Part shown: positions 1 to 64,000 of the stretch, piece by piece
How positions within the stretch are numbered: position 1 is the first letter of the stretch
Layout of the letters: every line of letters begins with the position of its first letter
Source of the DNA: Pandoraea faecigallinarum
GTDB lineage: Bacteria > Pseudomonadota > Gammaproteobacteria > Burkholderiales > Burkholderiaceae
Assembly: GCF_001029105.3 (NCBI RefSeq)
Contig: NZ_CP011807.3
Location: 744,001 to 808,000 of the forward strand
DNA: 64,000 nt
Direction of reading: 5' to 3'
Program-made: the position numbers and the translations under genes
The notes under the pieces: model-generated
What the model saw: only the letters and a program-made list of their open reading frames with translations
Told to the model about the DNA's origin: nothing
Database searches by the model: none

Positions 1-201
1 CGTACCGGTGGGTCGGGAAATGCCGGCGAACGTGTTCCGTTGCCCGAAATTCATGCCGCGGCAATGGATTGCCACAACTTTGCGTCATTTCATGTGGGGC
101 AGTGTAAGTGCGGCGACGCAAAATAGGATTTCGTAAGAGCGCTATGGAAACCCTAGGTTATGCACTAATATTTCTGAAGTTGTTTATATGAGGAAATTAA
201 A

Positions 202-681
202 GTGCAAAACATCGAGATCGATCGGATCGACATCCGTTTGCTGGGGATCTTGCAGTCCAACGGGCGCATTTCGAATCTGGAACTGGCCGAGGCGATCAAA
301 CTGTCGCCTGCACAGACGCTGCGCCGCCATCGCCGTCTGGAAGAGATGGGCGTCATCAAAGGCTACGACACCCGGCTCGATGCCCAGCGGCTGGGCTTCA
401 GTGTCGTGGCGTTCGTTCACGTGACGATGGAGCGCGGCCATATCCGCGACCTGTCGAACTTCAAGGGACTGGTCGCGGAACTCGCGCAAATTCAGGAGTG
501 TTTCTCCGTGACTGGCGACATCGATTATGTCCTCAAGGTGGTGGCACGCGATCTGAAGGCGTTGTCCGATTTTCTGCTCGACACGCTCATGCGCATTCCG
601 GGTGTCAGCGCGGTGAAGTCGAGCGTTTGCCTCGATGAGATCAAGTGCACCTCAGCCGTGCCCCTGCAAGCCCTGGCATGA
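202..681 (+). CDS. Lrp/AsnC family transcriptional regulator
   Basis: A 159-residue one-domain-pair regulator. The N-terminal AsnC-type winged helix (about residues 5-55, with the LDRIDIRLLGIL-like opening helix and an SPAQTLRRHRRLE recognition helix) is followed by an RAM/AsnC ligand domain containing GDIDYVLKVVARD, the usual effector-binding strand. Such proteins sense amino acids and act as octamers or dimers. I chose the GTG at 202 because AGGAAA lies 6-11 bases upstream. The stop lies inside the end of the convergent MFS gene (30-bp overlap). No amino-acid catabolic gene sits beside it, so its target is unknown; control of the neighbouring exporter is only a guess. Confidence 0.9.
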   Translation: MQNIEIDRIDIRLLGILQSNGRISNLELAEAIKLSPAQTLRRHRRLEEMGVIKGYDTRLDAQRLGFSVVAFVHVTMERGHIRDLSNFKGLVAELAQIQECFSVTGDIDYVLKVVARDLKALSDFLLDTLMRIPGVSAVKSSVCLDEIKCTSAVPLQALA

Positions 682-2025
682 TTGGCCGCCACGCGTCGCG
701 AGCCAGGCGCACAGTACCGCCGCCGCGACCATTGCGCAGCCGGCCCATGGCGTGAGCGCAAGCGCATCGATATCGACGAGCGCGCCGCCCGCGCCCGCGC
801 CAAGCGCTACGCCAACGTGCATGGCGGCCACGTTCACCCCCACGTTGGCATCGGCATCGTGCGGTGCCGAGCGAATCAAATGGTTCTGTACCACGGGCGA
901 GATCGACCACGACAGCGATCCCCACACCATCATCGCGACGAGAAAAAACACGGTCTGCCATATGTCACCGTGATAGTGCAGCGCCGCCAGCGGCACGCTC
1001 ATCATCGCAACGAAGAACAGCGCCGGACAGCCGAGGAGCGACGCGACGGGGCCAACGCGATCCGCCGCCCATCCGCCGAGCCACGCCCCCGCGACCCCGG
1101 CCACGCCGAACGCCAGGAACAGCAGACTCATCGTATGGGGCGATGGCGCGAACAGCGATTCCAGGTAAGGCACCAAATAGGCGAACAGCGTGAAGTGGCC
1201 GCCGAGCATTGCAATCGTCACGCCCTGCGCTGCGAGACGCCGCGGTTGCGCAAGAGCGCGAACGTAAGTCCGCAGCGTAAGCACCGCGCTCGGAGCGCTC
1301 GGCGGCAAGACGCGCCAGAGCACGAAGACAAGCGGCGCGCTGGCGAGGGCGATGGCCGCGAAAACGGCGCGCCAGCCGGCCCAGTGTTCGAGCGTCATGC
1401 CCAGCGGCACGCCGAGCACGAGCGAAGCGCTGATGCCCATGAAGATGATGCCGACGGCGCGCCCGTGATACTCGGGCGGTGTGATGTCGGTCGCCAGGCG
1501 AGAGCAGAGCAGCACGATGGTGGCGCAACTCGCGGCCATCGCAATGCGCGTGACAAACAGCGCGGCGTAATCCGGTGCCAGAGCCGCGGCGACGTTGCTC
1601 AACGCGAAGACCACGAGTGCCACGAGCAGCGCGCGCCGGCGCGAATGCCGCGAGAGCCATGCCGCCATCGTGAAGGCCCACAACGCGAACACGGCGGAGA
1701 AGATCGTCGTCAGCTGCCCTGCCGAGGCCGTCGAAACGTTCAGTCCCGTCGCGATGGCCGGGAGTATCCCGGTGCAGATGTTCTCGTCGATGCCGACGAG
1801 GAACACCGTCAGCGCAAGCCACCAGACCCGGCCCGTATGCGGGCGTTGGCGCGTGGCCGCGGGGTTCGCGCAGGCGGGCTTTGCCGCAGCGGCGGGCGCA
1901 GCAGACGAAGCGGAAGAAGGGGACGAAGGGGACGAAGGGGAAGAAGTCGGAACGGATGTCAAGGCGGTCTCCGATGTCGTGACATGTGCCGCGCGACACC
2001 GGGATTGGCGCCGACAGCCGAGCAT
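652..2025 (-). CDS. MFS transporter, DHA1-type exporter
   Basis: A 457-residue polytopic inner-membrane protein of the major facilitator superfamily. It has about 12 hydrophobic segments, an acidic residue in helix 1 (FLVGIDENICTGILP) and the helix 2-3 loop SRHSRRR, as in arabinose/drug efflux-like DHA1 carriers. The first 65 residues are a low-complexity Ser/Pro/Ala tail encoded by a GA-rich repeat (about 1914-1950), so the true start may lie further in. Its 3' end overlaps the convergent Lrp gene by 30 bp. Substrate cannot be read from sequence. Family assignment is firm; exporter direction is inferred from the subfamily. Confidence 0.85.
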   Translation of the reverse strand: MLGCRRQSRCRAAHVTTSETALTSVPTSSPSSPSSPSSASSAAPAAAAKPACANPAATRQRPHTGRVWWLALTVFLVGIDENICTGILPAIATGLNVSTASAGQLTTIFSAVFALWAFTMAAWLSRHSRRRALLVALVVFALSNVAAALAPDYAALFVTRIAMAASCATIVLLCSRLATDITPPEYHGRAVGIIFMGISASLVLGVPLGMTLEHWAGWRAVFAAIALASAPLVFVLWRVLPPSAPSAVLTLRTYVRALAQPRRLAAQGVTIAMLGGHFTLFAYLVPYLESLFAPSPHTMSLLFLAFGVAGVAGAWLGGWAADRVGPVASLLGCPALFFVAMMSVPLAALHYHGDIWQTVFFLVAMMVWGSLSWSISPVVQNHLIRSAPHDADANVGVNVAAMHVGVALGAGAGGALVDIDALALTPWAGCAMVAAAVLCAWLATRGGQSCQGLQGHG

Positions 2026-2232
2026 GTCGATCCGTCGGGTTTCGGGACTGGCCCTTGGTTATCCCATAGGGCGACACGATATCGGAGACGCGCGCGCCGG
2101 ACAAGTCCCGGGCGGACGGCGTGGGACGGCATGGGACGACATGCCCCGCGCAGCACAGGCATCGCGGACAGCAGATAGACGTCACCATCGCCATCCCATA
2201 TCGTGGGAATGTCGCGAGGCGACACATCATGG

Positions 2233-2262
2233 TTGACAGCGCCCAAAAATCTGTGATTTCAT
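2233..2262 (+). promoter_or_regulatory. Predicted sigma70 promoter for the leu leader and leuA
   Basis: TTGACA (2233-2238) is a perfect -35 element, 18 bases from TTTCAT (2257-2262), a 4/6 match to the -10. Transcription would begin about 7 bases later, at or beside the ATG at 2270, so the leader peptide would be translated from a near-leaderless message. This fits the absence of any Shine-Dalgarno sequence before it. Inferred from sequence only. Confidence 0.5.
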
Positions 2263-2269
2263 GTGCCAC

Positions 2270-2356
2270 ATGATCACCGCGCACTTCTCCCTCTCGCTAC
2301 GACTACTAGCCCGCTCCACCGGGCTTGGTCCGTTGCTGCGCGCGTGCATCGTCTGA
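2270..2356 (+). CDS. leuL: leuA leader peptide (LeuL-like attenuator peptide)
   Basis: A 28-codon reading frame (an in-frame ATG also lies at 2261) between a predicted promoter and leuA. Seven of 28 residues are leucine, and three of the leucines use CTA (2297-2299, 2303-2305, 2306-2308), a codon rarely used in this GC-rich DNA. The core reads SLSLRLLARS. Clusters of rare codons for the end-product amino acid are the mark of attenuator peptides such as E. coli LeuL and TrpL: leucine shortage would stall ribosomes on the CTA run and change folding of the downstream RNA. No Shine-Dalgarno is visible; translation may be leaderless. Too short for ordinary gene calling. Function is inferred from composition and position. 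Confidence 0.7.
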   Translation: MITAHFSLSLRLLARSTGLGPLLRACIV

Positions 2357-2395
2357 ATTCCTCACTGAAGCACCGCTGATTTTCCCCAGTTACGC

Positions 2396-4203
<1,808 letters not shown>

Positions 4204-4265
4204 GCCGTTCGAGCGTCGGGAAACAACAGAAAGAAACAGGAAGAAGGGAAGGAGACAGGGGCAGA

Positions 4266-4303
4266 GGCGTCCCGCACGGCACCGATCGTGCGCGCGGGAC
4301 GCC
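4266..4303. terminator. Hairpin between convergent leuA and pcaF
   Basis: GGCGTCCCGC (4266-4275) and GCGGGACGCC (4294-4303) form a perfect 10-bp stem. GCACG/CGTGC can extend pairing inside the loop. It lies between two converging genes and would serve both strands, though there is no clear U-run. Confidence 0.55.
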
Positions 4304-4377
4304 GGGAGCAACGCGGCAGCGCTTACCGGTGTCTGCGCGGGCGCCCGGCCCCCGAAAACATCGGCGGAGTCGTTGTC

Positions 4378-5580
4378 TTACACCGCTTCGATGGCGATAG
4401 CGATGCCTTGGCCGACCCCAATGCACATCGTACACAGCGCGAAGCGTCCACCCGTGCGTTTCAACTGGTACATCGCCGTCGTGACCAGACGTGCGCCGCT
4501 CATGCCGAGCGGATGGCCCAGCGCAATGGCGCCGCCGTTCGGATTGACGCGCAGATCGTCGTCGGCCACGCCGAGTTGTCGCAATACGGCCAGGCCCTGG
4601 CTTGCAAAGGCCTCGTTGAGTTCGATGACATCGAACTGATCGAGGGTCATACCGAGCCGCGCGAGCAGTTTTTGCGTTGCGGGAGCCGGACCGATGCCCA
4701 TGATGCGCGGTGCCACCCCTGCCGTTGCCATGCCCAATACCCGGGCACGCGGCGTCAGGCCATGGCGCGCCGCACTCGCCTCGTCTGCCAGCAGCAGAGC
4801 GCAGGCGCCGTCGTTGACGCCAGAAGCGTTACCGGCGGTCACGGTGCCATCAGGGCGTACCACGCCCTTCAGTCTGGCAAGCGCTTCCATGCTCGTTGCA
4901 CGTGGATGTTCGTCGCGATCCACGAGGATCGCTTCGCCCTTCTTCTTGGCGATGGACACCGGTGTGATTTCTTCCGCCAGCGTGCCGTTCGCCTGTGCGC
5001 GCGCCGCCTTTTCCTGCGAACGCACGGCAAAGCGATCCTGATCTTCACGGCTGATGCCGAAATCGGTCGCCACGTTCTCGCCCGTCTCGGGCATCGAATC
5101 CACGCCGTACTGCGCCTTCATCAGCGGATTGACAAAGCGCCATCCGATGGTCGTGTCGAAAATTTCCGCCTGACGCGAAAACGCGCTCGCCGCCTTGCCC
5201 ATCACGAATGGCGCGCGGCTCATGCTTTCCACGCCGCCGGCGATCATCAGGCCCGCTTCGCCCGCCTTGATGGCGCGCGCAGCCGTGCCGATGGCGTCCA
5301 TGCCCGAGCCGCACAGGCGGTTGATGGTCGCACCGGGCACGTCTTGCGGCAGGCCCGCGAGCAGCGACGACATGCGCGCCACGTTGCGATTGTCTTCGCC
5401 CGCCTGATTGGCGCAGCCATAGATCACGTCGGCGACCTGCGTCCAGTCGACGTTGGCGTTGCGCGCCATGAGCGCCTTGAGCGGGATCGCGCCGAGATCG
5501 TCGGCACGCACCGACGACAGGGCGCCGCCGTAGCGGCCGATGGGGGTACGGATCGCGTCGCAGATAAAGACTTCACTCAT
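4378..5580 (-). CDS. pcaF: 3-oxoadipyl-CoA thiolase (beta-ketoadipyl-CoA thiolase)
   Basis: Last step of the beta-ketoadipate pathway: 3-oxoadipyl-CoA plus CoA gives succinyl-CoA and acetyl-CoA. The 400-residue length and the thiolase active sites are all present: nucleophile Cys90 in INRLCGSG, His356 in NGGAIALGHPLG, and Cys386 in CTMCIGVGQG. The opening motif DAIRTPIGRYGGALSSVR is typical of PcaF/PaaJ rather than acetoacetyl-CoA thiolases. The ATG at 5580 follows GAGGTAGGC. It is the third gene of a pcaI-pcaJ-pcaF operon. PaaJ of phenylacetate degradation is the main alternative, but the adjoining CoA-transferase genes and regulator favour PcaF. Confidence 0.93.
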   Translation of the reverse strand: MSEVFICDAIRTPIGRYGGALSSVRADDLGAIPLKALMARNANVDWTQVADVIYGCANQAGEDNRNVARMSSLLAGLPQDVPGATINRLCGSGMDAIGTAARAIKAGEAGLMIAGGVESMSRAPFVMGKAASAFSRQAEIFDTTIGWRFVNPLMKAQYGVDSMPETGENVATDFGISREDQDRFAVRSQEKAARAQANGTLAEEITPVSIAKKKGEAILVDRDEHPRATSMEALARLKGVVRPDGTVTAGNASGVNDGACALLLADEASAARHGLTPRARVLGMATAGVAPRIMGIGPAPATQKLLARLGMTLDQFDVIELNEAFASQGLAVLRQLGVADDDLRVNPNGGAIALGHPLGMSGARLVTTAMYQLKRTGGRFALCTMCIGVGQGIAIAIEAV

Positions 5581-5668
5581 TTGCCTACCTCATCGAAATC
5601 GAAAAATCGCCGGGCGCATCACAACATCGAAGGCGTCGGATGTCCCGGCGTGGGTGTCTTGTGCGGTG

Positions 5669-6319
5669 TCAGGCAACGGCCGGCGAGGGCAGCAGCGTCA
5701 CACCGGTCACACGTTGCAGTTCGTCGAACGTGAGGCCTTCGACCATGTCGATGACGCGCAGGCCTTCGGGCGTGACGTCGATCACGGCGAGGTCGGTGTA
5801 GATGCGCGTAACGCAACCCACGCCGGTGAGCGGATACGTGCACTGTTCGACGATCTTGCTCTCGCCCTGCTTGGTCTGGTGTTCCATCATCACGAACACC
5901 TGCTTCGCGCCGCTGGCGAGGTCCATCGCACCGCCGACCGCGGGGATCGCGTCGGGGGCGCCGGTGTGCCAGTTGGCGAGATCGCCCGTTTTCGAGACCT
6001 GGAACGCGCCCAGCACGCAGAAGTCGAGGTGACCGCCGCGCATCATCGCGAACGAGTCGGCGTGGTGAAAGAACGCGCCGCCCGGTTTGAGCGTGACGGG
6101 TTGCTTGCCGGCGTTGATGAGGTCCTCGTCCTCTTCTCCCCTGGCGGGGGCCGGGCCCATGCCGATCACACCGTTCTCGCTCTGGAGAATGATTTCCTTT
6201 TCGGCGGGAAGATGATTGGCGACGGCGGTCGGCAGACCGATGCCGAGGTTCACGTAGGCGCCGTCGGGAATGTCCTGGGCGACGCGGGCGGCCATCTGGT
6301 CGCGGGTCAGTCGGTTCAT
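5669..6319 (-). CDS. pcaJ: 3-oxoadipate CoA-transferase subunit B
   Basis: Beta subunit of succinyl-CoA:3-oxoadipate CoA-transferase, which activates 3-oxoadipate with CoA from succinyl-CoA. It is 216 residues, the normal length. The catalytic glutamate lies in the SENGVIGMGP motif (Glu48), and GGAMDLASGAKQV and the C-terminal TPEGL segment are standard for the family. The ATG at 6319 is preceded by GGAGCAAGAC. It sits 24 bases after pcaI, in the usual order for the heterodimer, and before pcaF. Acetoacetate-specific AtoA/ScoB are relatives; context decides for the protocatechuate/catechol branch. Confidence 0.93.
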   Translation of the reverse strand: MNRLTRDQMAARVAQDIPDGAYVNLGIGLPTAVANHLPAEKEIILQSENGVIGMGPAPARGEEDEDLINAGKQPVTLKPGGAFFHHADSFAMMRGGHLDFCVLGAFQVSKTGDLANWHTGAPDAIPAVGGAMDLASGAKQVFVMMEHQTKQGESKIVEQCTYPLTGVGCVTRIYTDLAVIDVTPEGLRVIDMVEGLTFDELQRVTGVTLLPSPAVA

Positions 6320-6343
6320 GTCTTGCTCCGGTGCAGATGGGGA

Positions 6344-7021
6344 TCAGGCGTGTGGGGTGCCGGGCACCGCGACCACGCGTTGAACGAAGATGCCGGGCGT
6401 GACCACGGCTTCCGGATCGAGCTCGCCCAGCTCGACGACTTCGCTGACCTGAACGATGGCGCACTTCGCCGCCGTGGCCATGATCGGGCCGAAGTTGCGA
6501 GCGGTCTTGCGGTACACGAGATTGCCCCAGCGATCGCCCTTGAGCGCCTTGATGAGCGCGAAGTCGGCGTGGATCGGCGATTCCAGCACGTACGATTTGC
6601 CGTCGATCACGCGTGTTTCCTTGCCTTCGGCGAGCAGCGTGCCGAAGCCGGTCGGCGTGAAGAAACCGCCAATGCCGGCGCCCGCGGCGCGAATGCGCTC
6701 GGCGAGGTTGCCCTGCGGTACCAGTTCCAGCTCGATCTTGCCGGCACGGTACAGGCCGTCGAACACCTGCGAGTCGGTCTGGCGCGGGAACGAGCAGATG
6801 ATCTTGCGCACGCGTCCGGCCTTGAGCAGGGCCGCCAGGCCCGTCTCGCCATTGCCGGCGTTATTGTTGACGATGGTCAGGTCTCGAGCGCCTTGTTCGA
6901 TGAGGGCGTCGATGAGCGCCGAGGGCATCCCGGCATTGCCGAAGCCGCCAATCATGATCGTCGCGCCGTCGTGAACGTCCGCGACCGCGCTGGCGAGCGA
7001 GTCGTAAATCTTGTTGATCAC
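6344..7021 (-). CDS. pcaI: 3-oxoadipate CoA-transferase subunit A
   Basis: Alpha subunit of the 3-oxoadipate CoA-transferase, 225 residues, with the CoA-binding glycine motif IMIGGFGNAGMPSAL near the N-terminus and NLVYRKTARNF towards the C-terminus. The start is a GTG at 7021, supported by AGGAGGCACCT just upstream; no nearby ATG fits. It is the first gene of the pcaIJF operon, and its promoter region carries a perfect inverted repeat shared with the divergent pcaR-like regulator. Expression is therefore probably induced by 3-oxoadipate or a related intermediate, as is known for IclR-controlled pca operons. Confidence 0.93.
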   Translation of the reverse strand: MINKIYDSLASAVADVHDGATIMIGGFGNAGMPSALIDALIEQGARDLTIVNNNAGNGETGLAALLKAGRVRKIICSFPRQTDSQVFDGLYRAGKIELELVPQGNLAERIRAAGAGIGGFFTPTGFGTLLAEGKETRVIDGKSYVLESPIHADFALIKALKGDRWGNLVYRKTARNFGPIMATAAKCAIVQVSEVVELGELDPEAVVTPGIFVQRVVAVPGTPHA

Positions 7022-7136
7022 AGGTGCCTCCTGGGCATTTCCATCAAATCCGTAGGCTGACGGGTTGTACGCCCGCGCCCCTGAGCGCTGTCTCGCGGCG
7101 ATCGCGTCTTGTCACGCAGCCTCGTCCGGTTCACAA

Positions 7137-7172
7137 TGTTCTTATAGCGAACAAATATTCGCTATAAGAACA
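7137..7172. promoter_or_regulatory. 15-bp perfect inverted repeat, likely PcaR operator
   Basis: TGTTCTTATAGCGAA (7137-7151) and its exact complement TTCGCTATAAGAACA (7158-7172) flank a 6-base AT-rich spacer. It lies in the 295-bp divergent region between pcaI and the IclR regulator. Length, symmetry and place fit a regulator binding site; its identity as the PcaR box is inferred. I see no other feature in this interval. Confidence 0.75.
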
Positions 7173-7316
7173 GCGTAAGCCTTACCTCGTCGGGCGTCAA
7201 GCGAGGGGTCTCCCGAAGCAAGGGGGCCGGGTATGTCGTGAGATCGTGCGTCTCGCACGGTAGTACCGGCGCTGCAAATCCATTACGCTTGCCGTTCACG
7301 CCAAGATTGCCGACCC

Positions 7317-8135
7317 ATGCCTCACATGACCTCTGCGACGACCGACACGACCGAACCGACCGAACCGACCGACAAGAAGCCTGGCGACTCCTATGTGCAG
7401 TCGTTCGCGCGCGGGCTGGCGGTGGTCAAGGCGTTCAATGCCGCACGCCCGGCGCAGACTCTCTCGGAAGTTGCGCAGGCGTCTGGCCTCACGCGCGCCG
7501 GGGCGCGCCGCATTCTGCTTACACTCGAAGCACTGGGGTACGTGCGCAGCGAAGGGCGGCTGTTCCGTCTCACGCCGCGTATTCTGGATCTCGGGTTTTC
7601 CTACCTGACCTCGATGCCGCTGTGGAATCTGGCCGAACCGTTCATGGAAGCGCTGGTGCAGCAAGTGCAGGAGAGCAGTTCGGCGTCGGTGCTCGACGGC
7701 GATGACATCGTCTATGTGTTGCGTGTGCCCGTGCGCAAAGTGATGTCGATCAACCTGTCGATCGGCAGCCGGCTGCCCGCGTGGTGCACGTCGATGGGAC
7801 GTGTCATGCTCTCGGCACTGCCGGACACCGAACTCGATGCCGCCCTTCGCCGTGCCGATCTGCGGGCGCACACCGGGCGTACGATCACGGACATCGGCAC
7901 CCTGCGCACGCGCATTCTCGACGTGCGTGAGAAGGGATGGGCGCTGGTCGATCAGGAACTGGAAGAGGGACTGATTTCGATTGCCGCGCCGATTCGCAAT
8001 CGCGCTGGCCAGGTGATTGCGGCGATGAACGTGAGCGGTCAGGCGAACCGGACATCCGCAGCCGAAATGGAGGCAAAGTTCCTCGCGCCGCTGCAACAGG
8101 CGGCGCAAAAGATCTCACAACTGGTGGTGGTGTAG
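7317..8135 (+). CDS. pcaR: IclR family regulator of the pca operon (PcaR/PobR type)
   Basis: A 272-residue IclR protein. An N-terminal winged helix (about 25-85, TLSEVAQASGLTRAGARRILLTLEALGYV) is followed by the IclR effector domain, including SIGSRLPAWCTSMGRVMLSALP and the C-terminal APIRNRAGQVIAAMNVSG strand. These features match the PcaR/PcaU/PobR subgroup that activates protocatechuate and 4-hydroxybenzoate genes. It is divergent from pcaIJF across a perfect inverted repeat. The start could be the ATG at 7317 or at 7326. The TDTTEPTEPTDKK tail is probably disordered. Regulation of pcaIJF is inferred from context. Confidence 0.85.
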   Translation: MPHMTSATTDTTEPTEPTDKKPGDSYVQSFARGLAVVKAFNAARPAQTLSEVAQASGLTRAGARRILLTLEALGYVRSEGRLFRLTPRILDLGFSYLTSMPLWNLAEPFMEALVQQVQESSSASVLDGDDIVYVLRVPVRKVMSINLSIGSRLPAWCTSMGRVMLSALPDTELDAALRRADLRAHTGRTITDIGTLRTRILDVREKGWALVDQELEEGLISIAAPIRNRAGQVIAAMNVSGQANRTSAAEMEAKFLAPLQQAAQKISQLVVV

Positions 8136-8172
8136 TGCGTCGGTGACGCCGCGCGAGCGACGTCGCGACAAA

Positions 8173-8208
8173 GACGAAGGGGCGCCCGGTATCGAGCGCC
8201 CCTTCGTC
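8173..8208. terminator. Strong hairpin between converging genes
   Basis: GACGAAGGGGCGC (8173-8185) pairs perfectly over 13 bp with GCGCCCCTTCGTC (8196-8208) around a 10-base loop, just after the pcaR stop and before the end of the convergent DUF2783 gene. No long U-run, but the position and stability indicate a bidirectional terminator. Confidence 0.65.
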
Positions 8209-8249
8209 GTTCGCGGGCGGCGTGGGCCGGCGGCGTGATGCGCCGACGG

Positions 8250-8459
8250 TCACTGCGCCGCGTTACCGAGTGCGCCGGCGCGGGCGAGACGAATCGCGGA
8301 AAGCAGCGTGTCGTGGTCGCCGACCTGATTGGCGAGCAGCAAGATCAGTTGTGCGTTGGCGGCCTGACTTTGTGCATCGTCGAGATCGCGATGCATGTCG
8401 ATCAGCGCTTCGTAGAAATCGTCTGGGCGCGTCAGACGCGGTTGCGTATCGAGTGCCAT
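8250..8459 (-). CDS. DUF2783 small protein
   Basis: A 69-residue soluble helical protein of the DUF2783 family: it opens PRLTRPDDFYEALIDMHRDLDDAQS, followed by an alanine/leucine-rich helix (NAQLILLLANQVGD). Members of this family are found almost only downstream of FAD-dependent aromatic hydroxylases, as here (116 bp after the hydroxylase). Function is unknown; a subunit or accessory role for the hydroxylase is plausible from linkage alone. The ATG at 8459 follows AAGGAGATACCC, an excellent ribosome site. Part of the 11440-8250 minus-strand operon. Confidence 0.85.
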   Translation of the reverse strand: MALDTQPRLTRPDDFYEALIDMHRDLDDAQSQAANAQLILLLANQVGDHDTLLSAIRLARAGALGNAAQ

Positions 8460-8574
8460 GGGTATCTCCTTCCTGCGTAATCCGTGCGATAGCTAGCGGT
8501 GAACAAGTCTCGGTGAATCCCGGTGAATGCGAGGGAATCCCGGTCAGTCGTGGCAAGCGCGGCGTCGCCCGCGA

Positions 8575-10326
8575 TCAGGCCGCACATTGCAGCGGTGCGA
8601 CTTCCGGCACCGTGCGCCCCAGAGCGCGCTCGCGTGCGGCGGCAATCGCCTCGGCGTCGACGGCACGCCAGCGGGCGCATACGTGCTGGTCCGGGCGAAT
8701 CAGATACACCGTGCCGGGCGCGGCGTCATAGCGCTGCGCCGCGAGGCCTTCCGTGTCGTGCCAGACAGCGTGCGTGTCATGCACGTCGAGCGCGGCTTCG
8801 GCATCCGGCGTGACGAAAATGGGGACGACCGGCACCGCGTCGTTGGCCAGCGCTTCGAGCGCGGTCAGCACCGGGGCGTCGAGCGAGGAGGGCGCACCGA
8901 ACACCAGCGCGACGAAGCGGCCCCCCAGACGCGGCAGCAGCCAGCCCTCGCGAGCGTGGCGCGAGAGCGGGGCATCGACGCATGCGGCACCCGGCGTCAT
9001 GCGCCCCGCGAAGGTATCGCGCTCCGCGGTGTTCAACGTCGACTCGTGCAGCACGGCCGGCACGGACAGACGTCCGCTATTGACGAGCTGACGTGCAAAC
9101 GCGTGGTCGCGCGCGAGGGTAAGCACGGCGTCGCGGAACACGCGCGAGACCGGGCTCTTCGGCGTGATGAAATCGGTCGAGCGTGTGGAGTTGCGAATGT
9201 TCTCGTCGGCGGCGAATTCACGTTCGCGGGCGTAGGTGTCGAGCAGTGCGTCGGGGGCATGGCCCGCCAGAACGAGCGCAAGTTTCCACGCGAGGTTTTC
9301 CGCGTCCTGCACACCGCTGTTCGCGCCGCGTGCGCCGAACGGCGACACACCGTGCGCGGCGTCGCCGGCAAACAGTACGTGGCCGTGGCGGAAGTCGTCC
9401 ATGCGCAGGCACGAGAACGTATAGACGCTCACCCATTCGAGCGTGAATTTCGCATCGGGGCCGAGCAACGCCTGCACGCGAGGAATGACACGCTCCGGCG
9501 CTTTCTCCGCGACCGGGTCGGCGTCCCATCCGAGCTGGAAGTCGATACGCCAGACGTCGTCCGGCTGGCGGTGCAGCAGCACCGACTGATTCGGATGGAA
9601 CGGCGGATCGAACCAGAACCAGCGTTCGGCCGGGAAGTCCGCCGTCATCTTGACGTCGGCGATCAGGAAGCGATCCTTGAACGTGCGGCCGTGGCTGTCC
9701 ACGCCGATGAGCTTGCGTACCGGACTGCGCGAACCGTCGGCCGCCACGACGTAGCGGGCGGTGGTCCGATATTCGCCATCGGGTGTCTCGACCGTGAGCG
9801 TGACGCTGGCGTCCGCCGCGCCGGGCGTGCCTTGCTGCGTAAGCCCGACGACCTTGTTCTTCCATCGGATCTCGATGTTCGGCAGTTGGCACGCACGCTC
9901 GAACAGATAGCCTTCGACGTAATACTGCTGAAGGTTGATGAACGCCGGGCGATGGTGCCCCGCTTCGGGCAGCAGATCGAAGTTGTAGACCTCCTGATCG
10001 CGCAGGAAAACGCGGCCCACATTCCAGCGCACGCCTTTTTCCACCATGCGCTCGCCGCAGCCCAGACGGTCGAAGATGTCGAGCGTGCGTTTGGCGAAAC
10101 AGATCGCGCGCGAGCCGGTCGAGAGCGTGCAATCGTCGTCGAGAACGATCACGGATACGCCTTGCTGCGCGAGGTCGATGGCGGTGGCCAACCCGACCGG
10201 GCCGGCGCCGACCACGATGACCGGATGCACCGCCGGGGGCGTTGCCGCGCCGGACACGGCGCTCCCGGACTGTTCGGCACACGGCCGGTAATCGAACGTC
10301 AGGCGCTGGTAATCGATGCTGCTCAT
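8575..10326 (-). CDS. FAD-dependent aromatic hydroxylase (MhpA/PCP-monooxygenase family)
   Basis: A 583-residue group A flavoprotein monooxygenase. The Rossmann motif VVGAGPVGLATAIDLA begins near residue 39, a DG-type motif lies in VVAADGSRSPVRKLIG, and the second FAD motif LFAGDAAHGVSPFGARGANSG lies past the middle. A thioredoxin-like C-terminal domain follows, as in 3-(3-hydroxyphenyl)propionate hydroxylase. It would use NAD(P)H and O2 to hydroxylate a phenolic ring. The residues do not fix the substrate. It lies between a metallo-hydrolase and the DUF2783 gene on the same strand, with IclR regulators divergent, so it is probably an inducible catabolic unit. RBS: GGAGAC before the ATG. Confidence 0.88.
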   Translation of the reverse strand: MSSIDYQRLTFDYRPCAEQSGSAVSGAATPPAVHPVIVVGAGPVGLATAIDLAQQGVSVIVLDDDCTLSTGSRAICFAKRTLDIFDRLGCGERMVEKGVRWNVGRVFLRDQEVYNFDLLPEAGHHRPAFINLQQYYVEGYLFERACQLPNIEIRWKNKVVGLTQQGTPGAADASVTLTVETPDGEYRTTARYVVAADGSRSPVRKLIGVDSHGRTFKDRFLIADVKMTADFPAERWFWFDPPFHPNQSVLLHRQPDDVWRIDFQLGWDADPVAEKAPERVIPRVQALLGPDAKFTLEWVSVYTFSCLRMDDFRHGHVLFAGDAAHGVSPFGARGANSGVQDAENLAWKLALVLAGHAPDALLDTYAREREFAADENIRNSTRSTDFITPKSPVSRVFRDAVLTLARDHAFARQLVNSGRLSVPAVLHESTLNTAERDTFAGRMTPGAACVDAPLSRHAREGWLLPRLGGRFVALVFGAPSSLDAPVLTALEALANDAVPVVPIFVTPDAEAALDVHDTHAVWHDTEGLAAQRYDAAPGTVYLIRPDQHVCARWRAVDAEAIAAARERALGRTVPEVAPLQCAA

Positions 10327-10480
10327 GCAAAGTCTCCATCGACGGCACCGTACCGGCGCGCGTGCATCGGCGGGTGACGTTTTTCTACTTCTGTTTTTGC
10401 TTTGTACTTGTCGTTGCCGGTGCGACGTCAGGCGTCGCGCCGGCGTTTCGCTACGACGAACCCTGTGCTCGCCGTCGCCC

Positions 10481-11440
10481 TCAGTCCTGAAGGGCGGCCC
10501 ACATTTCCTTGTCGCGCTGCGCGGTCCAGATACGCGGATGCGTGATGCCGGCGGCCTCGTCGAACGCGCGCGTCACGTCGAACGGCAAACAGTGTTCGTA
10601 GATGAAGACGTGACCGAACTTCGGGTCCATCTTGCTGCGCGTGAGCGCCATCGCACCCTTGAGGTCGAGCTTCTGTTCGACGGCCTGTTTGCCGGCTTCG
10701 AACAGCGTCGTCACGAAATCCTTGGTATAGGCGAGTCCCTTGGCCACTTCCTCCGGCGTGGTCAGTGCGGGGCCACGGCCCGGCACGAGCTTCTCGGCAC
10801 CCAGGGCGGCAAGCGCGTCGAGCGTGGCGGGCCATTCGGCGAGTTGTGCGTCACCGGTGTAGCAGGCGGCGTCGTACTCGACGAGGTCGCCCGAGAACAG
10901 CACCTTCTGCGACGGCAGCCACACCACCGTGTCGCCCTTCGTGTGGCCCGAACCGAGGTGCGCGATCTTGACTTCGAGCTTGCCGAGGAACAGCGTCATT
11001 TCCTTCTCGAACACGAGCGTCGGCCACGTGAGGCCCGGCACCGTTTCGACGCCCGCGAACAGGCGCGGAAAGCGTTCGATTTCCGACTTCATGTCGGCTT
11101 CGCCGCGCTCGACGATCATCTCGTACGTGCCGCGGCTGGCGATCACTTGCTGCGCACCTTCGGCGAAATAGGCGGACGCACCGAGCACGCGCACTGCGTG
11201 ATAGTGCGAAAGCACGACGTACTTGATCGGCTTGTCGGTGATCGTGCGGATCTTGGCGATGAGGTCCTGCGCCATGGCGGGCGTGGCCGTTGTGTCGACG
11301 ATCATTACGCCGTCGTCGCCGATGATGACGCCGGAGTTCGGATCGCCCTCGGCCGTATAGGCCCAGGCGTTTTCCGACAGTTGGGTGAACGTGACCTTCT
11401 TGGCTTCCAGGTCGGCTTGCGAGGCGAATGCTTTGGCCAT
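10481..11440 (-). CDS. MBL-fold metallo-hydrolase with atypical metal motif
   Basis: A 319-residue metallo-beta-lactamase-fold protein. The fold is shown by NSGVIIGDDGVMIVDTTATP, the loop LSHYHAVRVLG (residues 78-86), GSGHTKGDTVVWLPSQKVLFSGDLV and GRGPALTTPEEV. The canonical HxHxDH reads HYHAVR here (His79, His81, then Val83 and Arg84), so the Asp and third His of the second metal site are lost; the enzyme may bind one metal or none. It is the first gene of an operon with an FAD hydroxylase, divergent from two IclR regulators. Members with this variant motif are linked to aromatic catabolism; the substrate is unknown. Confidence 0.85.
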   Translation of the reverse strand: MAKAFASQADLEAKKVTFTQLSENAWAYTAEGDPNSGVIIGDDGVMIVDTTATPAMAQDLIAKIRTITDKPIKYVVLSHYHAVRVLGASAYFAEGAQQVIASRGTYEMIVERGEADMKSEIERFPRLFAGVETVPGLTWPTLVFEKEMTLFLGKLEVKIAHLGSGHTKGDTVVWLPSQKVLFSGDLVEYDAACYTGDAQLAEWPATLDALAALGAEKLVPGRGPALTTPEEVAKGLAYTKDFVTTLFEAGKQAVEQKLDLKGAMALTRSKMDPKFGHVFIYEHCLPFDVTRAFDEAAGITHPRIWTAQRDKEMWAALQD

Positions 11441-11517
11441 GCTTGTCTCTCTCTTTTGTCTCGTCTGCGGGGAGGGTGCTGCGGGATGATGAGGGCATCT
11501 TACGAAACGCGCGGAAT

Positions 11518-11534
11518 ATTTGTCAATGACAAAT
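11518..11534. promoter_or_regulatory. 17-bp perfect palindrome, likely IclR operator
   Basis: ATTTGTCA-A-TGACAAAT lies 78 bases before the metallo-hydrolase start and 156 bases before the first IclR gene, within an AT-rich patch of otherwise GC-rich DNA. The size (about 15-17 bp, odd centre) fits IclR-family boxes. Which of the tandem regulators binds it is unknown. Confidence 0.65.
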
Positions 11535-11689
11535 CTGATTGTTATTTGCTAATGTTGCGGTGTTGTCGATCAGGACACCGTCTTGCTGCGGGTTAACCCT
11601 TTGACATTGGGCGAATCCACGGGAATCCGTGCGCCGACTTGTTTAAAATCTAGGCCATTTTTCCGAGGGAGCGTGTCTCCCAAGACTGC

Positions 11690-12529
11690 ATGAACCGAAT
11701 TCCGATGGACGGTAATGCCGGTGCGAATGACGCGAAGGGACAGCCCGGTCAGCCCGCTCGCGCCTCGCGCGGCGTGCAAAGCGTGGATGTCGCGGCGCGG
11801 GTGCTACAGGCGCTGGCGCGGGCGCGCCGCCCGCTGGGCCCGGGTGATCTCGCAACGCTCGCCGGGTTGCCGCCAGCGCAGGCGCACCCGTATCTCGTGA
11901 GTCTTACGCGGCTGGGGTTGCTCAAACGCGACCCGATGTCGGGCGATTACGCGCCGGGACCCATGACGCTGCGTCTCGCGCTGCTGCATCTCGAAAACGA
12001 CCCGGCATACCGCGCCGCCGTGCCACGCGTGGTGACGTTCGCCCGCGAGACGGGGTTTTGCGTGGCCATCTGCACGAGCGCGCCTCAGGGGCCGGTCGTC
12101 GTGCATTTCGAGCGCGCGGCCTTTCCGTTGCATGTGAACCTGCACGTGGGGTCCGTGATGTCGCTCACCACCACCTCGACCGGACGCGCCTTTTGCGCCT
12201 TTACCCCAGGCGAGCGGTGGCCGCAGGCATGGCACGAGCAGATGCCGGATGTCGATGGCGAACGAAAGCGGTTCGACGCGCTGCTCGACGAGACGCGCGA
12301 GCATGGCTTGTCGCGCAGCGTGAATACGCCGAGTCCCTCGGTGAGCAGCCTGTGCGCACCGGTGTTCGACGCGAGCGGACGTCTGCGTCTGGCACTCACG
12401 GCCATCGGCCCGACGGCGGCGCTCGACGTAGCCTGGGACGGTGCGGCCGCCAATGCCCTGCGCGCCACGGCGAGCGCGATTGCGTCGCACATCGACGTGG
12501 CGGGCCACGACACGGAGCCGCTCGCATGA
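11690..12529 (+). CDS. IclR family transcriptional regulator
   Basis: A 279-residue IclR-type regulator. The winged helix spans about residues 28-90 (GVQSVDVAARVLQALARARRPLGPGDLATLAGLPPAQAHPYLVSLTRLGLL); the C-terminal effector domain has HVGSVMSLTTTSTGRAFCAFTPG and ends with the CAPVFDASGRLRLALTAIG strand. The helix-turn-helix uses PPAQAHPYLVSL, shared with the next gene (APAKAHPHLVSL), so the two are paralogues of one divergent subgroup. It is divergent from the metallo-hydrolase/hydroxylase operon and translationally coupled through ATGA to a 25-codon frame and then a second IclR gene. Confidence 0.88.
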   Translation: MNRIPMDGNAGANDAKGQPGQPARASRGVQSVDVAARVLQALARARRPLGPGDLATLAGLPPAQAHPYLVSLTRLGLLKRDPMSGDYAPGPMTLRLALLHLENDPAYRAAVPRVVTFARETGFCVAICTSAPQGPVVVHFERAAFPLHVNLHVGSVMSLTTTSTGRAFCAFTPGERWPQAWHEQMPDVDGERKRFDALLDETREHGLSRSVNTPSPSVSSLCAPVFDASGRLRLALTAIGPTAALDVAWDGAAANALRATASAIASHIDVAGHDTEPLA

Positions 12530-12603
12530 GCCCGTCGCAGCGTTATCGTGAAAACTTCTGGGCGAGCGCAGTGCCGGGCGGCGAAGATGAGGAGGACGCA
12601 TGA
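12526..12603 (+). CDS. 25-residue micro-ORF joining two IclR genes
   Basis: The frame starts with an ATG that overlaps the stop of the upstream IclR gene (ATGA at 12526-12529) and ends with a TGA that overlaps the start of the downstream IclR gene (ATGA at 12600-12603). The product begins MSPSQRYRENFWAS and ends in an acidic GEDEEDA tail, whose codons contain the GAGGAGG ribosome site of the next gene. It may be a real micro-protein or merely a translational bridge that keeps the two regulators in fixed ratio. No homology can be claimed. Confidence 0.4.
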   Translation: MSPSQRYRENFWASAVPGGEDEEDA

Positions 12604-13469
12604 GCGCGACGCACAACCGTAGCGAATCCGGCGTGGCGCGTGACGATAGCGTGAGCGCGAACGCCAAGCCGCAGCGTGGCATTCAGGCGCTCGAGAGCAC
12701 CGGCGTGCTGCTGGAGGCATTGGTGGCGGCGGGGCGTCCGTTGCCCCTTAACGCGTTGGCGCGCGACGCCGGGATGGCGCCGGCGAAGGCCCATCCGCAT
12801 TTGGTGAGTTTGCAACGAGCGGGCTTGTTGTCGCGAGACGCGAACGGCAATTTCGAAGCGGGCGGCCTGAGCCTGGCGTTGGGCCTGATGGCATTGCAAC
12901 GCCTTTCGCCGACTGGCGAGGCCGAGCCGGAAATCCTCGCGCTCGCGCAGGCAACGGGACTGTCGGCGGCGATGGCCGTGCTCGGCCCGGTCGGCCCGAC
13001 CGTCGTTCGTCTGGAGGAGGCGATGCGTCCGCAGCATGTGAGCTTGCGCATCGGCACCGTACTCTCGCTCGTGAACACGGCCATCGGACGCACGTTCGCG
13101 GCTTTCCTGCCGACGCCGGTCCTCGACGGCATGCTCGGGCAGGAGCCGGTTCGCATGGCGGGTCTGGGCGCGGAGGGGCACGCGGCGACGCCGCCCGCCG
13201 ATTACGGCGTGCGCCTCACGGCGATTCGCGACCGGCGCTTCGATACCGCGCTGAGCAACCCGGTGCCCGGCATCGACACGATTGCCGTGCCGGTATTCGA
13301 CCACACGGGCGAGGTCATCCTCGTACTCGCATTGATGGGCTCATCGGGCAGCTTCGAGACATCGTTCGACGCAGCGCCGTCGCAAGCCTTGCGTGCGGCC
13401 GCGCACCGGCTCTCGTGGCGTTTCGGCGCAGTGGGCCGAGCCCGCGGCATGGCTGACGAGTTGCGCTGA
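12600..13469 (+). CDS. IclR family transcriptional regulator (tandem paralogue)
   Basis: A 289-residue IclR regulator, related to the gene two frames upstream. The winged helix covers about residues 25-90 (GIQALESTGVLLEALVAAGRPLPLNALARDAGMAPAKAHPHLVSL), the effector domain has RIGTVLSLVNTAIGRTFAAFLP, and the final domain strand is IAVPVFDHTGEVILVLALMG. The ribosome site GAGGAGG is 5 bases before the ATG. Tandem IclR pairs of this sort could form heteromers or respond to different ligands at the same operator. Its likely target is the divergent metallo-hydrolase/hydroxylase operon; this is an inference from position. Confidence 0.88.
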   Translation: MSATHNRSESGVARDDSVSANAKPQRGIQALESTGVLLEALVAAGRPLPLNALARDAGMAPAKAHPHLVSLQRAGLLSRDANGNFEAGGLSLALGLMALQRLSPTGEAEPEILALAQATGLSAAMAVLGPVGPTVVRLEEAMRPQHVSLRIGTVLSLVNTAIGRTFAAFLPTPVLDGMLGQEPVRMAGLGAEGHAATPPADYGVRLTAIRDRRFDTALSNPVPGIDTIAVPVFDHTGEVILVLALMGSSGSFETSFDAAPSQALRAAAHRLSWRFGAVGRARGMADELR

Positions 13470-13653
13470 CCGGGCGTCGTCGCGGTCCGGTGGGCGGCCA
13501 TCGGGGAACGTCCGCGCGCATGGACGGCGGCGAGGGTGCCGATGCGTGGCCAAGCGACGTATTTCCACCACTTTTGCCATCGTGTTTAGGGAATGGCGGA
13601 TGCGCACGGTAAGATGAACGTCAACGCTGTCCCCGTCACCCCGACCCGTTGCC

Positions 13654-15150
13654 ATGACCGCTGCCATGCCCTGCGTGATGACTCGTGATTCCGTTCGATC
13701 CCTCGAAGTTGCAAACGCTCGTGAAGGCGCTGCCGTTCGCTCGCAGCGCATACGGCGTGGCGACGGGTGGCACAGACGAGTCGCGGCGTGGGCGGGCATT
13801 GCCGCGTTGAGTGTGCTGAGCGCCTGTACGACGCAGGGCCCGGCGCCCGCCGATCCCGCCAAACCGCCGGAATCGGCGGCCCGTATCGACGGCATGCCCG
13901 CGGACTGGACGCTCGTCTCCGCGGTGATCGTCAGCCGTCACGGCGTTCGCTCGCCAACCCATGCGCATCCTCCCCTGGACAAATTGAGCCCGGACGCCTG
14001 GCCGGGCTGGCCCGTGCCCGCAGGCTATCTGACGGCACGCGGCGGCTCGCTGGCCGAACGCATGGGGCGTTACTACGGCGATTGGCTGCGCGCGCGACGC
14101 GTGTTGCCTGACGGCGCATGCCCCGCCCCCGGCGTTGTGTACGGATGGGCCGACATCGATCAGCGCACGCGCGAGTCGGGGAATGCCTTGCTGCAAGGCA
14201 TCGCCCCGGGGTGCGGCATGCGCACGTCGCATCAGGCCGATCTCACGACTTACGACGCGGTGTTCCAGCCGGTGGCCGCCGGCGACTGCCCGCTCGACCC
14301 GGGCGCGGCGCGCGGGGCGATCGAGGCGCGTCTGGCCCCGGACGGTGTCGCCGGACTGAACCGGCGCTATGCCGCATCGCTTGCCCGCATGGGCGAAGTG
14401 CTGGACTACGCGCATAGCCCCGCATGCGGCGCACCGGGCGGCTGCAAGCTGGAGGACGTGCCGACGCGTTTGCGTGTCGAGGGCGACGGCAGCGGCGTGA
14501 CGTTGCGCGGTGCGTTGGGAAGTGCCGCGAAGGCGTCGGAAGTCTTCCTGTTGCAGTATGGCGAGGGGTTGCCCGACAACGCGGTCGCGTGGGGACGGAT
14601 TCGTGACGACAAGGACTGGGCGCTGCTTCTGGCCGCTCACAACGCCCAGCGCGATCTGCTCAACAAGACCCCGTATCTGGCGACGACCAACGGCACACCG
14701 CTGTTGGCCACGGTGCTCGACGCGCTCACGCGCGCCGAGGCAGCCGGGGCGTCGCCGGCTGCGCCGGTGCGCGGCCCCGTCGTGCCTGCGGGCAATCGTG
14801 TCTACGTGCTCACGGGGCACGACACGAACATTGCCAATCTCGCGGGCATGCTCAAGCTCGACTGGCAACTGACCGGTCAGCCGGACAACACGCCGCCCGA
14901 CGGCGCGCTCGTTTTCTCGCTGTGGCGCAACCCGGCAGGCGAGCCGTTCGTTCGCGTGGAGTTCGTGTATCAGTCGATGCATCAGTTACGGCATCTCACT
15001 GCGCTGTCGCTCGACGAGCCTGCCAGGCGCGAGACGCTGACACTCTCCGAATGCACCGGCGGGCCGGACGGGAAGGCTTGCCAATGGCCGGCGTTCGCGC
15101 AGCGCGCGAGGGCGGCGTTGTCGCCCGCCTGTCTGGAGGGCGTGAAGTAA
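13654..15150 (+). CDS. Histidine-type acid phosphatase/phytase lipoprotein
   Basis: A 498-residue member of histidine phosphatase clan branch 2 (AppA/phytase/glucose-1-phosphatase type). The phospho-accepting histidine is in SRHGVRSPT (about residues 94-102), and the proton donor region is HDTNIANLAG near residue 390. It hydrolyses phosphomonoesters in the periplasm. An N-terminal hydrophobic stretch ends in a lipobox-like LSVLSAC, so it is probably an outer-membrane or periplasmic lipoprotein. The n-region before it is unusually long (about 44 residues, Arg-rich), so the true start may be one of the downstream codons. Many cysteines suggest disulfides, as in AppA. It stands alone. Confidence 0.88.
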   Translation: MTAAMPCVMTRDSVRSLEVANAREGAAVRSQRIRRGDGWHRRVAAWAGIAALSVLSACTTQGPAPADPAKPPESAARIDGMPADWTLVSAVIVSRHGVRSPTHAHPPLDKLSPDAWPGWPVPAGYLTARGGSLAERMGRYYGDWLRARRVLPDGACPAPGVVYGWADIDQRTRESGNALLQGIAPGCGMRTSHQADLTTYDAVFQPVAAGDCPLDPGAARGAIEARLAPDGVAGLNRRYAASLARMGEVLDYAHSPACGAPGGCKLEDVPTRLRVEGDGSGVTLRGALGSAAKASEVFLLQYGEGLPDNAVAWGRIRDDKDWALLLAAHNAQRDLLNKTPYLATTNGTPLLATVLDALTRAEAAGASPAAPVRGPVVPAGNRVYVLTGHDTNIANLAGMLKLDWQLTGQPDNTPPDGALVFSLWRNPAGEPFVRVEFVYQSMHQLRHLTALSLDEPARRETLTLSECTGGPDGKACQWPAFAQRARAALSPACLEGVK

Positions 15151-15189
15151 CATCCACGCGCAAGCGGCGCCGTTCGGCAGGCTTACCTC

Positions 15190-15222
15190 AGCCCTTCCTC
15201 AGGCCTTCCTCAGGCCTTCCTC
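15190..15222. repeat. Three tandem 11-bp direct repeats
   Basis: The unit CCTTCCTCAGG is repeated three times head to tail at the 3' edge of the tautomerase gene, the last copy running into its stop codon. A partial copy (CCTCAG) precedes. It looks like replication slippage; a role in termination is not evident. Confidence 0.8.
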
Positions 15223-15601
15223 AGGCGTATTGCGCGATCCCGTTGCCGAGCGACCAATTTTCTTTCTCGACCTCTACGAGACTCACAAATACGTCCTCCT
15301 GACGAAGGCCGGGACTGTCGGCGAGCCGCTCCGCGATCCGCCTGAACAGTGCTTTCTTCTGTTGCGTGGTGCGCGTGTTGTTTGCGGTGATCTGGATGAA
15401 CACGAGGTCGTCGCTTCGACTGACGCCGAGATACGACGCGCCATAGCGGAAGTTCGCCGCGTCGTGCTCCGTCATCGCCATGAACTGGTCGTCTTCCGGC
15501 ACGTTAAAGGTGTCGCGCATGGCGCCATACACGCCGTCGAAGATCGCCTGCCGGTACGCGGCCGTCTTCCCCGAGCGCAGTGAGATATGAACGAGTGGCA
15601 T
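15221..15601 (-). CDS. Tautomerase family protein
   Basis: A 126-residue protein of the tautomerase/MIF superfamily, fused-dimer-length type (Tautomerase_2). After Met it begins with the catalytic proline: MPLVHISLRSGKTAAYRQAIFDGVYGAMRDTF. It also has FRYGASYLGVSRSDDLVFIQITANN and ends with the second beta-alpha unit VFVSLVEVEKENWSLGNG. Such proteins act as 4-oxalocrotonate-type tautomerases or malonate semialdehyde decarboxylase-like enzymes. It is divergent, across 83 bp, from a LysR regulator that probably controls it. Substrate unknown. The stop codon lies in a tandem repeat. Confidence 0.88.
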   Translation of the reverse strand: MPLVHISLRSGKTAAYRQAIFDGVYGAMRDTFNVPEDDQFMAMTEHDAANFRYGASYLGVSRSDDLVFIQITANNTRTTQQKKALFRRIAERLADSPGLRQEDVFVSLVEVEKENWSLGNGIAQYA

Positions 15602-15684
15602 GGTGGTTTCTCCTCTTGTTGACCCGGTCGATCTTAACTATTCTGTTTGCTTATTTGCGGTTATTTCAACGATAAGCATCGGAA

Positions 15685-16542
15685 ATGATTGAGCGCCCTC
15701 TCGACCTGGATGCGGTCAAAGCATTCGTCTGTGTTGCCGAACTCGGCAGTTTCACGCGTGCGGCGGAAGCCATGCAGACGACGCAGGCTGCCGTCAGTCT
15801 GAAGTTGAAGCGTCTCGAAGACAGGCTGGGGCTTCGTCTTGTCGAGAGAACGCCCCGGTACGTGGAGCTATCCGCGAAAGGGGTGACCTTTCTCGAGCAC
15901 GCTCGCGAACTGCTCGATGCCCATGAGCGCGCACTGGGTGCGTTTGCCGGCGTTCGCCAGCGTCTGTCGATCGGTGTGAGCGATCACGTTGCCGGACCCG
16001 AACTGCCTGCGCTGATTGCGAGGATGAATGCGCAGGATCCGGAGTTGTCGATCGACGTGCGGATTGCGTCGTCGGGCGACCTGTTGCAGAGCTTCGACCG
16101 GCGTGAGCTGGATGCGGCGATTGTTCGCCTGCATGCCGGACGGGACGACGGCGAGATGCTTGCCGAGGAAAGCCTTGGCTGGTTTGCGTCGCCGCATTGG
16201 CAGCATCGCGCGAATGAACCGTTGCCGATTGCGACGCTTGCGGAGCCATGCGGGGTGCGCGTGATGGCAGGGCGGCTTCTCGATGCGGCCTCGGTACCGT
16301 GGCGCGAAGTCTTCGTGGGAGGCGGCGTGCCCACGGTGGCAGCGGCCGTGATGGCGGGCCTCGGCGTGGCAGCACTGGCGCCGCGCATGCTGCCGTTCGG
16401 CGCGCTCGACGTCGGCGAGAAACTCGGACTTCCCGAGATCCCGCGTCTGCCCGTGCTGCTGCACACACGCGTCAGAGAAGGACGCGCCCACGATGCCCTG
16501 GTGACGCTGTCGGCGGCGTTTCGGAGTGTGGTGAGAGGGTAG
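15685..16542 (+). CDS. LysR family transcriptional regulator
   Basis: A 285-residue LysR regulator. The winged helix at residues 7-65 (LDAVKAFVCVAELGSFTRAAEAMQTTQAAVSLKLKRLEDRLGLRLVERTPRYVELS) is classical, followed by a periplasmic-binding-like effector domain with SDHVAGPELPALIARMNAQDPELSIDVRIASSGDLLQSF. It is divergent from the tautomerase gene, so that gene is the natural target. The 83-bp interval is AT-rich and should contain the T-N11-A box, but no single perfect dyad stands out. It ends 25 bp from the end of the convergent GST gene. Confidence 0.9.
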   Translation: MIERPLDLDAVKAFVCVAELGSFTRAAEAMQTTQAAVSLKLKRLEDRLGLRLVERTPRYVELSAKGVTFLEHARELLDAHERALGAFAGVRQRLSIGVSDHVAGPELPALIARMNAQDPELSIDVRIASSGDLLQSFDRRELDAAIVRLHAGRDDGEMLAEESLGWFASPHWQHRANEPLPIATLAEPCGVRVMAGRLLDAASVPWREVFVGGGVPTVAAAVMAGLGVAALAPRMLPFGALDVGEKLGLPEIPRLPVLLHTRVREGRAHDALVTLSAAFRSVVRG

Positions 16543-16567
16543 GACTGAGCCCTGCCGATTCCGCGGC

Positions 16568-17221
16568 TCACACCAGCGGCGCGACAAGTCCTTCCGTCTT
16601 GATCGCGCGCTGGACCGCAGGCCGCGCCAGCATCTGCTGCAAATACCGGCCGAGCACCGGCCGCTCGCGTGCCGGCTTCGCAAAATTTCGTGTCCAGCGG
16701 CAGAGCATGAACGCATAGGGATCGAGGATCGTGTATTGATCTCCCAGCATCCATGGACCGTTGTTCATCCTTAGGTGGGCTTCCAACAGGTCGAGCAATG
16801 CGCCGATCTTCGATTCGGCATGGGCCTGCACTTGCTTCGCGGCCTGCGTATCGCCCGTGTCCACCCACCGGTGCGGGTAAAAGTAGACGATCAGTGTCGA
16901 TTGCAGCGTGTTTGTCAGCCACATGAGCCACTTGTAAAACTGAGCGCGTTCCGGCGTTGCCAGCGACGGAGCCAACCGGCTTTCGGGGTGGGCGTCTGCC
17001 AGATGCAGGCAAATGGCGGCCGCCTCATAAAGCACCATGTCGCCGTCGACCAGCACCGGAATCAAACCGTTCGGGTTCAAACGCAGATAGTCCGTGGACT
17101 TGTGTGCGTTTTGCTCGCGATCCACGAGCGCCATTTCGAAAGGCTCCCCGATTTCCTCGAGAACGATATGCGGCGCCATGCTCGCGTTGCTGGGGTAATA
17201 GAAGAGTTTCCTGGTGGTCAT
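16568..17221 (-). CDS. Glutathione S-transferase
   Basis: A 217-residue cytosolic GST. The thioredoxin-like N-domain has KLFYYPSNASMAPHIVLEEIGEPFE, the cis-proline segment NPNGLIPVLVDGD and the ES-like EAAAICLHLAD. The helical C-domain includes GPWMLGDQYTILDPYAFML with the N-capping motif. The open frame runs back to 17410, but family alignment and the MTTRKLFYY start place the initiator at 17221. Serine in SNASMAP could be the thiol-activating residue of a beta-type GST. The 353-bp interval up to 17574 holds two MarR-like operators near its right end and nothing else I can see. Confidence 0.9.
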   Translation of the reverse strand: MTTRKLFYYPSNASMAPHIVLEEIGEPFEMALVDREQNAHKSTDYLRLNPNGLIPVLVDGDMVLYEAAAICLHLADAHPESRLAPSLATPERAQFYKWLMWLTNTLQSTLIVYFYPHRWVDTGDTQAAKQVQAHAESKIGALLDLLEAHLRMNNGPWMLGDQYTILDPYAFMLCRWTRNFAKPARERPVLGRYLQQMLARPAVQRAIKTEGLVAPLV

Positions 17222-17461
17222 GTCAATCGCCGGTTCAAAGTTTCCGGATTTTCGGGGACACGACATCGGCATGATTTCCATGCCGACGCGATGCGTGACA
17301 ATACCGCATCCGGCACCGATATGGCGAACGCCGTGAGAGGGCGTCTCACAACAGTCGTTAATGCCGGCATTCGACACCGAACCGTCCGGCCACGATGGTG
17401 GTTCCGCCATGAACCGCTCGCGCGCCCGCGCCTCTGCTCCCGTGGATGTCCTCTAATTTGG

Positions 17462-17508
17462 TTCGTGCGCGAAATAAACTGCGTCATATAATTCGTGTGC
17501 GAAATAAA
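17462..17508. promoter_or_regulatory. Tandem 17-bp operator repeats, probable MarR sites
   Basis: TTCGTGCGCGAAATAAA (17462-17478) and TTCGTGTGCGAAATAAA (17492-17508) are direct repeats, 16 of 17 identical, centred 30 bp apart. Each holds the imperfect dyad TTCG-N4-CGAA. They lie 67 bp before the hydrolase-marR operon. Three helical turns between centres would put two dimers on one face of DNA. Autoregulation by the downstream MarR protein is the simplest reading. Confidence 0.7.
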
Positions 17509-17574
17509 TATCAATGAACCCTTTCACTGACAGGCGCCCATTGCCCCCGGCATGCGTGTGCCGGGAGTTGTGTC

Positions 17575-18495
17575 ATGCCATCGCTGGATGTCGAAATTGC
17601 CGCCGTCGACGGGTATCCGCTCGGCGCACATGTCTGGTACCCGGACGACTTGCCCGCCAGCGGCGTCGTGCTGATCCATCCGGCAACCGCCGTGCCCGAG
17701 CGGTTGTACTTCGCGTTCGCGCAATACGTTGCCCGGCGCGGGCTGATTGCGCTCACCTACAGCTATCGGGGTGTCGACGGATCGCGCCCGGCGTCGCTGC
17801 GAGGTTTCAAGGCCCGTATGCGCGACTGGGCCGATCTGGATGTCGAGGGCGTGACGCACTGGGCGTGCGAGCGTTATCCGGCGCTGCCGCTTTACGCCGT
17901 TGGTCACAGTTTCGGCGGCCACGCCATCGGGTTATGCGAAAGCTCGAATCTGTTGCGCGCTGCGGTGCAGATCGCCTCGCACGCCGGAGCCATGCGCGTT
18001 GTGGCGAACCGTCGCGAGCGCGCCAGAATCACCGTGCTCATGCACTGGATTGCTCCCCTGCTCGCCCGCGCGACGGGCTTCATGCCGGGCAGCCGTCTCG
18101 GCATAGGCGAAGATCTTCCCAAAGATGTGTTGCTCGAATGGAGCGCATGGACGCGCCTGTCGAATTATTTCTTCGACGACCCCACCCTGGACGCCGCATC
18201 CCGCTTCGCCCGCGTGCGCACGCCGATCCTCTCGTTGGGGTTCGACGACGACCTGTGGGCAACGCGTATGGGCATCGACATGCTGGTTGCGCGATTTCGC
18301 CGCGCGCCCGTGACGCGGCGTGAAATCCGTGCCGGTCTTTCGGAATCCGGGGCGATCGGGCATATGGGATACTTTCGCCAACGTTCCGGCGCGTTTCTCT
18401 GGCCGGAAACCGTCGACTGGCTACTGTCGACGGGCATGCGGAATGCCGCGGGCGTGGCTCCGGGTGCTGCCGCTCCATTGACATCGAACCATTGA
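17575..18495 (+). CDS. Alpha/beta hydrolase
   Basis: A 306-residue cytosolic alpha/beta-hydrolase. It has the HP oxyanion segment VLIHPATAVPERLY, the nucleophile elbow VGHSFGGHAIG (Ser near residue 109) and a late GHMGYFR histidine; the acid is likely in LGFDDDLWAT. It resembles the YheT/predicted alpha/beta-hydrolase group rather than a named esterase, so substrate is open. The ATG at 17575 follows CCGGGAG. It is followed after 29 bp by a marR gene on the same strand, and tandem MarR-like operators precede it, so it is probably induced by a phenolic or lipophilic compound. Confidence 0.85.
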   Translation: MPSLDVEIAAVDGYPLGAHVWYPDDLPASGVVLIHPATAVPERLYFAFAQYVARRGLIALTYSYRGVDGSRPASLRGFKARMRDWADLDVEGVTHWACERYPALPLYAVGHSFGGHAIGLCESSNLLRAAVQIASHAGAMRVVANRRERARITVLMHWIAPLLARATGFMPGSRLGIGEDLPKDVLLEWSAWTRLSNYFFDDPTLDAASRFARVRTPILSLGFDDDLWATRMGIDMLVARFRRAPVTRREIRAGLSESGAIGHMGYFRQRSGAFLWPETVDWLLSTGMRNAAGVAPGAAAPLTSNH

Positions 18496-18524
18496 CATCG
18501 ACTTCCACGGACTGACTCAACGGA

Positions 18525-19052
18525 ATGCCTAAAACTCCTGCGTCCCTTCCGAAGACTGCGAGCAGATCGACGTCGAGCGCGACGCCCGGCAAGGGTGACA
18601 GGGGCGACGACGTCACCGCGGCGGAGGATCGCCGCCTGCTGTTCCTGCTGAACGTCGGCCAGCGGCGCGTACAGCAGTGGATCGACGCGCGCTCGGTGGA
18701 CAGCGCGGGCGTGAGCGCCGCGCAGGCGGGTGTGCTCTTTTACTTGCTGCATCACGAAGATGCCCTCGTCGGCGAAGTCGGGGCGGCGTTGCAACTGTCC
18801 CCGTCGTCGATGACCGGGCTGGCGAACCGTATGGTCGCGGCAGGACTGCTCACGCGACGCGCCGACGCGGCAGACGGACGGGCCACGCGCTTGCGCGTGA
18901 CGGCTGCCGGACACAAGGCCATCGTCCGCGCGCGCGACGTCCTCGCCGAACTCAACCCTCTGCTGCACGACGACTTCACCGAAGCGGAATTACGCGTCGT
19001 GGCGCGCTGGCTCGGCAACCTGCAAAAGCGCTTCCCCGCCGAGGGTCAGTGA
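18525..19052 (+). CDS. MarR family transcriptional regulator
   Basis: A 175-residue MarR winged-helix repressor. The DNA-binding core is EVGAALQLSPSSMTGLANRMVAAGLLTRRADAADGRATRLRVTAAG, with the D-x-R wing typical of the family. The first 30 residues are a basic Ser/Thr-rich tail (TPASLPKTASRSTSSATPGKG). It is the second gene of a hydrolase-marR operon and very likely binds the two TTCG-N4-CGAA repeats upstream of that operon. Its stop overlaps the stop of the convergent small secreted protein gene (TCAGTGA at 19046-19052). Confidence 0.9.
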   Translation: MPKTPASLPKTASRSTSSATPGKGDRGDDVTAAEDRRLLFLLNVGQRRVQQWIDARSVDSAGVSAAQAGVLFYLLHHEDALVGEVGAALQLSPSSMTGLANRMVAAGLLTRRADAADGRATRLRVTAAGHKAIVRARDVLAELNPLLHDDFTEAELRVVARWLGNLQKRFPAEGQ

Positions 19053-19495
19053 ATCGCGAGCGCGTTCGCCTGCGCGTTGGCGACGCCTGCCGTCACGTTC
19101 ACGCCGATATTGCCCGACGCACCCATCAGCGCCCGGTCGCCGAGCGACGCATTCATCGCGCCGGTCACGCTCGCCGCATTGCGGATCGTCTGACGGGTAT
19201 CGACGTAGAGGTGCGTGGCGTTTGCCAGCGCGATCTGATTCGATTGCACGTTGAGGGCCCCGGCCGCGACATTCACGCCGAAGTTGCCATGCACATCGCG
19301 CAGTGCGCCGGCGCCAAGCGTGGCGACGGCTGCCGGACGCCCCGTGAAGACCGCATCGCCGGCGATCGTTTGCCGGGTGGAGAGCTGGACGGCGTTGGCG
19401 TCGTCGGCAGAGGCAGCAGGGGCAGCGGGGGCAGTGAGGGCTGGAGCGCAGACAATGGCCAGCACCAAAGGGCTCAGCAAAGTGAGACGCGGCAT
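19046..19495 (-). CDS. Small secreted two-repeat adhesin-like protein
   Basis: A 149-residue exported protein. Residues 1-25 form a Sec signal peptide (MPRLTLLSPLVLAIVCAPAL, then a TAPAAPAASA processing region). The mature part contains two imperfect repeats: GNFGVNVAAGALNVQSNQIALA and, near the C-terminus, GNIGVNVTAGVANAQANALAI, each preceded by a RQTI segment. Asn/Gln-rich GN-GVN-AAG-N-Q-N units resemble those of surface proteins and bacterial amyloid-type subunits, but I cannot assign a named family. No secretion system adjoins it. The 254 bp upstream to the next gene show nothing but its promoter region. Confidence 0.75.
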   Translation of the reverse strand: MPRLTLLSPLVLAIVCAPALTAPAAPAASADDANAVQLSTRQTIAGDAVFTGRPAAVATLGAGALRDVHGNFGVNVAAGALNVQSNQIALANATHLYVDTRQTIRNAASVTGAMNASLGDRALMGASGNIGVNVTAGVANAQANALAIH

Positions 19496-19749
19496 GTTGG
19501 TCTTCCCCAGATCGTCCGTTGGGACGGATATCTGGATAACGGCGCCTGAGGCGCTCGGGTTGAATGATTTTTCGTGTGCCGCATTCGCGCCGGGCAACTG
19601 TTGCCGTGCCCCTGCACCGACGTGTGCTTCACAGAAAGCCGCAGTCGTTCCCGTGACTGCCGCGGCGCGAATTCTCGCATGACGGCAAGCGACTGTGCCG
19701 TCATGCGAATCGCAATATTTCGTACCCGAACCGATCTTGACGCGCGAGA

Positions 19750-21129
19750 TTACGCAGGTTCTCCCGCGCCGTTCGCCAATCCTGCCGAATCGTTTCGCGA
19801 CTGTGCTGCCGCCTGCTGTTGCACCGACGCCGATTTCTTGTGGTCGATGAGCAACACGGCGAGCACGGCGATGACGGCGGGAATCGCGATTGCCATAAAG
19901 TTTTGCTGCAACGGCAGCGACATGTTCACGAGCACACCGATCACGATGGGCGCGAGAATCGCACCGCTGCGTCCCACACCCGACGCCCATCCGATACCGG
20001 TGCCGCGCGCGGCCATCGGATAGAACTGGCCTGCATACGCGTATGTCACGATCTGGGTACCGATGGTCGACGCACCCGCCAGACCGACGAGCACGAAGAG
20101 CACCGGCGTGGGCACCTTCACACCGAGCAACGTGATGGAGACGGCGGCGAGCGCGTACATGCCGACCAGCACGTACTTGATGTTGAAGCGATCCGCGAGC
20201 CAGCCGCCGCCGATGGCGCCGAGCATCGCCCCGAAATTCAGCACCAGTACGAACGTGAGTGCCGAGCCGAGACTGTAGCCGGCCGTTGCCATGAGCTTGG
20301 CGAGCCACGAGCTGAGTGCGTAGACCATGAACAGACACATGAAAAACGCCACCCACAGCATCGCGGTACTCAGGCCGCGACCCTCCTGGAACAGGCGCGA
20401 GAGCGGCGCCGCCTGCTTGCGATCCGTGCTCGGCAGCGCGAACTGGTCGTTCGACTGCGCGACATACGTCGGGGAGAGTCGGCCGAGCACCTGTTTGAGC
20501 GTGTCGAGGCGTCCCGTGCGAATCAGGAACGGCATCGATTCCGGCAGCGCCTTCATCGCGAACGGCACGAGCAGCGCGGGCGCGCCCGCTGCGAGAAACA
20601 CCGACTGCCATCCATACGATTCGATCAGTCCCTTGCCGAGCAACGCAGCGAGCATGCCGCCCACCGAGTACCCCGAGAACATGAGCGTGACGAGCGTGCC
20701 GCGCAGACGTCGCGGCGAGTACTCCGTCATCTGCGCGACGACGATGGGCATGACGCCGCCGATGCCGACACCGGCGAGAAAACGCGTAATGGAAAAACTG
20801 ACGGGCTCATGTGTGAGACCCGCCGCGGCGGTGAATAGCGAGAACATCAGCACGCAGATGGCGATCGCTTTTCGACGGCCGATGCTGTCGGCCACCATGC
20901 CCATCACGATGGCCCCGAACATCATGCCGAACAGCGCGGAGCTGACCATGAAGCCGGCGCTGGTGGCGTCCACGTTCATCGCTTTCATGATCGACGGCAG
21001 TGCAATGCCCGCGACCGCGAGGTCGTAGCCGTCAAAGATGATGATGAGTGCGCACCAGAGCAGTATGCGCCCGTGATAGCCGTTCAGGCGCGCTTCGTCG
21101 GCCAGATGATGTACGTCGATATGTCGCAT
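19750..21129 (-). CDS. MFS aromatic acid:H+ symporter (AAHS family, PcaK-like)
   Basis: A 459-residue inner-membrane importer with 12 predicted helices. The AAHS signature is clear: ALIIIFDGYDLAVAGIALP in helix 1 (the DGYD acidic motif essential in PcaK), GMVADSIGRRKA in the helix 2-3 loop, and GGGWLADRFNIKYV in the helix 8-9 loop. It would take up an aromatic acid such as 4-hydroxybenzoate or protocatechuate for the pca pathway. The frame runs back to 21207, but the ATG at 21129 is preceded by GGAGACACC. It is a single-gene unit; no enzyme gene for the substrate is adjacent. Confidence 0.88.
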   Translation of the reverse strand: MRHIDVHHLADEARLNGYHGRILLWCALIIIFDGYDLAVAGIALPSIMKAMNVDATSAGFMVSSALFGMMFGAIVMGMVADSIGRRKAIAICVLMFSLFTAAAGLTHEPVSFSITRFLAGVGIGGVMPIVVAQMTEYSPRRLRGTLVTLMFSGYSVGGMLAALLGKGLIESYGWQSVFLAAGAPALLVPFAMKALPESMPFLIRTGRLDTLKQVLGRLSPTYVAQSNDQFALPSTDRKQAAPLSRLFQEGRGLSTAMLWVAFFMCLFMVYALSSWLAKLMATAGYSLGSALTFVLVLNFGAMLGAIGGGWLADRFNIKYVLVGMYALAAVSITLLGVKVPTPVLFVLVGLAGASTIGTQIVTYAYAGQFYPMAARGTGIGWASGVGRSGAILAPIVIGVLVNMSLPLQQNFMAIAIPAVIAVLAVLLIDHKKSASVQQQAAAQSRNDSAGLANGAGEPA

Positions 21130-21415
21130 GCGGGTGTCTCCATAACGAATCCGCCCTCCGTCGAAACGCGGAGGGTTCTGATTTCTGTTGACCGACGCAA
21201 GCGGCACCGAGGCCGGGCTTCACCATCAAAGATGAAGCCAACCACCTCTATGGACGACGAAGGGTGGCTATTTATGCAATATTGTGCATGCAGTAAACGC
21301 GAAATGGCCGTCAACTGCAAGGCAAATTTGCGGTTGCTAGGGTTTTACATGAGAAAACGCCGCTCGTAAGTAATTGTTTAATTGCGGCGAACGACGATGC
21401 GGGAGAGGTGGAGTA
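21130..21415. other. Promoter-bearing gap before the aromatic-acid carrier
   Basis: No gene. The region is AT-richer than its surroundings and contains the dyad ATGCA-N6-TGCAT (21274-21289), which could be an operator for the minus-strand carrier gene. Nothing else stands out. Confidence 0.4.
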
Positions 21416-21437
21416 TGCGGCGGCAGATGCCGCCGCA
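21416..21437. terminator. Hairpin after opgG
   Basis: TGCGGCGGCA (21416-21425) and TGCCGCCGCA (21428-21437) are exact complements separated by two bases, forming a very tight GC-rich hairpin 20 bp downstream of the opgG stop. It lacks a U-run. Confidence 0.5.
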
Positions 21438-21456
21438 CGGGTAGGTTCAATGCAAC

Positions 21457-23052
21457 TTATTGCCTGGTGACGGAGAGCGGCGGGAGTTGGTAGCTCCAGG
21501 TTTCGCTCACGGCCTTCCCGCCGGAGACGAGTGCGGCACGCAGTTCCACGACCTTGGCCGGGTCCTTGACCATGACGCGCAGGTTCAGGCGCATGCCGTG
21601 CGTGACCGGATTCGGTTGCAGCGTCTGTTCGATGATGCTGGCGTTACTGCTCACGCTCACCTGCGGTGTGACAGCGCCGGCGGGCAGACTCGCGAGCGGG
21701 CCGCCGTCGAAGTCGACGATCAGGCCGGTACTGCCGTCGAAATGACGAATCAGATTGGCCTGCGTGATCTCGCCCGCCGTGCGAAGCGTCTGCTTCACCC
21801 ACGCCAGATTGCGCTCGACGATGCCTCGCTCGTTCATCGTCCAGCGAATGTTGTAGTCGGCCTGCAACGGCTGGCCTTTGGGCGGGAGTTGATCGGGCGT
21901 CCAGAATGCGCCGATGTTGTCGTTGGTCTCGTCCGGTGAGGGAATCTCGACCAGTTCCACGTGTCCCTTGCCCCAGTCGCCCTGCGGCTCGACCCATGCG
22001 CTCGGACGCAGATCGTAACGGTCCTTCAGATCTTCGTATTGCGAGAAATCGCGCCCGCGCTGGAGCAGCCCGAAGCCACGCGGGTTCGTCACCTGAAACT
22101 GGCTGATGGCGAGGTTGCGCGGATTGTTCAGCGGACGCCAGATCCATTCGCCGTTGCCCGCATGTATCGCCAGCCCGTTCGAATCGTGCAGCGCCGGACG
22201 GAAGTTGTACGGGTCGCGCTGCTGGTTCGGCCCGAACAGGAACATGCTGGTGAGCGGCGCGATCCCCAGCTTCGTCACCTTGTCGCGCATGAAAACGCGA
22301 GCCTGCACCTTGAGTACCGAGTCCTCCCCGGGCGTCAGGTCGAAGCGGTACGCACCGGTCGCGCGCTTCGAATCGAGCAGCGCGTAGAAGACGAGATGCT
22401 TGTCGCCGGCATTGGGCCGCTCGATCCAGAACTCGCGAAACGCCGGAAATTCCTCGGCAATCGGCAGACCGGTATCGATGGCGAGGCCGCGCGCCGACAG
22501 GCCGTAGATCTGGCCCTTGCCGATGACGCGGAAATAGCTCGCGCCGAGCACGCTCATGATTTCGTCGAGCTTGCCGGGTTCGTTGATGGGGTACAGCACG
22601 CGAAAGCCGGCATAGCCGAGATTGTGCGTCGCGCTGCGGTCGAGCTTGAGATCGCCGAAATCGAAGCGGTTGCTGTCGTACTTGATTTCGTCGATCTTCG
22701 CGTTGCTGCCGCTGCCGACGATCTCGTTGATCTTCACCGGCGTGCTGAACTGCATGCCCTGGTGGTAGAAACCGAGCTTGAACGCGGTGGGCTGATCGTT
22801 CCATTCGAACGCTTCGCGGCGCGGTTGAATCTTGATGTAATCGCCGAACTGCATCTTGGCGAATGCCGGCGTGAGGTTGCTCGCCGCAGCTTCGTAGGGT
22901 TTCTCGGAAAGCGCCTTGGCGCGGGCGGTCACATCGTCGAGGGAGAACGCATGGGCATGCGCGGCACCCAGCAGTGCCGCACCGGCCAGGAGCGTGGACA
23001 CCATCGCGCGAGCGCGTCGTTGCCAGGACATGGCGGGGGAAAACAGAACCAC
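21457..23052 (-). CDS. opgG: Periplasmic glucan biosynthesis protein OpgG/MdoG
   Basis: A 531-residue periplasmic protein needed for osmoregulated periplasmic glucan synthesis, where it adds or processes branches on the beta-glucan backbone made by OpgH. It has a Sec signal ([20 protein letters not shown]) and MdoG hallmarks: [56 protein letters not shown] and a C-terminal Ig-like domain. The GTG at 23052 is preferred over the ATG at 23031 because CGGAGAAATTC precedes it. OpgD is a close relative and cannot be fully excluded; no Tat RR motif is seen, which favours OpgG. No opgH lies in the window. Confidence 0.87.
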
Positions 23053-23329
23053 GAATTTCTCCGGTAGTTGGGGGCTTGGCGGCGACGCTACGCGGTGCGT
23101 CCCGTTGGCTCAGCCTTGTGCGGACCGGACCCTTGGCACGTCACGGTTCCCGCGCAAAACGAAGCGAAATCGCTTACAAAATGCCAATTGTGGCAAAGTA
23201 TCGCACTTCGCGTTACGCATTCCGCATTCTGCCCGGTCAGGTCTCGACGGGCGGGATCGCGTAACTCCAGTTGATACGGCGGGAGGTCGACTTCGGACGC
23301 CCCGTCGCGCCACATTGGATTGCCATCAA

Positions 23330-25666
23330 ATGAGAATGTTCTCCGCACTGGCTCTCGCAGCCAGCCTCGTGGTAGCGCCGGCCTTTGCCGGCGCCGCTCA
23401 AGCCTCGGACAATGCCAGCGAGCGCGACGTTCCCGTCGCGATGCCTTCGGCGTGGGCCAAACAGCAGTTCATCGACGATCTCATCGCGCGCATGACGCTC
23501 GAAGAGAAGATCGGCCAGTTGCGTCTGATCAGCATTGGTGCGGAGATGCCGCAGCCGCAACTCATCAAGGAAATCGCCGCCGGTCGTGTCGGCGGCACGT
23601 TCAACTCTGTCACGCCCAGCGAGAACCGTCCGTTGCAGGACGCGGCCGTCCGGCAAAGCCGTCTGAAGATCCCGATCTTCTTCGCATACGACATCGTGCA
23701 CGGTCATCGCACCGTGTTTCCGATCAGCCTTGGCCTCGCGTCGAGCTGGGATATGTCGGTGGTGAAGCAGGCTGCACGCGTGTCCGCCATCGAAGCCAGC
23801 GCCGACGGGCTCGACGCGACCTTCGCGCCGATGGTCGATATTTCACGCGACCCGCGCTGGGGGCGCACGTCGGAAGGCTTCGGCGAGGACCCCTATCTGG
23901 TCTCGCAAAGTGCGCGCGCCAGCGTGCAGGGTTTTCAGGGCACGTCGCCGGCCAACCCGGACAGTCTGACGGCGTTCGTAAAGCACTTCGCGCTGTATGG
24001 CGCGGTAGAGGGCGGTCGTGACTACAACGTCGTCGACATGAGTCCGATGCGCATGTATCAGGACTATCTGCCGCCGTATCGCGCCGGTATCGATGCCGGG
24101 GCCGGCGGCGTGCTGATTGCGCTGAACTCGGTCAACGGCACGCCCGCGACGTCCAACAAATGGCTGCTGCAAGACCTGCTGCGTGGCGAATGGGGCTTCA
24201 AGGGTGTCACCGTGAGCGATCACGGCGCCATCGAGGAACTGATGCGCCACGGCGTAGCGAAGGACGGTCGTGAAGCCGCCAGACTCGCCATCGAGGCCGG
24301 CGTCGACATGAGCATGGCCGATCAGCAGTACCTCAGGCAACTGCCCGATCTCGTGAAGTCGGGCGATGTGCCGATTCGCTACATCGACAACGCCGTGCGC
24401 GAAGTGCTCGGCGCGAAGTACGACATGGGGTTGTTCGCCGATCCCTATCGCCGCATCGGCCGTGCCGGAAACGATCCGGAGGACGTGAACGCCGAGAGCC
24501 GGCTGCATCGCGACGCCGCGCGCGACATTGCGCGCAAGTCGCTCGTGCTGCTCGAGAACCGTCACGACACGCTGCCGCTCAAGAAGGGCGGCAAGGTCGC
24601 CGTGATCGGCCCGCTCGCGGATTCGAAGCTCGACATGATGGGCAGCTGGTCGGCCGCAGGCAAGCAGGCGCAGGCCGTCTCGCTGCTGCAAGGGGTGCGC
24701 GACGTGCTCGGCACGACCGCGCAGGTGAGCTATGCGCGGGGCGCGAACATCACCGACGATACGCGCGTCGTGGAGTATCTCAACTTCCTCGACTGGGACA
24801 ACCCGGAGGTCGTGCAGGACAAGCGTACGCCGCAACAGATGATCGACGAAGCGGTGCAGCTCGCGCGCAGCGCCGACACACTGATCGTTGCCGTGGGCGA
24901 ATCGCGCGGCATGTCGCACGAAGCCTCGAGCCGTACGAGCCTGATGCTGCCGGGCAGTCAACTGGCGCTGTTGCAGGCGCTCAAGGCGACGGGCAAACCG
25001 TTGGTCGTCGTGCTCATGAACGGCCGCCCCCTGGATCTGAACTGGGCGAAGGCCAACGCCGACGCCCTGCTCGAGACCTGGTACGCGGGCACGGAAGGCG
25101 GTCACGCGATTGCAGACGTGCTGTTCGGCGACTACAACCCGTCTGGCAAGCTGCCGATTTCGTTCCCGCGCTCGATCGGTCAGATTCCCACCTATTACAA
25201 CCAGTTGCGAATCGGCCGGCCGTTCACGCCGGGCAAACCGGCGAACTACACGTCGCAGTACTTCGAGGAAGACGCCGGCCCGTTGTATGCGTTCGGATAC
25301 GGCCTGAGCTACACGACGTTCGATGTTTCGAAGGTCAGCCTCTCGGCCAAAACGATGACCGCGGGCGGCAAGCTCGACGCGAGCGTCACCGTGCGCAACA
25401 CGGGCAAGCGCGAAGGCGAGACGGTCGTGCAGTTGTATTTGCAGGACGTGGCCGCATCGATCGTGCGTCCGGTCAAGGAACTCAAGGGGTTCCAGAAAGT
25501 GAGCCTCAAGCCGGGCGAATCGCGCACCGTGCATTTTGCCATCGACGGCAGCCTGCTCAAGTTCTACAACGCGAAGCTGCAATACGTGGCCGAGCCGGGC
25601 GAATTCAACGTGCAGATCGGGCTGGACTCGCAGCACGTCGAACAGGCGACGTTCACGCTTGAGTGA
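23330..25666 (+). CDS. bglX: Periplasmic beta-glucosidase, GH3
   Basis: A 778-residue glycoside hydrolase family 3 enzyme, close in length to E. coli BglX (765). A Sec signal peptide (MFSALALAASLVVAPAFAGAAQA) is followed by the GH3 N-domain with IPIFFAYDIVHGHRTVFPI and the catalytic nucleophile Asp in GVTVSDHGAIEEL, then the GH3 C-domain (SLVLLENRHDTLPLKKGGKVAVIGPLAD) and a C-terminal fibronectin III-like domain. It removes terminal beta-linked glucose in the periplasm. The frame extends upstream to 22916 but only the ATG at 23330 (or 23336) gives a signal peptide. It is divergent from opgG across 277 bp. Confidence 0.93.
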   Translation: MRMFSALALAASLVVAPAFAGAAQASDNASERDVPVAMPSAWAKQQFIDDLIARMTLEEKIGQLRLISIGAEMPQPQLIKEIAAGRVGGTFNSVTPSENRPLQDAAVRQSRLKIPIFFAYDIVHGHRTVFPISLGLASSWDMSVVKQAARVSAIEASADGLDATFAPMVDISRDPRWGRTSEGFGEDPYLVSQSARASVQGFQGTSPANPDSLTAFVKHFALYGAVEGGRDYNVVDMSPMRMYQDYLPPYRAGIDAGAGGVLIALNSVNGTPATSNKWLLQDLLRGEWGFKGVTVSDHGAIEELMRHGVAKDGREAARLAIEAGVDMSMADQQYLRQLPDLVKSGDVPIRYIDNAVREVLGAKYDMGLFADPYRRIGRAGNDPEDVNAESRLHRDAARDIARKSLVLLENRHDTLPLKKGGKVAVIGPLADSKLDMMGSWSAAGKQAQAVSLLQGVRDVLGTTAQVSYARGANITDDTRVVEYLNFLDWDNPEVVQDKRTPQQMIDEAVQLARSADTLIVAVGESRGMSHEASSRTSLMLPGSQLALLQALKATGKPLVVVLMNGRPLDLNWAKANADALLETWYAGTEGGHAIADVLFGDYNPSGKLPISFPRSIGQIPTYYNQLRIGRPFTPGKPANYTSQYFEEDAGPLYAFGYGLSYTTFDVSKVSLSAKTMTAGGKLDASVTVRNTGKREGETVVQLYLQDVAASIVRPVKELKGFQKVSLKPGESRTVHFAIDGSLLKFYNAKLQYVAEPGEFNVQIGLDSQHVEQATFTLE

Positions 25667-25698
25667 CGTCGCCGCCGGTCGCGCCGCGTCGTATCGGT

Positions 25699-26610
25699 TC
25701 AGGCCTGCGTCTGAAATTCCCCGGCAAGGAATTCGACGCAGGCGCGCACTTTGGCCGACGATGCCACGCGCGACGGATACACCGCCCATACGTTGGCGGG
25801 CTGCGTGACGTCCGGCAGTACCTGCACCAGTTCTCCGCGCGCGATCAGTGCGCCCACATCCCACATCGAGCGCAGCACGATGCCCTGCGCGTCGAGCGCC
25901 CACTGCACGGCGACTTCGCCGTGGTTCGTCGAGAGCGGCCCTGTCACCTTGAGAGAGACTGCCTCGCCGCGTTGCTGCAATCGCCACATCCCGAACGGGT
26001 GGTCGCGCTCCTTGATGACAATGCAGGCATGCCCCGCCAGATCGCTCAACTGCCGCGGCGTGCCATGCGTTTTCAGATAAGCGGGGGACGCGCACAACAC
26101 GCGATGGTTGTCCGCAAGCTTGCGCGCGATCAGATGCGGTGCGATGTCGTCGCCGATGCGCACGTCGAGGTCGTAGCCTTCCGCCGCCACGTCCACGATC
26201 CGGTCGAACAGATCCAGCCGCACATTGAGTTGCGGATGGCGCGCGCGCAGCCGCGACATGGCGGGGGCGACCACGTGACGCCCGAAGCCGAAGCTGCTCG
26301 ACACGCGCAACGTGCCGCGCGGCACCTGACGCGTGCTCGACACGTCTTCCAGCAGATGATTCACGTCGTCGAGAATCTTCTCGGCCCAGGCGTAGACCCG
26401 TTCTCCGGCGTCCGTGATCGCCACGCGCCGCGTCGAGCGGTGCAGCAAGCGCGTGCCGAGGTCGGCTTCGAGCATGCCCACTCGCTTGCTCACGTAGGCG
26501 GGCGAGACACCCAGCGCCTCCGCGGCGGCCGAGAAACTGGCGCGACGCGCGACCTGACAGAACACGCGCAGATCGTCGAGATTCGGATGGACAGGAAGGG
26601 GTTTATTCAC
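25699..26610 (-). CDS. LysR family regulator (DmlR-like)
   Basis: A 303-residue LysR regulator: winged helix NLDDLRVFCQVARRASFSAAAEALGVSPAYVSKRVGMLEADLGTRLLHRSTRRVAIT, then the effector domain (FGFGRHVVAPAMSRLRARHPQLNVRLDLFDRIVDV). The VSPAYVSKRV recognition helix and overall pattern match DmlR, the activator of the D-malate dehydrogenase gene dmlA in E. coli. It is divergent from exactly such a gene across about 95 bp. The frame begins at 26679, but the GTG at 26610 gives the family-length N-terminus. Effector probably D-malate or tartrate; inferred. Confidence 0.87.
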   Translation of the reverse strand: MNKPLPVHPNLDDLRVFCQVARRASFSAAAEALGVSPAYVSKRVGMLEADLGTRLLHRSTRRVAITDAGERVYAWAEKILDDVNHLLEDVSSTRQVPRGTLRVSSSFGFGRHVVAPAMSRLRARHPQLNVRLDLFDRIVDVAAEGYDLDVRIGDDIAPHLIARKLADNHRVLCASPAYLKTHGTPRQLSDLAGHACIVIKERDHPFGMWRLQQRGEAVSLKVTGPLSTNHGEVAVQWALDAQGIVLRSMWDVGALIARGELVQVLPDVTQPANVWAVYPSRVASSAKVRACVEFLAGEFQTQA

Positions 26611-26704
26611 GATTCGTGGATAGTGGATTAACCGGTTGGGGGATTTTATCCGGGTTGGAATGGAATAACCTAGCGGCATCCCTCAAACGTCCAGGAGTCT
26701 GACC

Positions 26705-27814
26705 ATGACCGAAACGGCCCAACGCGCGCAGCGTCCGTTCAAGATCGCCGTGATCCCCGGCGATGGCATTGGCAAGGAAGTGATGCCCGAAGGCCTGCGC
26801 GTGCTAGACGCCGCCAGCCGGCGCTTCGGCATTCCTCTGGAATACCGGCACATCGAGTGGGCCAGTTGCGATTACTACGCCACGCATGGGCAGATGATGC
26901 CGGACGACTGGAAGCAGCAGCTCGAAGGCGTGGACGCCATTCTCTTCGGCGCAGTCGGCTGGCCGCAGACCGTGCCCGATCACATCTCGCTGTGGGGCTC
27001 GCTGCTCAAATTCCGTCGCGAGTTCGATCAGTACATCAACCTGCGCCCGGCGCGTCTGTTCGACGGTGTGCCGTCGCCGCTGGCGAACCGCAAGGCGGGC
27101 GACATCGATTTCATGATCGTGCGCGAGAACACCGAAGGCGAATATTCGTCGGTCGGCGGTGTGATGTTCGAAGGCACGGAGCGCGAATTCGTCGTCCAGG
27201 AGTCGGTGTTTACGCGTCACGGGACGGAGCGCGTGTTGAAGTTCGCGTTCGATCTGGCACAGCAGCGCGAGCGCAAACATGTGACGGTCGCGACCAAGAG
27301 CAACGGCATTTCGATTTCCATGCCGTGGTGGGATAAACGCGCTGCCGAGACGGCCGCCCGGTATCCGGACATTACGTGGGACAAGCAGCACATCGATATT
27401 CTGTGCGCGCGCTTCGTGCTCAATCCGGATCGCTTCGACGTGGTCGTCGCGTCGAATCTGTTCGGCGACATTCTGTCGGACCTCGGCCCGGCGTGTACCG
27501 GCACCATCGGCATTGCGCCGTCGGGCAATCTGAATCCGGAAGGCAAGTTCCCATCGCTGTTCGAGCCGGTGCATGGCTCGGCGCCGGATATTGCCGGCAA
27601 GAACATCGCCAACCCGATCGGCATGATCTGGACCGCGGCCATGATGCTCGACTTCATCGGCCGCGGCGAACGGCGTACGCGCGACGCCCACGATGCAATC
27701 CTTGCCGCAATCACGCAGATCATCAAGGACGGTCCGCGCACCGGCGACATGGGCGGGCGCGCGAACACGACCGAAGTCGGTCAGGCGATTGCGGCCGCGG
27801 TGTCGGCAGGCTGA
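26705..27814 (+). CDS. Tartrate/D-malate dehydrogenase (decarboxylating)
   Basis: A 369-residue NAD-dependent beta-decarboxylating dehydrogenase of the isocitrate/isopropylmalate family. It has IAVIPGDGIGKEVMPEG, LPR-type residues in KFRREFDQYINLRPARLF, the metal-binding ASNLFGDILSDLGP and EPVHGSAPDIAGKNIANP. The WGSLLKFRRE and SVGGVMFEGTERE segments are those of DmlA/TtuC (D-malate to pyruvate, also acting on tartrate) rather than LeuB. The ATG at 26705 follows CCAGGAG. A DmlR-like gene is divergent. Its last 34 bp overlap the end of the convergent flavin monooxygenase gene. Confidence 0.92.
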   Translation: MTETAQRAQRPFKIAVIPGDGIGKEVMPEGLRVLDAASRRFGIPLEYRHIEWASCDYYATHGQMMPDDWKQQLEGVDAILFGAVGWPQTVPDHISLWGSLLKFRREFDQYINLRPARLFDGVPSPLANRKAGDIDFMIVRENTEGEYSSVGGVMFEGTEREFVVQESVFTRHGTERVLKFAFDLAQQRERKHVTVATKSNGISISMPWWDKRAAETAARYPDITWDKQHIDILCARFVLNPDRFDVVVASNLFGDILSDLGPACTGTIGIAPSGNLNPEGKFPSLFEPVHGSAPDIAGKNIANPIGMIWTAAMMLDFIGRGERRTRDAHDAILAAITQIIKDGPRTGDMGGRANTTEVGQAIAAAVSAG

Positions 27815-29199
27815 GTTCCCGGAATTGCACTGCCCGCCGCCCAGGCACCGTCGCGCGGCGCTCGCTCCTCGAAGTGACGATTGGGCACCGGCGGCACGCC
27901 GAGATTCTCCCGGAAGGTGCGTCCTTCGTACCGGGTACGAAACAGGCCGCGCCGCTGCAATTCCGGCACTACCCGATCCACGAATGAGGTAATACCCACG
28001 GGCGCGCTCGGAAACATGATGTTGAAGCCGTCGGCCGCACCGGTTTCGAACCAGTGCTGAAAGTCGTCGGCAATCGATTCGGGCGTGCCGACCAGCACGC
28101 GGTGCCCGCCGCCGGTGAAGCGCGTGTAAAGCTCGCGCACCGTCGGCCGCTCGCGGCGAATCCAGTCCACCAGCAGCTTCTGGCGGCTCTTGTGCGAGTT
28201 CGTCTCCGGCACGTGGTCCGGCAGCGGCACTCTGGCATCGAAGGGCAGCGCGCCGAGATCGATGCCAAGGCTTGCGTAGTTCATGAGCGCGTTAAGGACG
28301 ACCGCCGGATCGCGATGCGACAGCAGGCTGTCGTAAATGTCCTCCGCTTCCGATTGTGTGCGCCCGACGATGGGCGAGACGCCCGGCAGAATGAAGATGT
28401 GCTCGGGTCTGCGGCCATACTTCAGCGCACGCGTTTTCACGTCCGCATAGAACGCGCGTGCCTCGTCGACGTCCTGTGCCGCCGTGTAGAGCAATTCCCC
28501 CGCGCGCGCCGCCAACTCGCGTCCGGCCTCGCTCGATCCCGCCTGCGCAATTACCGGCCAGCCCTGCACGGGGCGTGGCGCGCCCAACGGCCCCCGTACG
28601 CGGAAGTGCTTGCCGCGATGGTCCAGCGTGCGGATTCGCGACGGATCGGCCCATTGGCCGGTGACCTTGTCACGGGGGAAGGCGTCGTCGGCGTAGCTGT
28701 CCCAGAGACCGGTCACGACATCGTAGAACTCGTTCGCGCGTTCGTAGCGCACCGCGTGATCGACGTGGTCGTCGCGGTTGAAGTTCTGGCCGCCGCCGGT
28801 GGATGTCACCAGATTCCAGCCTGCACGTCCGCCCGAGAGATGATCGAGCGACGCAAACGCGCGCGCCACGTTGTATGGCTCGCTGTAGGTCGTGCTGACC
28901 GAGGCGACGAGGCCGATGTGCTGCGTCGCACCTGCCAGTCCGGCGAGCAGCACCACGGGGTCCCAGCGCGGTGCGCCAGGACTGTGGGCCAGCGCGACGG
29001 GGTCGGTCGAGACGAAGAGATTGTCGAAGAAGAACAGGGCGTCGAAGCAGCCGCGCTCCAGTTCCTGCGCGTAGTGACGATAGCGCGCGAATTGCGAATA
29101 GGCGTCGGTGTCGGTATCGGGGTGGCGCCAGCTGTCACCCTGTACGCCGGAGCCCGACATATAGGCACCCAGCCGAAGCTTGCGGGCAGATTGGCTCAT
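27781..29199 (-). CDS. LLM-class flavin-dependent monooxygenase (NtaA/SnaA/DszA family)
   Basis: A 472-residue two-component, FMN-reductase-dependent monooxygenase of the bacterial luciferase-like family. Hallmarks are GAYMSGSGVQGDSWRHPDTD, the LSGGRAGWNLVTSTGGGQNFNRD segment of the NtaA/SnaA/SoxA/DszA branch, WPVIAQAGSSEAGRELAARAGE and the C-terminal PELQRRGLFRTRYEG. Known relatives oxidise nitrilotriacetate, dibenzothiophene or alkyl sulfur compounds. The ATG at 29199 is preceded by GAGAGCAAG. It is divergent from an ABC sulfonate-type binding protein gene, so a role in scavenging sulfur from organosulfur compounds is plausible. Confidence 0.88.
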   Translation of the reverse strand: MSQSARKLRLGAYMSGSGVQGDSWRHPDTDTDAYSQFARYRHYAQELERGCFDALFFFDNLFVSTDPVALAHSPGAPRWDPVVLLAGLAGATQHIGLVASVSTTYSEPYNVARAFASLDHLSGGRAGWNLVTSTGGGQNFNRDDHVDHAVRYERANEFYDVVTGLWDSYADDAFPRDKVTGQWADPSRIRTLDHRGKHFRVRGPLGAPRPVQGWPVIAQAGSSEAGRELAARAGELLYTAAQDVDEARAFYADVKTRALKYGRRPEHIFILPGVSPIVGRTQSEAEDIYDSLLSHRDPAVVLNALMNYASLGIDLGALPFDARVPLPDHVPETNSHKSRQKLLVDWIRRERPTVRELYTRFTGGGHRVLVGTPESIADDFQHWFETGAADGFNIMFPSAPVGITSFVDRVVPELQRRGLFRTRYEGRTFRENLGVPPVPNRHFEERAPRDGAWAAGSAIPGTQPADTAAAIA

Positions 29200-29412
29200 G
29201 GGCTTGCTCTCGATCGATGTCGGTGGACGATCACGATAAGCGAGCCCTCCGCCTCGCGGCAAACAACGAAATTCGATAAGCAAACTCACATAAGCTAACG
29301 CGTGTTCGCCACGCTATGAATCGCATCAATCGATGGTTGGGGATCCCCGTAAGCCCGCCTAGACTGGCACATCCTCCACTTCTCCGGCCGCGCTTGCACG
29401 TGGCGACATGAC

Positions 29413-30561
29413 ATGACGACCTCTGCCTCCCATGCCGCTGTGCAGGAAAATCCCGTACTCGACGCGTTCATCGCCGCGTCCGCGATTGCCTTTGGGCTGT
29501 ACGTCTCGCCGCCGTCTCGCGCGGCGATGGTGCGCGCCGCGTTGGCGCGCACGGCAAAACGCGATTTGCGCTCGCGCGCCCGGCAGCAGTGGCCGATGTG
29601 GCGTGCACGGCTGCGTCGCGGTGTCGCGGTGGCGCTGAGCGTGGCCGCGATCCTGCCGTTCGCGAGCAAGGCGGCGGACAAGCCGGTGCTCGTGGTCGGC
29701 GATCAGGCGTACAACGCGCAGAGCCTCTTCGAAGCCTCCGGCGCTTTGCACGACGCGCCGTATACCATCGCATGGAAGCAGTTCCCGGCGGGCACGCCGG
29801 TGATCGAAGCGGTGAATGCGGGCGCCCTCGATATCGGTCTGCAAGGCGATGGCCCGGTGCTGTTTCTCGCGGCGCAGGGCGCGCCCGTCAAGGTCATCGG
29901 CATCTATCGCGACAGCCCGGATAGCGTGGTGCTGCTCGCGGGGCCGCACACACAGATCAAGACCGTGGCCGACCTGAAGGGCAAGACGGTCGCGGTAACG
30001 CGGGGGGGATGGTCGCAGCAACTGGTGCAGGCCGCGCTCACGTCGGCCGGACTGCCGCTCGATGCGGTGAAGTATTCGTACCTCGCATCCGTCGATTCGG
30101 CCGCGGCGTTGCAAGCCGGGAAGGTCGATGCGACGGCGACTTGGGAGCCATACGTCACGCGGTTGCGTCAGGCCGGCGCGCAAACCGTGGTGACGGCGCG
30201 CGGCCTGATCGCGGCGCAGAGTTATCTGTCCACCACGCAGAAGGTCATCGACAGCAAGCGCGAGTTGCTGGGGGATTTCGTCCAGCGCTATCAGCGTGCG
30301 CGTGAATGGTCGCTGGCGGATGCGAAGCACATCGAGCGCTACGCGGACGTCTGGGCCGCGAAGTCGCGCGTCGATCCGAAGCTGGCGCATCAATGGTTCA
30401 GCACGTCGCGCATTCGCTACGAACCGTTGACGGACACGGCCATCGCCGAAGCGCAGAAGAGCGTCGACGACTTCGTCAAAACCGGCACGCTGACGAAGGG
30501 CTTCGACGTGCGCGGTCTCTTCGATACGTCGTTCAACAAGTTCACGCAGGCGGCGCGGTAG
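29413..30561 (+). CDS. ABC transporter substrate-binding protein (SsuA/TauA-like)
   Basis: A type-2 periplasmic binding protein for aliphatic sulfonates or similar compounds. The mature core starts DKPVLVVGDQAYNAQSLFEASG and includes ALDIGLQGDGPVLFLAAQGAPVKVIGIYR, TVADLKGKTVAVTRGGWSQQLVQAAL and a C-terminal domain typical of SsuA. A clear Sec signal (MWRARLRRGVAVALSVAAILPFASKAA) begins at Met62, so the ATG at 29596 is a likely true start and the first 61 residues may not be made. No permease or ATPase gene adjoins it; it is an orphan that may feed another transporter. It is divergent from the LLM monooxygenase. Confidence 0.8.
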   Translation: MTTSASHAAVQENPVLDAFIAASAIAFGLYVSPPSRAAMVRAALARTAKRDLRSRARQQWPMWRARLRRGVAVALSVAAILPFASKAADKPVLVVGDQAYNAQSLFEASGALHDAPYTIAWKQFPAGTPVIEAVNAGALDIGLQGDGPVLFLAAQGAPVKVIGIYRDSPDSVVLLAGPHTQIKTVADLKGKTVAVTRGGWSQQLVQAALTSAGLPLDAVKYSYLASVDSAAALQAGKVDATATWEPYVTRLRQAGAQTVVTARGLIAAQSYLSTTQKVIDSKRELLGDFVQRYQRAREWSLADAKHIERYADVWAAKSRVDPKLAHQWFSTSRIRYEPLTDTAIAEAQKSVDDFVKTGTLTKGFDVRGLFDTSFNKFTQAAR

Positions 30562-30667
30562 GTGAGTTGCATCGCGCACAATTAGCACGCAAGCCACCCT
30601 GGCGAATGACCCGCGAGAGCTACAATGCACGCCAACCGGCGGGCAGCCCGCCTCTCAGGGGAATTGC

Positions 30668-31113
30668 GTGTCAGCCAGTGCTCCCAGTGCGCCGTATCAC
30701 GGCGCGCAAACCGTCAGCCGTCACGTCGTCATCGTCGTGTTCGACGGCGCTGAAGTCATCGACGTCTGCTGGCGTCGATGTGCACCGCCACGGACGTGTA
30801 GCACGGCCGTGTGTTCGTGCGCGACGGGGATCTCTGGACGTCGGGCGGCGTGACCACCGGCATCGACATGGCGCTCGGCATGATCGAAGCCGATCTCGGC
30901 CGCGAAGTCGCGATGGATATCGCCCGCGATCTGGCGTTGTTCGTGCTGCGCGGTGGCGCAGAGTCGCAGGTGAGCCGTTCGCTGGTGTTGCAGCAGGGCG
31001 CGACGTCGCCGGTGCGCGATGTCATCGCGTGGATCGAGAGCCATCTCGATGCCGACCTCAGTGTGGACGCATTGGCCGCCGTCGCCCGCATGAGTCCGCA
31101 TGAGTCCGCATGA
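30668..31113 (+). pseudogene. Decayed GlxA-type regulator (DJ-1/PfpI + AraC)
   Basis: Two fragments of one gene in different frames. The first (from the GTG at 30668) ends its homology at HVVIVVFDGAEVIDV, the opening strand of the DJ-1/PfpI-like domain. The second (about 30808-31113) resumes with VFVRDGDLWTSGGVTTGIDMALGMIEADLGREVAMDIARDLALFVLR, the end of that domain, and runs to DVIAWIESHLDADLSVDALAAVARMSP, the start of the AraC helix-turn-helix, then stops. About 130 residues of the middle and the DNA-binding end are missing. A 10-bp triplication marks the 3' break. Confidence 0.75.
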
Positions 31114-31119
31114 GTCCGC
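31090..31119. repeat. Three tandem 10-bp repeats at a pseudogene breakpoint
   Basis: ATGAGTCCGC occurs three times in succession (31090, 31100, 31110). It falls where the AraC domain of the GlxA-type pseudogene breaks off and a reversed DJ-1-type remnant begins, so it probably arose during the rearrangement. Confidence 0.85.
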
Positions 31120-31129
31120 GCCATTGACA

Positions 31130-31385
31130 GGGCAACGACGTCGTGCGTCGGCGCGCCATACCGTTGCCCGATAGCGTCCAGAGTCTCGACGCATCGAGCC
31201 GAAATGCCGCGCTGGCATGCTTTGCCGACCAGTCGGCGACACCGAGCGCATGCGCAACGTCTATCGCGCGCTTCTCTCCGGCGAACCCTTCCACCAGCGC
31301 CAACGACAGCGGCAACGACGCACTGGCCCCGGTCGTCGTGACGATGCGCAAACCCGGCATCAGCGTAACGATTCCTGTCGAATTC
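31130..31385 (-). pseudogene. Remnant of a DJ-1/PfpI-type gene
   Basis: On the minus strand, inside a longer meaningless frame, about 85 residues resemble the end of a DJ-1/PfpI domain: GLRIVTTTGASASLPLSLALVEGFAGEKRAIDVAHALGVADWSAKHASAAFRL. The N-terminal part with the nucleophile elbow is absent, and the C-terminal part runs into the tandem repeat. It appears to be a second, oppositely oriented relic beside the GlxA-type pseudogene. The assignment rests on motif recall and is moderate. Confidence 0.5.
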
Positions 31386-31446
31386 CCGCAATGACAACGA
31401 TGCCGCACTTCCTGCCGGCGGAGCCGTTGACGGGGCACCCGGTATC

Positions 31447-32370
31447 TCAGGCGCTCGCGCGCTGCAACACCTTCTCGCCGCCGAACGCACGCGGGCGCGG
31501 CGCATCGACGCGCTCGCGCAGCAAGGCGACCGCGCGTTGCGCGCGCGCCGAGAGCGGCCATTCCGCGCGATGGATCAACCACAGCGTGTCGACCACCGGC
31601 GGGCCGCAGTCCACGACACGGATGGCGTCCTGCGACGCGAACGCCTGCCGCGCGTACTGCGGGATGACGGTGAACCCAAGACCGCGCGCGACGTACTCGA
31701 GAATCAGGCTGATCTGGTTCGTGCAGCCCTTGCACGGCAGACTCTGCACCCCCGGATTGCCCGGAAAACGGCGGCTGAGCAAACGCGTCGACATGGCTTC
31801 GCTGTCCGGGTGTTCGATGAAGCCGATACGCTTCAGATCGTCCCACGTGTGGACATCTTCCCCGGCCGGCACCACCAGCTCCAGCGGCTCCTGCGTGAAC
31901 GGCGTGGCTGTCAGTCGCGGATCGTCGGGACGCAACGTCACCAGCCCCAGTTCGAAGTGGTTCTGCAACACGCCTTCGAGCACTTCACGATCCGGCGCGA
32001 AACGATGTCGCACCGCCATCGCCGGATTGGCCTGCTGCATGTCGAGCAGGATCGGACACAAGTACAACCCGATGCTCCCCGGCGTGATGAGCGTGACGTT
32101 GCCGCACTCCTCGTTGGCATCCTCCAGACTGGAACGCAAGTGCCGGGCTGCGCACTCCACCTGTTCGCAGTAAATGAGCAATGCCTTCCCGGCGGGCGTG
32201 AGTTCGACGGCGCGCGGACGCCGCACGAGCAGCGTTCCGAACTCCTCTTCCAGATGTTTGATGTGCTGGCTCACGGCAGCCTGGGTGAGACCGAGATGGT
32301 CAGCCGTGCGCGTGAAGTTGCCCAGCTCGGCGAGCGTGGCGAAGGATTTGAGCCACTGAGGATTCACCAT
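31447..32370 (-). CDS. LysR family transcriptional regulator
   Basis: A 307-residue LysR regulator. The DNA-binding domain MVNPQWLKSFATLAELGNFTRTADHLGLTQAAVSQHIKHLEEEFGTLLVRRPRAVELTPAG is standard. The effector domain has TPGSIGLYLCPILLDMQQANP and an unusual cysteine pair in SLPCKGCTNQISLI (CxxC), which could sense redox state or bind metal. It is divergent from an Old Yellow Enzyme gene, with a perfect 7-1-7 palindrome next to its own start codon. Many LysR regulators of OYE genes respond to electrophiles or thiol stress, which would fit the cysteines; this is inference. Confidence 0.9.
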   Translation of the reverse strand: MVNPQWLKSFATLAELGNFTRTADHLGLTQAAVSQHIKHLEEEFGTLLVRRPRAVELTPAGKALLIYCEQVECAARHLRSSLEDANEECGNVTLITPGSIGLYLCPILLDMQQANPAMAVRHRFAPDREVLEGVLQNHFELGLVTLRPDDPRLTATPFTQEPLELVVPAGEDVHTWDDLKRIGFIEHPDSEAMSTRLLSRRFPGNPGVQSLPCKGCTNQISLILEYVARGLGFTVIPQYARQAFASQDAIRVVDCGPPVVDTLWLIHRAEWPLSARAQRAVALLRERVDAPRPRAFGGEKVLQRASA

Positions 32371-32379
32371 AATGAACTG

Positions 32380-32394
32380 TTATCGAATCGATAA
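32380..32394. promoter_or_regulatory. LysR-type T-N11-A palindrome
   Basis: TTATCGA-A-TCGATAA, a perfect 15-bp dyad of T-N11-A form, lies 10 bases before the LysR start codon and 90 bases before the OYE start in the 114-bp divergent region. This position fits autorepression and activation of the OYE gene. Confidence 0.75.
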
Positions 32395-32484
32395 TTTGTA
32401 GATAGTTTCCATTATAGCGATGTGAGACTACCATGGCTCACGTCGATTGCCCCTGCGGCAACACCCTCCGAACCGAGAACCCTC

Positions 32485-33591
32485 ATGTCTGCTCTGTTTT
32501 CCCCGTTTGAACTCAAAAGCGTCAAGCTTCGCAACCGCATCGCCATTCCGCCGATGTGCCAGTACAGCGCCGTCGACGGCCTGACCAACGACTGGCACTT
32601 CGCCCATTACGCCAGTCTGGCGCGCGGCGGGGCGGGACTGGTCATCGTCGAGGCGACTGCCGTCTCGCCCGAAGGCCGCATCACGCCGGGATGCACCGGT
32701 CTGTGGAGCGACGAACAGACGGCCGGTATGGCGCGCATTGCTGCGGCGATCAAGTCGCACGGCGCGGTGCCAGGCATCCAGATCGCCCACGCGGGCCGCA
32801 AGGCCAGCGCCAACCGCCCATGGGAAGGCGACGATCACATTGCCGAAGACGACCCGCGCGGCTGGCCGACGCTCTCGCCGTCCGCAGTCGCTTTCGGCGG
32901 CGACCTCGGCAAGGTGCCAAAGGCCATGACGCTCGACGATATCGCACGCGTGAAGGCCGACTTCGTGGCCGCAGCACGCCGTGCGCTTGCCGCTGGCTTC
33001 GAATGGCTGGAACTGCACTTTGCCCACGGTTATCTGGCGCAGAGTTTCTTCTCGCTGCACGCCAACCATCGCGAAGACAATTACGGTGGCGACCTTGCCG
33101 GCCGTAGCCGCTTCCTGCTCGAGACGCTGGCTGCCGTGCGCGAAGTGTGGCCGGAGCACCTGCCGCTCACCGCGCGTTTCGGCGTCATCGAATACGACGG
33201 CCGCGACGAAGAAACGCTGGCGGAATCGATCGCGCTCGCGCGTCAGATGCGCGAAGGCGGACTGGATCTGCTGAGCGTGAGCGTGGGCTTTTCGACACCG
33301 AATGCGAACATTCCCTGGGGTACGCCGTTCCTCGCACCGATTTCGGCGCGCGTGAAAAACGAAGCGGGTATTCCGGTCGCATCGGCCTGGGGCATCGACG
33401 ACCCGGTCGTTGCGAACCGCATCGTGGCCGACGGCCAACTGGATCTCGTGATGGTCGGCCGCGCCCATCTGGCGAACCCGCACTGGCCGTACTTCGCTGC
33501 GCGCGAACTCGATGAGAAGCGCCCGACGTGGGTGCTGCCCGCGCCGTACGCCCACTGGCTTGCGCGCTATCGCGCGCCGCGCGCCGCCTAA
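32485..33591 (+). CDS. Old Yellow Enzyme family NADH:flavin oxidoreductase (XenA/YqjM class)
   Basis: A 368-residue FMN ene-reductase, an (alpha/beta)8 barrel. It has the redox-tuning cysteine in IPPMCQYSA near residue 25, which defines the thermophilic-like YqjM/XenA class, the IQIAHAGRKAS segment, the substrate-binding pair in WLELHFAHGYLAQSFFS, the NHREDNYGG loop, and LVMVGRAHLANPHWPY at the phosphate site. It reduces activated C=C bonds and nitro compounds with NAD(P)H in the cytosol. The frame starts at 32422, but the ATG at 32485 matches the family. Probably controlled by the divergent LysR protein. Confidence 0.93.
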   Translation: MSALFSPFELKSVKLRNRIAIPPMCQYSAVDGLTNDWHFAHYASLARGGAGLVIVEATAVSPEGRITPGCTGLWSDEQTAGMARIAAAIKSHGAVPGIQIAHAGRKASANRPWEGDDHIAEDDPRGWPTLSPSAVAFGGDLGKVPKAMTLDDIARVKADFVAAARRALAAGFEWLELHFAHGYLAQSFFSLHANHREDNYGGDLAGRSRFLLETLAAVREVWPEHLPLTARFGVIEYDGRDEETLAESIALARQMREGGLDLLSVSVGFSTPNANIPWGTPFLAPISARVKNEAGIPVASAWGIDDPVVANRIVADGQLDLVMVGRAHLANPHWPYFAARELDEKRPTWVLPAPYAHWLARYRAPRAA

Positions 33592-33635
33592 GCCGCATGA
33601 AGTCAGCCCGACGAAGTCGGTCATAGCGTCTCCTG

Positions 33636-33682
33636 AAACGCAACGCCCCCGGACGTCGAAGAACGCCGGGGGCGTTGCGTTT
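33636..33682. terminator. Bidirectional intrinsic terminator
   Basis: AAACGCAACGCCCCCGG (33636-33652) pairs over 17 bp with CCGGGGGCGTTGCGTTT (33666-33682); the loop is 13 bases. A-run and T-run flank the stem, so it can stop transcription from both the OYE gene and the convergent amidotransferase gene. Confidence 0.85.
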
Positions 33683-33695
33683 GCGCTTGCGTTCG

Positions 33696-35771
33696 TCAGA
33701 CGGCAGAGGCGGACGGGGGCTTGGCGCGAGGGCCTTTCAATTCGCCGATAACCGCTTGCTTTGCGCGGTGGGCTTGGGCGGCATCGGAGAAGATTTTCCA
33801 GAAAATCTGGTTGGCGGAAGACATCTGAAGGCTCTCACGGGGAGGGACAAAGCTCTTTGGCGCTCTGTACATGGGTTCTGTCCTGAAAAACTCCGGATGG
33901 AATTGCAGCATAAGGGCGGGCACTGCTCCGGCATGAGGGCTTTCAACCGCCTCGACCAGTCCTTCGTGTACGACAGAGGGTTTCAGATGCTCGACAAGCG
34001 ACTGCGCGGATACGGGGATCGCCTGATGGTGCGACACCACGCTGGCGAGCGTCTCGCGCATGGCTTCGCCGTATATCCCATTTCGGCTGCCCGGCGTCAG
34101 ATCGAAGTCTCGCTTGCCACGCTGACCTTCAACGTTTTGCCGCATTTTCGCGCCGAAGTACACATTGACCAACTGGAAGCCGCGGCAAATGGCCAACATT
34201 GGAATACCCCGATTCAGGGATTCGCGCAGTAGCGCCAACTCCAGCAGAGAACGCCGGTAGTCGCTCCCCGGCCGGGGGATCTCTTCCTCCTCGCCATACA
34301 AGGCTGAAGGAAGATCCTCACCGCCAGGCAGCACGATGGCATTGACGTTAGCGCTCAACGTTTTTGCCTTTGCCGTAATGCTGGTCAATTGCGCGAATGT
34401 CTCAGGGGCGTCGTCGACGATGCGCAGCAGGCGCTGGGCGATAGGGAGGTCGCCGGCCGCGCCCACTGCGACCCGCTGCCACACGATGTCAATCTCATGG
34501 TCGAATTTTCTACGATCGATCGAAGGCGAGCGCATGGCGATACGCAGCGGGATCATGTTGGCGACCTGGTCGAGCTTCACGAGGACCCTGGGAATCGATG
34601 TGCCGCGATCCTCGGGATCGATCAGCAGGACAGCCGTCGGCTTGGTTAATCCGACAGTCTTGCGAGAGTCGCAATCGACATCGAAATCCTGCAACACATC
34701 GAAGAACACCGAATTCTCCAGATGGCTGTTTCGAATCGACGAGCCGCTGACTTCGGCGTTCAGGAAATGGGTTCCGGCCATCGTGACAGTGTCAAATCGG
34801 GAGTCCAGAATTCGTGCGTTTTCAAAGCTCCCGATGACAAGGTCGCACCGTTCGAAACTGACGCCGTCGAGCGAAGCGCACGCCATCATGACTTCACGCA
34901 TGATGCAGTCCTGGAACAGGCAGTTCTCGAACGAGGTGTTGATGAACGACACGTTCCTCAGATTGCATGCGACGAATTGGGTGTCCGAAAGATGCGACTC
35001 ATCGAAAGCGCACCAGTCGATCGTGCAGTTGAAGAACTGCACGCCGCTGAGTCTCGCGTGCATCAGCGGTGTGTCGGCGTCAAGCGTGATGCATGACAAT
35101 TGCGTCGAGAAGCCGGCCGCTGTCAGGCACGCTGCCACATCCAGAGGCGCGCCTTCGCCACGCTTGCTCGCATCCATGAGACACGACAGAAACTGCGTCT
35201 GCGATATTTGCGACATCTGCGACATCTGTGCTACGGCCGGCGGCGCTCTGCGAGCGCTCCCGGAGTGAGTCACGGATGTGGATGCCTGGCTTCGCGCACG
35301 CGCAACGCCATGCGAACAGACCCGGGGAAGGTGATGCCGCGTTTCGGCAAGGAGGGCGGACAGCGAGTCGTCGTCGACGTTCCGGGTAAAGGGTATCGGG
35401 GCCACCCGTGCCGCGCCGACTTGATGCTCCAACGTCCCGGCCGGTGGCGTGCCGGGCCTGCTCCCCAACCGGGTTTGCTGCGTGCCGGACGTCAGACGCT
35501 CCTTGAGTGCCCTCTCCTGCAACGGTGTCAGGTTCAGCGCTCGTGCGTCTGTGATAGTGCAATGCACGCTTTCGAACTCACGGCGAAGTTGTGTCGAAGC
35601 CGGTAAAGTGCGACGGGATTCCGGATGTACCGAGGGCGGGGGCGAGGCAATGGCAGGTTTTACGTCAACGAGGGTCGCAGCGATAGGCGATTCGAACGCC
35701 GGGGAGCGATCCGGCTGGAGGGGGGCAGAGAGCGAGGCGAGCTGGGCGCCTGTGATTTCGACGCTGGGCAT
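33696..35771 (-). CDS. Pentapeptide-repeat / class C26 glutamine amidotransferase fusion
   Basis: A 691-residue protein (693 if the GTG at 35777 is used; the ATG at 35771 has GGAA 10 bases upstream). Residue numbers are from the GTG. Residues 1-195 are Ser/Pro/Arg-rich and look disordered, with a MSQMSQISQ repeat. Residues 236-360 form a pentapeptide-repeat helix (VQFFNC, TQFVACNLRNVSFINTSF, FENARILDSRF). Residues 385-690 are a peptidase C26/PuuD-like amidotransferase: VLPGGEDLPSALYG, nucleophile Cys531 in LAICRGFQLVN, and His627 and Glu629 in LQFHPEFF. No signal peptide. The gene has more AT and atypical codons than its neighbours. A secreted effector or gamma-glutamyl hydrolase targeted to a partner are possibilities. 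Confidence 0.8.
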   Translation of the reverse strand: MPSVEITGAQLASLSAPLQPDRSPAFESPIAATLVDVKPAIASPPPSVHPESRRTLPASTQLRREFESVHCTITDARALNLTPLQERALKERLTSGTQQTRLGSRPGTPPAGTLEHQVGAARVAPIPFTRNVDDDSLSALLAETRHHLPRVCSHGVARARSQASTSVTHSGSARRAPPAVAQMSQMSQISQTQFLSCLMDASKRGEGAPLDVAACLTAAGFSTQLSCITLDADTPLMHARLSGVQFFNCTIDWCAFDESHLSDTQFVACNLRNVSFINTSFENCLFQDCIMREVMMACASLDGVSFERCDLVIGSFENARILDSRFDTVTMAGTHFLNAEVSGSSIRNSHLENSVFFDVLQDFDVDCDSRKTVGLTKPTAVLLIDPEDRGTSIPRVLVKLDQVANMIPLRIAMRSPSIDRRKFDHEIDIVWQRVAVGAAGDLPIAQRLLRIVDDAPETFAQLTSITAKAKTLSANVNAIVLPGGEDLPSALYGEEEEIPRPGSDYRRSLLELALLRESLNRGIPMLAICRGFQLVNVYFGAKMRQNVEGQRGKRDFDLTPGSRNGIYGEAMRETLASVVSHHQAIPVSAQSLVEHLKPSVVHEGLVEAVESPHAGAVPALMLQFHPEFFRTEPMYRAPKSFVPPRESLQMSSANQIFWKIFSDAAQAHRAKQAVIGELKGPRAKPPSASAV

Positions 35772-36036
35772 TTTCACGACATTCCATAACGAGTATTCGG
35801 AGGTGCTGACAACCTTTGCGTTTTTGCGTTACGGCGCTTGCAACGCGGAAGTCTTTGATGACTCGCTCGTGAATGCTGTTCCTGCCCAGCGAAAAGATGT
35901 GACGATCGCGCGTCGTATGGTTGTGCAAAGTCACGAAGGTGAATCGGGGACGGTCATGTCCCGCCATTTCGAGCGGGAGTTCACCCAACGTGTCGAAGGG
36001 ACGGCGAGGACGTGGCGACGATTGACAAGCCCTGCG

Positions 36037-37287
36037 TCACCAGTTGATATCCACGCAAAGCACATGAAGCCCCTGCCTGGCGGGCGACGCGATAGAGGCT
36101 GTCACGCACAGATGCGCTTCATTGATCGAGAGATACGGGGACGTGAAATGCACTTCGCCCGGTGCGCGCATTGCCTCGATGAAGTACGGGCGCCGTGCCC
36201 AGTTCGCCCCCTCCGAATGCAACAGCGGACGGAAGCGCTTGGCGCGCTGCGACGAGTGGCTGTGCGGCAGCACGTTGTCGCCGATCTGGCGTCCGGCGGC
36301 GTCGAGCAGGAAACATCGCGCCGCATCGGGCAGCGCGAGCAGGTCGTGCGTCGCGTGACGGATGTCCTGCCCCTGCGCGAGGCGCGCCGCCGCCGCTTCG
36401 ATACCTGCGATATACGGCGCCAGTCGCGCATGTTGCGCGCGCTCGCGCTCCACGAGTTGCGTGCGAAGCGCGGTCGACAGCGCGTCCATCCGTTCGGCAG
36501 CGACCTTCGGGGGCACGGGGTCGAAATCCGGCGCCGCGAAATACTGGCCCTGCACGAAATCGACGTTGCATTCCAGCGCGATCAGCGCTTCGCGCTCGGC
36601 CGTGAGGCCGCCCATCATCACGAGTTGGCCCGATTCGTGCAGCAGTGAGACGAGGCCCGGCAGCACCCGCGCGAGATGCGTTTGCTCTGTGGCCTGCGCC
36701 AGAATGCCGCGATCGAGCACCACGATGTCCGGTCGCAGATCCCACACGCGATCGATGTTCGAATGCTTCGCGCCGAAGCCGCCCAACGCGATCAGAAAGC
36801 CTGCCTTGCGCAGACTGCCGACGATGGCGCCGAAACGTGGCGTGTCGCCGCCGGCCTGCTCGGGCACTTCGAGTACCACGCGCTGTGGCGACAGGCCGGT
36901 GGCCTTGAGCGTGGCGATGAGCGCATCGCCGTACACCGTGTCCATCAGCGCGGCCGGGTGCAAATTGAGGAAAAGCCACGCGTCGCGGCTGTCGAATTCG
37001 TGAAAATTGCCCAGATGCAGCGACTCGGCGAGGCGCCCCAGCTCCAGCATGTCGCCATGCCGCGCCGCCATCGTGAAGACCTCGTGCGACGGCACGTGGC
37101 GACCCTGGGCGTCGTGCGCCCGCAGCGAGGCGTGGTAGCCGATGGCGCGCCGGTGCGAGACCGAAAACACCGGCTGGAAGACGCTGGAAATGGTGAAATC
37201 GCCGTAAATCACGATGCGCCGGGCGTCTTCGGCTGCCGTGAGTCGGGGCGGCAATAGTCCGGGGGCGTCGAGATCGGTCATGGGCAT
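36037..37287 (-). CDS. Degenerate EAL-domain protein with C-terminal sensor-like domain
   Basis: A 416-residue soluble protein. Residues 30-255 are an EAL (c-di-GMP phosphodiesterase) barrel by fold: FQPVFSVSHRRAIGYHASLR, FLNLHPAAL, VVLEVPE, and VDFVQGQYFAAP. Yet key catalytic residues are changed: the EAL signature reads HAS (52-54), the DDFG motif reads GGFG (169-172), and the lysine after strand 5 is not conserved. It is therefore unlikely to cleave c-di-GMP and may bind it or a protein partner. Residues 320-416 resemble a Cache/PDC-type domain (RPYFIEAMRAPGEVHFTSPYLSINEAHLCVTAS). It lies upstream of the C26 fusion on the same strand, 265 bp apart. Confidence 0.87.
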   Translation of the reverse strand: MPMTDLDAPGLLPPRLTAAEDARRIVIYGDFTISSVFQPVFSVSHRRAIGYHASLRAHDAQGRHVPSHEVFTMAARHGDMLELGRLAESLHLGNFHEFDSRDAWLFLNLHPAALMDTVYGDALIATLKATGLSPQRVVLEVPEQAGGDTPRFGAIVGSLRKAGFLIALGGFGAKHSNIDRVWDLRPDIVVLDRGILAQATEQTHLARVLPGLVSLLHESGQLVMMGGLTAEREALIALECNVDFVQGQYFAAPDFDPVPPKVAAERMDALSTALRTQLVERERAQHARLAPYIAGIEAAAARLAQGQDIRHATHDLLALPDAARCFLLDAAGRQIGDNVLPHSHSSQRAKRFRPLLHSEGANWARRPYFIEAMRAPGEVHFTSPYLSINEAHLCVTASIASPARQGLHVLCVDINW

Positions 37288-37538
37288 GGTCGTAACAGGC
37301 GCGGGCGCGGCAAGGATATGTCAAGAATAGGAGAGCAAGAAGCGTGCTCAAAGGCGCGCGCTATTGTCCCCGATTTTTTCGCCGGTTTCCGCCTGTCTTG
37401 TGACGCGTCGCACCAGAGATCGCCACTAACGCACCAAGTTGGGGCGTCGGTATTGGCCGTGGCGGCGCTTGCACCTGCGGGATGAGCGCCCCGTGCACCG
37501 CGTACCTTCGCCTGTCAGTCCCTCAGTCTCCCGGGCCG

Positions 37539-38834
37539 TCACGGTGCCAGCATCTGCGCCCGTCGCGCCACGCGGGCCAGCGCCAGCGCGCACACGACGT
37601 TGAAGACGTGCAGACCGCCCGAGCCGAGTACCGTCACGACCACGGAGGCGATCATCGGGCCGAGCAGGCCACCGACCGAGAACAGGATGAGCAAGGTCGC
37701 GCTCACGCCGATACGCCGTTCCGGTTCGGTACGGTCGTTCACATGGGAGACGATCAGGCCGTACTGCGTGAAGTTGACGGCCGAGAACAGGAACATCAGC
37801 ACGAAGACGAGCCAGTGCGCCTGAATGAAGATCAGCGGCGCGCAGAACACGGCCGAGGCAATGGCCAGACGCCGTGATACCGTGCGGCGATCCATGCGAT
37901 CGGACAGGCGTCCGACCGGCCACTGCATGAGCAGGGCGCCGAACAGCGCCACGCCCATGAGCGTCGAGAGACTGCCGATGGAAAAGCCGATGCGCGTGAG
38001 GTACACGGGCATCATCGCGTAGAACGCGCTGTACAGAAAGCCCGCCAGAATGCACCCGGGAATGGCGATGGGCGTGGCGCGCGCCATCTCCGCGATGCTG
38101 TCGAACAGGCTCATTGCCGGCTGCTTGACGAGACGTTCGTCGGCAACGCGTGTGGGCCAGCCCTGCATCAGCGTGATCGGCAGGATTGCCGCGACGAAGA
38201 GCCCCGCGACGAGCGGCAACTGTCCTTCGCTACCCGCCTCGCCAATGTTGAGCAGAAACTGTCCGGCGCTGACCGCCAGATAGTTGATGGTCAGATACGA
38301 GCCGAAGACGCGCCCGCGCATGGTGTTCGGCACCGAACCGTTGAGCCAGCTCTCCACCGTGGTGTACATGCCCATGAGCGCCAGCCCGGTGCCCACGCGC
38401 AGCAGGCATAGCAACACCATGGACTCGCTCACGGCGAAGCCCATCGCGAACAGCGCCGCGAGCGCCGTGAAGGCGACGAATGCGCGATGCTGGCCGATGC
38501 GCTCGATCAGCGAGCGGTTGTAGAACGCGCCGAGCAGAAAGCCCGCGTAATAGCACGACTGAATCACGCCGATGGTAAACGTCGACGCGCCGTACTTCAG
38601 GGCATGAAAGGGGACGGCGGTAACGAAGAGGCCATTGCCGACGACCAGCACGCCATAGCCCAGCAAGATACCCATGAGCGCGGGATAGACGCTGATGGGC
38701 AGGGGAACGGCGTCCGCCGGGGCGGGGCCGGGGGGCGTGGAGGGCGCACCCAGCAAGGAGGCTTCCGATAACGGTCCGGGACGATCGGACTCGTCTTCGG
38801 CGATGGCGGCATCAAGCGACGGATCTCGCTGCAT
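37539..38834 (-). CDS. MFS transporter, YcaD-like
   Basis: A 431-residue, 12-helix major facilitator protein. The pattern YPALMGILLGYGVLVVGNGLFVTAVPFHAL, NRSLIERIGQHRAFV in the helix 2-3 loop, and the long SWLNGSVPNTMRGRVFGSYLTINYLAVSAGQFLLN segment match the YcaD/UPF0226 group of E. coli, whose substrate is unknown. The first 45 residues are a soluble acidic tail with low complexity. The frame begins at 38894, but the ATG at 38834 is the likely start. A single-gene unit, unrelated in sequence to the next MFS gene upstream and separated from it by a terminator. Confidence 0.85.
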   Translation of the reverse strand: MQRDPSLDAAIAEDESDRPGPLSEASLLGAPSTPPGPAPADAVPLPISVYPALMGILLGYGVLVVGNGLFVTAVPFHALKYGASTFTIGVIQSCYYAGFLLGAFYNRSLIERIGQHRAFVAFTALAALFAMGFAVSESMVLLCLLRVGTGLALMGMYTTVESWLNGSVPNTMRGRVFGSYLTINYLAVSAGQFLLNIGEAGSEGQLPLVAGLFVAAILPITLMQGWPTRVADERLVKQPAMSLFDSIAEMARATPIAIPGCILAGFLYSAFYAMMPVYLTRIGFSIGSLSTLMGVALFGALLMQWPVGRLSDRMDRRTVSRRLAIASAVFCAPLIFIQAHWLVFVLMFLFSAVNFTQYGLIVSHVNDRTEPERRIGVSATLLILFSVGGLLGPMIASVVVTVLGSGGLHVFNVVCALALARVARRAQMLAP

Positions 38835-38961
38835 TCGTGTTCGTGTGATTGGCGGGCCGGAGAGCAGGGGGCAAAGGCTTGCACCGGCCTTCATGATCGC
38901 ACGAGATGACGCTCAGGCGTACTGATCGGTGTCATGGCGAATGCGTTGCGCGCAACAAGCG

Positions 38962-38992
38962 AAGGGCGTGTCCCGGTAAAGGACACGCCCTT
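38962..38992. terminator. Hairpin after the MHS transporter gene
   Basis: AAGGGCGTGTCC (38962-38973) and GGACACGCCCTT (38981-38992) form a perfect 12-bp stem with a 7-base loop, 74 bp beyond the stop of the minus-strand MHS carrier gene. Confidence 0.75.
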
Positions 38993-39065
38993 GTGATCGC
39001 GACGTCTGCGTCGCTTCGTGCGTCATGTTTGCCCGGCCGTCGCCGGGTTCCCGCGCGGCCTTCGC

Positions 39066-40394
39066 TCAATGTTCCGTCACGCCGGCCCCGTGCCAAACAT
39101 GCCGGCGGCGCTTGCGACTGCCGATCCACGCGGCGCACAGCGCACTGACGAGACCCGCGACCAGCACGTAGATGCAGATCATCCACGGCTCGCCGCCGTT
39201 CTTCTGCAACAGGTACGTGGCGATGATCGGGCTCAGGCCGCTCGCGAAGATGCCCGAGAACTGATAGACGAACGAGATGCCGGTGTAGCGCACGCGGGCG
39301 TCGAAGAGTTCGGAGAAGAGGGCGGCTTCCGGACCGTAGACCGACGCGTAGACGACACCCAGCGGAATCACGATGGACAGCCACACGAGCATCACGTTGC
39401 CGCCGCTCGCCTTCATCAGCCAGAAACCCGCGAACGACGACAGGCCGGTGGCGAGCGAGCCCCAGAAGTAGATCCGGGTGCGGCCGATGCGGTCCGAGAG
39501 CTTGCCGAAGAACGGGATCGTAAAGACCATCACGAACGCGGCGGCCATCACTCCCGTGAGCGCCTCGGTCTGCGAGAGTTTGAGCGTCTGCGTCAGGTAG
39601 GCGATGGAGAACACGCCGAAAATGTTGAAGAACACGCCGTCGATGAAGCGCGCGCCCATGCCGGCAAGCACGTTGCCGGGGTTTTTCGTAAGCACCTCCG
39701 CAATCGGAATCTTGATCTCGGTGCCGGCCTTCTTGATCTTCGAGAATTCCGGCGTTTCCATTACATTGAGGCGAATGTACATGCCGATGGCGACGAGCCC
39801 GACCGACAGGAAGAACGCGACACGCCAGCCCCAGGCGAGGAACTGCGCGCTCGTCAGCGCATACGACAGCACGGCCACGACACCGGAGGCGAGACACAGG
39901 CCGAGGGCCAGCCCGACTTGCGGAATGCTGGCGTAATAGCCGCGCTTTTCCTTCGGCGCGTACTCGAACGCCATGAGCACCGCCCCGCCCCATTCGCCGC
40001 CCAGTCCGATGCCTTGCAGCACGCGCAGCAAGAGCAGCAGCACCGGCGCCCACAATCCGATCTGTGCGTATGTCGGCACCAATCCGATGAGCATGGTCGC
40101 CACGCCCATTATTGTGAGCGTCATGACGAGCATGCTCTTGCGTCCGAGCTTGTCGCCGAAATGCCCGAAGATCACACCCCCGAGCGGACGGCTCAGGAAA
40201 CCGACCGCGAAGGTGCCGTAGGCGAGCATCGTCGAGACGAGGGGATCACCGCCGGGAAAATACAGCTTGTTGAACACGATGCCGGCGACGACACCGTAGA
40301 GGAAGAAGTCGTACCACTCGATGGTGGCGCCGATGAGGCTGGCGACGACGACACGGCGCATCTGCCGGGCGTCGGTCTTGGTCGATGCATTCAT
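39066..40394 (-). CDS. MFS metabolite:H+ symporter (MHS family)
   Basis: A 442-residue, 12-helix symporter of the MHS family (ShiA, ProP and KgtP relatives). The family pattern is plain: ASLIGATIEWYDFFLYG in helix 1, FLSRPLGGVIFGHFGDKLGRKSMLV in the helix 2-3 loop, RVLQGIGLGGEWGGAVLMAFEYAP and a long ESxELF-like segment later (PEAALFSELFDARVRYTGISFVYQFSG). It takes up a polar organic acid or quaternary amine with protons. It follows the broken GMC oxidoreductase gene by 67 bp on the same strand, so the two may once have formed an uptake-oxidation unit. Confidence 0.9.
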   Translation of the reverse strand: MNASTKTDARQMRRVVVASLIGATIEWYDFFLYGVVAGIVFNKLYFPGGDPLVSTMLAYGTFAVGFLSRPLGGVIFGHFGDKLGRKSMLVMTLTIMGVATMLIGLVPTYAQIGLWAPVLLLLLRVLQGIGLGGEWGGAVLMAFEYAPKEKRGYYASIPQVGLALGLCLASGVVAVLSYALTSAQFLAWGWRVAFFLSVGLVAIGMYIRLNVMETPEFSKIKKAGTEIKIPIAEVLTKNPGNVLAGMGARFIDGVFFNIFGVFSIAYLTQTLKLSQTEALTGVMAAAFVMVFTIPFFGKLSDRIGRTRIYFWGSLATGLSSFAGFWLMKASGGNVMLVWLSIVIPLGVVYASVYGPEAALFSELFDARVRYTGISFVYQFSGIFASGLSPIIATYLLQKNGGEPWMICIYVLVAGLVSALCAAWIGSRKRRRHVWHGAGVTEH

Positions 40395-42064
40395 GGTTGT
40401 CTCCGAATCTTGTGAATCTTGTAATGGTTGGGGGCTGCTTTCGCTGATGTCGCTGTTGTGACTACACCGCCAGGGCCACTTCCGCCCGCGCCTCCTTGCT
40501 GCCGCGGATTTCCTGCGTGCCCGGCGCTTGCTTCCTGTCTTCGAGAATCATGTCCGCCGCCTTCTCCGCGATCATGATGGTCGGTGCATTCGTGTTACCC
40601 GAGACCAGCTCGGGCATGATCGACGCGTCCACGACCCGCAGCGCCGAGAGACCGTGAACGCGCAGACGGTCGTCCACGACCGCCATGCTGTCGCTGCCCA
40701 TCTTGCAGGTGCCTGCCGGGTGATAGATCGATTGGCTGAACTGGCGCGCGGCCTGAAGCAGTTCGTCGTCGCTCCGGTACTGCGCGCCGGGAACGAACTC
40801 GCTGATGATGTGTGGTGCGAGCGAAGGCGCGGCCGCAATGCGGCGCGCGACCTTGATGCCGTCGATCACCACGCGATGATCGCGTTCGTCCGACAGATAG
40901 TTCGCGTGAATCGCCGGGTATTGCAGCGGATCGTTGGAACGAATCTCGACGCTGCCCCGGCTATGGGGGCGCAACTGGCAGACGGACGACGTGAAGGCGG
41001 AGAAGCGATGCGCGCCTTTGCCCGGCTTGTCGGCCGACAACGGCTGCATGTGGAACTGGATGTCGGGACGCGCGAGTTCGGGACGCGAGCGCGTGAAAAT
41101 CGTCACCTGGCTGGCGGCGAGAGTGAGCGGACCGGTGCGCAACAGCGCGTATTGCAAGCCGATGAGCGCTTTGCGCAGCGGATGGTTTACCTCGTCGTTC
41201 AGCGTGCGTTCGCGGGTCTTGAAAACGAGGCGTACCTGCAGGTGATCCTGCAGGTTCCGGCCGACGCCGGGCAACGCGTGACGCAATGCAACGCCGGCTT
41301 TGGCGAGCACCGTGGTCGGGCCGACGCCCGAGTTCTGCAACAGTTGCGGCGAACCGATGGCCCCGGCCGCGAGAATCACTTCGACGCGCGCTCGCGCCTT
41401 CCTGCGCTGACCGTCCTGCAAATATTCGACGCCCACGGCGCGCTTGCCTTCGAAGAGCACACGGCAGGTCTGGGCGCGCGTCTCGACGATCAGATTGGGG
41501 CGGCGCCGCGCGGGCTTGAGAAAACCCTTGGCTGTGCTCCAGCGAAAGCCCTTGAAGGCCGTCTGCTGGAAATAAGCGACGCCTTCCTGCGTGGCGCCGT
41601 TGTAATCCTCGTTGAAGGGAATGCCGATGTCCTTCGCGGCGGCGATGAAGTGTTCCGCAATCGGGCGGCGCAGACGCAGGTCCGAGACCTTCAGCGGGCC
41701 GCCCACGCCGTGATACTCGTTCGCGCCATGTTCCTGATCTTCCGATTTGCGGAAGTAGGGCAGCACGTCGGCATAACGCCAGCCGCGATTGCCCAGCGCG
41801 GCCCAGCGATCGTAGTCCTCGCGCTGCCCCCGCACGTAGAGCAGGCCGTTCAGCGAACTACTGCCGCCGAGCACTTTGCCGCGCGGCCAGTCGATCCGGC
41901 GGTCCGCCACGTTGGGGTCGGCCTCGGTGCGGTAACACCAGTCCAGTTCCGGGTCGTGCATGGTCTTGAAGTAGCCGACCGGGATGTGAATCCAGGGATT
42001 GCTATCGGGGCCGCCGGCTTCGAGCAGCAGCACCCGGTTCGCGGGATCTGCGCTAAGAGCCGGT

Positions 42065-42541
42065 TTACGATCTCCTGAGCAGCAGTGCCAAAAAGGCGAG
42101 ATGGACAAACTGCAAGCTGGTGTTGAGCAAACGCTCACAGTTCTTCCATAAGCGCCGGTTCTTCTCCAGCCAGGCGAAACTGCGCTCGACGACCCAACGC
42201 TGCGGCAGGACCTTGAAAGTATGCAGTTCGCTGCGTTTGGCGATCTGCACCGTGACCCGCTCGCCCAAGATCTCGCGCACGCCCTGCGCGAAGGGTTCGC
42301 CCACGTAACCGCCATCGACCAGCACACTTTGCACCTGTCCCAAGCGAGGCTTGCCGTGCTCGAACGCCAGCAACGCTCCTTTGCGATCGGTCACCTCGGC
42401 AGTGGTTACCGCCACGGCGTGCGGCAAGCCCTGCGTGTCTACGGCAATATGACGCTTGATGCCCGACACCTTCTTGCCCGCGTCATAACCCTTATGCGCT
42501 GCCGTGTCAGTGTTCTTCACGCTCTGCGCGTCCACGATCAA
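42065..42541 (-). CDS. IS5-family transposase, catalytic part (OrfB)
   Basis: The DDE catalytic half of the transposase, 158 residues from a TTG at 42541. It has IVDAQSVKNTDTA (first Asp), VQSVLVDGGYVGEPF (second Asp) and RWVVERSFAWLEKNRRL (Glu with the YREK-like arginine/lysine spacing). It is probably not translated alone: the frame continues upstream of the TTG (V-G-A-A-R-T-R-Q-G-R-S-A-S-T-T-F), matching full-length IS5 transposases, and joins OrfA by a +1 shift at a run of six A on the coding strand (42599-42594). Confidence 0.9.
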   Translation of the reverse strand: MIVDAQSVKNTDTAAHKGYDAGKKVSGIKRHIAVDTQGLPHAVAVTTAEVTDRKGALLAFEHGKPRLGQVQSVLVDGGYVGEPFAQGVREILGERVTVQIAKRSELHTFKVLPQRWVVERSFAWLEKNRRLWKNCERLLNTSLQFVHLAFLALLLRRS

Positions 42542-42863
42542 GAACGTCGTGCTGGCGCTGCGTCCCTGTCTTGTGCGCGCCGCGCCAACCTGATTTTTTG
42601 AGTGCCTGCTCCAGCACGCTCACGCCGTGCTGGTCAGGCTGACTCCATTTGCTGAAATACGCGTAGACGGTTTGCCACTTGGGAAACTCGCTGGGCAAGA
42701 AGCGCCATTGGCAACCTGTACGCAACAGATACAGCACCGCGCAAAACACCTCGTACAAGTCCACCGTCGTGGGCTTCGTGCGCCGGCGCACGCTGCGCAA
42801 CAGCGGCTCGATCTCCGAGAACTTCTCTCGGCTTATGTCACTCGCGTATTTCTTTCTCGTCAT
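42507..42863 (-). CDS. IS5-family transposase, N-terminal part (OrfA)
   Basis: N-terminal half of the transposase, 118 residues from the ATG at 42863: MTRKKYASDISREKFSEIEPLLRSVRRRTKPTTVDL, then the DUF4096-type region VFCAVLYLLRTGCQWRFLPSEFPKWQTVYAYFSKWSQ. Homology to intact transposases ends at EQALKK, just at the A-run where the catalytic frame takes over; the last 25 residues are out-of-frame. The ORF overlaps OrfB by 35 bp. A longer reading back to 42944 crosses the IS end and is not real. Confidence 0.88.
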   Translation of the reverse strand: MTRKKYASDISREKFSEIEPLLRSVRRRTKPTTVDLYEVFCAVLYLLRTGCQWRFLPSEFPKWQTVYAYFSKWSQPDQHGVSVLEQALKKSGWRGAHKTGTQRQHDVLDRGRAEREEH

Positions 42864-43302
42864 CCTCGAATTATCAGGGATGACCAGAAGATCGCAAACA
42901 CGTTCTAAGACGATTCGCGAGTACGCATCCTGCCGAGCCCGCACCGACGATCAGATAGTCGACCTCATGTTCCATACCGCCTGTCTCCTGCATGGGAATG
43001 TCTCATCGCCATGGCGCGGCCATTGCCGCGCGAGGGGATGAAACGATTCGTTTCGGTTTGTTTCGATCCAATGTCGGCGAGCGATGGACAATTGCCAAGC
43101 GAAAAAATGCCGATGACGGGAAACTGAAACGGATTTCGCGCTTGCTGTCTCAGAACGAGGCAATTGCTGCGGCGCATCTGCGGGGTTTTACTAAGGCTGT
43201 CGCCGTGTGGGGCGACGCGTGCGGCGGGAGAGGCGGGAGAGGCGGCCACGGACTTCAACCCGGTCACGGGGTAATCCCGAGGCTGATGGCTGTCGAATAA
43301 TT

Positions 43303-43317
43303 GGTATATTTTGTTTC
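43303..43317. promoter_or_regulatory. IclR-type box upstream of the IclR gene at 43365
   Basis: GGTATATTTTGTTTC matches the boxes GGAACGAATTGTTTC (45206-45220) and GGTACGTTTTGTATT (51852-51866) in the pattern GG-W-A-Y-N5-GT-W-T-Y. It lies 48 bp before the start codon. The rest of the 389-bp gap 42976-43364 holds a few GGCGGGAGA repeats but no gene. Confidence 0.45.
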
Positions 43318-43364
43318 TTTTATTGATCGACGGAATTCGGGGCGAGCGACCCAGGGAGGTATCG

Positions 43365-44252
43365 ATGCAGGCAACGCGCGACTCCGGCGCGCTGGACGAC
43401 GGCGATCTGCGTGCGAGCGAGGCGGCGCGCAATCTGCGCGCGCTCGCCGTCATCGAACGTCTGGCCATGGCCGGACAGCCGTACACCCTGTCGCAGTTGG
43501 CGTCGCGTCTCGCGATCCCGAAGGCCACGCTCATGCGGTTGATCGAGGCGCTGGAAGTGTGCGGCTACGTCTCGCACGTGCCCGATTCGCGCGGCTCGGA
43601 ACGCGGGCTGTCGCTCGGCCCACGAGCGGCGCGGCTCGCGCTCGTCACGCTGGCAAACAACAACTTCACGCGCGCGGCGCGCTCACTCCTGCGCACGCTG
43701 GTCGAGCGGGTCGGCGAAACGGTGAATCTCACCGCGCTCGATGGCGACGAGGTTCTCTACATCGAGCGCGTGGAGACGAACGAACCGCTGCGCATGCAGA
43801 TGCACCCGGGCATGCGCGTGCCCTTGCATTGCACGGCGAGCGGCAAGTTGTTCCTGTCGCAGATGCCGGCGGCCGAGCGCCGTGCGGTGCTCTCGCGCCT
43901 GACGCTCAAACGCATGACGCCCAGGACGATCACCGATCCCGGCCTGCTGGAAGCCGAACTGGATCGCCTCGCCGGGCGCGGCATCGGCATCGACAATGAG
44001 GAGTTCGTGCGGGGCATGGTGGCCGTGGGCGTGCCTGTGCGGGCGCCCGACGACGGCCATGTCCGTGCCGTGCTGGCCGTGCACGGCCCGACGGCGCGCG
44101 TGACGCTGGAGCAATTGACGGGACTGGTGCCGACGCTGCGCGACACCGCGATGGCGCTCGCTCCGCTGCTCGACTGGCAGCGCGCGGGCAAGGCGCAGGC
44201 ATTGGCGAAAAAGGCGGAGGAAGAAAGCGCAGAGAGGGCGAAGGCCCTCTGA
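43365..44252 (+). CDS. IclR family transcriptional regulator
   Basis: A 295-residue IclR regulator. The winged helix spans about residues 20-85 (ALAVIERLAMAGQPYTLSQLASRLAIPKATLMRLIEALEVCGYV). The effector domain has RVPLHCTASGKLFLSQMPAAERRAVL, IDNEEFVRGMVAVGVPV and the final strand RAVLAVHGPTARVTLEQL. The ATG at 43365 is preceded by AGGGAGGT; the upstream in-frame start at 43311 is poorer. It is convergent with, and clearly paralogous to, the IclR gene that ends 4 bp after it. The two share the same operator-like motif upstream. Its target is not known. Confidence 0.92.
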   Translation: MQATRDSGALDDGDLRASEAARNLRALAVIERLAMAGQPYTLSQLASRLAIPKATLMRLIEALEVCGYVSHVPDSRGSERGLSLGPRAARLALVTLANNNFTRAARSLLRTLVERVGETVNLTALDGDEVLYIERVETNEPLRMQMHPGMRVPLHCTASGKLFLSQMPAAERRAVLSRLTLKRMTPRTITDPGLLEAELDRLAGRGIGIDNEEFVRGMVAVGVPVRAPDDGHVRAVLAVHGPTARVTLEQLTGLVPTLRDTAMALAPLLDWQRAGKAQALAKKAEEESAERAKAL

Positions 44253-44256
44253 CGCT

Positions 44257-45045
44257 TCAGAACGTCTTCGCGAGTTCCTTGGCGGCTTCCTGAAGACGCG
44301 GCACGAAGTCCATCGCCTTCGATAGCGAGGTGCGCGACACTGGCGCGTGCACTGCCACGGCGGCGATACACGCGCCGTCTTCCTTGAGCACGGGCGCCGC
44401 CACGCAGGCGATGCCCAGCACGAATTCCTCGTTATCGACGGCAATGCCCTTGCGCGCGATGCGATCGAGTTCGCTCTCCAGTAATTCGGGGTCGGTCAGC
44501 GTGTTGGGCGTGAAACGTTGCAGTTTCATGGCGCGCAGCAGCGCGGCGCGTTGCTCGCGCGGCATCATTGCAAGTAGCAGCTTGCCGCTCGCACTGCTGT
44601 GCGCGGGCACGTGCGAGCCGGGCTTCAGATCGAGACGAAGCGGCCACGGCGCTTCCATGCGGTCGAGATAAAGCACCTCGGTTTCATGCAGCATCGTCAG
44701 GTTGCACGTCTCGCCGAGATCGGCCACGAGACGGCCCAGAATCGCGTGACGCATACGGCGCGCACCGGCCTGCATCATCACGCCCAGACTCAGTTGCGCC
44801 AGACGCGGCCCGATCACGTAAGCATTCTTCTGACCCGGCTCGCGAATCACCAGTCCGCCCGCTTCGAGCGAACCGAGCATGCGGTGCAGCGACGCCTTGG
44901 GCATCTGGATGTCATGCGCCATATCGGCGAGCGAGACGGGCGCGTCGGCAGCCACGAGATATTCCAGCAGCGCGAATGCCCGAAGGGTCGGGGTATCCGC
45001 CTTGCTGTCCTGCGGGGAGTCGTGGCCAATCGCTACGTCGTTCAT
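44257..45045 (-). CDS. IclR family regulator, candidate regulator of xsc
   Basis: A 262-residue IclR regulator: winged helix FALLEYLVAADAPVSLADMAHDIQMPKASLHRMLGSLEAGGL, then the ligand domain with HVPAHSSASGKLLLAMMPREQRAALL and AVDNEEFVLGIACVAAPVLKEDGACIAAVAVHAP. The ATG at 45045 has GGAA 10 bases upstream; the frame runs back to 45111. Its promoter (TTGACG-N17-TAGATT with a conserved upstream box) is almost identical to that of xsc, which strongly suggests that one factor, probably this protein, controls both. IclR regulators of sulfoacetaldehyde-producing pathways are known (IseR for isethionate). It is divergent from cobS. Confidence 0.92.
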   Translation of the reverse strand: MNDVAIGHDSPQDSKADTPTLRAFALLEYLVAADAPVSLADMAHDIQMPKASLHRMLGSLEAGGLVIREPGQKNAYVIGPRLAQLSLGVMMQAGARRMRHAILGRLVADLGETCNLTMLHETEVLYLDRMEAPWPLRLDLKPGSHVPAHSSASGKLLLAMMPREQRAALLRAMKLQRFTPNTLTDPELLESELDRIARKGIAVDNEEFVLGIACVAAPVLKEDGACIAAVAVHAPVSRTSLSKAMDFVPRLQEAAKELAKTF

Positions 45046-45158
45046 ATGCGCCGTTCCGGAAAATGGATCAGCGGTATTGTACCCAAACAGGTTGTCGACC
45101 GGCATTGACAAGGTTCCGATACATGGAAGTTCGTTGCGATTCGGTTTCAGTTCGTTCG

Positions 45159-45220
45159 AATCTAGACGAGCTATCGGGGATCGTCAATCGGTGTTTTAAT
45201 TATCCGGAACGAATTGTTTC
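45159..45220 (-). promoter_or_regulatory. Promoter and operator of the IclR gene, twin of the xsc promoter
   Basis: On the minus strand: -35 TTGACG (45187-45182), 17-base spacer, -10 TAGATT (45164-45159). Upstream of the -35 lies ATAATTAAAACACC, then the box GGAACGAATTGTTTC (45206-45220 on the plus strand). Each element has a counterpart at the same spacing before xsc. The region also lies before the divergent cobS gene and may control it. Confidence 0.75.
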
Positions 45221-45281
45221 TAAAAATGGTTAACGCTATGATGCACCGACACCGTTTTTGGAAAGGGATGGAGACGCCGTG

Positions 45282-46268
45282 ATGGAGACCGCAACCCAAC
45301 AACCGGATCGCACTGTCGATGCCCGCGCCGTGTTCGGTATCGAGACCGATCTTCAGGTGCCGGCGTTCAGCGAGCGCGACGACCATGTGCCCGAGATCGA
45401 CACGGCGTACCGCTTCAATCCCGACGTGACGCTGGCGATTCTGGCCGGATTCATGAACAACCGCCGCGTGATGGTGCAGGGCATGCACGGCACAGGCAAA
45501 TCGACGCACATCGAGCAGGTGGCGGCGCGTTTGAACTGGCCCTGCGTGCGCGTGAATCTCGACGGGCACATCAGCCGTCTCGATCTCGTGGGTAAGGACG
45601 CCATTGTCGTGCGCGACGGCCATCAGGTCACCGAATTCCAGGAGGGCATCGTGCCGTGGGCGCTGCAACGCCCCGTGGCGCTGATCTTCGACGAGTACGA
45701 TGCCGGCCGTCCCGACGTGATGTTCGTGATTCAGCGCATTCTGGAGCGCGACGGCAAATTCACGCTGCTCGACCAGAACCGCGTGATCCATCCGCATCCC
45801 GGCTTCCGGATGTTCGCCACGACGAACACCGTCGGTCTCGGCAACCTGAACGGTCTGTATCACGGCACGCAGGTGCTCAACCACGCGCAGATCGACCGCT
45901 GGAACGTGGTGGCCACGCTCGACTATCTCTCGCGCGAAGACGAAGCGGGCATCGTGCTCGCACGCGTGCCGGCACTCGACAACGACGCGGGACGCGCGCT
46001 CGTCGGCTCGATGGTCAGTGTGGCCGAACTCACCCGCAAGGGCTTCGCGACGGGCGACCTGTCCACGCTCATGTCGCCGCGCACGGTCATCAACTGGGCG
46101 GAGAACGCCGGCATCTTCCACGATGCGGGGCTGGCCTTCCGGCTCACGTTCCTGAACAAGTGCGACGAAGCGGAGCGCCCGGTTGTGGCGGAGTACTACC
46201 AGCGGGCCTTCGGCCGCGAGTTGCCGTTGACGGACGGCGGCCGCTCGCTGCTGGCCGGTGCGTCATGA
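45282..46268 (+). CDS. cobS: CobS-type AAA+ ATPase (cobaltochelatase subunit)
   Basis: A 328-residue AAA+ ATPase. Walker A is GMHGTGKST (67-75), Walker B is LIFDEYD (134-140), and sensor and finger regions include [20 protein letters not shown] and [13 protein letters not shown]. Length and sequence match CobS, the motor of the aerobic CobNST cobaltochelatase that inserts Co2+ into hydrogenobyrinate diamide, a MoxR/MgChl-I relative. The ATG at 45282 follows GGAGAC; the frame starts at a TTG at 45258. Its stop overlaps the start of cobT (ATGA). No cobN or other cobalamin gene is near; the setting is taurine catabolism. Confidence 0.87.
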
Positions 46269-48016
46269 CGCGAGGGTCGATCTCCGAGCGCGAGGCGGCA
46301 CAACGCGCCGCGCGCGGCGAAGCGCTGTGCGCCGCGACCGTGCGCGCCCTGACCGGAGACGCTGCCCTGCACTACAGCGGCGCACGTCTGTGCAGGAACA
46401 TGCGGCCATTGCCCCTGCACGCGCCGCATCTGCAAACCCTGCCTCCCCCTGCCGACCCGCTGATGACCATGCGCGGCGCTGCCGACGGCGCGGCCCTTCG
46501 GCTTCGCCACAGCGACGCCGCGTTGCATCGCACGCTGCAACCGGACGCGTCGCTGGAGCGCCTGCTTTTCGAACTGCTGGAGCAACTGCGCTGCGAGACC
46601 TTCATTCCGCCGGGCATGCCCGGCATCGAGGCTAACCTGCGCGACCGTTTCGAAACGTGGTCGCGTGCGATGCACGCCACGGGGGTGGCCGAGAGTCACG
46701 TCGGCCTGCTGCTCTACACCGTGGCGCAGATGAGCTGGTCGCGGCTCACCGGCCATCCGGTCGTCGAGGACACGGAAGGGCTGATCGAAGCCACGCGCAT
46801 GGCCATCGCACCCCGCATTGGCGGGGCGCTCGCCGGCATGCGCCGCACGCGCACCGATCAGGCGGCGTTCGCCGCCTTCGCGCGCGAATTGGCCGCCGAT
46901 ATCGCGGCACTGATTCGTGCGGCGGGCGGTGACGCGCAGGAAGACAATGCGAAGGACGACGAGGACGCCGGGGGCGTGCGCAACGCGTTCTCGCTGTTTC
47001 TCGACTTCGATGAGCAGGAAGACGACGGGATCACGCTGGCGCATTCGGGCGACAGCCGCGTGCTCAAGGCGTCCGGACAGGGTTACCGTGTCTTCACGAA
47101 TCGTTACGACCGCGAACTGTATGCGGGCACGCTGGTGCGGCGGGCGTTGCTTACCGAATTTCGCGAGCGGCTCGACGAACGGATCGTCGCGCAGGCGATC
47201 AACGTTGCCCGACTCGCGCGTGCGCTCAAGGCGGCGCTGGCCGTGCCGCAGCGCGACGGCTGGTCGTTCGGCGAGGAACAGGGGCGCATCGATGGGCGAC
47301 GTCTCGCGCAACTGGTCAGTTCGCCCGCGGAGCGGCGGCTTTTCCGCTTGGAAAAGCACACATTGCTTGCCGAGTCGATGGTGAGTTTCCTCATCGACTG
47401 TTCCGGCTCGATGAAGGCGCAGATCGATGCGGTCGCGATGATCGTCGACGTGCTTTCCCGCGCGCTCGACGCCGCCGGTGTGACCAACGAGATCCTCGGA
47501 TTCACGACCGGCGCGTGGAATGGCGGGCGGGCACGCGCGGACTGGCTCGCGCGCGGCAAACCGCGCTTTCCTGGCCGTCTGAACGAAGTCTCGCATCTGA
47601 TCTTCAAGGACGCCGTCACCAGCTGGCGACGCGCGCGCACCGACATCGCGTCGCTGTTCAAGGCGGATCTGTTTCGCGAAGGGGTGGACGGCGAGGCGCT
47701 CGAATGGGCGTGCGAGCGTTTGCGCTCGCGCAGCGCGAACCGTCGTGTGCTGATCGTGATTTCGGACGGCAGCCCGATGGACGCCGCCACCAACCAGGTC
47801 AACGACGAGCACTATCTCGACCATCATCTGCGCGAAGTCGTGGCGCAGCAGCAGGCCCGGGGCGACGTGGAAGTGCTGGGTCTCGGCGTCGGCCTGGACC
47901 TCAGTCCCTACTACCGCAACTCGCTGGCGCTGGATCTCACGTCGTTGCCGGACATGACAATGCTGGCGAAGCTCGCCGACTGGATCGGCAGTGGCGGGCG
48001 TCGCGGCAACGCCTGA
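46265..48016 (+). CDS. cobT: CobT-type VWA protein (cobaltochelatase subunit)
   Basis: A 583-residue protein of the CobT/MgChl-D type. An N-terminal helical region is followed by an acidic linker ([15 protein letters not shown], about 223-237) and a C-terminal von Willebrand A domain with the MIDAS motif DCSGSM (378-383), [12 protein letters not shown] and [12 protein letters not shown]. With CobS it forms the ring complex that powers metal insertion by CobN. The ATG overlaps the cobS stop, so the two are translationally coupled. It is somewhat shorter than classical CobT. It converges on tauE with a 13-bp gap. Without cobN nearby, a role in another metal-enzyme maturation cannot be excluded. 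Confidence 0.87.
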
Positions 48017-48029
48017 CCTCGGCGCCGCA

Positions 48030-48797
48030 TCACAGCATCGCTGTCAACGCGTCGATCGTCAGATGCGCGCCGAGCAGAATCAACGTGACAAACGCGAGCC
48101 GCCGCGTTGTGGTCCCCGATAGCGGCGGCGGGTGACGACGCGCGAACAAGGTGGCGAACGTCACGACGGGCAGCGCGATGGCGGCCTGCCACCACATCGA
48201 CGCGGGCAATTGCCCCGCCAGCGCGCTATAAGCCGTGCGGATCGAGGCGGTTACCGCGAACAGCAGAATCAGCGCGCAGCGAATCTGCACGAGCGTGAGC
48301 GGCTGCCGGTAAAAGTAGAAGATCAGCGGCGGCCCGGAGATTCCGAACATGCCGCTCAGAAGGCCGCCGAAGATGCCACTGAAGAAGAAGCCCGCGTCGC
48401 CCGCGCGCTCGGTCCGGGGCGCAGGCCGGATCGCCGAACCGATGCCGCCGTAAAGCACGACAGCCCCCAGCAGCAAATGCAGAATGTTGGACGCCGTGCC
48501 ATTCAGGTAATCGAACAGCAGCACGCCGGCGACGACCGACGGCACAATGCCCAGTGTCGCCGCGCGCACGGCGCGCCAGTCGATCAGATGCCACGTGCCC
48601 GGCAGGGCGAGCGCGCTGTTGATGAGCGTGACCAGACTCACCAGAATGGCGACACTTGCAACCGGCGCCAGCCCGAACCCGCTTGCCCCGCCCAGCACGA
48701 TCATCCCCAGGCCGAAGCCGGTGACCGTCTGGAAATACGTCGCAAACCCGAGCAACAGCATCAACGGCAGCGACGCCTGAACCGCTTGCCACGTCAT
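48030..48797 (-). CDS. tauE: TauE/SafE family sulfite exporter
   Basis: A 255-residue inner-membrane protein with about eight helices, of the TauE/SafE (DUF81) family. It has the repeated GFGLGMIVLGGASGF and FFSGIFGGLLSGMFGISGPPLIFYFY motifs. Family members next to xsc export the sulfite released from sulfoacetaldehyde, protecting the cell. The ATG at 48797 overlaps the pta stop (ATGA), so it is coupled to pta; the frame that extends to 48899 is spurious. Other TauE/SafE proteins carry organic anions, but the xsc-pta-tauE order makes sulfite the best reading. Confidence 0.88.
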   Translation of the reverse strand: MTWQAVQASLPLMLLLGFATYFQTVTGFGLGMIVLGGASGFGLAPVASVAILVSLVTLINSALALPGTWHLIDWRAVRAATLGIVPSVVAGVLLFDYLNGTASNILHLLLGAVVLYGGIGSAIRPAPRTERAGDAGFFFSGIFGGLLSGMFGISGPPLIFYFYRQPLTLVQIRCALILLFAVTASIRTAYSALAGQLPASMWWQAAIALPVVTFATLFARRHPPPLSGTTTRRLAFVTLILLGAHLTIDALTAML

Positions 48798-49834
48798 ACC
48801 CGGAGGGCGAGCGGCGAGGTTCCGGTCAGCTTGGCGCGCGCGGCCTGTGCCTGCACGCAGGTCACGCCGATCACGTAATAGATGTCGTCGGCGCTGCATC
48901 CGCGCGAGAGGTCGTTTGCGGGACGATTCAGGCCCTGCAACAGCGGACCGATGGCCTTCGCACCGCCGATGCGCTCCGCGAGCTTGTAGCCGATGTTGCC
49001 CGCGTCGAGACTCGGAAAGATCAGCGTGTTGGCGTGTCCCTCGGTTTGCGAATGCACGACCTTGCGTTGCGCGATTTCCTCGACGATGGCCGCATCGAGT
49101 TGCACGTCGCCGTCGATGGCGAGTTGCGGACGCGCCTGCTTGACCAGATGCGTCGCCGCCACCACCTTGTCGACTGCGGCATGCTTCGCGCTGCCGCTCG
49201 TCGAGAAGGAAAGCATCGCTACGCGCGGCGGTTCCATGAGCAGGGCGCTCGCGCTATCGGCCGCCGCCAGTGCGATCTGCGCGAGTTGCTCCGCATCCGG
49301 ATCCACGACGAGCGCGCAGTCCGAGAAGATGAGCCCGCCCTTCATCGTGTGAAAAGGTTCGCAGAGCATCATCAGGAAAAAGCTCGACACGAGCTTGAAC
49401 GACGGTTGCACGCCGATGATCTGAATCGCCATGCGCACGACGTCGGCCGTCGTGTTGACCGCGCCCGCGACGGAGCCGTCGGCGTGACCGAGGCGCACCA
49501 TCATGTTCGCGAACCCCAGCGGCGAGCGCATTGCTTCGGCGGCCTGATTCCGCGTCATCCCCTTTTTCGAACGGATGCCATACCAGATGTGCGAGAACGC
49601 TTCGGTCATGTCCGACGTTGCCGGATCGATCAGTTCCATGCCGGCGAGATCGATACGCGCGGCGCCGGCGGCGCGTTGCGTTCTGGCGATGTCGCCGACG
49701 AGCACGATGCGTGCAATGCCCTCGCGCGTGGCGCGTGCCGCCGCGGTGAGCACGCGCTCGTCCTCCGACTCGCACAACACGATGCGCATCGGTGCGCGGC
49801 GCGCGGTATCGATGATGCGGTTAATGGCTTTCAT
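48794..49834 (-). CDS. pta: Phosphate acetyltransferase of the taurine pathway
   Basis: A 346-residue phosphotransacetylase (PTA_PTB family) that converts acetyl phosphate from Xsc to acetyl-CoA. Typical segments are IVLCESEDERVLTAAARA, PLGFANMMVRLGHADGSVAGAVNTTADVVRMAIQIIG, MLSFSTSGSAKH and NTLIFPSLDAGNIGYKLAERIGGAKAIGPLLQGLNRPANDLSRG. It is the short, single-domain type without the N-terminal DRTGG region. It follows xsc by 77 bp, but an intrinsic terminator fills the gap and ends 8 bases before the ATG, and no Shine-Dalgarno is seen. Expression is probably by partial readthrough. Confidence 0.94.
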   Translation of the reverse strand: MKAINRIIDTARRAPMRIVLCESEDERVLTAAARATREGIARIVLVGDIARTQRAAGAARIDLAGMELIDPATSDMTEAFSHIWYGIRSKKGMTRNQAAEAMRSPLGFANMMVRLGHADGSVAGAVNTTADVVRMAIQIIGVQPSFKLVSSFFLMMLCEPFHTMKGGLIFSDCALVVDPDAEQLAQIALAAADSASALLMEPPRVAMLSFSTSGSAKHAAVDKVVAATHLVKQARPQLAIDGDVQLDAAIVEEIAQRKVVHSQTEGHANTLIFPSLDAGNIGYKLAERIGGAKAIGPLLQGLNRPANDLSRGCSADDIYYVIGVTCVQAQAARAKLTGTSPLALRV

Positions 49835-49841
49835 GATGTCG

Positions 49842-49887
49842 AAAAAATAAAAAAAGCGCCCCCGGCACCCACAGAGCCGGGAGCGCT
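49842..49887 (-). terminator. Intrinsic terminator between xsc and pta
   Basis: On the minus strand, AGCGCTCCCGGC (49887-49876), a 9-base loop and GCCGGGGGCGCT (49866-49855) form a stem with one 2-base mismatch, followed by TTTTTTTATTTTTT. This is a classic Rho-independent terminator placed inside an apparent operon, so xsc should be expressed in excess over pta and tauE. Confidence 0.88.
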
Positions 49888-49911
49888 GTCACACGAAAAA
49901 CCGCTACCGCG

Positions 49912-51744
49912 TCAGACGTAGTCCTTGTACTTGTCGAGCATGCGCACCGGCTTGGAGAGCGCGTCGCGGCGGAACGGATCGCCCAGTTCGCGAGTACACA
50001 TGATTTCGATGATGGTCGTCTTGCCGTGATTCATCTGAAGATCGATGGCCTTCCTGAGCGCCGGGCCGACATCTTCCAGACGATCGACCACGATACCTTC
50101 TGCGCCCATCGCGCGGGCGATGTTGGCGAAGCTCGGGCTTTCCAGCTCACCGGCGACGAAACGGCGGTTGTAGAAGTCCACCTGGTTCTTTTTCTCCGCG
50201 CCCCACTGACGGTTGTGGAAGACCACGGCCGTGACCGGAATGTTGTGACGCACACACGTGAGCGTTTCCATCAGGCTCATGCCCCACGCGCCGTCGCCGG
50301 CGTATGAGATCGCCGGACGGTGCGGTGCGGCGACCTTGGCGCCGATGATCGTCGGGAACGCATAACCGCAGTTACCCCAGCTCATTGCCGCGAAGAAGCT
50401 GCGCGGCTTGTTGAAGCGCAGATAGCTGTTGGCGACCGAGTTGATGTTGCCGATGTCGGTCGAGACCATGACGTCTTCCGGCATCGCTTTCTCCAACTCG
50501 CGCAGCACCTGACGCGGATGCAGATAGTGGCCGCCGTTGAAGGTCTTCTCGTGCTTCTGCTCTTCGATCATGTCGAGGCTGTACGGATCGCGCTCGTGGG
50601 TCCACTCGTCGAGTTCCTTCTCCCACGCCGCCTTCTCGGTCGCGATCTGATCGGCGCGGGCGGCGCGCGTGGCGTCGCACGCGAGCGTACGCCCGGCCAG
50701 ACGTTGCGATAGCGCGACGGCCGCGGCCTTGGCGTCGCCGCAGATACCGACCGAAATCTTCTTCACGAGACCGAGCATCTTGTGATCGGCGTCGATCTGG
50801 ATGATCTTGGCGTTCTTCGGCCAGTAGTCCAGACCGTGTTGCGGCAGTGTGCCGAACGGTCCGAGGCGCGAGCCGAGCGCGACGACCACGTCGGCCTGGG
50901 CGAGCAGCTTCATGGCCGCCTTCGAGCCTTGATAGCCGAGCGGGCCGCACCACAGCGGATGGTTGGCCGGGAACGAATCGTTGTGCAGATAGCTGTTGAC
51001 GACCGGCGCGCCAAGACGTTCGGCGAGTGCCTTGCACTCCTCGATGGCGTCGGCCATGACCACGCCGCCGCCGGAGATGATGACCGGGAACCTGGCCTGT
51101 GCGAGCAGTTCCGCCGCTTCGTTCAGACGCTCTTCGCCGCCGGCGCCACGGTCCAGGCGTTGCGGACGCGGGATTTCGGTCTTGATCTGACCGTAGAAGT
51201 AGTCACGCGGAATGTTGAGCTGCGTCGGACCCATTTCGGCCATCGCGCGATCGAAGCAGCGGCCGGTGAATTCGGCCATGCGCGCCGGATGCGTCACGTG
51301 GCCCTGATATTTCGTGAACTCCTGGAACATCGGCAGTTGCTTCGCCTCCTGGAAACCGCCCAGCCCGATGCCCATCGTGCCCGCTTCCGGCGTGACGATC
51401 ACGACCGGGCTGTGCGCCCAGTAAGCCGCGGCGATGGCGGTGACACAGTTGCTGATGCCCGGACCGTTCTGGCCGATCACCACACCGTGGCGACCCGACA
51501 CGCGGGCATAACCGTCGGCCATGTGACCGGCGCCCTGTTCGTGTACCACCGGAATCAGACGAATGCCGGCCGGCGCGAAGATGTCCATTGCATCCATGAA
51601 GGCCGAGCCCATGATGCCGAACATTTCGCTCACGCCGTTGGCGACCATCGTTTCGACGAACGCTTCCGAAGGCGTCATCGTTTGCGGACCGGCATCGGAA
51701 GCCGTCATTTGCTGGGTGGCCGTAGCCGGATCTTTGGCATTCAT
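49912..51744 (-). CDS. xsc: Sulfoacetaldehyde acetyltransferase
   Basis: Key enzyme of C2-sulfonate dissimilation: sulfoacetaldehyde plus phosphate gives acetyl phosphate and sulfite, with ThDP and Mg2+. The 610-residue protein has an acidic ThDP-activating residue in PVVHEQGAGHMADGYARVSG, the ThDP signature SYAGDGAWGMSLMET...FHNRQWG, and Xsc-specific stretches such as PQLNIPRDYFYGQI and SWGNCGYAFPTIIGAKVAAP. The first 20 residues are a variable tail. The ATG at 51744 follows GGAGACACC. It has its own promoter, closely like that of the IclR gene at 44257-45045, so induction by taurine or a derived signal is likely. Confidence 0.96.
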   Translation of the reverse strand: MNAKDPATATQQMTASDAGPQTMTPSEAFVETMVANGVSEMFGIMGSAFMDAMDIFAPAGIRLIPVVHEQGAGHMADGYARVSGRHGVVIGQNGPGISNCVTAIAAAYWAHSPVVIVTPEAGTMGIGLGGFQEAKQLPMFQEFTKYQGHVTHPARMAEFTGRCFDRAMAEMGPTQLNIPRDYFYGQIKTEIPRPQRLDRGAGGEERLNEAAELLAQARFPVIISGGGVVMADAIEECKALAERLGAPVVNSYLHNDSFPANHPLWCGPLGYQGSKAAMKLLAQADVVVALGSRLGPFGTLPQHGLDYWPKNAKIIQIDADHKMLGLVKKISVGICGDAKAAAVALSQRLAGRTLACDATRAARADQIATEKAAWEKELDEWTHERDPYSLDMIEEQKHEKTFNGGHYLHPRQVLRELEKAMPEDVMVSTDIGNINSVANSYLRFNKPRSFFAAMSWGNCGYAFPTIIGAKVAAPHRPAISYAGDGAWGMSLMETLTCVRHNIPVTAVVFHNRQWGAEKKNQVDFYNRRFVAGELESPSFANIARAMGAEGIVVDRLEDVGPALRKAIDLQMNHGKTTIIEIMCTRELGDPFRRDALSKPVRMLDKYKDYV

Positions 51745-51783
51745 GGGTGTCTCCAGTGAAAAATAAACGGAACAAATAATTCC

Positions 51784-51866
51784 GATTTCGTTTGCTTGTA
51801 TCGAAATCTAGGGGATTAAATTGCCTTGGTCAATTGGTGTTTTTATTATTTGGTACGTTTTGTATT
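51784..51866 (-). promoter_or_regulatory. xsc promoter and operator
   Basis: On the minus strand: -35 TTGACC (51833-51828), 17-base spacer, -10 TAGATT (51810-51805). Upstream, ATAATAAAAACACC and the box GGTACGTTTTGTATT (plus strand 51852-51866) match the IclR gene promoter. A dyad GATTTCG-N11-CGAAATC (51784-51808) overlaps the -10 and start site and could be a repressor site. Confidence 0.75.
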
Positions 51867-51978
51867 GAAAAATACAAACATCGCATCCCCCATGCCCGAC
51901 ATACGGCGGGCCGCCGGCGTCCAGAAAAAATGCCCCGGCAAGCGGGGCGGGCAATCCGGGCGTGCCAGGGCGGGGGCG

Positions 51979-52368
51979 TCAGAACGCCGGGCGGTCCTTG
52001 CGGAATGCGTTCTTCACTTCGATCTTGCCGTCGCGCAGGGTGAAGACGTCGACCATGCGCGCTTCGACGCGCGTGCCGTCCGCCTTCGTGCCGCGGAACG
52101 TCGATTCCGAGACGCCGCGATCGCCCGCGACGAAGTGTTCGCCTTCCGTCCACGATGCATCGGGGAAGGTCTCCCACGCGGACTGGAACGCGGCGCGCAC
52201 GGCTTCGCGGCCTTCGAAGGTGCGCCCCAGCATGTCGGGCCCGGCGACCGCGTGGAAAACGCACGTGTCGGTCATGCAGGCCATGAGGGCGTCGATGTCG
52301 TGCCGGTTCCAGGCGTCGTTGAATGTCGTGAGCAGACGGATGGCGGCGGAGTCGTTTTGAGTCGTCAT
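51979..52368 (-). CDS. tauX: SnoaL/NTF2-like protein, probable taurine dehydrogenase small subunit
   Basis: A 129-residue protein with the cone-shaped SnoaL/NTF2 fold: LLTTFNDAWNRHDIDALMACMTDTCVFHAV, GREAVRAAFQSAWETFPDA, and ARMVDVFTLRDGKIEVKNAFRKDRPAF. It follows the DAO-family flavoprotein gene by 32 bp and precedes xsc. The small subunit TauX of taurine dehydrogenase is, to my knowledge, a protein of this kind beside the flavoprotein TauY, so TauX is the best call; a stand-alone SnoaL enzyme is the alternative. The long frame extending to 52710 is spurious; the ATG at 52368 fits. Confidence 0.6.
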   Translation of the reverse strand: MTTQNDSAAIRLLTTFNDAWNRHDIDALMACMTDTCVFHAVAGPDMLGRTFEGREAVRAAFQSAWETFPDASWTEGEHFVAGDRGVSESTFRGTKADGTRVEARMVDVFTLRDGKIEVKNAFRKDRPAF

Positions 52369-52400
52369 TGCAAATTCCGGAGTTCGAGGAAGGACCGATA

Positions 52401-53831
52401 TCAACGCGCTTCGTCCTGCGCGTGGTATCGCTGATAGAGAAAGCGCTGGCCGATGCGACGGAACGGCGCGAAGCCTTCCCATTGCACGGTGCCGAACACG
52501 TTCGGGTATTGCAGCGCCGAGTCGTAGATCGGCAGTGTCCACGACGGATCGCGCTTGCCGGCGATGCGCTGGGCGAGACGGCGTCCGGCGTGCGCGGAGA
52601 ACGACACGCCGTTGCCGCCGTACCCCATGGCATAAAAGAGGCTCTGGCGTGGATCGGGCTGCGTCACGCGCGGCATCATGTCGTGGCTGACGTCGACCCA
52701 GCCCCACCACGAGTACTCGATGCGAATGCCTTTGAGTGCGGGGAACTTGCGATGCAGGCCTTCGACGAGCACCGCCATGTGTTTCGGGTTCTGCGCATCG
52801 GCGCCGGTAATCGAGCTGCGGCTGCCGATCTGCAAGCGGTTATCCGGCAGCAGCCGATAGTAGTAACGCAGCGTGCGCGTGTCGGTAATGACTTCATGCG
52901 TGCGGAAGTTCGTCGCTGCAATTTCTTCCGGCGTGAGAACACGGGTGACGAGCGAGTTCGACAGAATCGGCATGATCTTCGAACGTAGCGCTTTGGTCAC
53001 GTCGTTGCGAGTGTAGCCGCCCGTGGCGAACGCGACCGCCTTGGCACGCACCACGCCGCGCGGCGTGCGTACGTGATGCACGCCGTTGATCGTCTCCACC
53101 CCGAGCACCGGTGTCGAAGGGTGCACACGGGCGCCGAGCGCGCGCGCCATGCGCAGATAGCCGAAGGCGAGTTTGAGCGGATGCACGCCGATGCCGTCCG
53201 GCTCGTGCAGGGCGCCGCAGTTCTCCTGATCGTCGACGTATTGCTCGCTGACTTCCTCGCGCGAGAGGATGCGGGTGTCGTAGCCGAAGACCTCGCGCAT
53301 CACCTTCGCCTCGTTGCGCAGAAATTCCATCTTGCGCGCACGATGGGCGATGTAGAGATGCCCGCCCGGTTGCGGATCGCACTCGGGCACTTCGGCGATG
53401 AGCGATTTGAACGTGTTGAAGCCTTCGCGGATTTCGGCGTCCAGACGCAGCGCGGTTTCCTTGCCCCAGCGCTCGATCCATTGCGAGCGGTAAAGGCGTC
53501 CGCTCGCATTCTGTCCCTGACCGCCATTGCGGCTGGTGCAGCCCCAGCAGGTCTGGTTGGCTTCGAGCACGGTGGCGCGAATGCCATGCTCGCGAGCGAG
53601 GAAAAGGGCGGTGGACAGACCGGTGAAGCCCGCGCCGACGATGACCACGTCGACATCGGCATCGCCGGCGAGCGGACCGTCGTCCTCGGGCGGCTCCCCC
53701 GCGGTGGCAACCCAATAAGTGGGCGCGTAGTCCATGCCGAGACCGGGGCCGGACGAGACTAACGGATCGTAAAGCGGATCGTATGGGGATGCGCAGCGAC
53801 GATCCAGCGCGAAGGATTCAATCGTACCCAC
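52401..53831 (-). CDS. tauY: FAD-dependent DAO-family oxidase, probable taurine dehydrogenase large subunit
   Basis: A 476-residue flavoprotein of the D-amino acid oxidase/glycine oxidase superfamily. It has VDVVIVGAGFTGLSTALFLAREHG (dinucleotide motif, about 50-73), CTSRNGGQGQNASGR, a substrate domain and the C-terminal YAMGYGGNGVSFSAHAGRRLAQ. Related proteins include PuuB and TauY; between a SnoaL-like partner and xsc, oxidation of taurine to sulfoacetaldehyde is the best fit. The GTG at 53831 is preceded by AGGAGCCTAAC. The frame stays open far upstream to 55790, but that part is antisense to the symporter gene and not real. Confidence 0.68.
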   Translation of the reverse strand: MGTIESFALDRRCASPYDPLYDPLVSSGPGLGMDYAPTYWVATAGEPPEDDGPLAGDADVDVVIVGAGFTGLSTALFLAREHGIRATVLEANQTCWGCTSRNGGQGQNASGRLYRSQWIERWGKETALRLDAEIREGFNTFKSLIAEVPECDPQPGGHLYIAHRARKMEFLRNEAKVMREVFGYDTRILSREEVSEQYVDDQENCGALHEPDGIGVHPLKLAFGYLRMARALGARVHPSTPVLGVETINGVHHVRTPRGVVRAKAVAFATGGYTRNDVTKALRSKIMPILSNSLVTRVLTPEEIAATNFRTHEVITDTRTLRYYYRLLPDNRLQIGSRSSITGADAQNPKHMAVLVEGLHRKFPALKGIRIEYSWWGWVDVSHDMMPRVTQPDPRQSLFYAMGYGGNGVSFSAHAGRRLAQRIAGKRDPSWTLPIYDSALQYPNVFGTVQWEGFAPFRRIGQRFLYQRYHAQDEAR

Positions 53832-53906
53832 GTTAGGCTCCTGACGAAAATGAGCCAATACTGCCAAGAACATTTTTCCCGGATTAGTACCACCGCGAAC
53901 TTGTGA

Positions 53907-53972
53907 TGGTGCCAGCGCGAAGCGGCGCGTGCGCGGCGTTTCCGGACTTGGGGGAGTCGCTGCCTGGCACCA
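53907..53972. repeat. Inverted repeat in a divergent promoter region
   Basis: TGGTGCCAG (53907-53915) and CTGGCACCA (53964-53972) are exact complements 48 bases apart in the 270-bp region between tauY and the symporter operon. They could be paired half-sites for DNA looping or a large stem. No clear -24/-12 promoter is formed. Otherwise the gap shows only promoter-like AT patches. Confidence 0.5.
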
Positions 53973-54101
53973 AACTTTTGTGCGATGTGGCTCTAAACGG
54001 CGCGATTTTTGGCTGGGGATACTGGGCCAGACAGCGGGCCTCTGGCTGCCATCCGGCGGTGCGGTCCATGCGAACAATGCGTCGCGAAGCGGAGACAGAA
54101 C

Positions 54102-54302
54102 ATGTTCAGATTGCTGATTGGCCTCGGATTGCCGTATCTCGGCGTTGTGGGATTGCTGCCGTGGGCGGCGTCCGTGGAGCGGTATGTGCTCGGCGTGCCG
54201 TTCATCTACGGCTGGATCTTCCTGTGGTTCGTGCTCACGTCGGCCTGCCTCTGGCTGTGCTGGACGCTCTTCGACCGGCACATCGTCGAAGACCCGGCGT
54301 GA
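54102..54302 (+). CDS. DUF3311 small membrane protein
   Basis: A 66-residue inner-membrane protein with two transmembrane helices: LLIGLGLPYLGVVGLLPWAASV and VPFIYGWIFLWFVLTSACLWLCWTLFD. DUF3311 proteins are encoded directly before SSS-family sodium/solute symporters, as here (54 bp gap), and are thought to be accessory to them. The ATG at 54102 follows GGAGACAGAAC; the frame from 54009 is longer but unsupported. First gene of the DUF3311-symporter-amidohydrolase-GTPase operon. Confidence 0.9.
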   Translation: MFRLLIGLGLPYLGVVGLLPWAASVERYVLGVPFIYGWIFLWFVLTSACLWLCWTLFDRHIVEDPA

Positions 54303-54356
54303 TCGCGCTGGCGATCGTTCCTTCACGAACCCCCACGAATTCCGGAGATTGCGTCG

Positions 54357-55775
54357 ATGGCAACCCTCATATTTGCCGGCTTCATCCTGTTGTCGGTCTA
54401 TCTCGCCTTGCGTGCGCGCGGTGGGCGCGGCCCGCAAAGCGTGCATGATTTCTTCGTCGCTTCGCGTCAGTTCGGCGCGTGGCTCGTGTTCTTTCTCGCG
54501 GCCGGCGAGATCTACAGCATCGGCACGATGGTCGGCTTTCCGGGCGGTATCTATGCCAAGGGGCCGACGTACGGCGTATGGTTCCTCGGTTACATCCTGC
54601 TGGCCTATCCCGTGGGCTACTTTCTCGGGCCGAGGATCTGGGATGCCGGCAAGCGCTACAACGCCATCACGCTGCCCGATCTGTTCAAGGGGCACTTCCG
54701 GAGCCGTTTTCTGGAACTGGTCGTCGCGGTGACGGCCATCGTCTTCCTGCTGCCGTGGGGGCAGTTGCAGTTCACCGGCCTGGTCGCGGCGCTCAAGGGG
54801 CTGGGATGGAATTTCCAGCCGCTGTGGCTCATCTGCTTCTCGGCCATGCTGGCCTTCGTCTACATCGCGATTGCCGGGGTGCGCGCATCGGCCTATATCG
54901 CCGTGCTCAAGGACGTGCTGATGGTCGCCGCCATTGTCGTGACCGGTGTGGCCGTGGCATGGGAGGCGGGCGTGACGCCGGTGTTTCAGGCCGCGAGCGA
55001 GCACGTGAGCAACGCCATGAGCACGCAGCAGCTGACCTTCGCGATGACGACCATCGTGTTCCAGTCGCTGGGCATGTACGTGATGCCGTTCGGCGTGCAG
55101 AACTTCTTCACGGCAAAGAGTGCCGCCACGATTCGCCGCACGCAGGTCGCCATGCCGCTGTACATGCTGATGTACCCGTTCCTCGTATTGGCGTCTTACT
55201 ACGCCATCAGCCGGAACATTGAACTGGCGTCGCCCAACGAAGCGTTCTTCGCCGCCGTGACGCAGTTGCTGCCGTCGTGGCTCGTCGGTCTGGTCGCGGC
55301 GGGCGCGGCGCTCTCGGGGCTGCTGGTGCTCGCCGGCATCTGTCTGGCGCTGGGGCCCATCGTCACGCGCAATATCCTCTCGGGCATGCCTGAGCATCGG
55401 CAGAAGGCCAGCTCCAAGGTGGTCATTGTGCTGTATCTGCTGGGTTCCATCGTGCTCACGCTGCTCACACCGAACCTGATGCTCACGCTCATCAACATGG
55501 CTTACTACGGGGTGACGCAGTTCCTGCCCGGTGTGATCGCCGTGGTATTGCGCATGCGCGTGCGTGCGACGGCAGTGGCTGCCGGTGTGCTGGCCGGTCA
55601 GGGCCTTGCGCTCGTGCTTTACTACAAGAACCCGGACCTCGGCGGCGTGAATCTCGGACTGATCTGCCTGGTCGTCAATGTGGCGGTGATGACGGTGCTC
55701 AATGTGCTGCTCGGCGGCCGTCGTGCGCACGCCATGGACCCCGGCGTGGGCGCGCTTTCTCCTTACAAGAAATAA
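54357..55775 (+). CDS. Sodium:solute symporter, SSS family
   Basis: A 472-residue inner-membrane symporter with about 13 helices. The SSS core is present: VHDFFVASRQFGAWLVFFLAAGEIYSIGTMVGFPGGIYAKGP, LGPRIWDAGKRYNAITLPDLFKGHF, VAFVYIAIAGVRAS-like helix 5 and SGLLVLAGICLALGPIVTRNI. It resembles the YidK/PanF/ActP-like group that pairs with DUF3311 proteins. Substrate is probably that of the amidohydrolase whose gene begins 3 bp downstream, perhaps an amide or N-acyl compound; this is an inference from the operon. Confidence 0.9.
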   Translation: MATLIFAGFILLSVYLALRARGGRGPQSVHDFFVASRQFGAWLVFFLAAGEIYSIGTMVGFPGGIYAKGPTYGVWFLGYILLAYPVGYFLGPRIWDAGKRYNAITLPDLFKGHFRSRFLELVVAVTAIVFLLPWGQLQFTGLVAALKGLGWNFQPLWLICFSAMLAFVYIAIAGVRASAYIAVLKDVLMVAAIVVTGVAVAWEAGVTPVFQAASEHVSNAMSTQQLTFAMTTIVFQSLGMYVMPFGVQNFFTAKSAATIRRTQVAMPLYMLMYPFLVLASYYAISRNIELASPNEAFFAAVTQLLPSWLVGLVAAGAALSGLLVLAGICLALGPIVTRNILSGMPEHRQKASSKVVIVLYLLGSIVLTLLTPNLMLTLINMAYYGVTQFLPGVIAVVLRMRVRATAVAAGVLAGQGLALVLYYKNPDLGGVNLGLICLVVNVAVMTVLNVLLGGRRAHAMDPGVGALSPYKK

Positions 55776-55777
55776 CG

Positions 55778-57469
55778 ATGACTGACGCAATGAACCGAAG
55801 GATGACGGACAACGGCGACACTTCTGCCAGCCGGGACGACATTCGCGTGTACGTCGCCCGCAAGATCGTGACGATGAACCCGGCGCAGCCGGTCGCCACG
55901 CACGTGGCCGTGTGCGACGGCCGGATTCTCGCCGTGGGCGGGCTCGACGACGTGCGTCGCTGGACCGACGCCGCCCCCATCGAGACGCTGCGCGACAAGG
56001 TGCTGATGCCCGGACTCGTCGAAGGACATTGCCATCTGATGGAAGGCGCGATGTGGGACGCCGTCTATGTCGGGTACTACGACCGGCGAGGCCCGGACGG
56101 ACACTTGTGGGAAGGCCTGAAGACCCCCGCCGACGTGCTGGCGAGGCTGCTCGAAGCCGAGCGGCGCATCGCCGACGATCACAAGCCCTTGCTCGCCTGG
56201 GGATACGATCCGATCTTTTTCGAGGGCACGCCGCTGGTGGCGCGCGACATCGATTCGGTATCCATGACGCGTCCCATTGCGATTCTGCATGCGAGCGTTC
56301 ATCTGATGAATGTGAACACGGCGATGCTCGAACTCGCGGGCATCGACGCAGACACGGACGTCGAGGGCATCGTCATGGGCGGCGACGGCGAGCCCACAGG
56401 CGAATTGCAGGAGTTCGCCGCGATGTTTCCGGTGTATCGCGTGATCGGCGAAGGGTTGTCGATTGCCGCGAGCGAAAGCCCGCGCGCGATCTGGAATTTC
56501 GGACGCGTCGCGCAGTTGGCGGGGGTGACGACGGCCACCGATCTCGTGAACGATCTGACTCCCTCGGGCAATGCCAATCTGCGTGAAGCGACGGCCGACC
56601 CGGCATATCCGATTCGCATCGTTCCCGCGTTCGCGCCGCAGCGATGCCCGGAAGGCGGGCCGCAACGCGTGCTCGACGCGCGCGAAGGCAACACGGACAA
56701 ACTGCACTACGGCCCGGTCAAATTCATCGTCGACGGGTCGATTCAGGGATTCACCGCGCGCCTGCGCTGGCCGGGATACCACAATGGCAAGCCCAACGGG
56801 CTATGGCTCATTGCGCCGTCGCAACTGGTCGAAACCTTCCTGCCGTTCCACGCGGCCGGGTTGCAACTGCACATCCACACGAACGGGGACGAGGCCACCG
56901 AGGTTGTGCTCGATGCCATCGAGACATTGCTGACGCAGCACCCGCGCACGGACCATCGTCACACGTTGCAGCACTGCCAGATGGCCGACGTCGCGCAACT
57001 CACGCGTGCGCAGCGACTCGGCATGTGCGTGAATTTCTTTGCGAACCACGTCTATTACTGGGGCGACGCACACTACGAACAGACGATGGGACCGGATCGC
57101 GCAAACCGCATGGACGCTGCCGAAATCGCCCGGCGGATCGATCTGCCGTTTGCGCTGCATTCGGACGCCCCCATCACGCAGCTCAACCCGCTGTTCACCG
57201 CCTGGTGTGCGGCGAAGCGCGAAACGTCCTCGGGCCGCGTGCTGGGCGAGTCGCTGCGCCTGCCGCTCGACGATGCGTTGCGCGCCATCACGCTTGGGGC
57301 GGCATTCTCGCTCGGGATGGATCATCTGATCGGCAGTATCGAAGTGGGCAAGTACGCCGACTTCGCCGTACTGGAGGCCGACCCGTATGAGGTCCCCCTC
57401 GACGACCTTCGCCAAATGCCCGTGTGGGGCACCGTAGTCGGTGGCGAGATCTTCCGCGCACCGGCATGA
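55778..57469 (+). CDS. Metal-dependent amidohydrolase (YtcJ-like, amidohydrolase 3)
   Basis: A 563-residue TIM-barrel hydrolase of the amidohydrolase 3 family. The metal motif is LMPGLVEGHCHLME (HxH), further ligands are likely in LHIHTNGDEATEVVL, HRHTLQHCQMAD and the Asp in ALHSDAPITQLNP, and the C-terminal strand GSIEVGKYADFAVLEADPYEVP closes the beta-sandwich. YtcJ-like enzymes cleave amide bonds of unknown compounds, in the cytosol here since no signal is present. It is 2 bp from the symporter stop and overlaps a metallochaperone-like GTPase gene by ATGA, so metal loading by that partner is plausible. Confidence 0.9.
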   Translation: MTDAMNRRMTDNGDTSASRDDIRVYVARKIVTMNPAQPVATHVAVCDGRILAVGGLDDVRRWTDAAPIETLRDKVLMPGLVEGHCHLMEGAMWDAVYVGYYDRRGPDGHLWEGLKTPADVLARLLEAERRIADDHKPLLAWGYDPIFFEGTPLVARDIDSVSMTRPIAILHASVHLMNVNTAMLELAGIDADTDVEGIVMGGDGEPTGELQEFAAMFPVYRVIGEGLSIAASESPRAIWNFGRVAQLAGVTTATDLVNDLTPSGNANLREATADPAYPIRIVPAFAPQRCPEGGPQRVLDAREGNTDKLHYGPVKFIVDGSIQGFTARLRWPGYHNGKPNGLWLIAPSQLVETFLPFHAAGLQLHIHTNGDEATEVVLDAIETLLTQHPRTDHRHTLQHCQMADVAQLTRAQRLGMCVNFFANHVYYWGDAHYEQTMGPDRANRMDAAEIARRIDLPFALHSDAPITQLNPLFTAWCAAKRETSSGRVLGESLRLPLDDALRAITLGAAFSLGMDHLIGSIEVGKYADFAVLEADPYEVPLDDLRQMPVWGTVVGGEIFRAPA

Positions 57470-58464
57470 TGACGGCGCCCGCCCCCGATGCCGCGCCCGG
57501 TGCGCCCGCCGCACGGCCGCCAGTGCCGATGATCGTACTCGGCGGCTATCTCGGCGCCGGCAAGACGACTATCGTCAATGCGCTGCTTCGCAATGCCGAT
57601 GGTCTGCGCGTGACGGTGCTCGTCAACGATTTCGGCGCGATCAACGTCGATGCCGCGCTCATCCGCGAGCGTGGCGACGACGTCATCGGGCTGGAGAACG
57701 GCTGCGTGTGCTGCACCATCGGCGGGCGTCTGGTCGAAACGTTGATTGCCATCGGCGAACGCGCGCAGCGGCCGGATTTGCTGGTGATCGAGGCGAGCGG
57801 AGTCTCCGATCCGATGCGCATCGCGCAGGTCGGATTGCTCGACAAGGCATTCCGGCTGCATGGCATTGTGGTGGCGGTGGATGCGAGCGGCATCGATGCC
57901 ACGCTGGCAGACCGGTACGTTGGCGACATCGCACGCAAGCAGATCCTGGCCGCCAGCACGCTCGTCATGACGAAGACCGATCTCGTCACGCCGCAGTCGT
58001 TGCAGGAGACGATGACGCGGCTTGGCGAACTCGGTGCGACGCAAATCGCCGTTACGTCAAGGAACGGCGAGGTGCCGCCGGCAATTTTCTTTCCGGAACA
58101 TGCCCTTGCGCTGACGGGGCTGCTGAGTCCCCGGCCGATGGGTGTAGCCAGCCGCGCCTTGCCCGCGGGACTTCGGAGCTTCGTCTGGGAGGCCGACGCC
58201 GTGCTGGAACGGCGCCGTCTGAAAGCGGCGCTGACCATGTATCCCGGCAAGTTGCTGCGCGCGAAGGGGGTCGTGAATCTTGCGCCGGCGGGCATGACGG
58301 AGATGCACGTCGTCGGCGCACGAGTGGCGCTGACGAAGCACCCGCAAATGGCATTGCGTGCCTCGTCGATCGTCTTCATCGGCGTGCTCTCGGACAACGA
58401 GATTGCCCGTGTGTACGACGCCTTGCGCTCGGCTTGCATCGAGTTTTCGCCCGGCCCGGCCTAG
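57466..58464 (+). CDS. CobW/COG0523 family metallochaperone GTPase
   Basis: A 332-residue G3E-family GTPase. It has Walker A GGYLGAGKTT (near residue 27), the metal-binding ENGCVCCTIGGRL (CxCC), the Walker B-like VIEASGVSDP, and TKTD for guanine recognition. The C-terminal CobW_C domain runs SFVWEADAVLERRRLKAAL to the end. Such proteins load Zn2+ or Co2+ into client enzymes using GTP. The ATG at 57466 overlaps the amidohydrolase stop (ATGATGA); the tight coupling makes that metalloenzyme the natural client. No Zur-like site is visible in the operon. Confidence 0.9.
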   Translation: MMTAPAPDAAPGAPAARPPVPMIVLGGYLGAGKTTIVNALLRNADGLRVTVLVNDFGAINVDAALIRERGDDVIGLENGCVCCTIGGRLVETLIAIGERAQRPDLLVIEASGVSDPMRIAQVGLLDKAFRLHGIVVAVDASGIDATLADRYVGDIARKQILAASTLVMTKTDLVTPQSLQETMTRLGELGATQIAVTSRNGEVPPAIFFPEHALALTGLLSPRPMGVASRALPAGLRSFVWEADAVLERRRLKAALTMYPGKLLRAKGVVNLAPAGMTEMHVVGARVALTKHPQMALRASSIVFIGVLSDNEIARVYDALRSACIEFSPGPA

Positions 58465-58621
58465 ATACCCGGTGCACTCGGCGTCCATCGCACCGTAGTC
58501 CCGCGCGCGCCGCGCGAGGTTGGGCGAAAGACGTCTGCGAAGCTGGCGAAAAATGAAAGGTTGCGCCCCGACGCGAGGCGCAGACTGGGCGCATCCGTGT
58601 CTTACGACGAGCCCACCGTCC

Positions 58622-59926
58622 ATGGAAAATTCAATTCAGTCTCCCGCCAGGAACTTCCCTGTGACGGGGTATCCGGGCATGCGCCTGAGCGACGAGCGGG
58701 TCGCCGTGCTGGCGCAGTACAACGAACGCCTCGAGAACGGCCCCCCCCTCACCGACGCTCAGTTCGCCGATTTCATGCGGCGTTTCCGGTATCTCGGACC
58801 GTTGGACGCCATCGTGCGAACGCTCACCGGCGAGGCCAAAAAACGCATATTGTCTTGTGCGGCCCTTTGCCACGTCGCGGCATCGGGTCTCGGGCGCGAT
58901 TATCTGAACCGCCACCGCGTCCTGCATCTTGCCGACCGCGACTCTGCCGAGTTTCTGAGCGCCGTGCCGCCCGACATCCTGAGGAACATGCTGGCCAATG
59001 CGAGCATCGGCGATCGATGCATGATCGTTCTGACATTGCCGGAAGTCGGATTGAGGGTGTCGCCGGGCGCCGCGTTTTTCGGAAGCGGCGAGCACGCCCT
59101 GTCGGTCGGCAGCGCGAAGATGCTGCTGATCGAGGAGCAGGCGGATGGCACGTCCTTGCTGGAGAAATTCGCCGGCGCGATGCAGCATGTCGGCGCACCG
59201 ATATCCGATATGGCGGTATGGAACGCGTGGTACGCGTTGATCCGCAAGTGCATCGACGACAAGGCGGTCGGCAGTCTGCATGGGAGCGAACAGATTCACT
59301 CGGCCTTGGGAAAGGCGCTGAAAGGTCTGATTCGGCGGGTATCCGGCGATGTCTATCGCGACCCCGAGCCGTTTTGCGTGCACGAGGCGCTGAAGTTCTG
59401 TGTCGAAGCCTACAGCGCCGCGGGCGACTGGAAGGGGTGCGGGAAGGCCTATCTCGATCTTGCCAACCATTACCGGGCGCACGGTGAGCGCGACCTGGAA
59501 AGCAACTGTTATCGCCTGGCGAGGGTGCAATTCGTACGCGGTGTGGAGGCGCTGTGGGGGCAGTCGCGAACGGAGGCGATGAAATGCTATGAACTTGGGC
59601 GGGAGGCATGCCGGCGGGACGATAACGCCGCGGCCGAGCGGGTGCTAAAGCGGCTCATGGATACCCTGAAGGAGGAAGACGCGGCGTCCGTCAGAGCCAC
59701 GTTGCAAGGGCGCGTCGATCAGGTTGAGATGGAACTGAGCGCGATTCGTCAGGAACTCGATCTGGCGAACAGGCACGACGCGCGGGCGCTGTGGGACGCG
59801 AGGTCGAAACGCGGTGAAATGAACACCGTGGCGCATAACCTTCCGCCTCATGAACCACCCTACGAGTCACCCTACGAGCCACCTCACGAACCGCCCCGCG
59901 AACCACCTTCGGATAGCGCTCGCTGA
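58622..59926 (+). CDS. Uncharacterised protein with helical repeats and Pro-rich tail
   Basis: A 434-residue protein of no family I recognise. Residues 1-100 include RRFRYLGPLDAIVRTLTGEAKKRILSCAAL; the centre has a loop-rich segment (LTLPEVGLRVSPGAAFFGSGEHALSVG); residues about 255-365 form TPR-like helices (AAGDWKGCGKAYLDLANHYRAHG, GREACRRDDNAAAERVLKRLMD). A coiled-coil follows, and the tail has repeats of the type H/Y-E-P-P (HEPPYESPYEPPHEPPREPP). No signal peptide or membrane segment. The ATG at 58622 lacks a good ribosome site; starts at 58553 or 58520 are possible. Its form recalls secreted effectors, without proof. Confidence 0.6.
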   Translation: MENSIQSPARNFPVTGYPGMRLSDERVAVLAQYNERLENGPPLTDAQFADFMRRFRYLGPLDAIVRTLTGEAKKRILSCAALCHVAASGLGRDYLNRHRVLHLADRDSAEFLSAVPPDILRNMLANASIGDRCMIVLTLPEVGLRVSPGAAFFGSGEHALSVGSAKMLLIEEQADGTSLLEKFAGAMQHVGAPISDMAVWNAWYALIRKCIDDKAVGSLHGSEQIHSALGKALKGLIRRVSGDVYRDPEPFCVHEALKFCVEAYSAAGDWKGCGKAYLDLANHYRAHGERDLESNCYRLARVQFVRGVEALWGQSRTEAMKCYELGREACRRDDNAAAERVLKRLMDTLKEEDAASVRATLQGRVDQVEMELSAIRQELDLANRHDARALWDARSKRGEMNTVAHNLPPHEPPYESPYEPPHEPPREPPSDSAR

Positions 59927-60021
59927 CGACTTGCCCCGCACTGCGCCGAGATTGCCGATCGCGCCCTGTTCACGACCGCCGGTGCCGCAACGCCGGGACC
60001 GGGTACGACATGTCGTGTATC

Positions 60022-60059
60022 GCCCGGCCGGATGACGCAGGCCCGCCATCCGACCGGGC
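60022..60059. terminator. Hairpin between convergent genes
   Basis: GCCCGGCCGGATG (60022-60034) pairs with CATCCGACCGGGC (60047-60059) with a single mismatch and a 12-base loop, between the uncharacterised gene and the convergent permease gene. It would serve both strands. Confidence 0.65.
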
Positions 60060-60086
60060 ATCATCAACCGATCTCAGAGGTGGAAT

Positions 60087-61490
60087 TCAGAGGTCGAATT
60101 CCGGATCCTGCGCGCGCAGCTTGCGCCAGATCGACCGTACGGTGAAGGCGAGCAGCAGCACCGTAAGGCTCACGACCCCGAGCGCCAGCGGCGTGCGCTG
60201 ATCGGGGAGGAAGGCCATGGCCCCGACGATGGACAGCATGCCCGCAATGGCGACCCAGGTCAGATATGGGAATCCCCACATGCGCACTTTCAGCTTGCCC
60301 GGCGCTTCGCGTTCGAGTCGCTTGCGCAGTTTCAGTTGCGAGAAGGCGATGAGTACGTAGACGAAGATCGCGACGGTGCCGTACGAATTCACGAGAAAGG
60401 CGAAGACTGTATCCGGAGAGACATACGACATGACCACTGCCGCATAGCCGAACAGCGTGCCGGCGAGAATCGCCCGCACCGGCACGCCACGCGCGTTGAG
60501 CCTGGCCAGCGAGCGCGGTGCGTCGCCTCGGCGCGTGAGCGCGAACAGCATGCGCGAGGACGCGTACAGTCCGGAATTCAGCGCCGAGAGCACCGCCGTC
60601 AACACGACGGCGTTCATGATGTGCGCCGCGGCCGGAATTCGCATGGCTTCGAGGGCGCTGACATACGGCGTAGCCATGCCCGCCGAATTCCAGGGCACGA
60701 GCATCACCACCAGCAGGATCGAGCCGACGTAGAAGAACAGCACGCGGCCGATCACCGAGTTCGTCGCGCGGGCGACGGCCTGCTGCGGTTCGGCAGCTTC
60801 GGCGGCGGCAATCGTCACGATCTCCGCACCGAAGTAGAAGCCGGTCGCCGCCACGGCGCCCGCCATGACGGGGCCGATGCCGTTCGGCATGAAGCCGCCG
60901 TGCGAGAGCAGATGGCCCGTGCTTGCCACGGCGCCCGGCCACATCCCGAAGACGAACAACGCGCCAAGGAACAGGAAGACCACGATGGCGGCGACCTTGA
61001 TCGAAGCAAACCAGAATTCGAATTCGCCGTAAGACGCCACGGAGACGAGATTCGTGAGCGTGAGCACCACGAGCAGCGCGAGGCTGATGGCCCAGGCGGG
61101 GATGTCCGGCAACCAGAACTGGATCAGATTGGCGCCGGCCACCGCTTCGACCGCGACCACGATCACCCAGAAGTACCAATACATCCAGCCGGTCAGAAAG
61201 CCCGCCAGCTCACCGCCGACGGGCTTGTCGTTCCACGCGAGCCGCGCGTACTCGTAGAACGAGCCGACAGCGGGCAGCGCGCAGGCCATCTCGCCGAGCA
61301 TGCGCATGACCAGCACGACGAGTGCACCGGTAATCAGAAACGACAACACGGCCGCCGGGCCGGCGGCGTGGACCACGACGCCGCTGCCGACGAACAGGCC
61401 CGCGCCGATCACGCCGCCCAGCGCGATCATGCTCATGTGACGTTGTTTGAGGCTCGATTGCAGATGCGCTGCGTTGTCACGATTGGCCAT
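60087..61490 (-). CDS. Amino acid permease, APC superfamily (GabP/AAT type)
   Basis: A 467-residue inner-membrane permease with 12 helices. Marks of the amino acid transporter (AAT) group are SLKQRHMSMIALGGVIGAGLFVGSG in helix 1, the EMACALPAVGSFYEYA segment and FYFGAEIVTIAAAEAAEPQQAVARA in helix 6. It resembles GabP, so 4-aminobutyrate or another omega-amino acid is a fair guess; taurine, also an omega-amino compound, lies in the same region. The ATG at 61490 is preceded by GGAGGTTGCC; the frame from 61583 is longer but unsupported. It follows tauC on the same strand by 205 bp. Confidence 0.88.
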   Translation of the reverse strand: MANRDNAAHLQSSLKQRHMSMIALGGVIGAGLFVGSGVVVHAAGPAAVLSFLITGALVVLVMRMLGEMACALPAVGSFYEYARLAWNDKPVGGELAGFLTGWMYWYFWVIVVAVEAVAGANLIQFWLPDIPAWAISLALLVVLTLTNLVSVASYGEFEFWFASIKVAAIVVFLFLGALFVFGMWPGAVASTGHLLSHGGFMPNGIGPVMAGAVAATGFYFGAEIVTIAAAEAAEPQQAVARATNSVIGRVLFFYVGSILLVVMLVPWNSAGMATPYVSALEAMRIPAAAHIMNAVVLTAVLSALNSGLYASSRMLFALTRRGDAPRSLARLNARGVPVRAILAGTLFGYAAVVMSYVSPDTVFAFLVNSYGTVAIFVYVLIAFSQLKLRKRLEREAPGKLKVRMWGFPYLTWVAIAGMLSIVGAMAFLPDQRTPLALGVVSLTVLLLAFTVRSIWRKLRAQDPEFDL

Positions 61491-61695
61491 GGCAACCTCC
61501 TGTGACCGGCGACTGGCTGGGGGGGATGACGACGAGGACTGCAACGAGGGGGGTACTGCCGATGAATGTCTCAACTGCCACACAACCTCCTGAAGACTTG
61601 GTTCGACGGCAGGTGCGGCGGCGTGGGAATGGGGGGCGCCGCCCTGCGTTCTCTTTTGATGACCGGCTACGACCAGCGGAACCGCTTGTTTCCGA

Positions 61696-62640
61696 TCAGA
61701 TCCTGCCCTTCCATGGCACCAGCACGCGTTCGAGATAGCGCATGATGAGATCGAAGCCGAAGGCGAAAAAGCCGATCACGATGATCCCCATGATCACGAT
61801 GTCCGACGCGAGGAACTCCGCCGCGTTGAGCACCATGAACCCGAGGCCGCTCGATGCCGCCACCATTTCGGCGGCCACCAGCGTGGTCCAGCCCACACCG
61901 ATACCGATGCGCATGCCGGTAAAAATTTCCGGCAGCGCCGATTTGACGATCACGTGCATCACGATCTGACGCGGTGAGGCGCCCATCGAGTACGCCGCGT
62001 GAATCTGCTCCATCGACACCGAACGCACACCCGCGCGTGCCGCGATGGCCAGCGGGGCGAAGATCGCCAGATAGATCAGGAAGACTTTCGAGAACTCGCC
62101 GATGCCGAACCAGATGATGACCAGCGGCAGATACGCCAGCGGCGGCAGCGGACGGTAGAACTCGATGGGCGGGTCGAAGATGCCGCGTCCGATGCGCGAC
62201 ACGCCCATCAGAATGCCCACGGGAATCGCCGTCACACACGCCAGTGCGAACGCACCGAACACGCGATAGAGGCTGGCGAGCGTGTGCTGCCACAGGGTAG
62301 AGCCGGCGAAGCCTTCCGTAGACACCTGGATGAATTTCTCGACGATGGCGCGCGGGCCGGGCAGGAACAGCGGCTTGATCATTCCCGACGACGTGATGGC
62401 CACCCACAGCAGCAGCAGGGCGACGACGGTGACGACACTGATCGCGAGGCTCGGACCCTGGCCGGGCGCGCCGAACGATTCGCCCGCCTTGACCGGGCGC
62501 GGGGCGAACATGCGCGCGACGAAGCCGCGATGGCGAGGGGCGCGCGGCGCGTCGCCGGGGCGTTGCCTACCGCCGGCAGGCGTGGAGGCTGCCGACGTTG
62601 CGGACGGCGCGTGAGGGTTGGTGGCAGGTTTGGTCATCAT
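61696..62640 (-). CDS. tauC: Taurine/sulfonate ABC transporter permease
   Basis: A 314-residue inner-membrane permease of the TauC/SsuC/NrtB type with about six helices. An N-terminal cytosolic tail of about 65 residues is unusually long and Pro/Arg-rich. The BPD_transp_1 core shows FRPL-like EFYRPLPPLAYLPLVIIWFGIGEFSKVFLIYLAIFAPL, the EAA loop AYSMGASPRQIVMHVIVKSALPEIFTGMRIGIGVGWTTLVAAEMV. The start is the ATG at 62640 (or 62637) behind CGGAGACAAG. It is 22 bp after tauB, in the order tauA-tauB-tauC. Taurine as substrate is inferred from the linked xsc genes. Confidence 0.85.
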   Translation of the reverse strand: MMTKPATNPHAPSATSAASTPAGGRQRPGDAPRAPRHRGFVARMFAPRPVKAGESFGAPGQGPSLAISVVTVVALLLLWVAITSSGMIKPLFLPGPRAIVEKFIQVSTEGFAGSTLWQHTLASLYRVFGAFALACVTAIPVGILMGVSRIGRGIFDPPIEFYRPLPPLAYLPLVIIWFGIGEFSKVFLIYLAIFAPLAIAARAGVRSVSMEQIHAAYSMGASPRQIVMHVIVKSALPEIFTGMRIGIGVGWTTLVAAEMVAASSGLGFMVLNAAEFLASDIVIMGIIVIGFFAFGFDLIMRYLERVLVPWKGRI

Positions 62641-62662
62641 GATGGCTTGTCTCCGGCGCGCG

Positions 62663-63481
62663 TCAGGCCGCAACCGTGCCGGCAGACGAGCTCTGCCCGG
62701 CACGCTCGTCGCCGTAGATGATGCTGAGCACGGTTTCGCGCATGGCGATGAAATCGGGACTCGACTTGATGGCTCGCGCATCGCGGCATTCGAGATAGCG
62801 CTTGTTGAAGTCGAGTTCGTAGGTGTGCGTGATGCGCCCCGGCCGGGGCGACATGACAATCAGACGGCTCGCGAGGAACAGCGCCTCTTCCACGCTGTGC
62901 GTGATGAAGAAGATCATCTTTTGCGTTTCGCGCCACACGTCGAGCAACAGTTCCTGAATGGTTTCGCGCGTGAGGGCGTCGAGTGCGGCCATCGGCTCGT
63001 CCATTAGCAGCATCGACGGATTACAGGTCAGTGCGCGTGCGATCCCCACGCGCTGCTGCATGCCGCCCGAGAGCTGATAAATCATGTGATTGTGGAAGTC
63101 CTGCAAGCCGACGAGCGCGAGATTGCGCGCGGCGCGGGCGCGGCGCTCTGTTTTGGGAACGCCTTGCAGTTTCAGACCGAACTCGGTGTTCTCCATCACG
63201 CTCAACCATGGCAGCAGGGCGTGCTTCTGGAACACCACGCCGCGATCCGCGCCGGGGCCTTCGATGGGCGAGTCGCCTAACAGCAGTTCGCCAGACGTCG
63301 GCGCGATGAAACCGGCCATCAGACTCAGCAGCGTGGTCTTGCCGCAACCCGAGGCGCCTAGCGCCACGACGAAGTCGCCGGGTGCGATGGTCAGATCGAC
63401 GTGGGCGAGCGCCTGCACCTGCTCGCCGGGACGCCGGCCGGGATACACGACGCTGACGTCGTTGACGATGAGTTGTTCCAT
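62663..63481 (-). CDS. tauB: Taurine/sulfonate ABC transporter ATPase
   Basis: A 272-residue ABC ATPase. Walker A is [11 protein letters not shown] (near residue 42), the Q-loop lies in [26 protein letters not shown], the signature is [32 protein letters not shown] with Walker B, and the switch histidine is in [25 protein letters not shown]. These are the features of the TauB/SsuB/NrtD subfamily. It energises uptake with TauC and TauA. It is 79 bp after tauA and 22 bp before tauC, in one operon. Confidence 0.9.
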
Positions 63482-63560
63482 GAAGCCCTTCTCCAGACGA
63501 TGCAGCGATCGAGGAGGGGTACCGCGCCGCAGACGTCCGGCGCGACGGCCCCGGTACGGC

Positions 63561-64000
63561 TTACTTCAACTTCAGTGCGGCGTCGACGTAGCGCGACGTA
63601 ACGTACGGCGTGTAGTCCGCCTTGACGGCGTTGATCTTCTGCTGACCCTTCAGGAAGTCGGCCGTGTCCTTGAGCGCCTTGGCCGCACGGCTGTCCTTGC
63701 CGCCGCCCAGCCATTCGGCCGACGCCTGTTGCTGTGCCGACGGATACGCATACAGCGAGAGCGCGCCGGGCACGTCTTCGGGCTTGCCGCCGATCATCTT
63801 CACGATGGCTTTGACCTGCGGCGAGGTGGCCGTCCAGGCAGCCTGATTGCCCCGGTAGGCGGCATCGGCGTCGGCGATCACCTTGACGAACTTCGCCATG
63901 AAGTCGGCGTTGGCCTCTCCCCACTTGCGGTCGACGGCGATGCCATCGAACGTGGGCTTGCCCTGCTTCGACAATTCGCCGGAGGTGATCAGCACGTGCC
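63561..64000 (-). CDS. tauA: Taurine ABC transporter substrate-binding protein (3' part)
   Basis: The C-terminal 146 or so residues of a periplasmic binding protein; the gene runs off the right end of the window. Visible are the [18 protein letters not shown] segment, [19 protein letters not shown], and the C-terminal helices ending VDAALKLK. The pattern L-x-SGxLSxxGxPTFDG is typical of TauA, which captures taurine for the TauBC transporter. The signal peptide and N-domain lie outside. SsuA-type specificity is possible, but the linked taurine genes favour TauA. Confidence 0.82.

Follow-up and report, generated by a model that had tools for sequence, protein, structure and literature searches.

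The window analysed here is a stretch of 64,000 nucleotides from the genome of Pandoraea faecigallinarum (contig NZ_CP011807.3, positions 744,001 to 808,000). Apart from the xsc-pta-tauE genes, its xsc locus includes two genes for IclR-family regulators, denoted iclR1 and iclR2, and a pair of cobS- and cobT-like genes; the features are listed in Table 1. The iclR2 gene is divergent from cobS and convergent with iclR1. One flank of the locus encodes a choline-dehydrogenase-like GMC protein and an MFS transporter, and the other one encodes an FAD oxidoreductase, a SnoaL-like protein and a sodium-solute symporter, which may be involved in isethionate and taurine use. The GMC gene is split by two transposase ORFs (42065-42944, IS5-like by eye), with an N-terminal piece that has an FAD motif at about 42930-42990 and the remainder at about 40462-42030; the gene is unbroken where the alignment reaches the insertion point, for example, in genomes G031, G062, G154 and G207.

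IclR2 belongs to the IclR family by both Pfam domains, HTH_IclR (PF09339, 43.2 bits, cut-off 22) and IclR_C (PF01614, 140 bits, cut-off 24), and scores below the cut-off of the NCBIfam models for KdgR, IclR, BhcR (166.2 vs 350) and PcaR/PcaU/PobR. Its probable start codon at 45105 is ATG in 25 of the 26 aligned genomes and GTG in one. The CobS- and CobT-like proteins both fall below the cut-offs of the cobaltochelatase models TIGR01650 and TIGR01651. As described for taurine metabolism, Xsc yields acetyl phosphate and sulfite, Pta forms acetyl-CoA, and TauE exports sulfite (PMC5320631).

Table 1. Genes, predicted promoter elements and putative operators of the xsc locus, in window coordinates; the positions -61 and +22 assume a predicted start 7 nt past the -10 hexamer.
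Feature	Position	Strand	Remarks
Palindrome GAAACGATTCGTTTC before GMC dehydrogenase gene	43040..43054		Second best PWM score in window
Palindrome GGTATATTTTGTTTC before iclR1	43303..43317	+	Fifth best PWM score in window
iclR1, second IclR-family regulator	43311..44252	+	44% identity to IclR2; true start probably near 43365
iclR2, IclR-family regulator, 282 aa	44257..45105	-	Probable start is ATG at 45105
iclR2 -10, TAGATT	45159..45164	-	Predicted; TACATT in many relatives
iclR2 -35, TTGACG	45182..45187	-	Predicted; TTGAC 18 nt after operator in 26/26 genomes
iclR2 operator, GAAACAATTCGTTCC	45206..45220	-	Also overlaps predicted cobS -35
cobS -35, TTGTTT	45214..45219	+	Predicted; inside iclR2 operator
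cobS -10, TATGAT	45237..45242	+	Predicted
cobS-like AAA+ ATPase gene	45258..46268	+	TIGR01650, 534.6 bits, below cut-off 558.55; start codon uncertain
cobT-like VWA-domain gene	46265..48016	+	CobT_C and CobT Pfam domains; TIGR01651, 316.5 bits, below cut-off 759.05
tauE-like sulfite exporter gene	48030..48812	-	PF01925, 57.7 bits, cut-off 32.6
pta, phosphate acetyltransferase	48794..49834	-	TIGR00651, 356.4 bits, cut-off 311.2
xsc, sulfoacetaldehyde acetyltransferase	49912..51744	-	TIGR03457, 1084.9 bits, cut-off 676.4
xsc operator O2, GGAATTATTTGTTCC	51769..51783	-	In 5' leader, near +22
xsc -10, TAGATT	51805..51810	-	Predicted
xsc -35, TTGACC	51828..51833	-	Predicted
xsc operator O1, AATACAAAACGTACC	51852..51866	-	Centre near -61 from predicted start

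Two similar promoters and their palindromes

The predicted promoters of iclR2 (45159-45220) and xsc (51805-51866), read on the minus strand, are identical in 41 of 62 positions, and the next best 62-nt match in the window reaches 30 of 62. At both promoters, the spacer between the -35 and -10 hexamers is 17 nt, and the gap between the upstream box and the -35 hexamer is 18 nt. The first-pass annotation had described these promoters as nearly identical, sharing TTGAC(C/G), 17 bases, TAGATT, an upstream tract and the box. All these elements are indeed found on the minus strand, exactly where it had placed them, and the likeness is real, but the wording is too strong: the box, the A/T tract and the hexamers account for most of the matches, and the 17-nt spacers differ. 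The exact likeness is, moreover, partly strain-specific, the A/T tract of xsc being AAAAATAC in 25 of 26 genomes and AAAAACAC in this strain only. With up to 3 mismatches, the ACAANNCGTNCCNNATAATNAAAACACCNATTGAC pattern has 2 matches in the window vs 0 in 100 shuffles. The genome-wide motif search that the annotation had proposed yields exactly two sites: at up to 3 mismatches, the core pattern occurs in the whole genome of about 5.73 Mb at iclR2 and xsc only, and the reversed-pattern control gives 0. Given the shuffles, the genome-wide count and the score of the next best match, we rejected chance similarity of the two promoters.

Genome alignments indicate that the box, present as annotated, is only part of a 15-bp inverted repeat, about GRWAC-N5-GTWCC. 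Also overlooked in the annotation were a second putative operator of xsc (O2), a predicted cobS promoter, divergent from that of iclR2 and lying under the iclR2 operator, and two palindromes, one preceding the GMC gene and the other iclR1. O1 and O2 are 83 bp apart in the window and flank the predicted xsc promoter; O2 is the same in 25 of the 26 aligned genomes and differs by one base in the remaining one (G147). The predicted cobS promoter, TTGTWT-17-TATGAT, is present in all 26 Pandoraea genomes. The palindrome GAAACGATTCGTTTC is unchanged in 23 of the 25 aligned genomes (one of the 26 was left out), with one central base differing in the other two, and GGTATATTTTGTTTC is unchanged in all 25 (again with one left out); the PWM that found both was built without these two sites.

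Single PWM scores are unspecific, such that a site at 50970 within xsc, with 16.9, exceeds O1, with 14.3, and sites at 19712, 59524 and 34943, with 13-14, come close to O1. The argument for the putative operators is, therefore, carried by conservation and pairing. The high-scoring operator-like site in the xsc coding sequence (50970-50984) may be a mere codon effect. The genome contains two copies of the perfect form, GGAAC-N5-GTTCC, both outside the xsc cluster, which is fewer than for the reversed control, so this strict form defines no regulon here. We dropped a described RNA element as a candidate after an Rfam scan of 42000-54500 gave no match at the gathering score; O2 could act partly as an RNA hairpin.

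Conservation in Pandoraea and in other genera

Both promoters can be aligned in 26 of the 32 genomes of the genus, all 26 with xsc at 97-100%, and the succession of the operator, 18 nt and TTGAC is found in all 52 promoters. Of 23 genomes of the genus, 17, among them that of the window, have two core-pattern sites at a distance of 6.1-6.8 kb; the remaining 6 comprise two with one site, three with none and a 1.2 Mb genome with an unrelated match. The identity of the flanking genes in the 25 other main-clade genomes is 89-95% for gmc and 93-96% for fad. Four genomes (G048, G072, G206 and G208) encode a divergent xsc (about 74%; cut by the contig end in G206) with iclR2 (72-74%) divergently adjoining, and two of the 32 (G010 and G200) have no xsc of this type. 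An orphan iclR2 (91%), with an operator and with unrelated neighbours, is found in G200 (locus L114) and in Pandoraea anhela (L133), apparently on the same contig. In G154 (L065, C1:1908287), the A/T tract and -35 motif recur with 1 mismatch; we rejected this match as a third site, given that no palindrome is apparent by eye and that the gene downstream looks to be of the GntR type.

Beyond the genus, a matrix derived from seven Pandoraea sites was applied to 56 held-out xsc upstream regions from loci L134-L197, excluding the Pandoraea-clade loci L171, L172 and L189 and regions shorter than 200 bases; three loci contribute two xsc copies each. A pair was counted when both scores were at least 8 and the spacing was 69-85 bp, a threshold and range chosen after viewing the site data. 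Such O1/O2 pairs are present in 53 of the 56 regions (52 at 80-85 bp and 1 at 71), which are not independent because the species are related, vs 2 of 2240 dinucleotide shuffles. As for the three misses, L151 has O2 and no O1, and L166 and L183 have the 82-bp spacing with lower scores. Without the spacing limit, and with both scores at least 10, 48 of 65 pairs are spaced by 80-85 bp and 8 by 76-77 bp, the rest being scattered. In the distant Pandoraea clade and in L174, the O1-O2 distance is 71 bp, about one helical turn shorter.

Most of the loci listed for other genera have a gap of 17-19 nt between O1 and the -35 hexamer. The predicted xsc promoter of Burkholderia is located about 19 nt farther from O1, directly before O2, and the O1-O2 distance is still 82 bp. 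Such spacing, with 82 bp here and 71 bp in the distant clade and L174, points to action of both sites on a single face of the helix. Before iclR2, operator pairs are rare (3 of 77; an xsc-type pair is seen in L162 and L163), and in L174, iclR2 shares a divergent region with xsc. A single operator precedes iclR2 in Burkholderia and Caballeronia. Many Paraburkholderia lack a good operator before iclR2, and several Caballeronia lack one before their second iclR2 copy; hence self-regulation does not appear to be general.

The iclR2 searches gave 80 loci, 74 of which have xsc at no more than 10 kb from iclR2; gmc is present in 52, fad in 36, cobS (at least 70%) in 50 and cobT (at least 50%) in 58, with many loci cut at 10 kb or at contig ends. 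In the laboratory strain Paraburkholderia xenovorans LB400, a single locus (L149) combines xsc, pta, tauE, cobT and iclR2. A strong cobS match is present in 33 loci of L134-L197: cobS faces xsc in 7, iclR2 in 25 and neither in 1. When cobS faces xsc, O1 is located between them, and the cobS promoter pattern is found in 5 of the 7 loci; when it faces iclR2, the pattern is found in 0 of 25, in stretches that are short and end at the aligned starts.

For a control, we used 300 genomes from the order. With a limit of E 1e-95, iclR2 is matched only in the window's own genome, and with a limit of 1e-230, xsc is matched in 34 (own included); the control set consists of the 35 xsc places in the other 33. 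A pair with scores of at least 8 is present within 60-95 bp in 4 of the 35 and at 80-85 bp in 2 (L200 and L202), and L207 has a weaker pair at 82 bp. These three loci have IclR homologues (41-45%) and, in the vicinity, matches to cobS and cobT, so the operator reaches somewhat beyond close relatives of iclR2. Conversely, in 19 of the 35 (within L199-L224), an IclR homologue (39-52%) divergently adjoins xsc, mostly without this operator, which makes the link between IclR proteins and xsc wider than the operator itself.

Modes of control and origin of the promoter likeness

Our main reading, to which we assign a probability of about 0.78 on the basis of the sequence comparisons, is that the xsc operon and iclR2 are under common control of IclR2. 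The first-pass proposal of one regulator, along with self-regulation of the IclR gene, appears well supported by the conserved operator, the spacing and the gene linkage, with conserved palindromes at the predicted promoter of iclR2 itself and at those of its putative adjacent targets. Under the scheme that we propose, IclR2 would bind the 15-bp palindrome as a dimer or tetramer and would control xsc-pta-tauE via the O1 and O2 sites flanking the xsc promoter. Given that a single like operator, at the same distance from the -35 hexamer, precedes iclR2 and overlaps the predicted cobS -35, IclR2 would control its own gene and, probably, the divergent cobS-cobT-like operon. The signal would be a pathway metabolite, most likely, sulfoacetaldehyde, a guess prompted by its being the shared intermediate.

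The sign of this control is less clear-cut. The annotation had predicted an activator, and the position of O1 near -61 does fit activation, whereas O2, past the predicted start, fits repression or looping; the activator and repressor readings are about equal in probability. IclR2 could be mainly an activator, with an O1 dimer contacting RNA polymerase at xsc and iclR2, and with O2 only tuning xsc, a reading whose chances we rate as somewhat below even. The gap between O1 and the -35 hexamer, fixed in Pandoraea and nearly so in most other loci, and the presence before iclR2 of an O1 without a full O2 argue for activation, as does the case of SauR from Cupriavidus necator H16, a sulfonate-responsive regulator that acts in transcription activation (PMC7057948). 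However, of the two palindromes, O2 is usually the better one, and it is located past the predicted start, and the displaced promoter of Burkholderia keeps its O1-O2 distance rather than its distance from O1.

Alternatively, and with odds likewise short of even, IclR2 might be mainly a repressor that bridges O1 and O2, so that the xsc promoter is enclosed in a loop until an inducer releases the protein. Looping would agree with the O1-O2 distance, which stays within 80-85 bp, or is 71, in spite of shifts of the predicted promoter, and the -35 hexamer and 17-nt spacing look good enough to function unaided, although the promoters are predictions and a lone site at -61, such as that of iclR2, is poorly placed to repress.

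A quite unlikely alternative is that the shared boxes are bound not by IclR2 but by its paralogue, IclR1. Because the two proteins are paralogous and like palindromes are found before both iclR1 and the GMC gene, IclR1, which is encoded next to iclR2, could bind some or all of the sites. However, eight Burkholderia loci (L173, L175-L179, L181 and L197) combine iclR2 with paired xsc operators and have no IclR1 match of at least 55% within the locus, the range that the search covered, and the IclR gene next to xsc in the distant Pandoraea clade is iclR2. Less probable still is that the likeness is a mere relic of promoter duplication, with no common control today: the gene order does suggest descent from one xsc promoter, and the likeness is no higher within genomes than between them, but the spacers have diverged, whereas the operator arms, the gap and the hexamers are nearly constant in 26 genomes.

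Under the main reading, the likeness probably arose because cobS and iclR2 were once separated by an xsc copy, the promoter of which now drives iclR2. In Caballeronia (L146, L150 and L168) and Trinickia (L154), xsc is located between cobS and iclR2, and the order in L146 and L150, that is, xsc-pta-tauE, cobT-cobS, second xsc, iclR2, iclR1, gmc and mfs, is the Pandoraea order plus one xsc. From this gene order, we infer that a lost or moved xsc was the source of the iclR2 promoter in Pandoraea. The duplicate xsc genes are identical in 1775 of 1776 positions in L146 (1326-3101 and 8003-9778) and in 1806 of 1824 positions in L150 (1412-3235 and 8000-9823), and the identity ends about 130-200 bp upstream, which suggests recent duplication or conversion. 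In most Pandoraea, a GGA half site is found 82-83 bp from the iclR2 operator, and in the others it is at 94-104 bp or missing; this could be nothing more than the ribosome-binding site. Gene conversion between the two promoters was rejected, with 13.27 of 18 matches within genomes vs 13.13 of 18 between genomes, a value reached in 986 of 5000 permutations; for the operator alone, there are 9.85 matches both within and between genomes.

As for the CobS/CobT-like pair, we tentatively suggest, as a possibility that we consider to be rather less than even, that it belongs to a sulfoacetaldehyde regulon through the same operator and functions in maturation or repair of Xsc or another sulfonate enzyme, not in cobalamin synthesis.

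Known regulators and implications for sulfonate use

In the comparative study of the IclR family by Suvorova and Gelfand (2021, PMC8222616), members of the family usually control their own gene and adjacent operons, similarly to the arrangement predicted here, and KdgR, IclR, PcaU and PobR (Table 1 of that study) are likewise catabolic regulators. The group 2 operator consensus in that study, TGRAACA-N1-2-TGTTYCA, has inverted-repeat arms GRAAC/GTTYC like those of the present palindrome. However, the centre between GRAAC and GTTCC is N5 here, 1-2 bp longer, so that our operators depart from the consensus; the KdgR box has the same GAAAC/GTTTC arms, but N3 apart. The putative sites around the xsc promoter are also about 82 bp apart, compared with 18-22 nt for the tandem sites in PMC8222616. 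The terms 'sulfo' and 'taurine' are absent from the main text of that study, where TauABC appears only among co-occurring transporter COGs. SauR, by its description, is sulfonate-responsive, as IclR2 would be, and responds to sulfoacetate (PMC7057948). Among the matches listed in a search of open-licence full texts, we found no published account of the regulator discussed here.

The annotation had cast the IclR protein as a replacement for the TauR of alphaproteobacteria. TauR is a MocR-type regulator from a different protein family, its box consists of direct repeats CTGGACYTAA, and xsc, pta and tauE are among the members of its predicted regulons in alphaproteobacteria, those of betaproteobacteria being mostly similar in content (PMC5320631). 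The replacement claim is thus imprecise, given that TauR regulons are predicted also in beta- and gammaproteobacteria in the same study. In the window, CTGGACYTAA with up to 1 mismatch has 4 matches vs 3.66 expected, none of them at the xsc promoter; on the window sequence, TauR control was accordingly dropped, the boxes being no more frequent than by chance.

Xsc is the entry point of taurine carbon into central metabolism, and carbon from isethionate and sulfoacetate likewise enters through Xsc. For this enzyme in Burkholderiaceae, the present analysis provides a candidate regulator, exact predicted operators and a spacing rule, IclR2 being a solid prediction of a known kind of regulator. 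In this case, the role given elsewhere to TauR appears to fall to an IclR-type protein, and a CobST-like pair would be tied to sulfonate metabolism.
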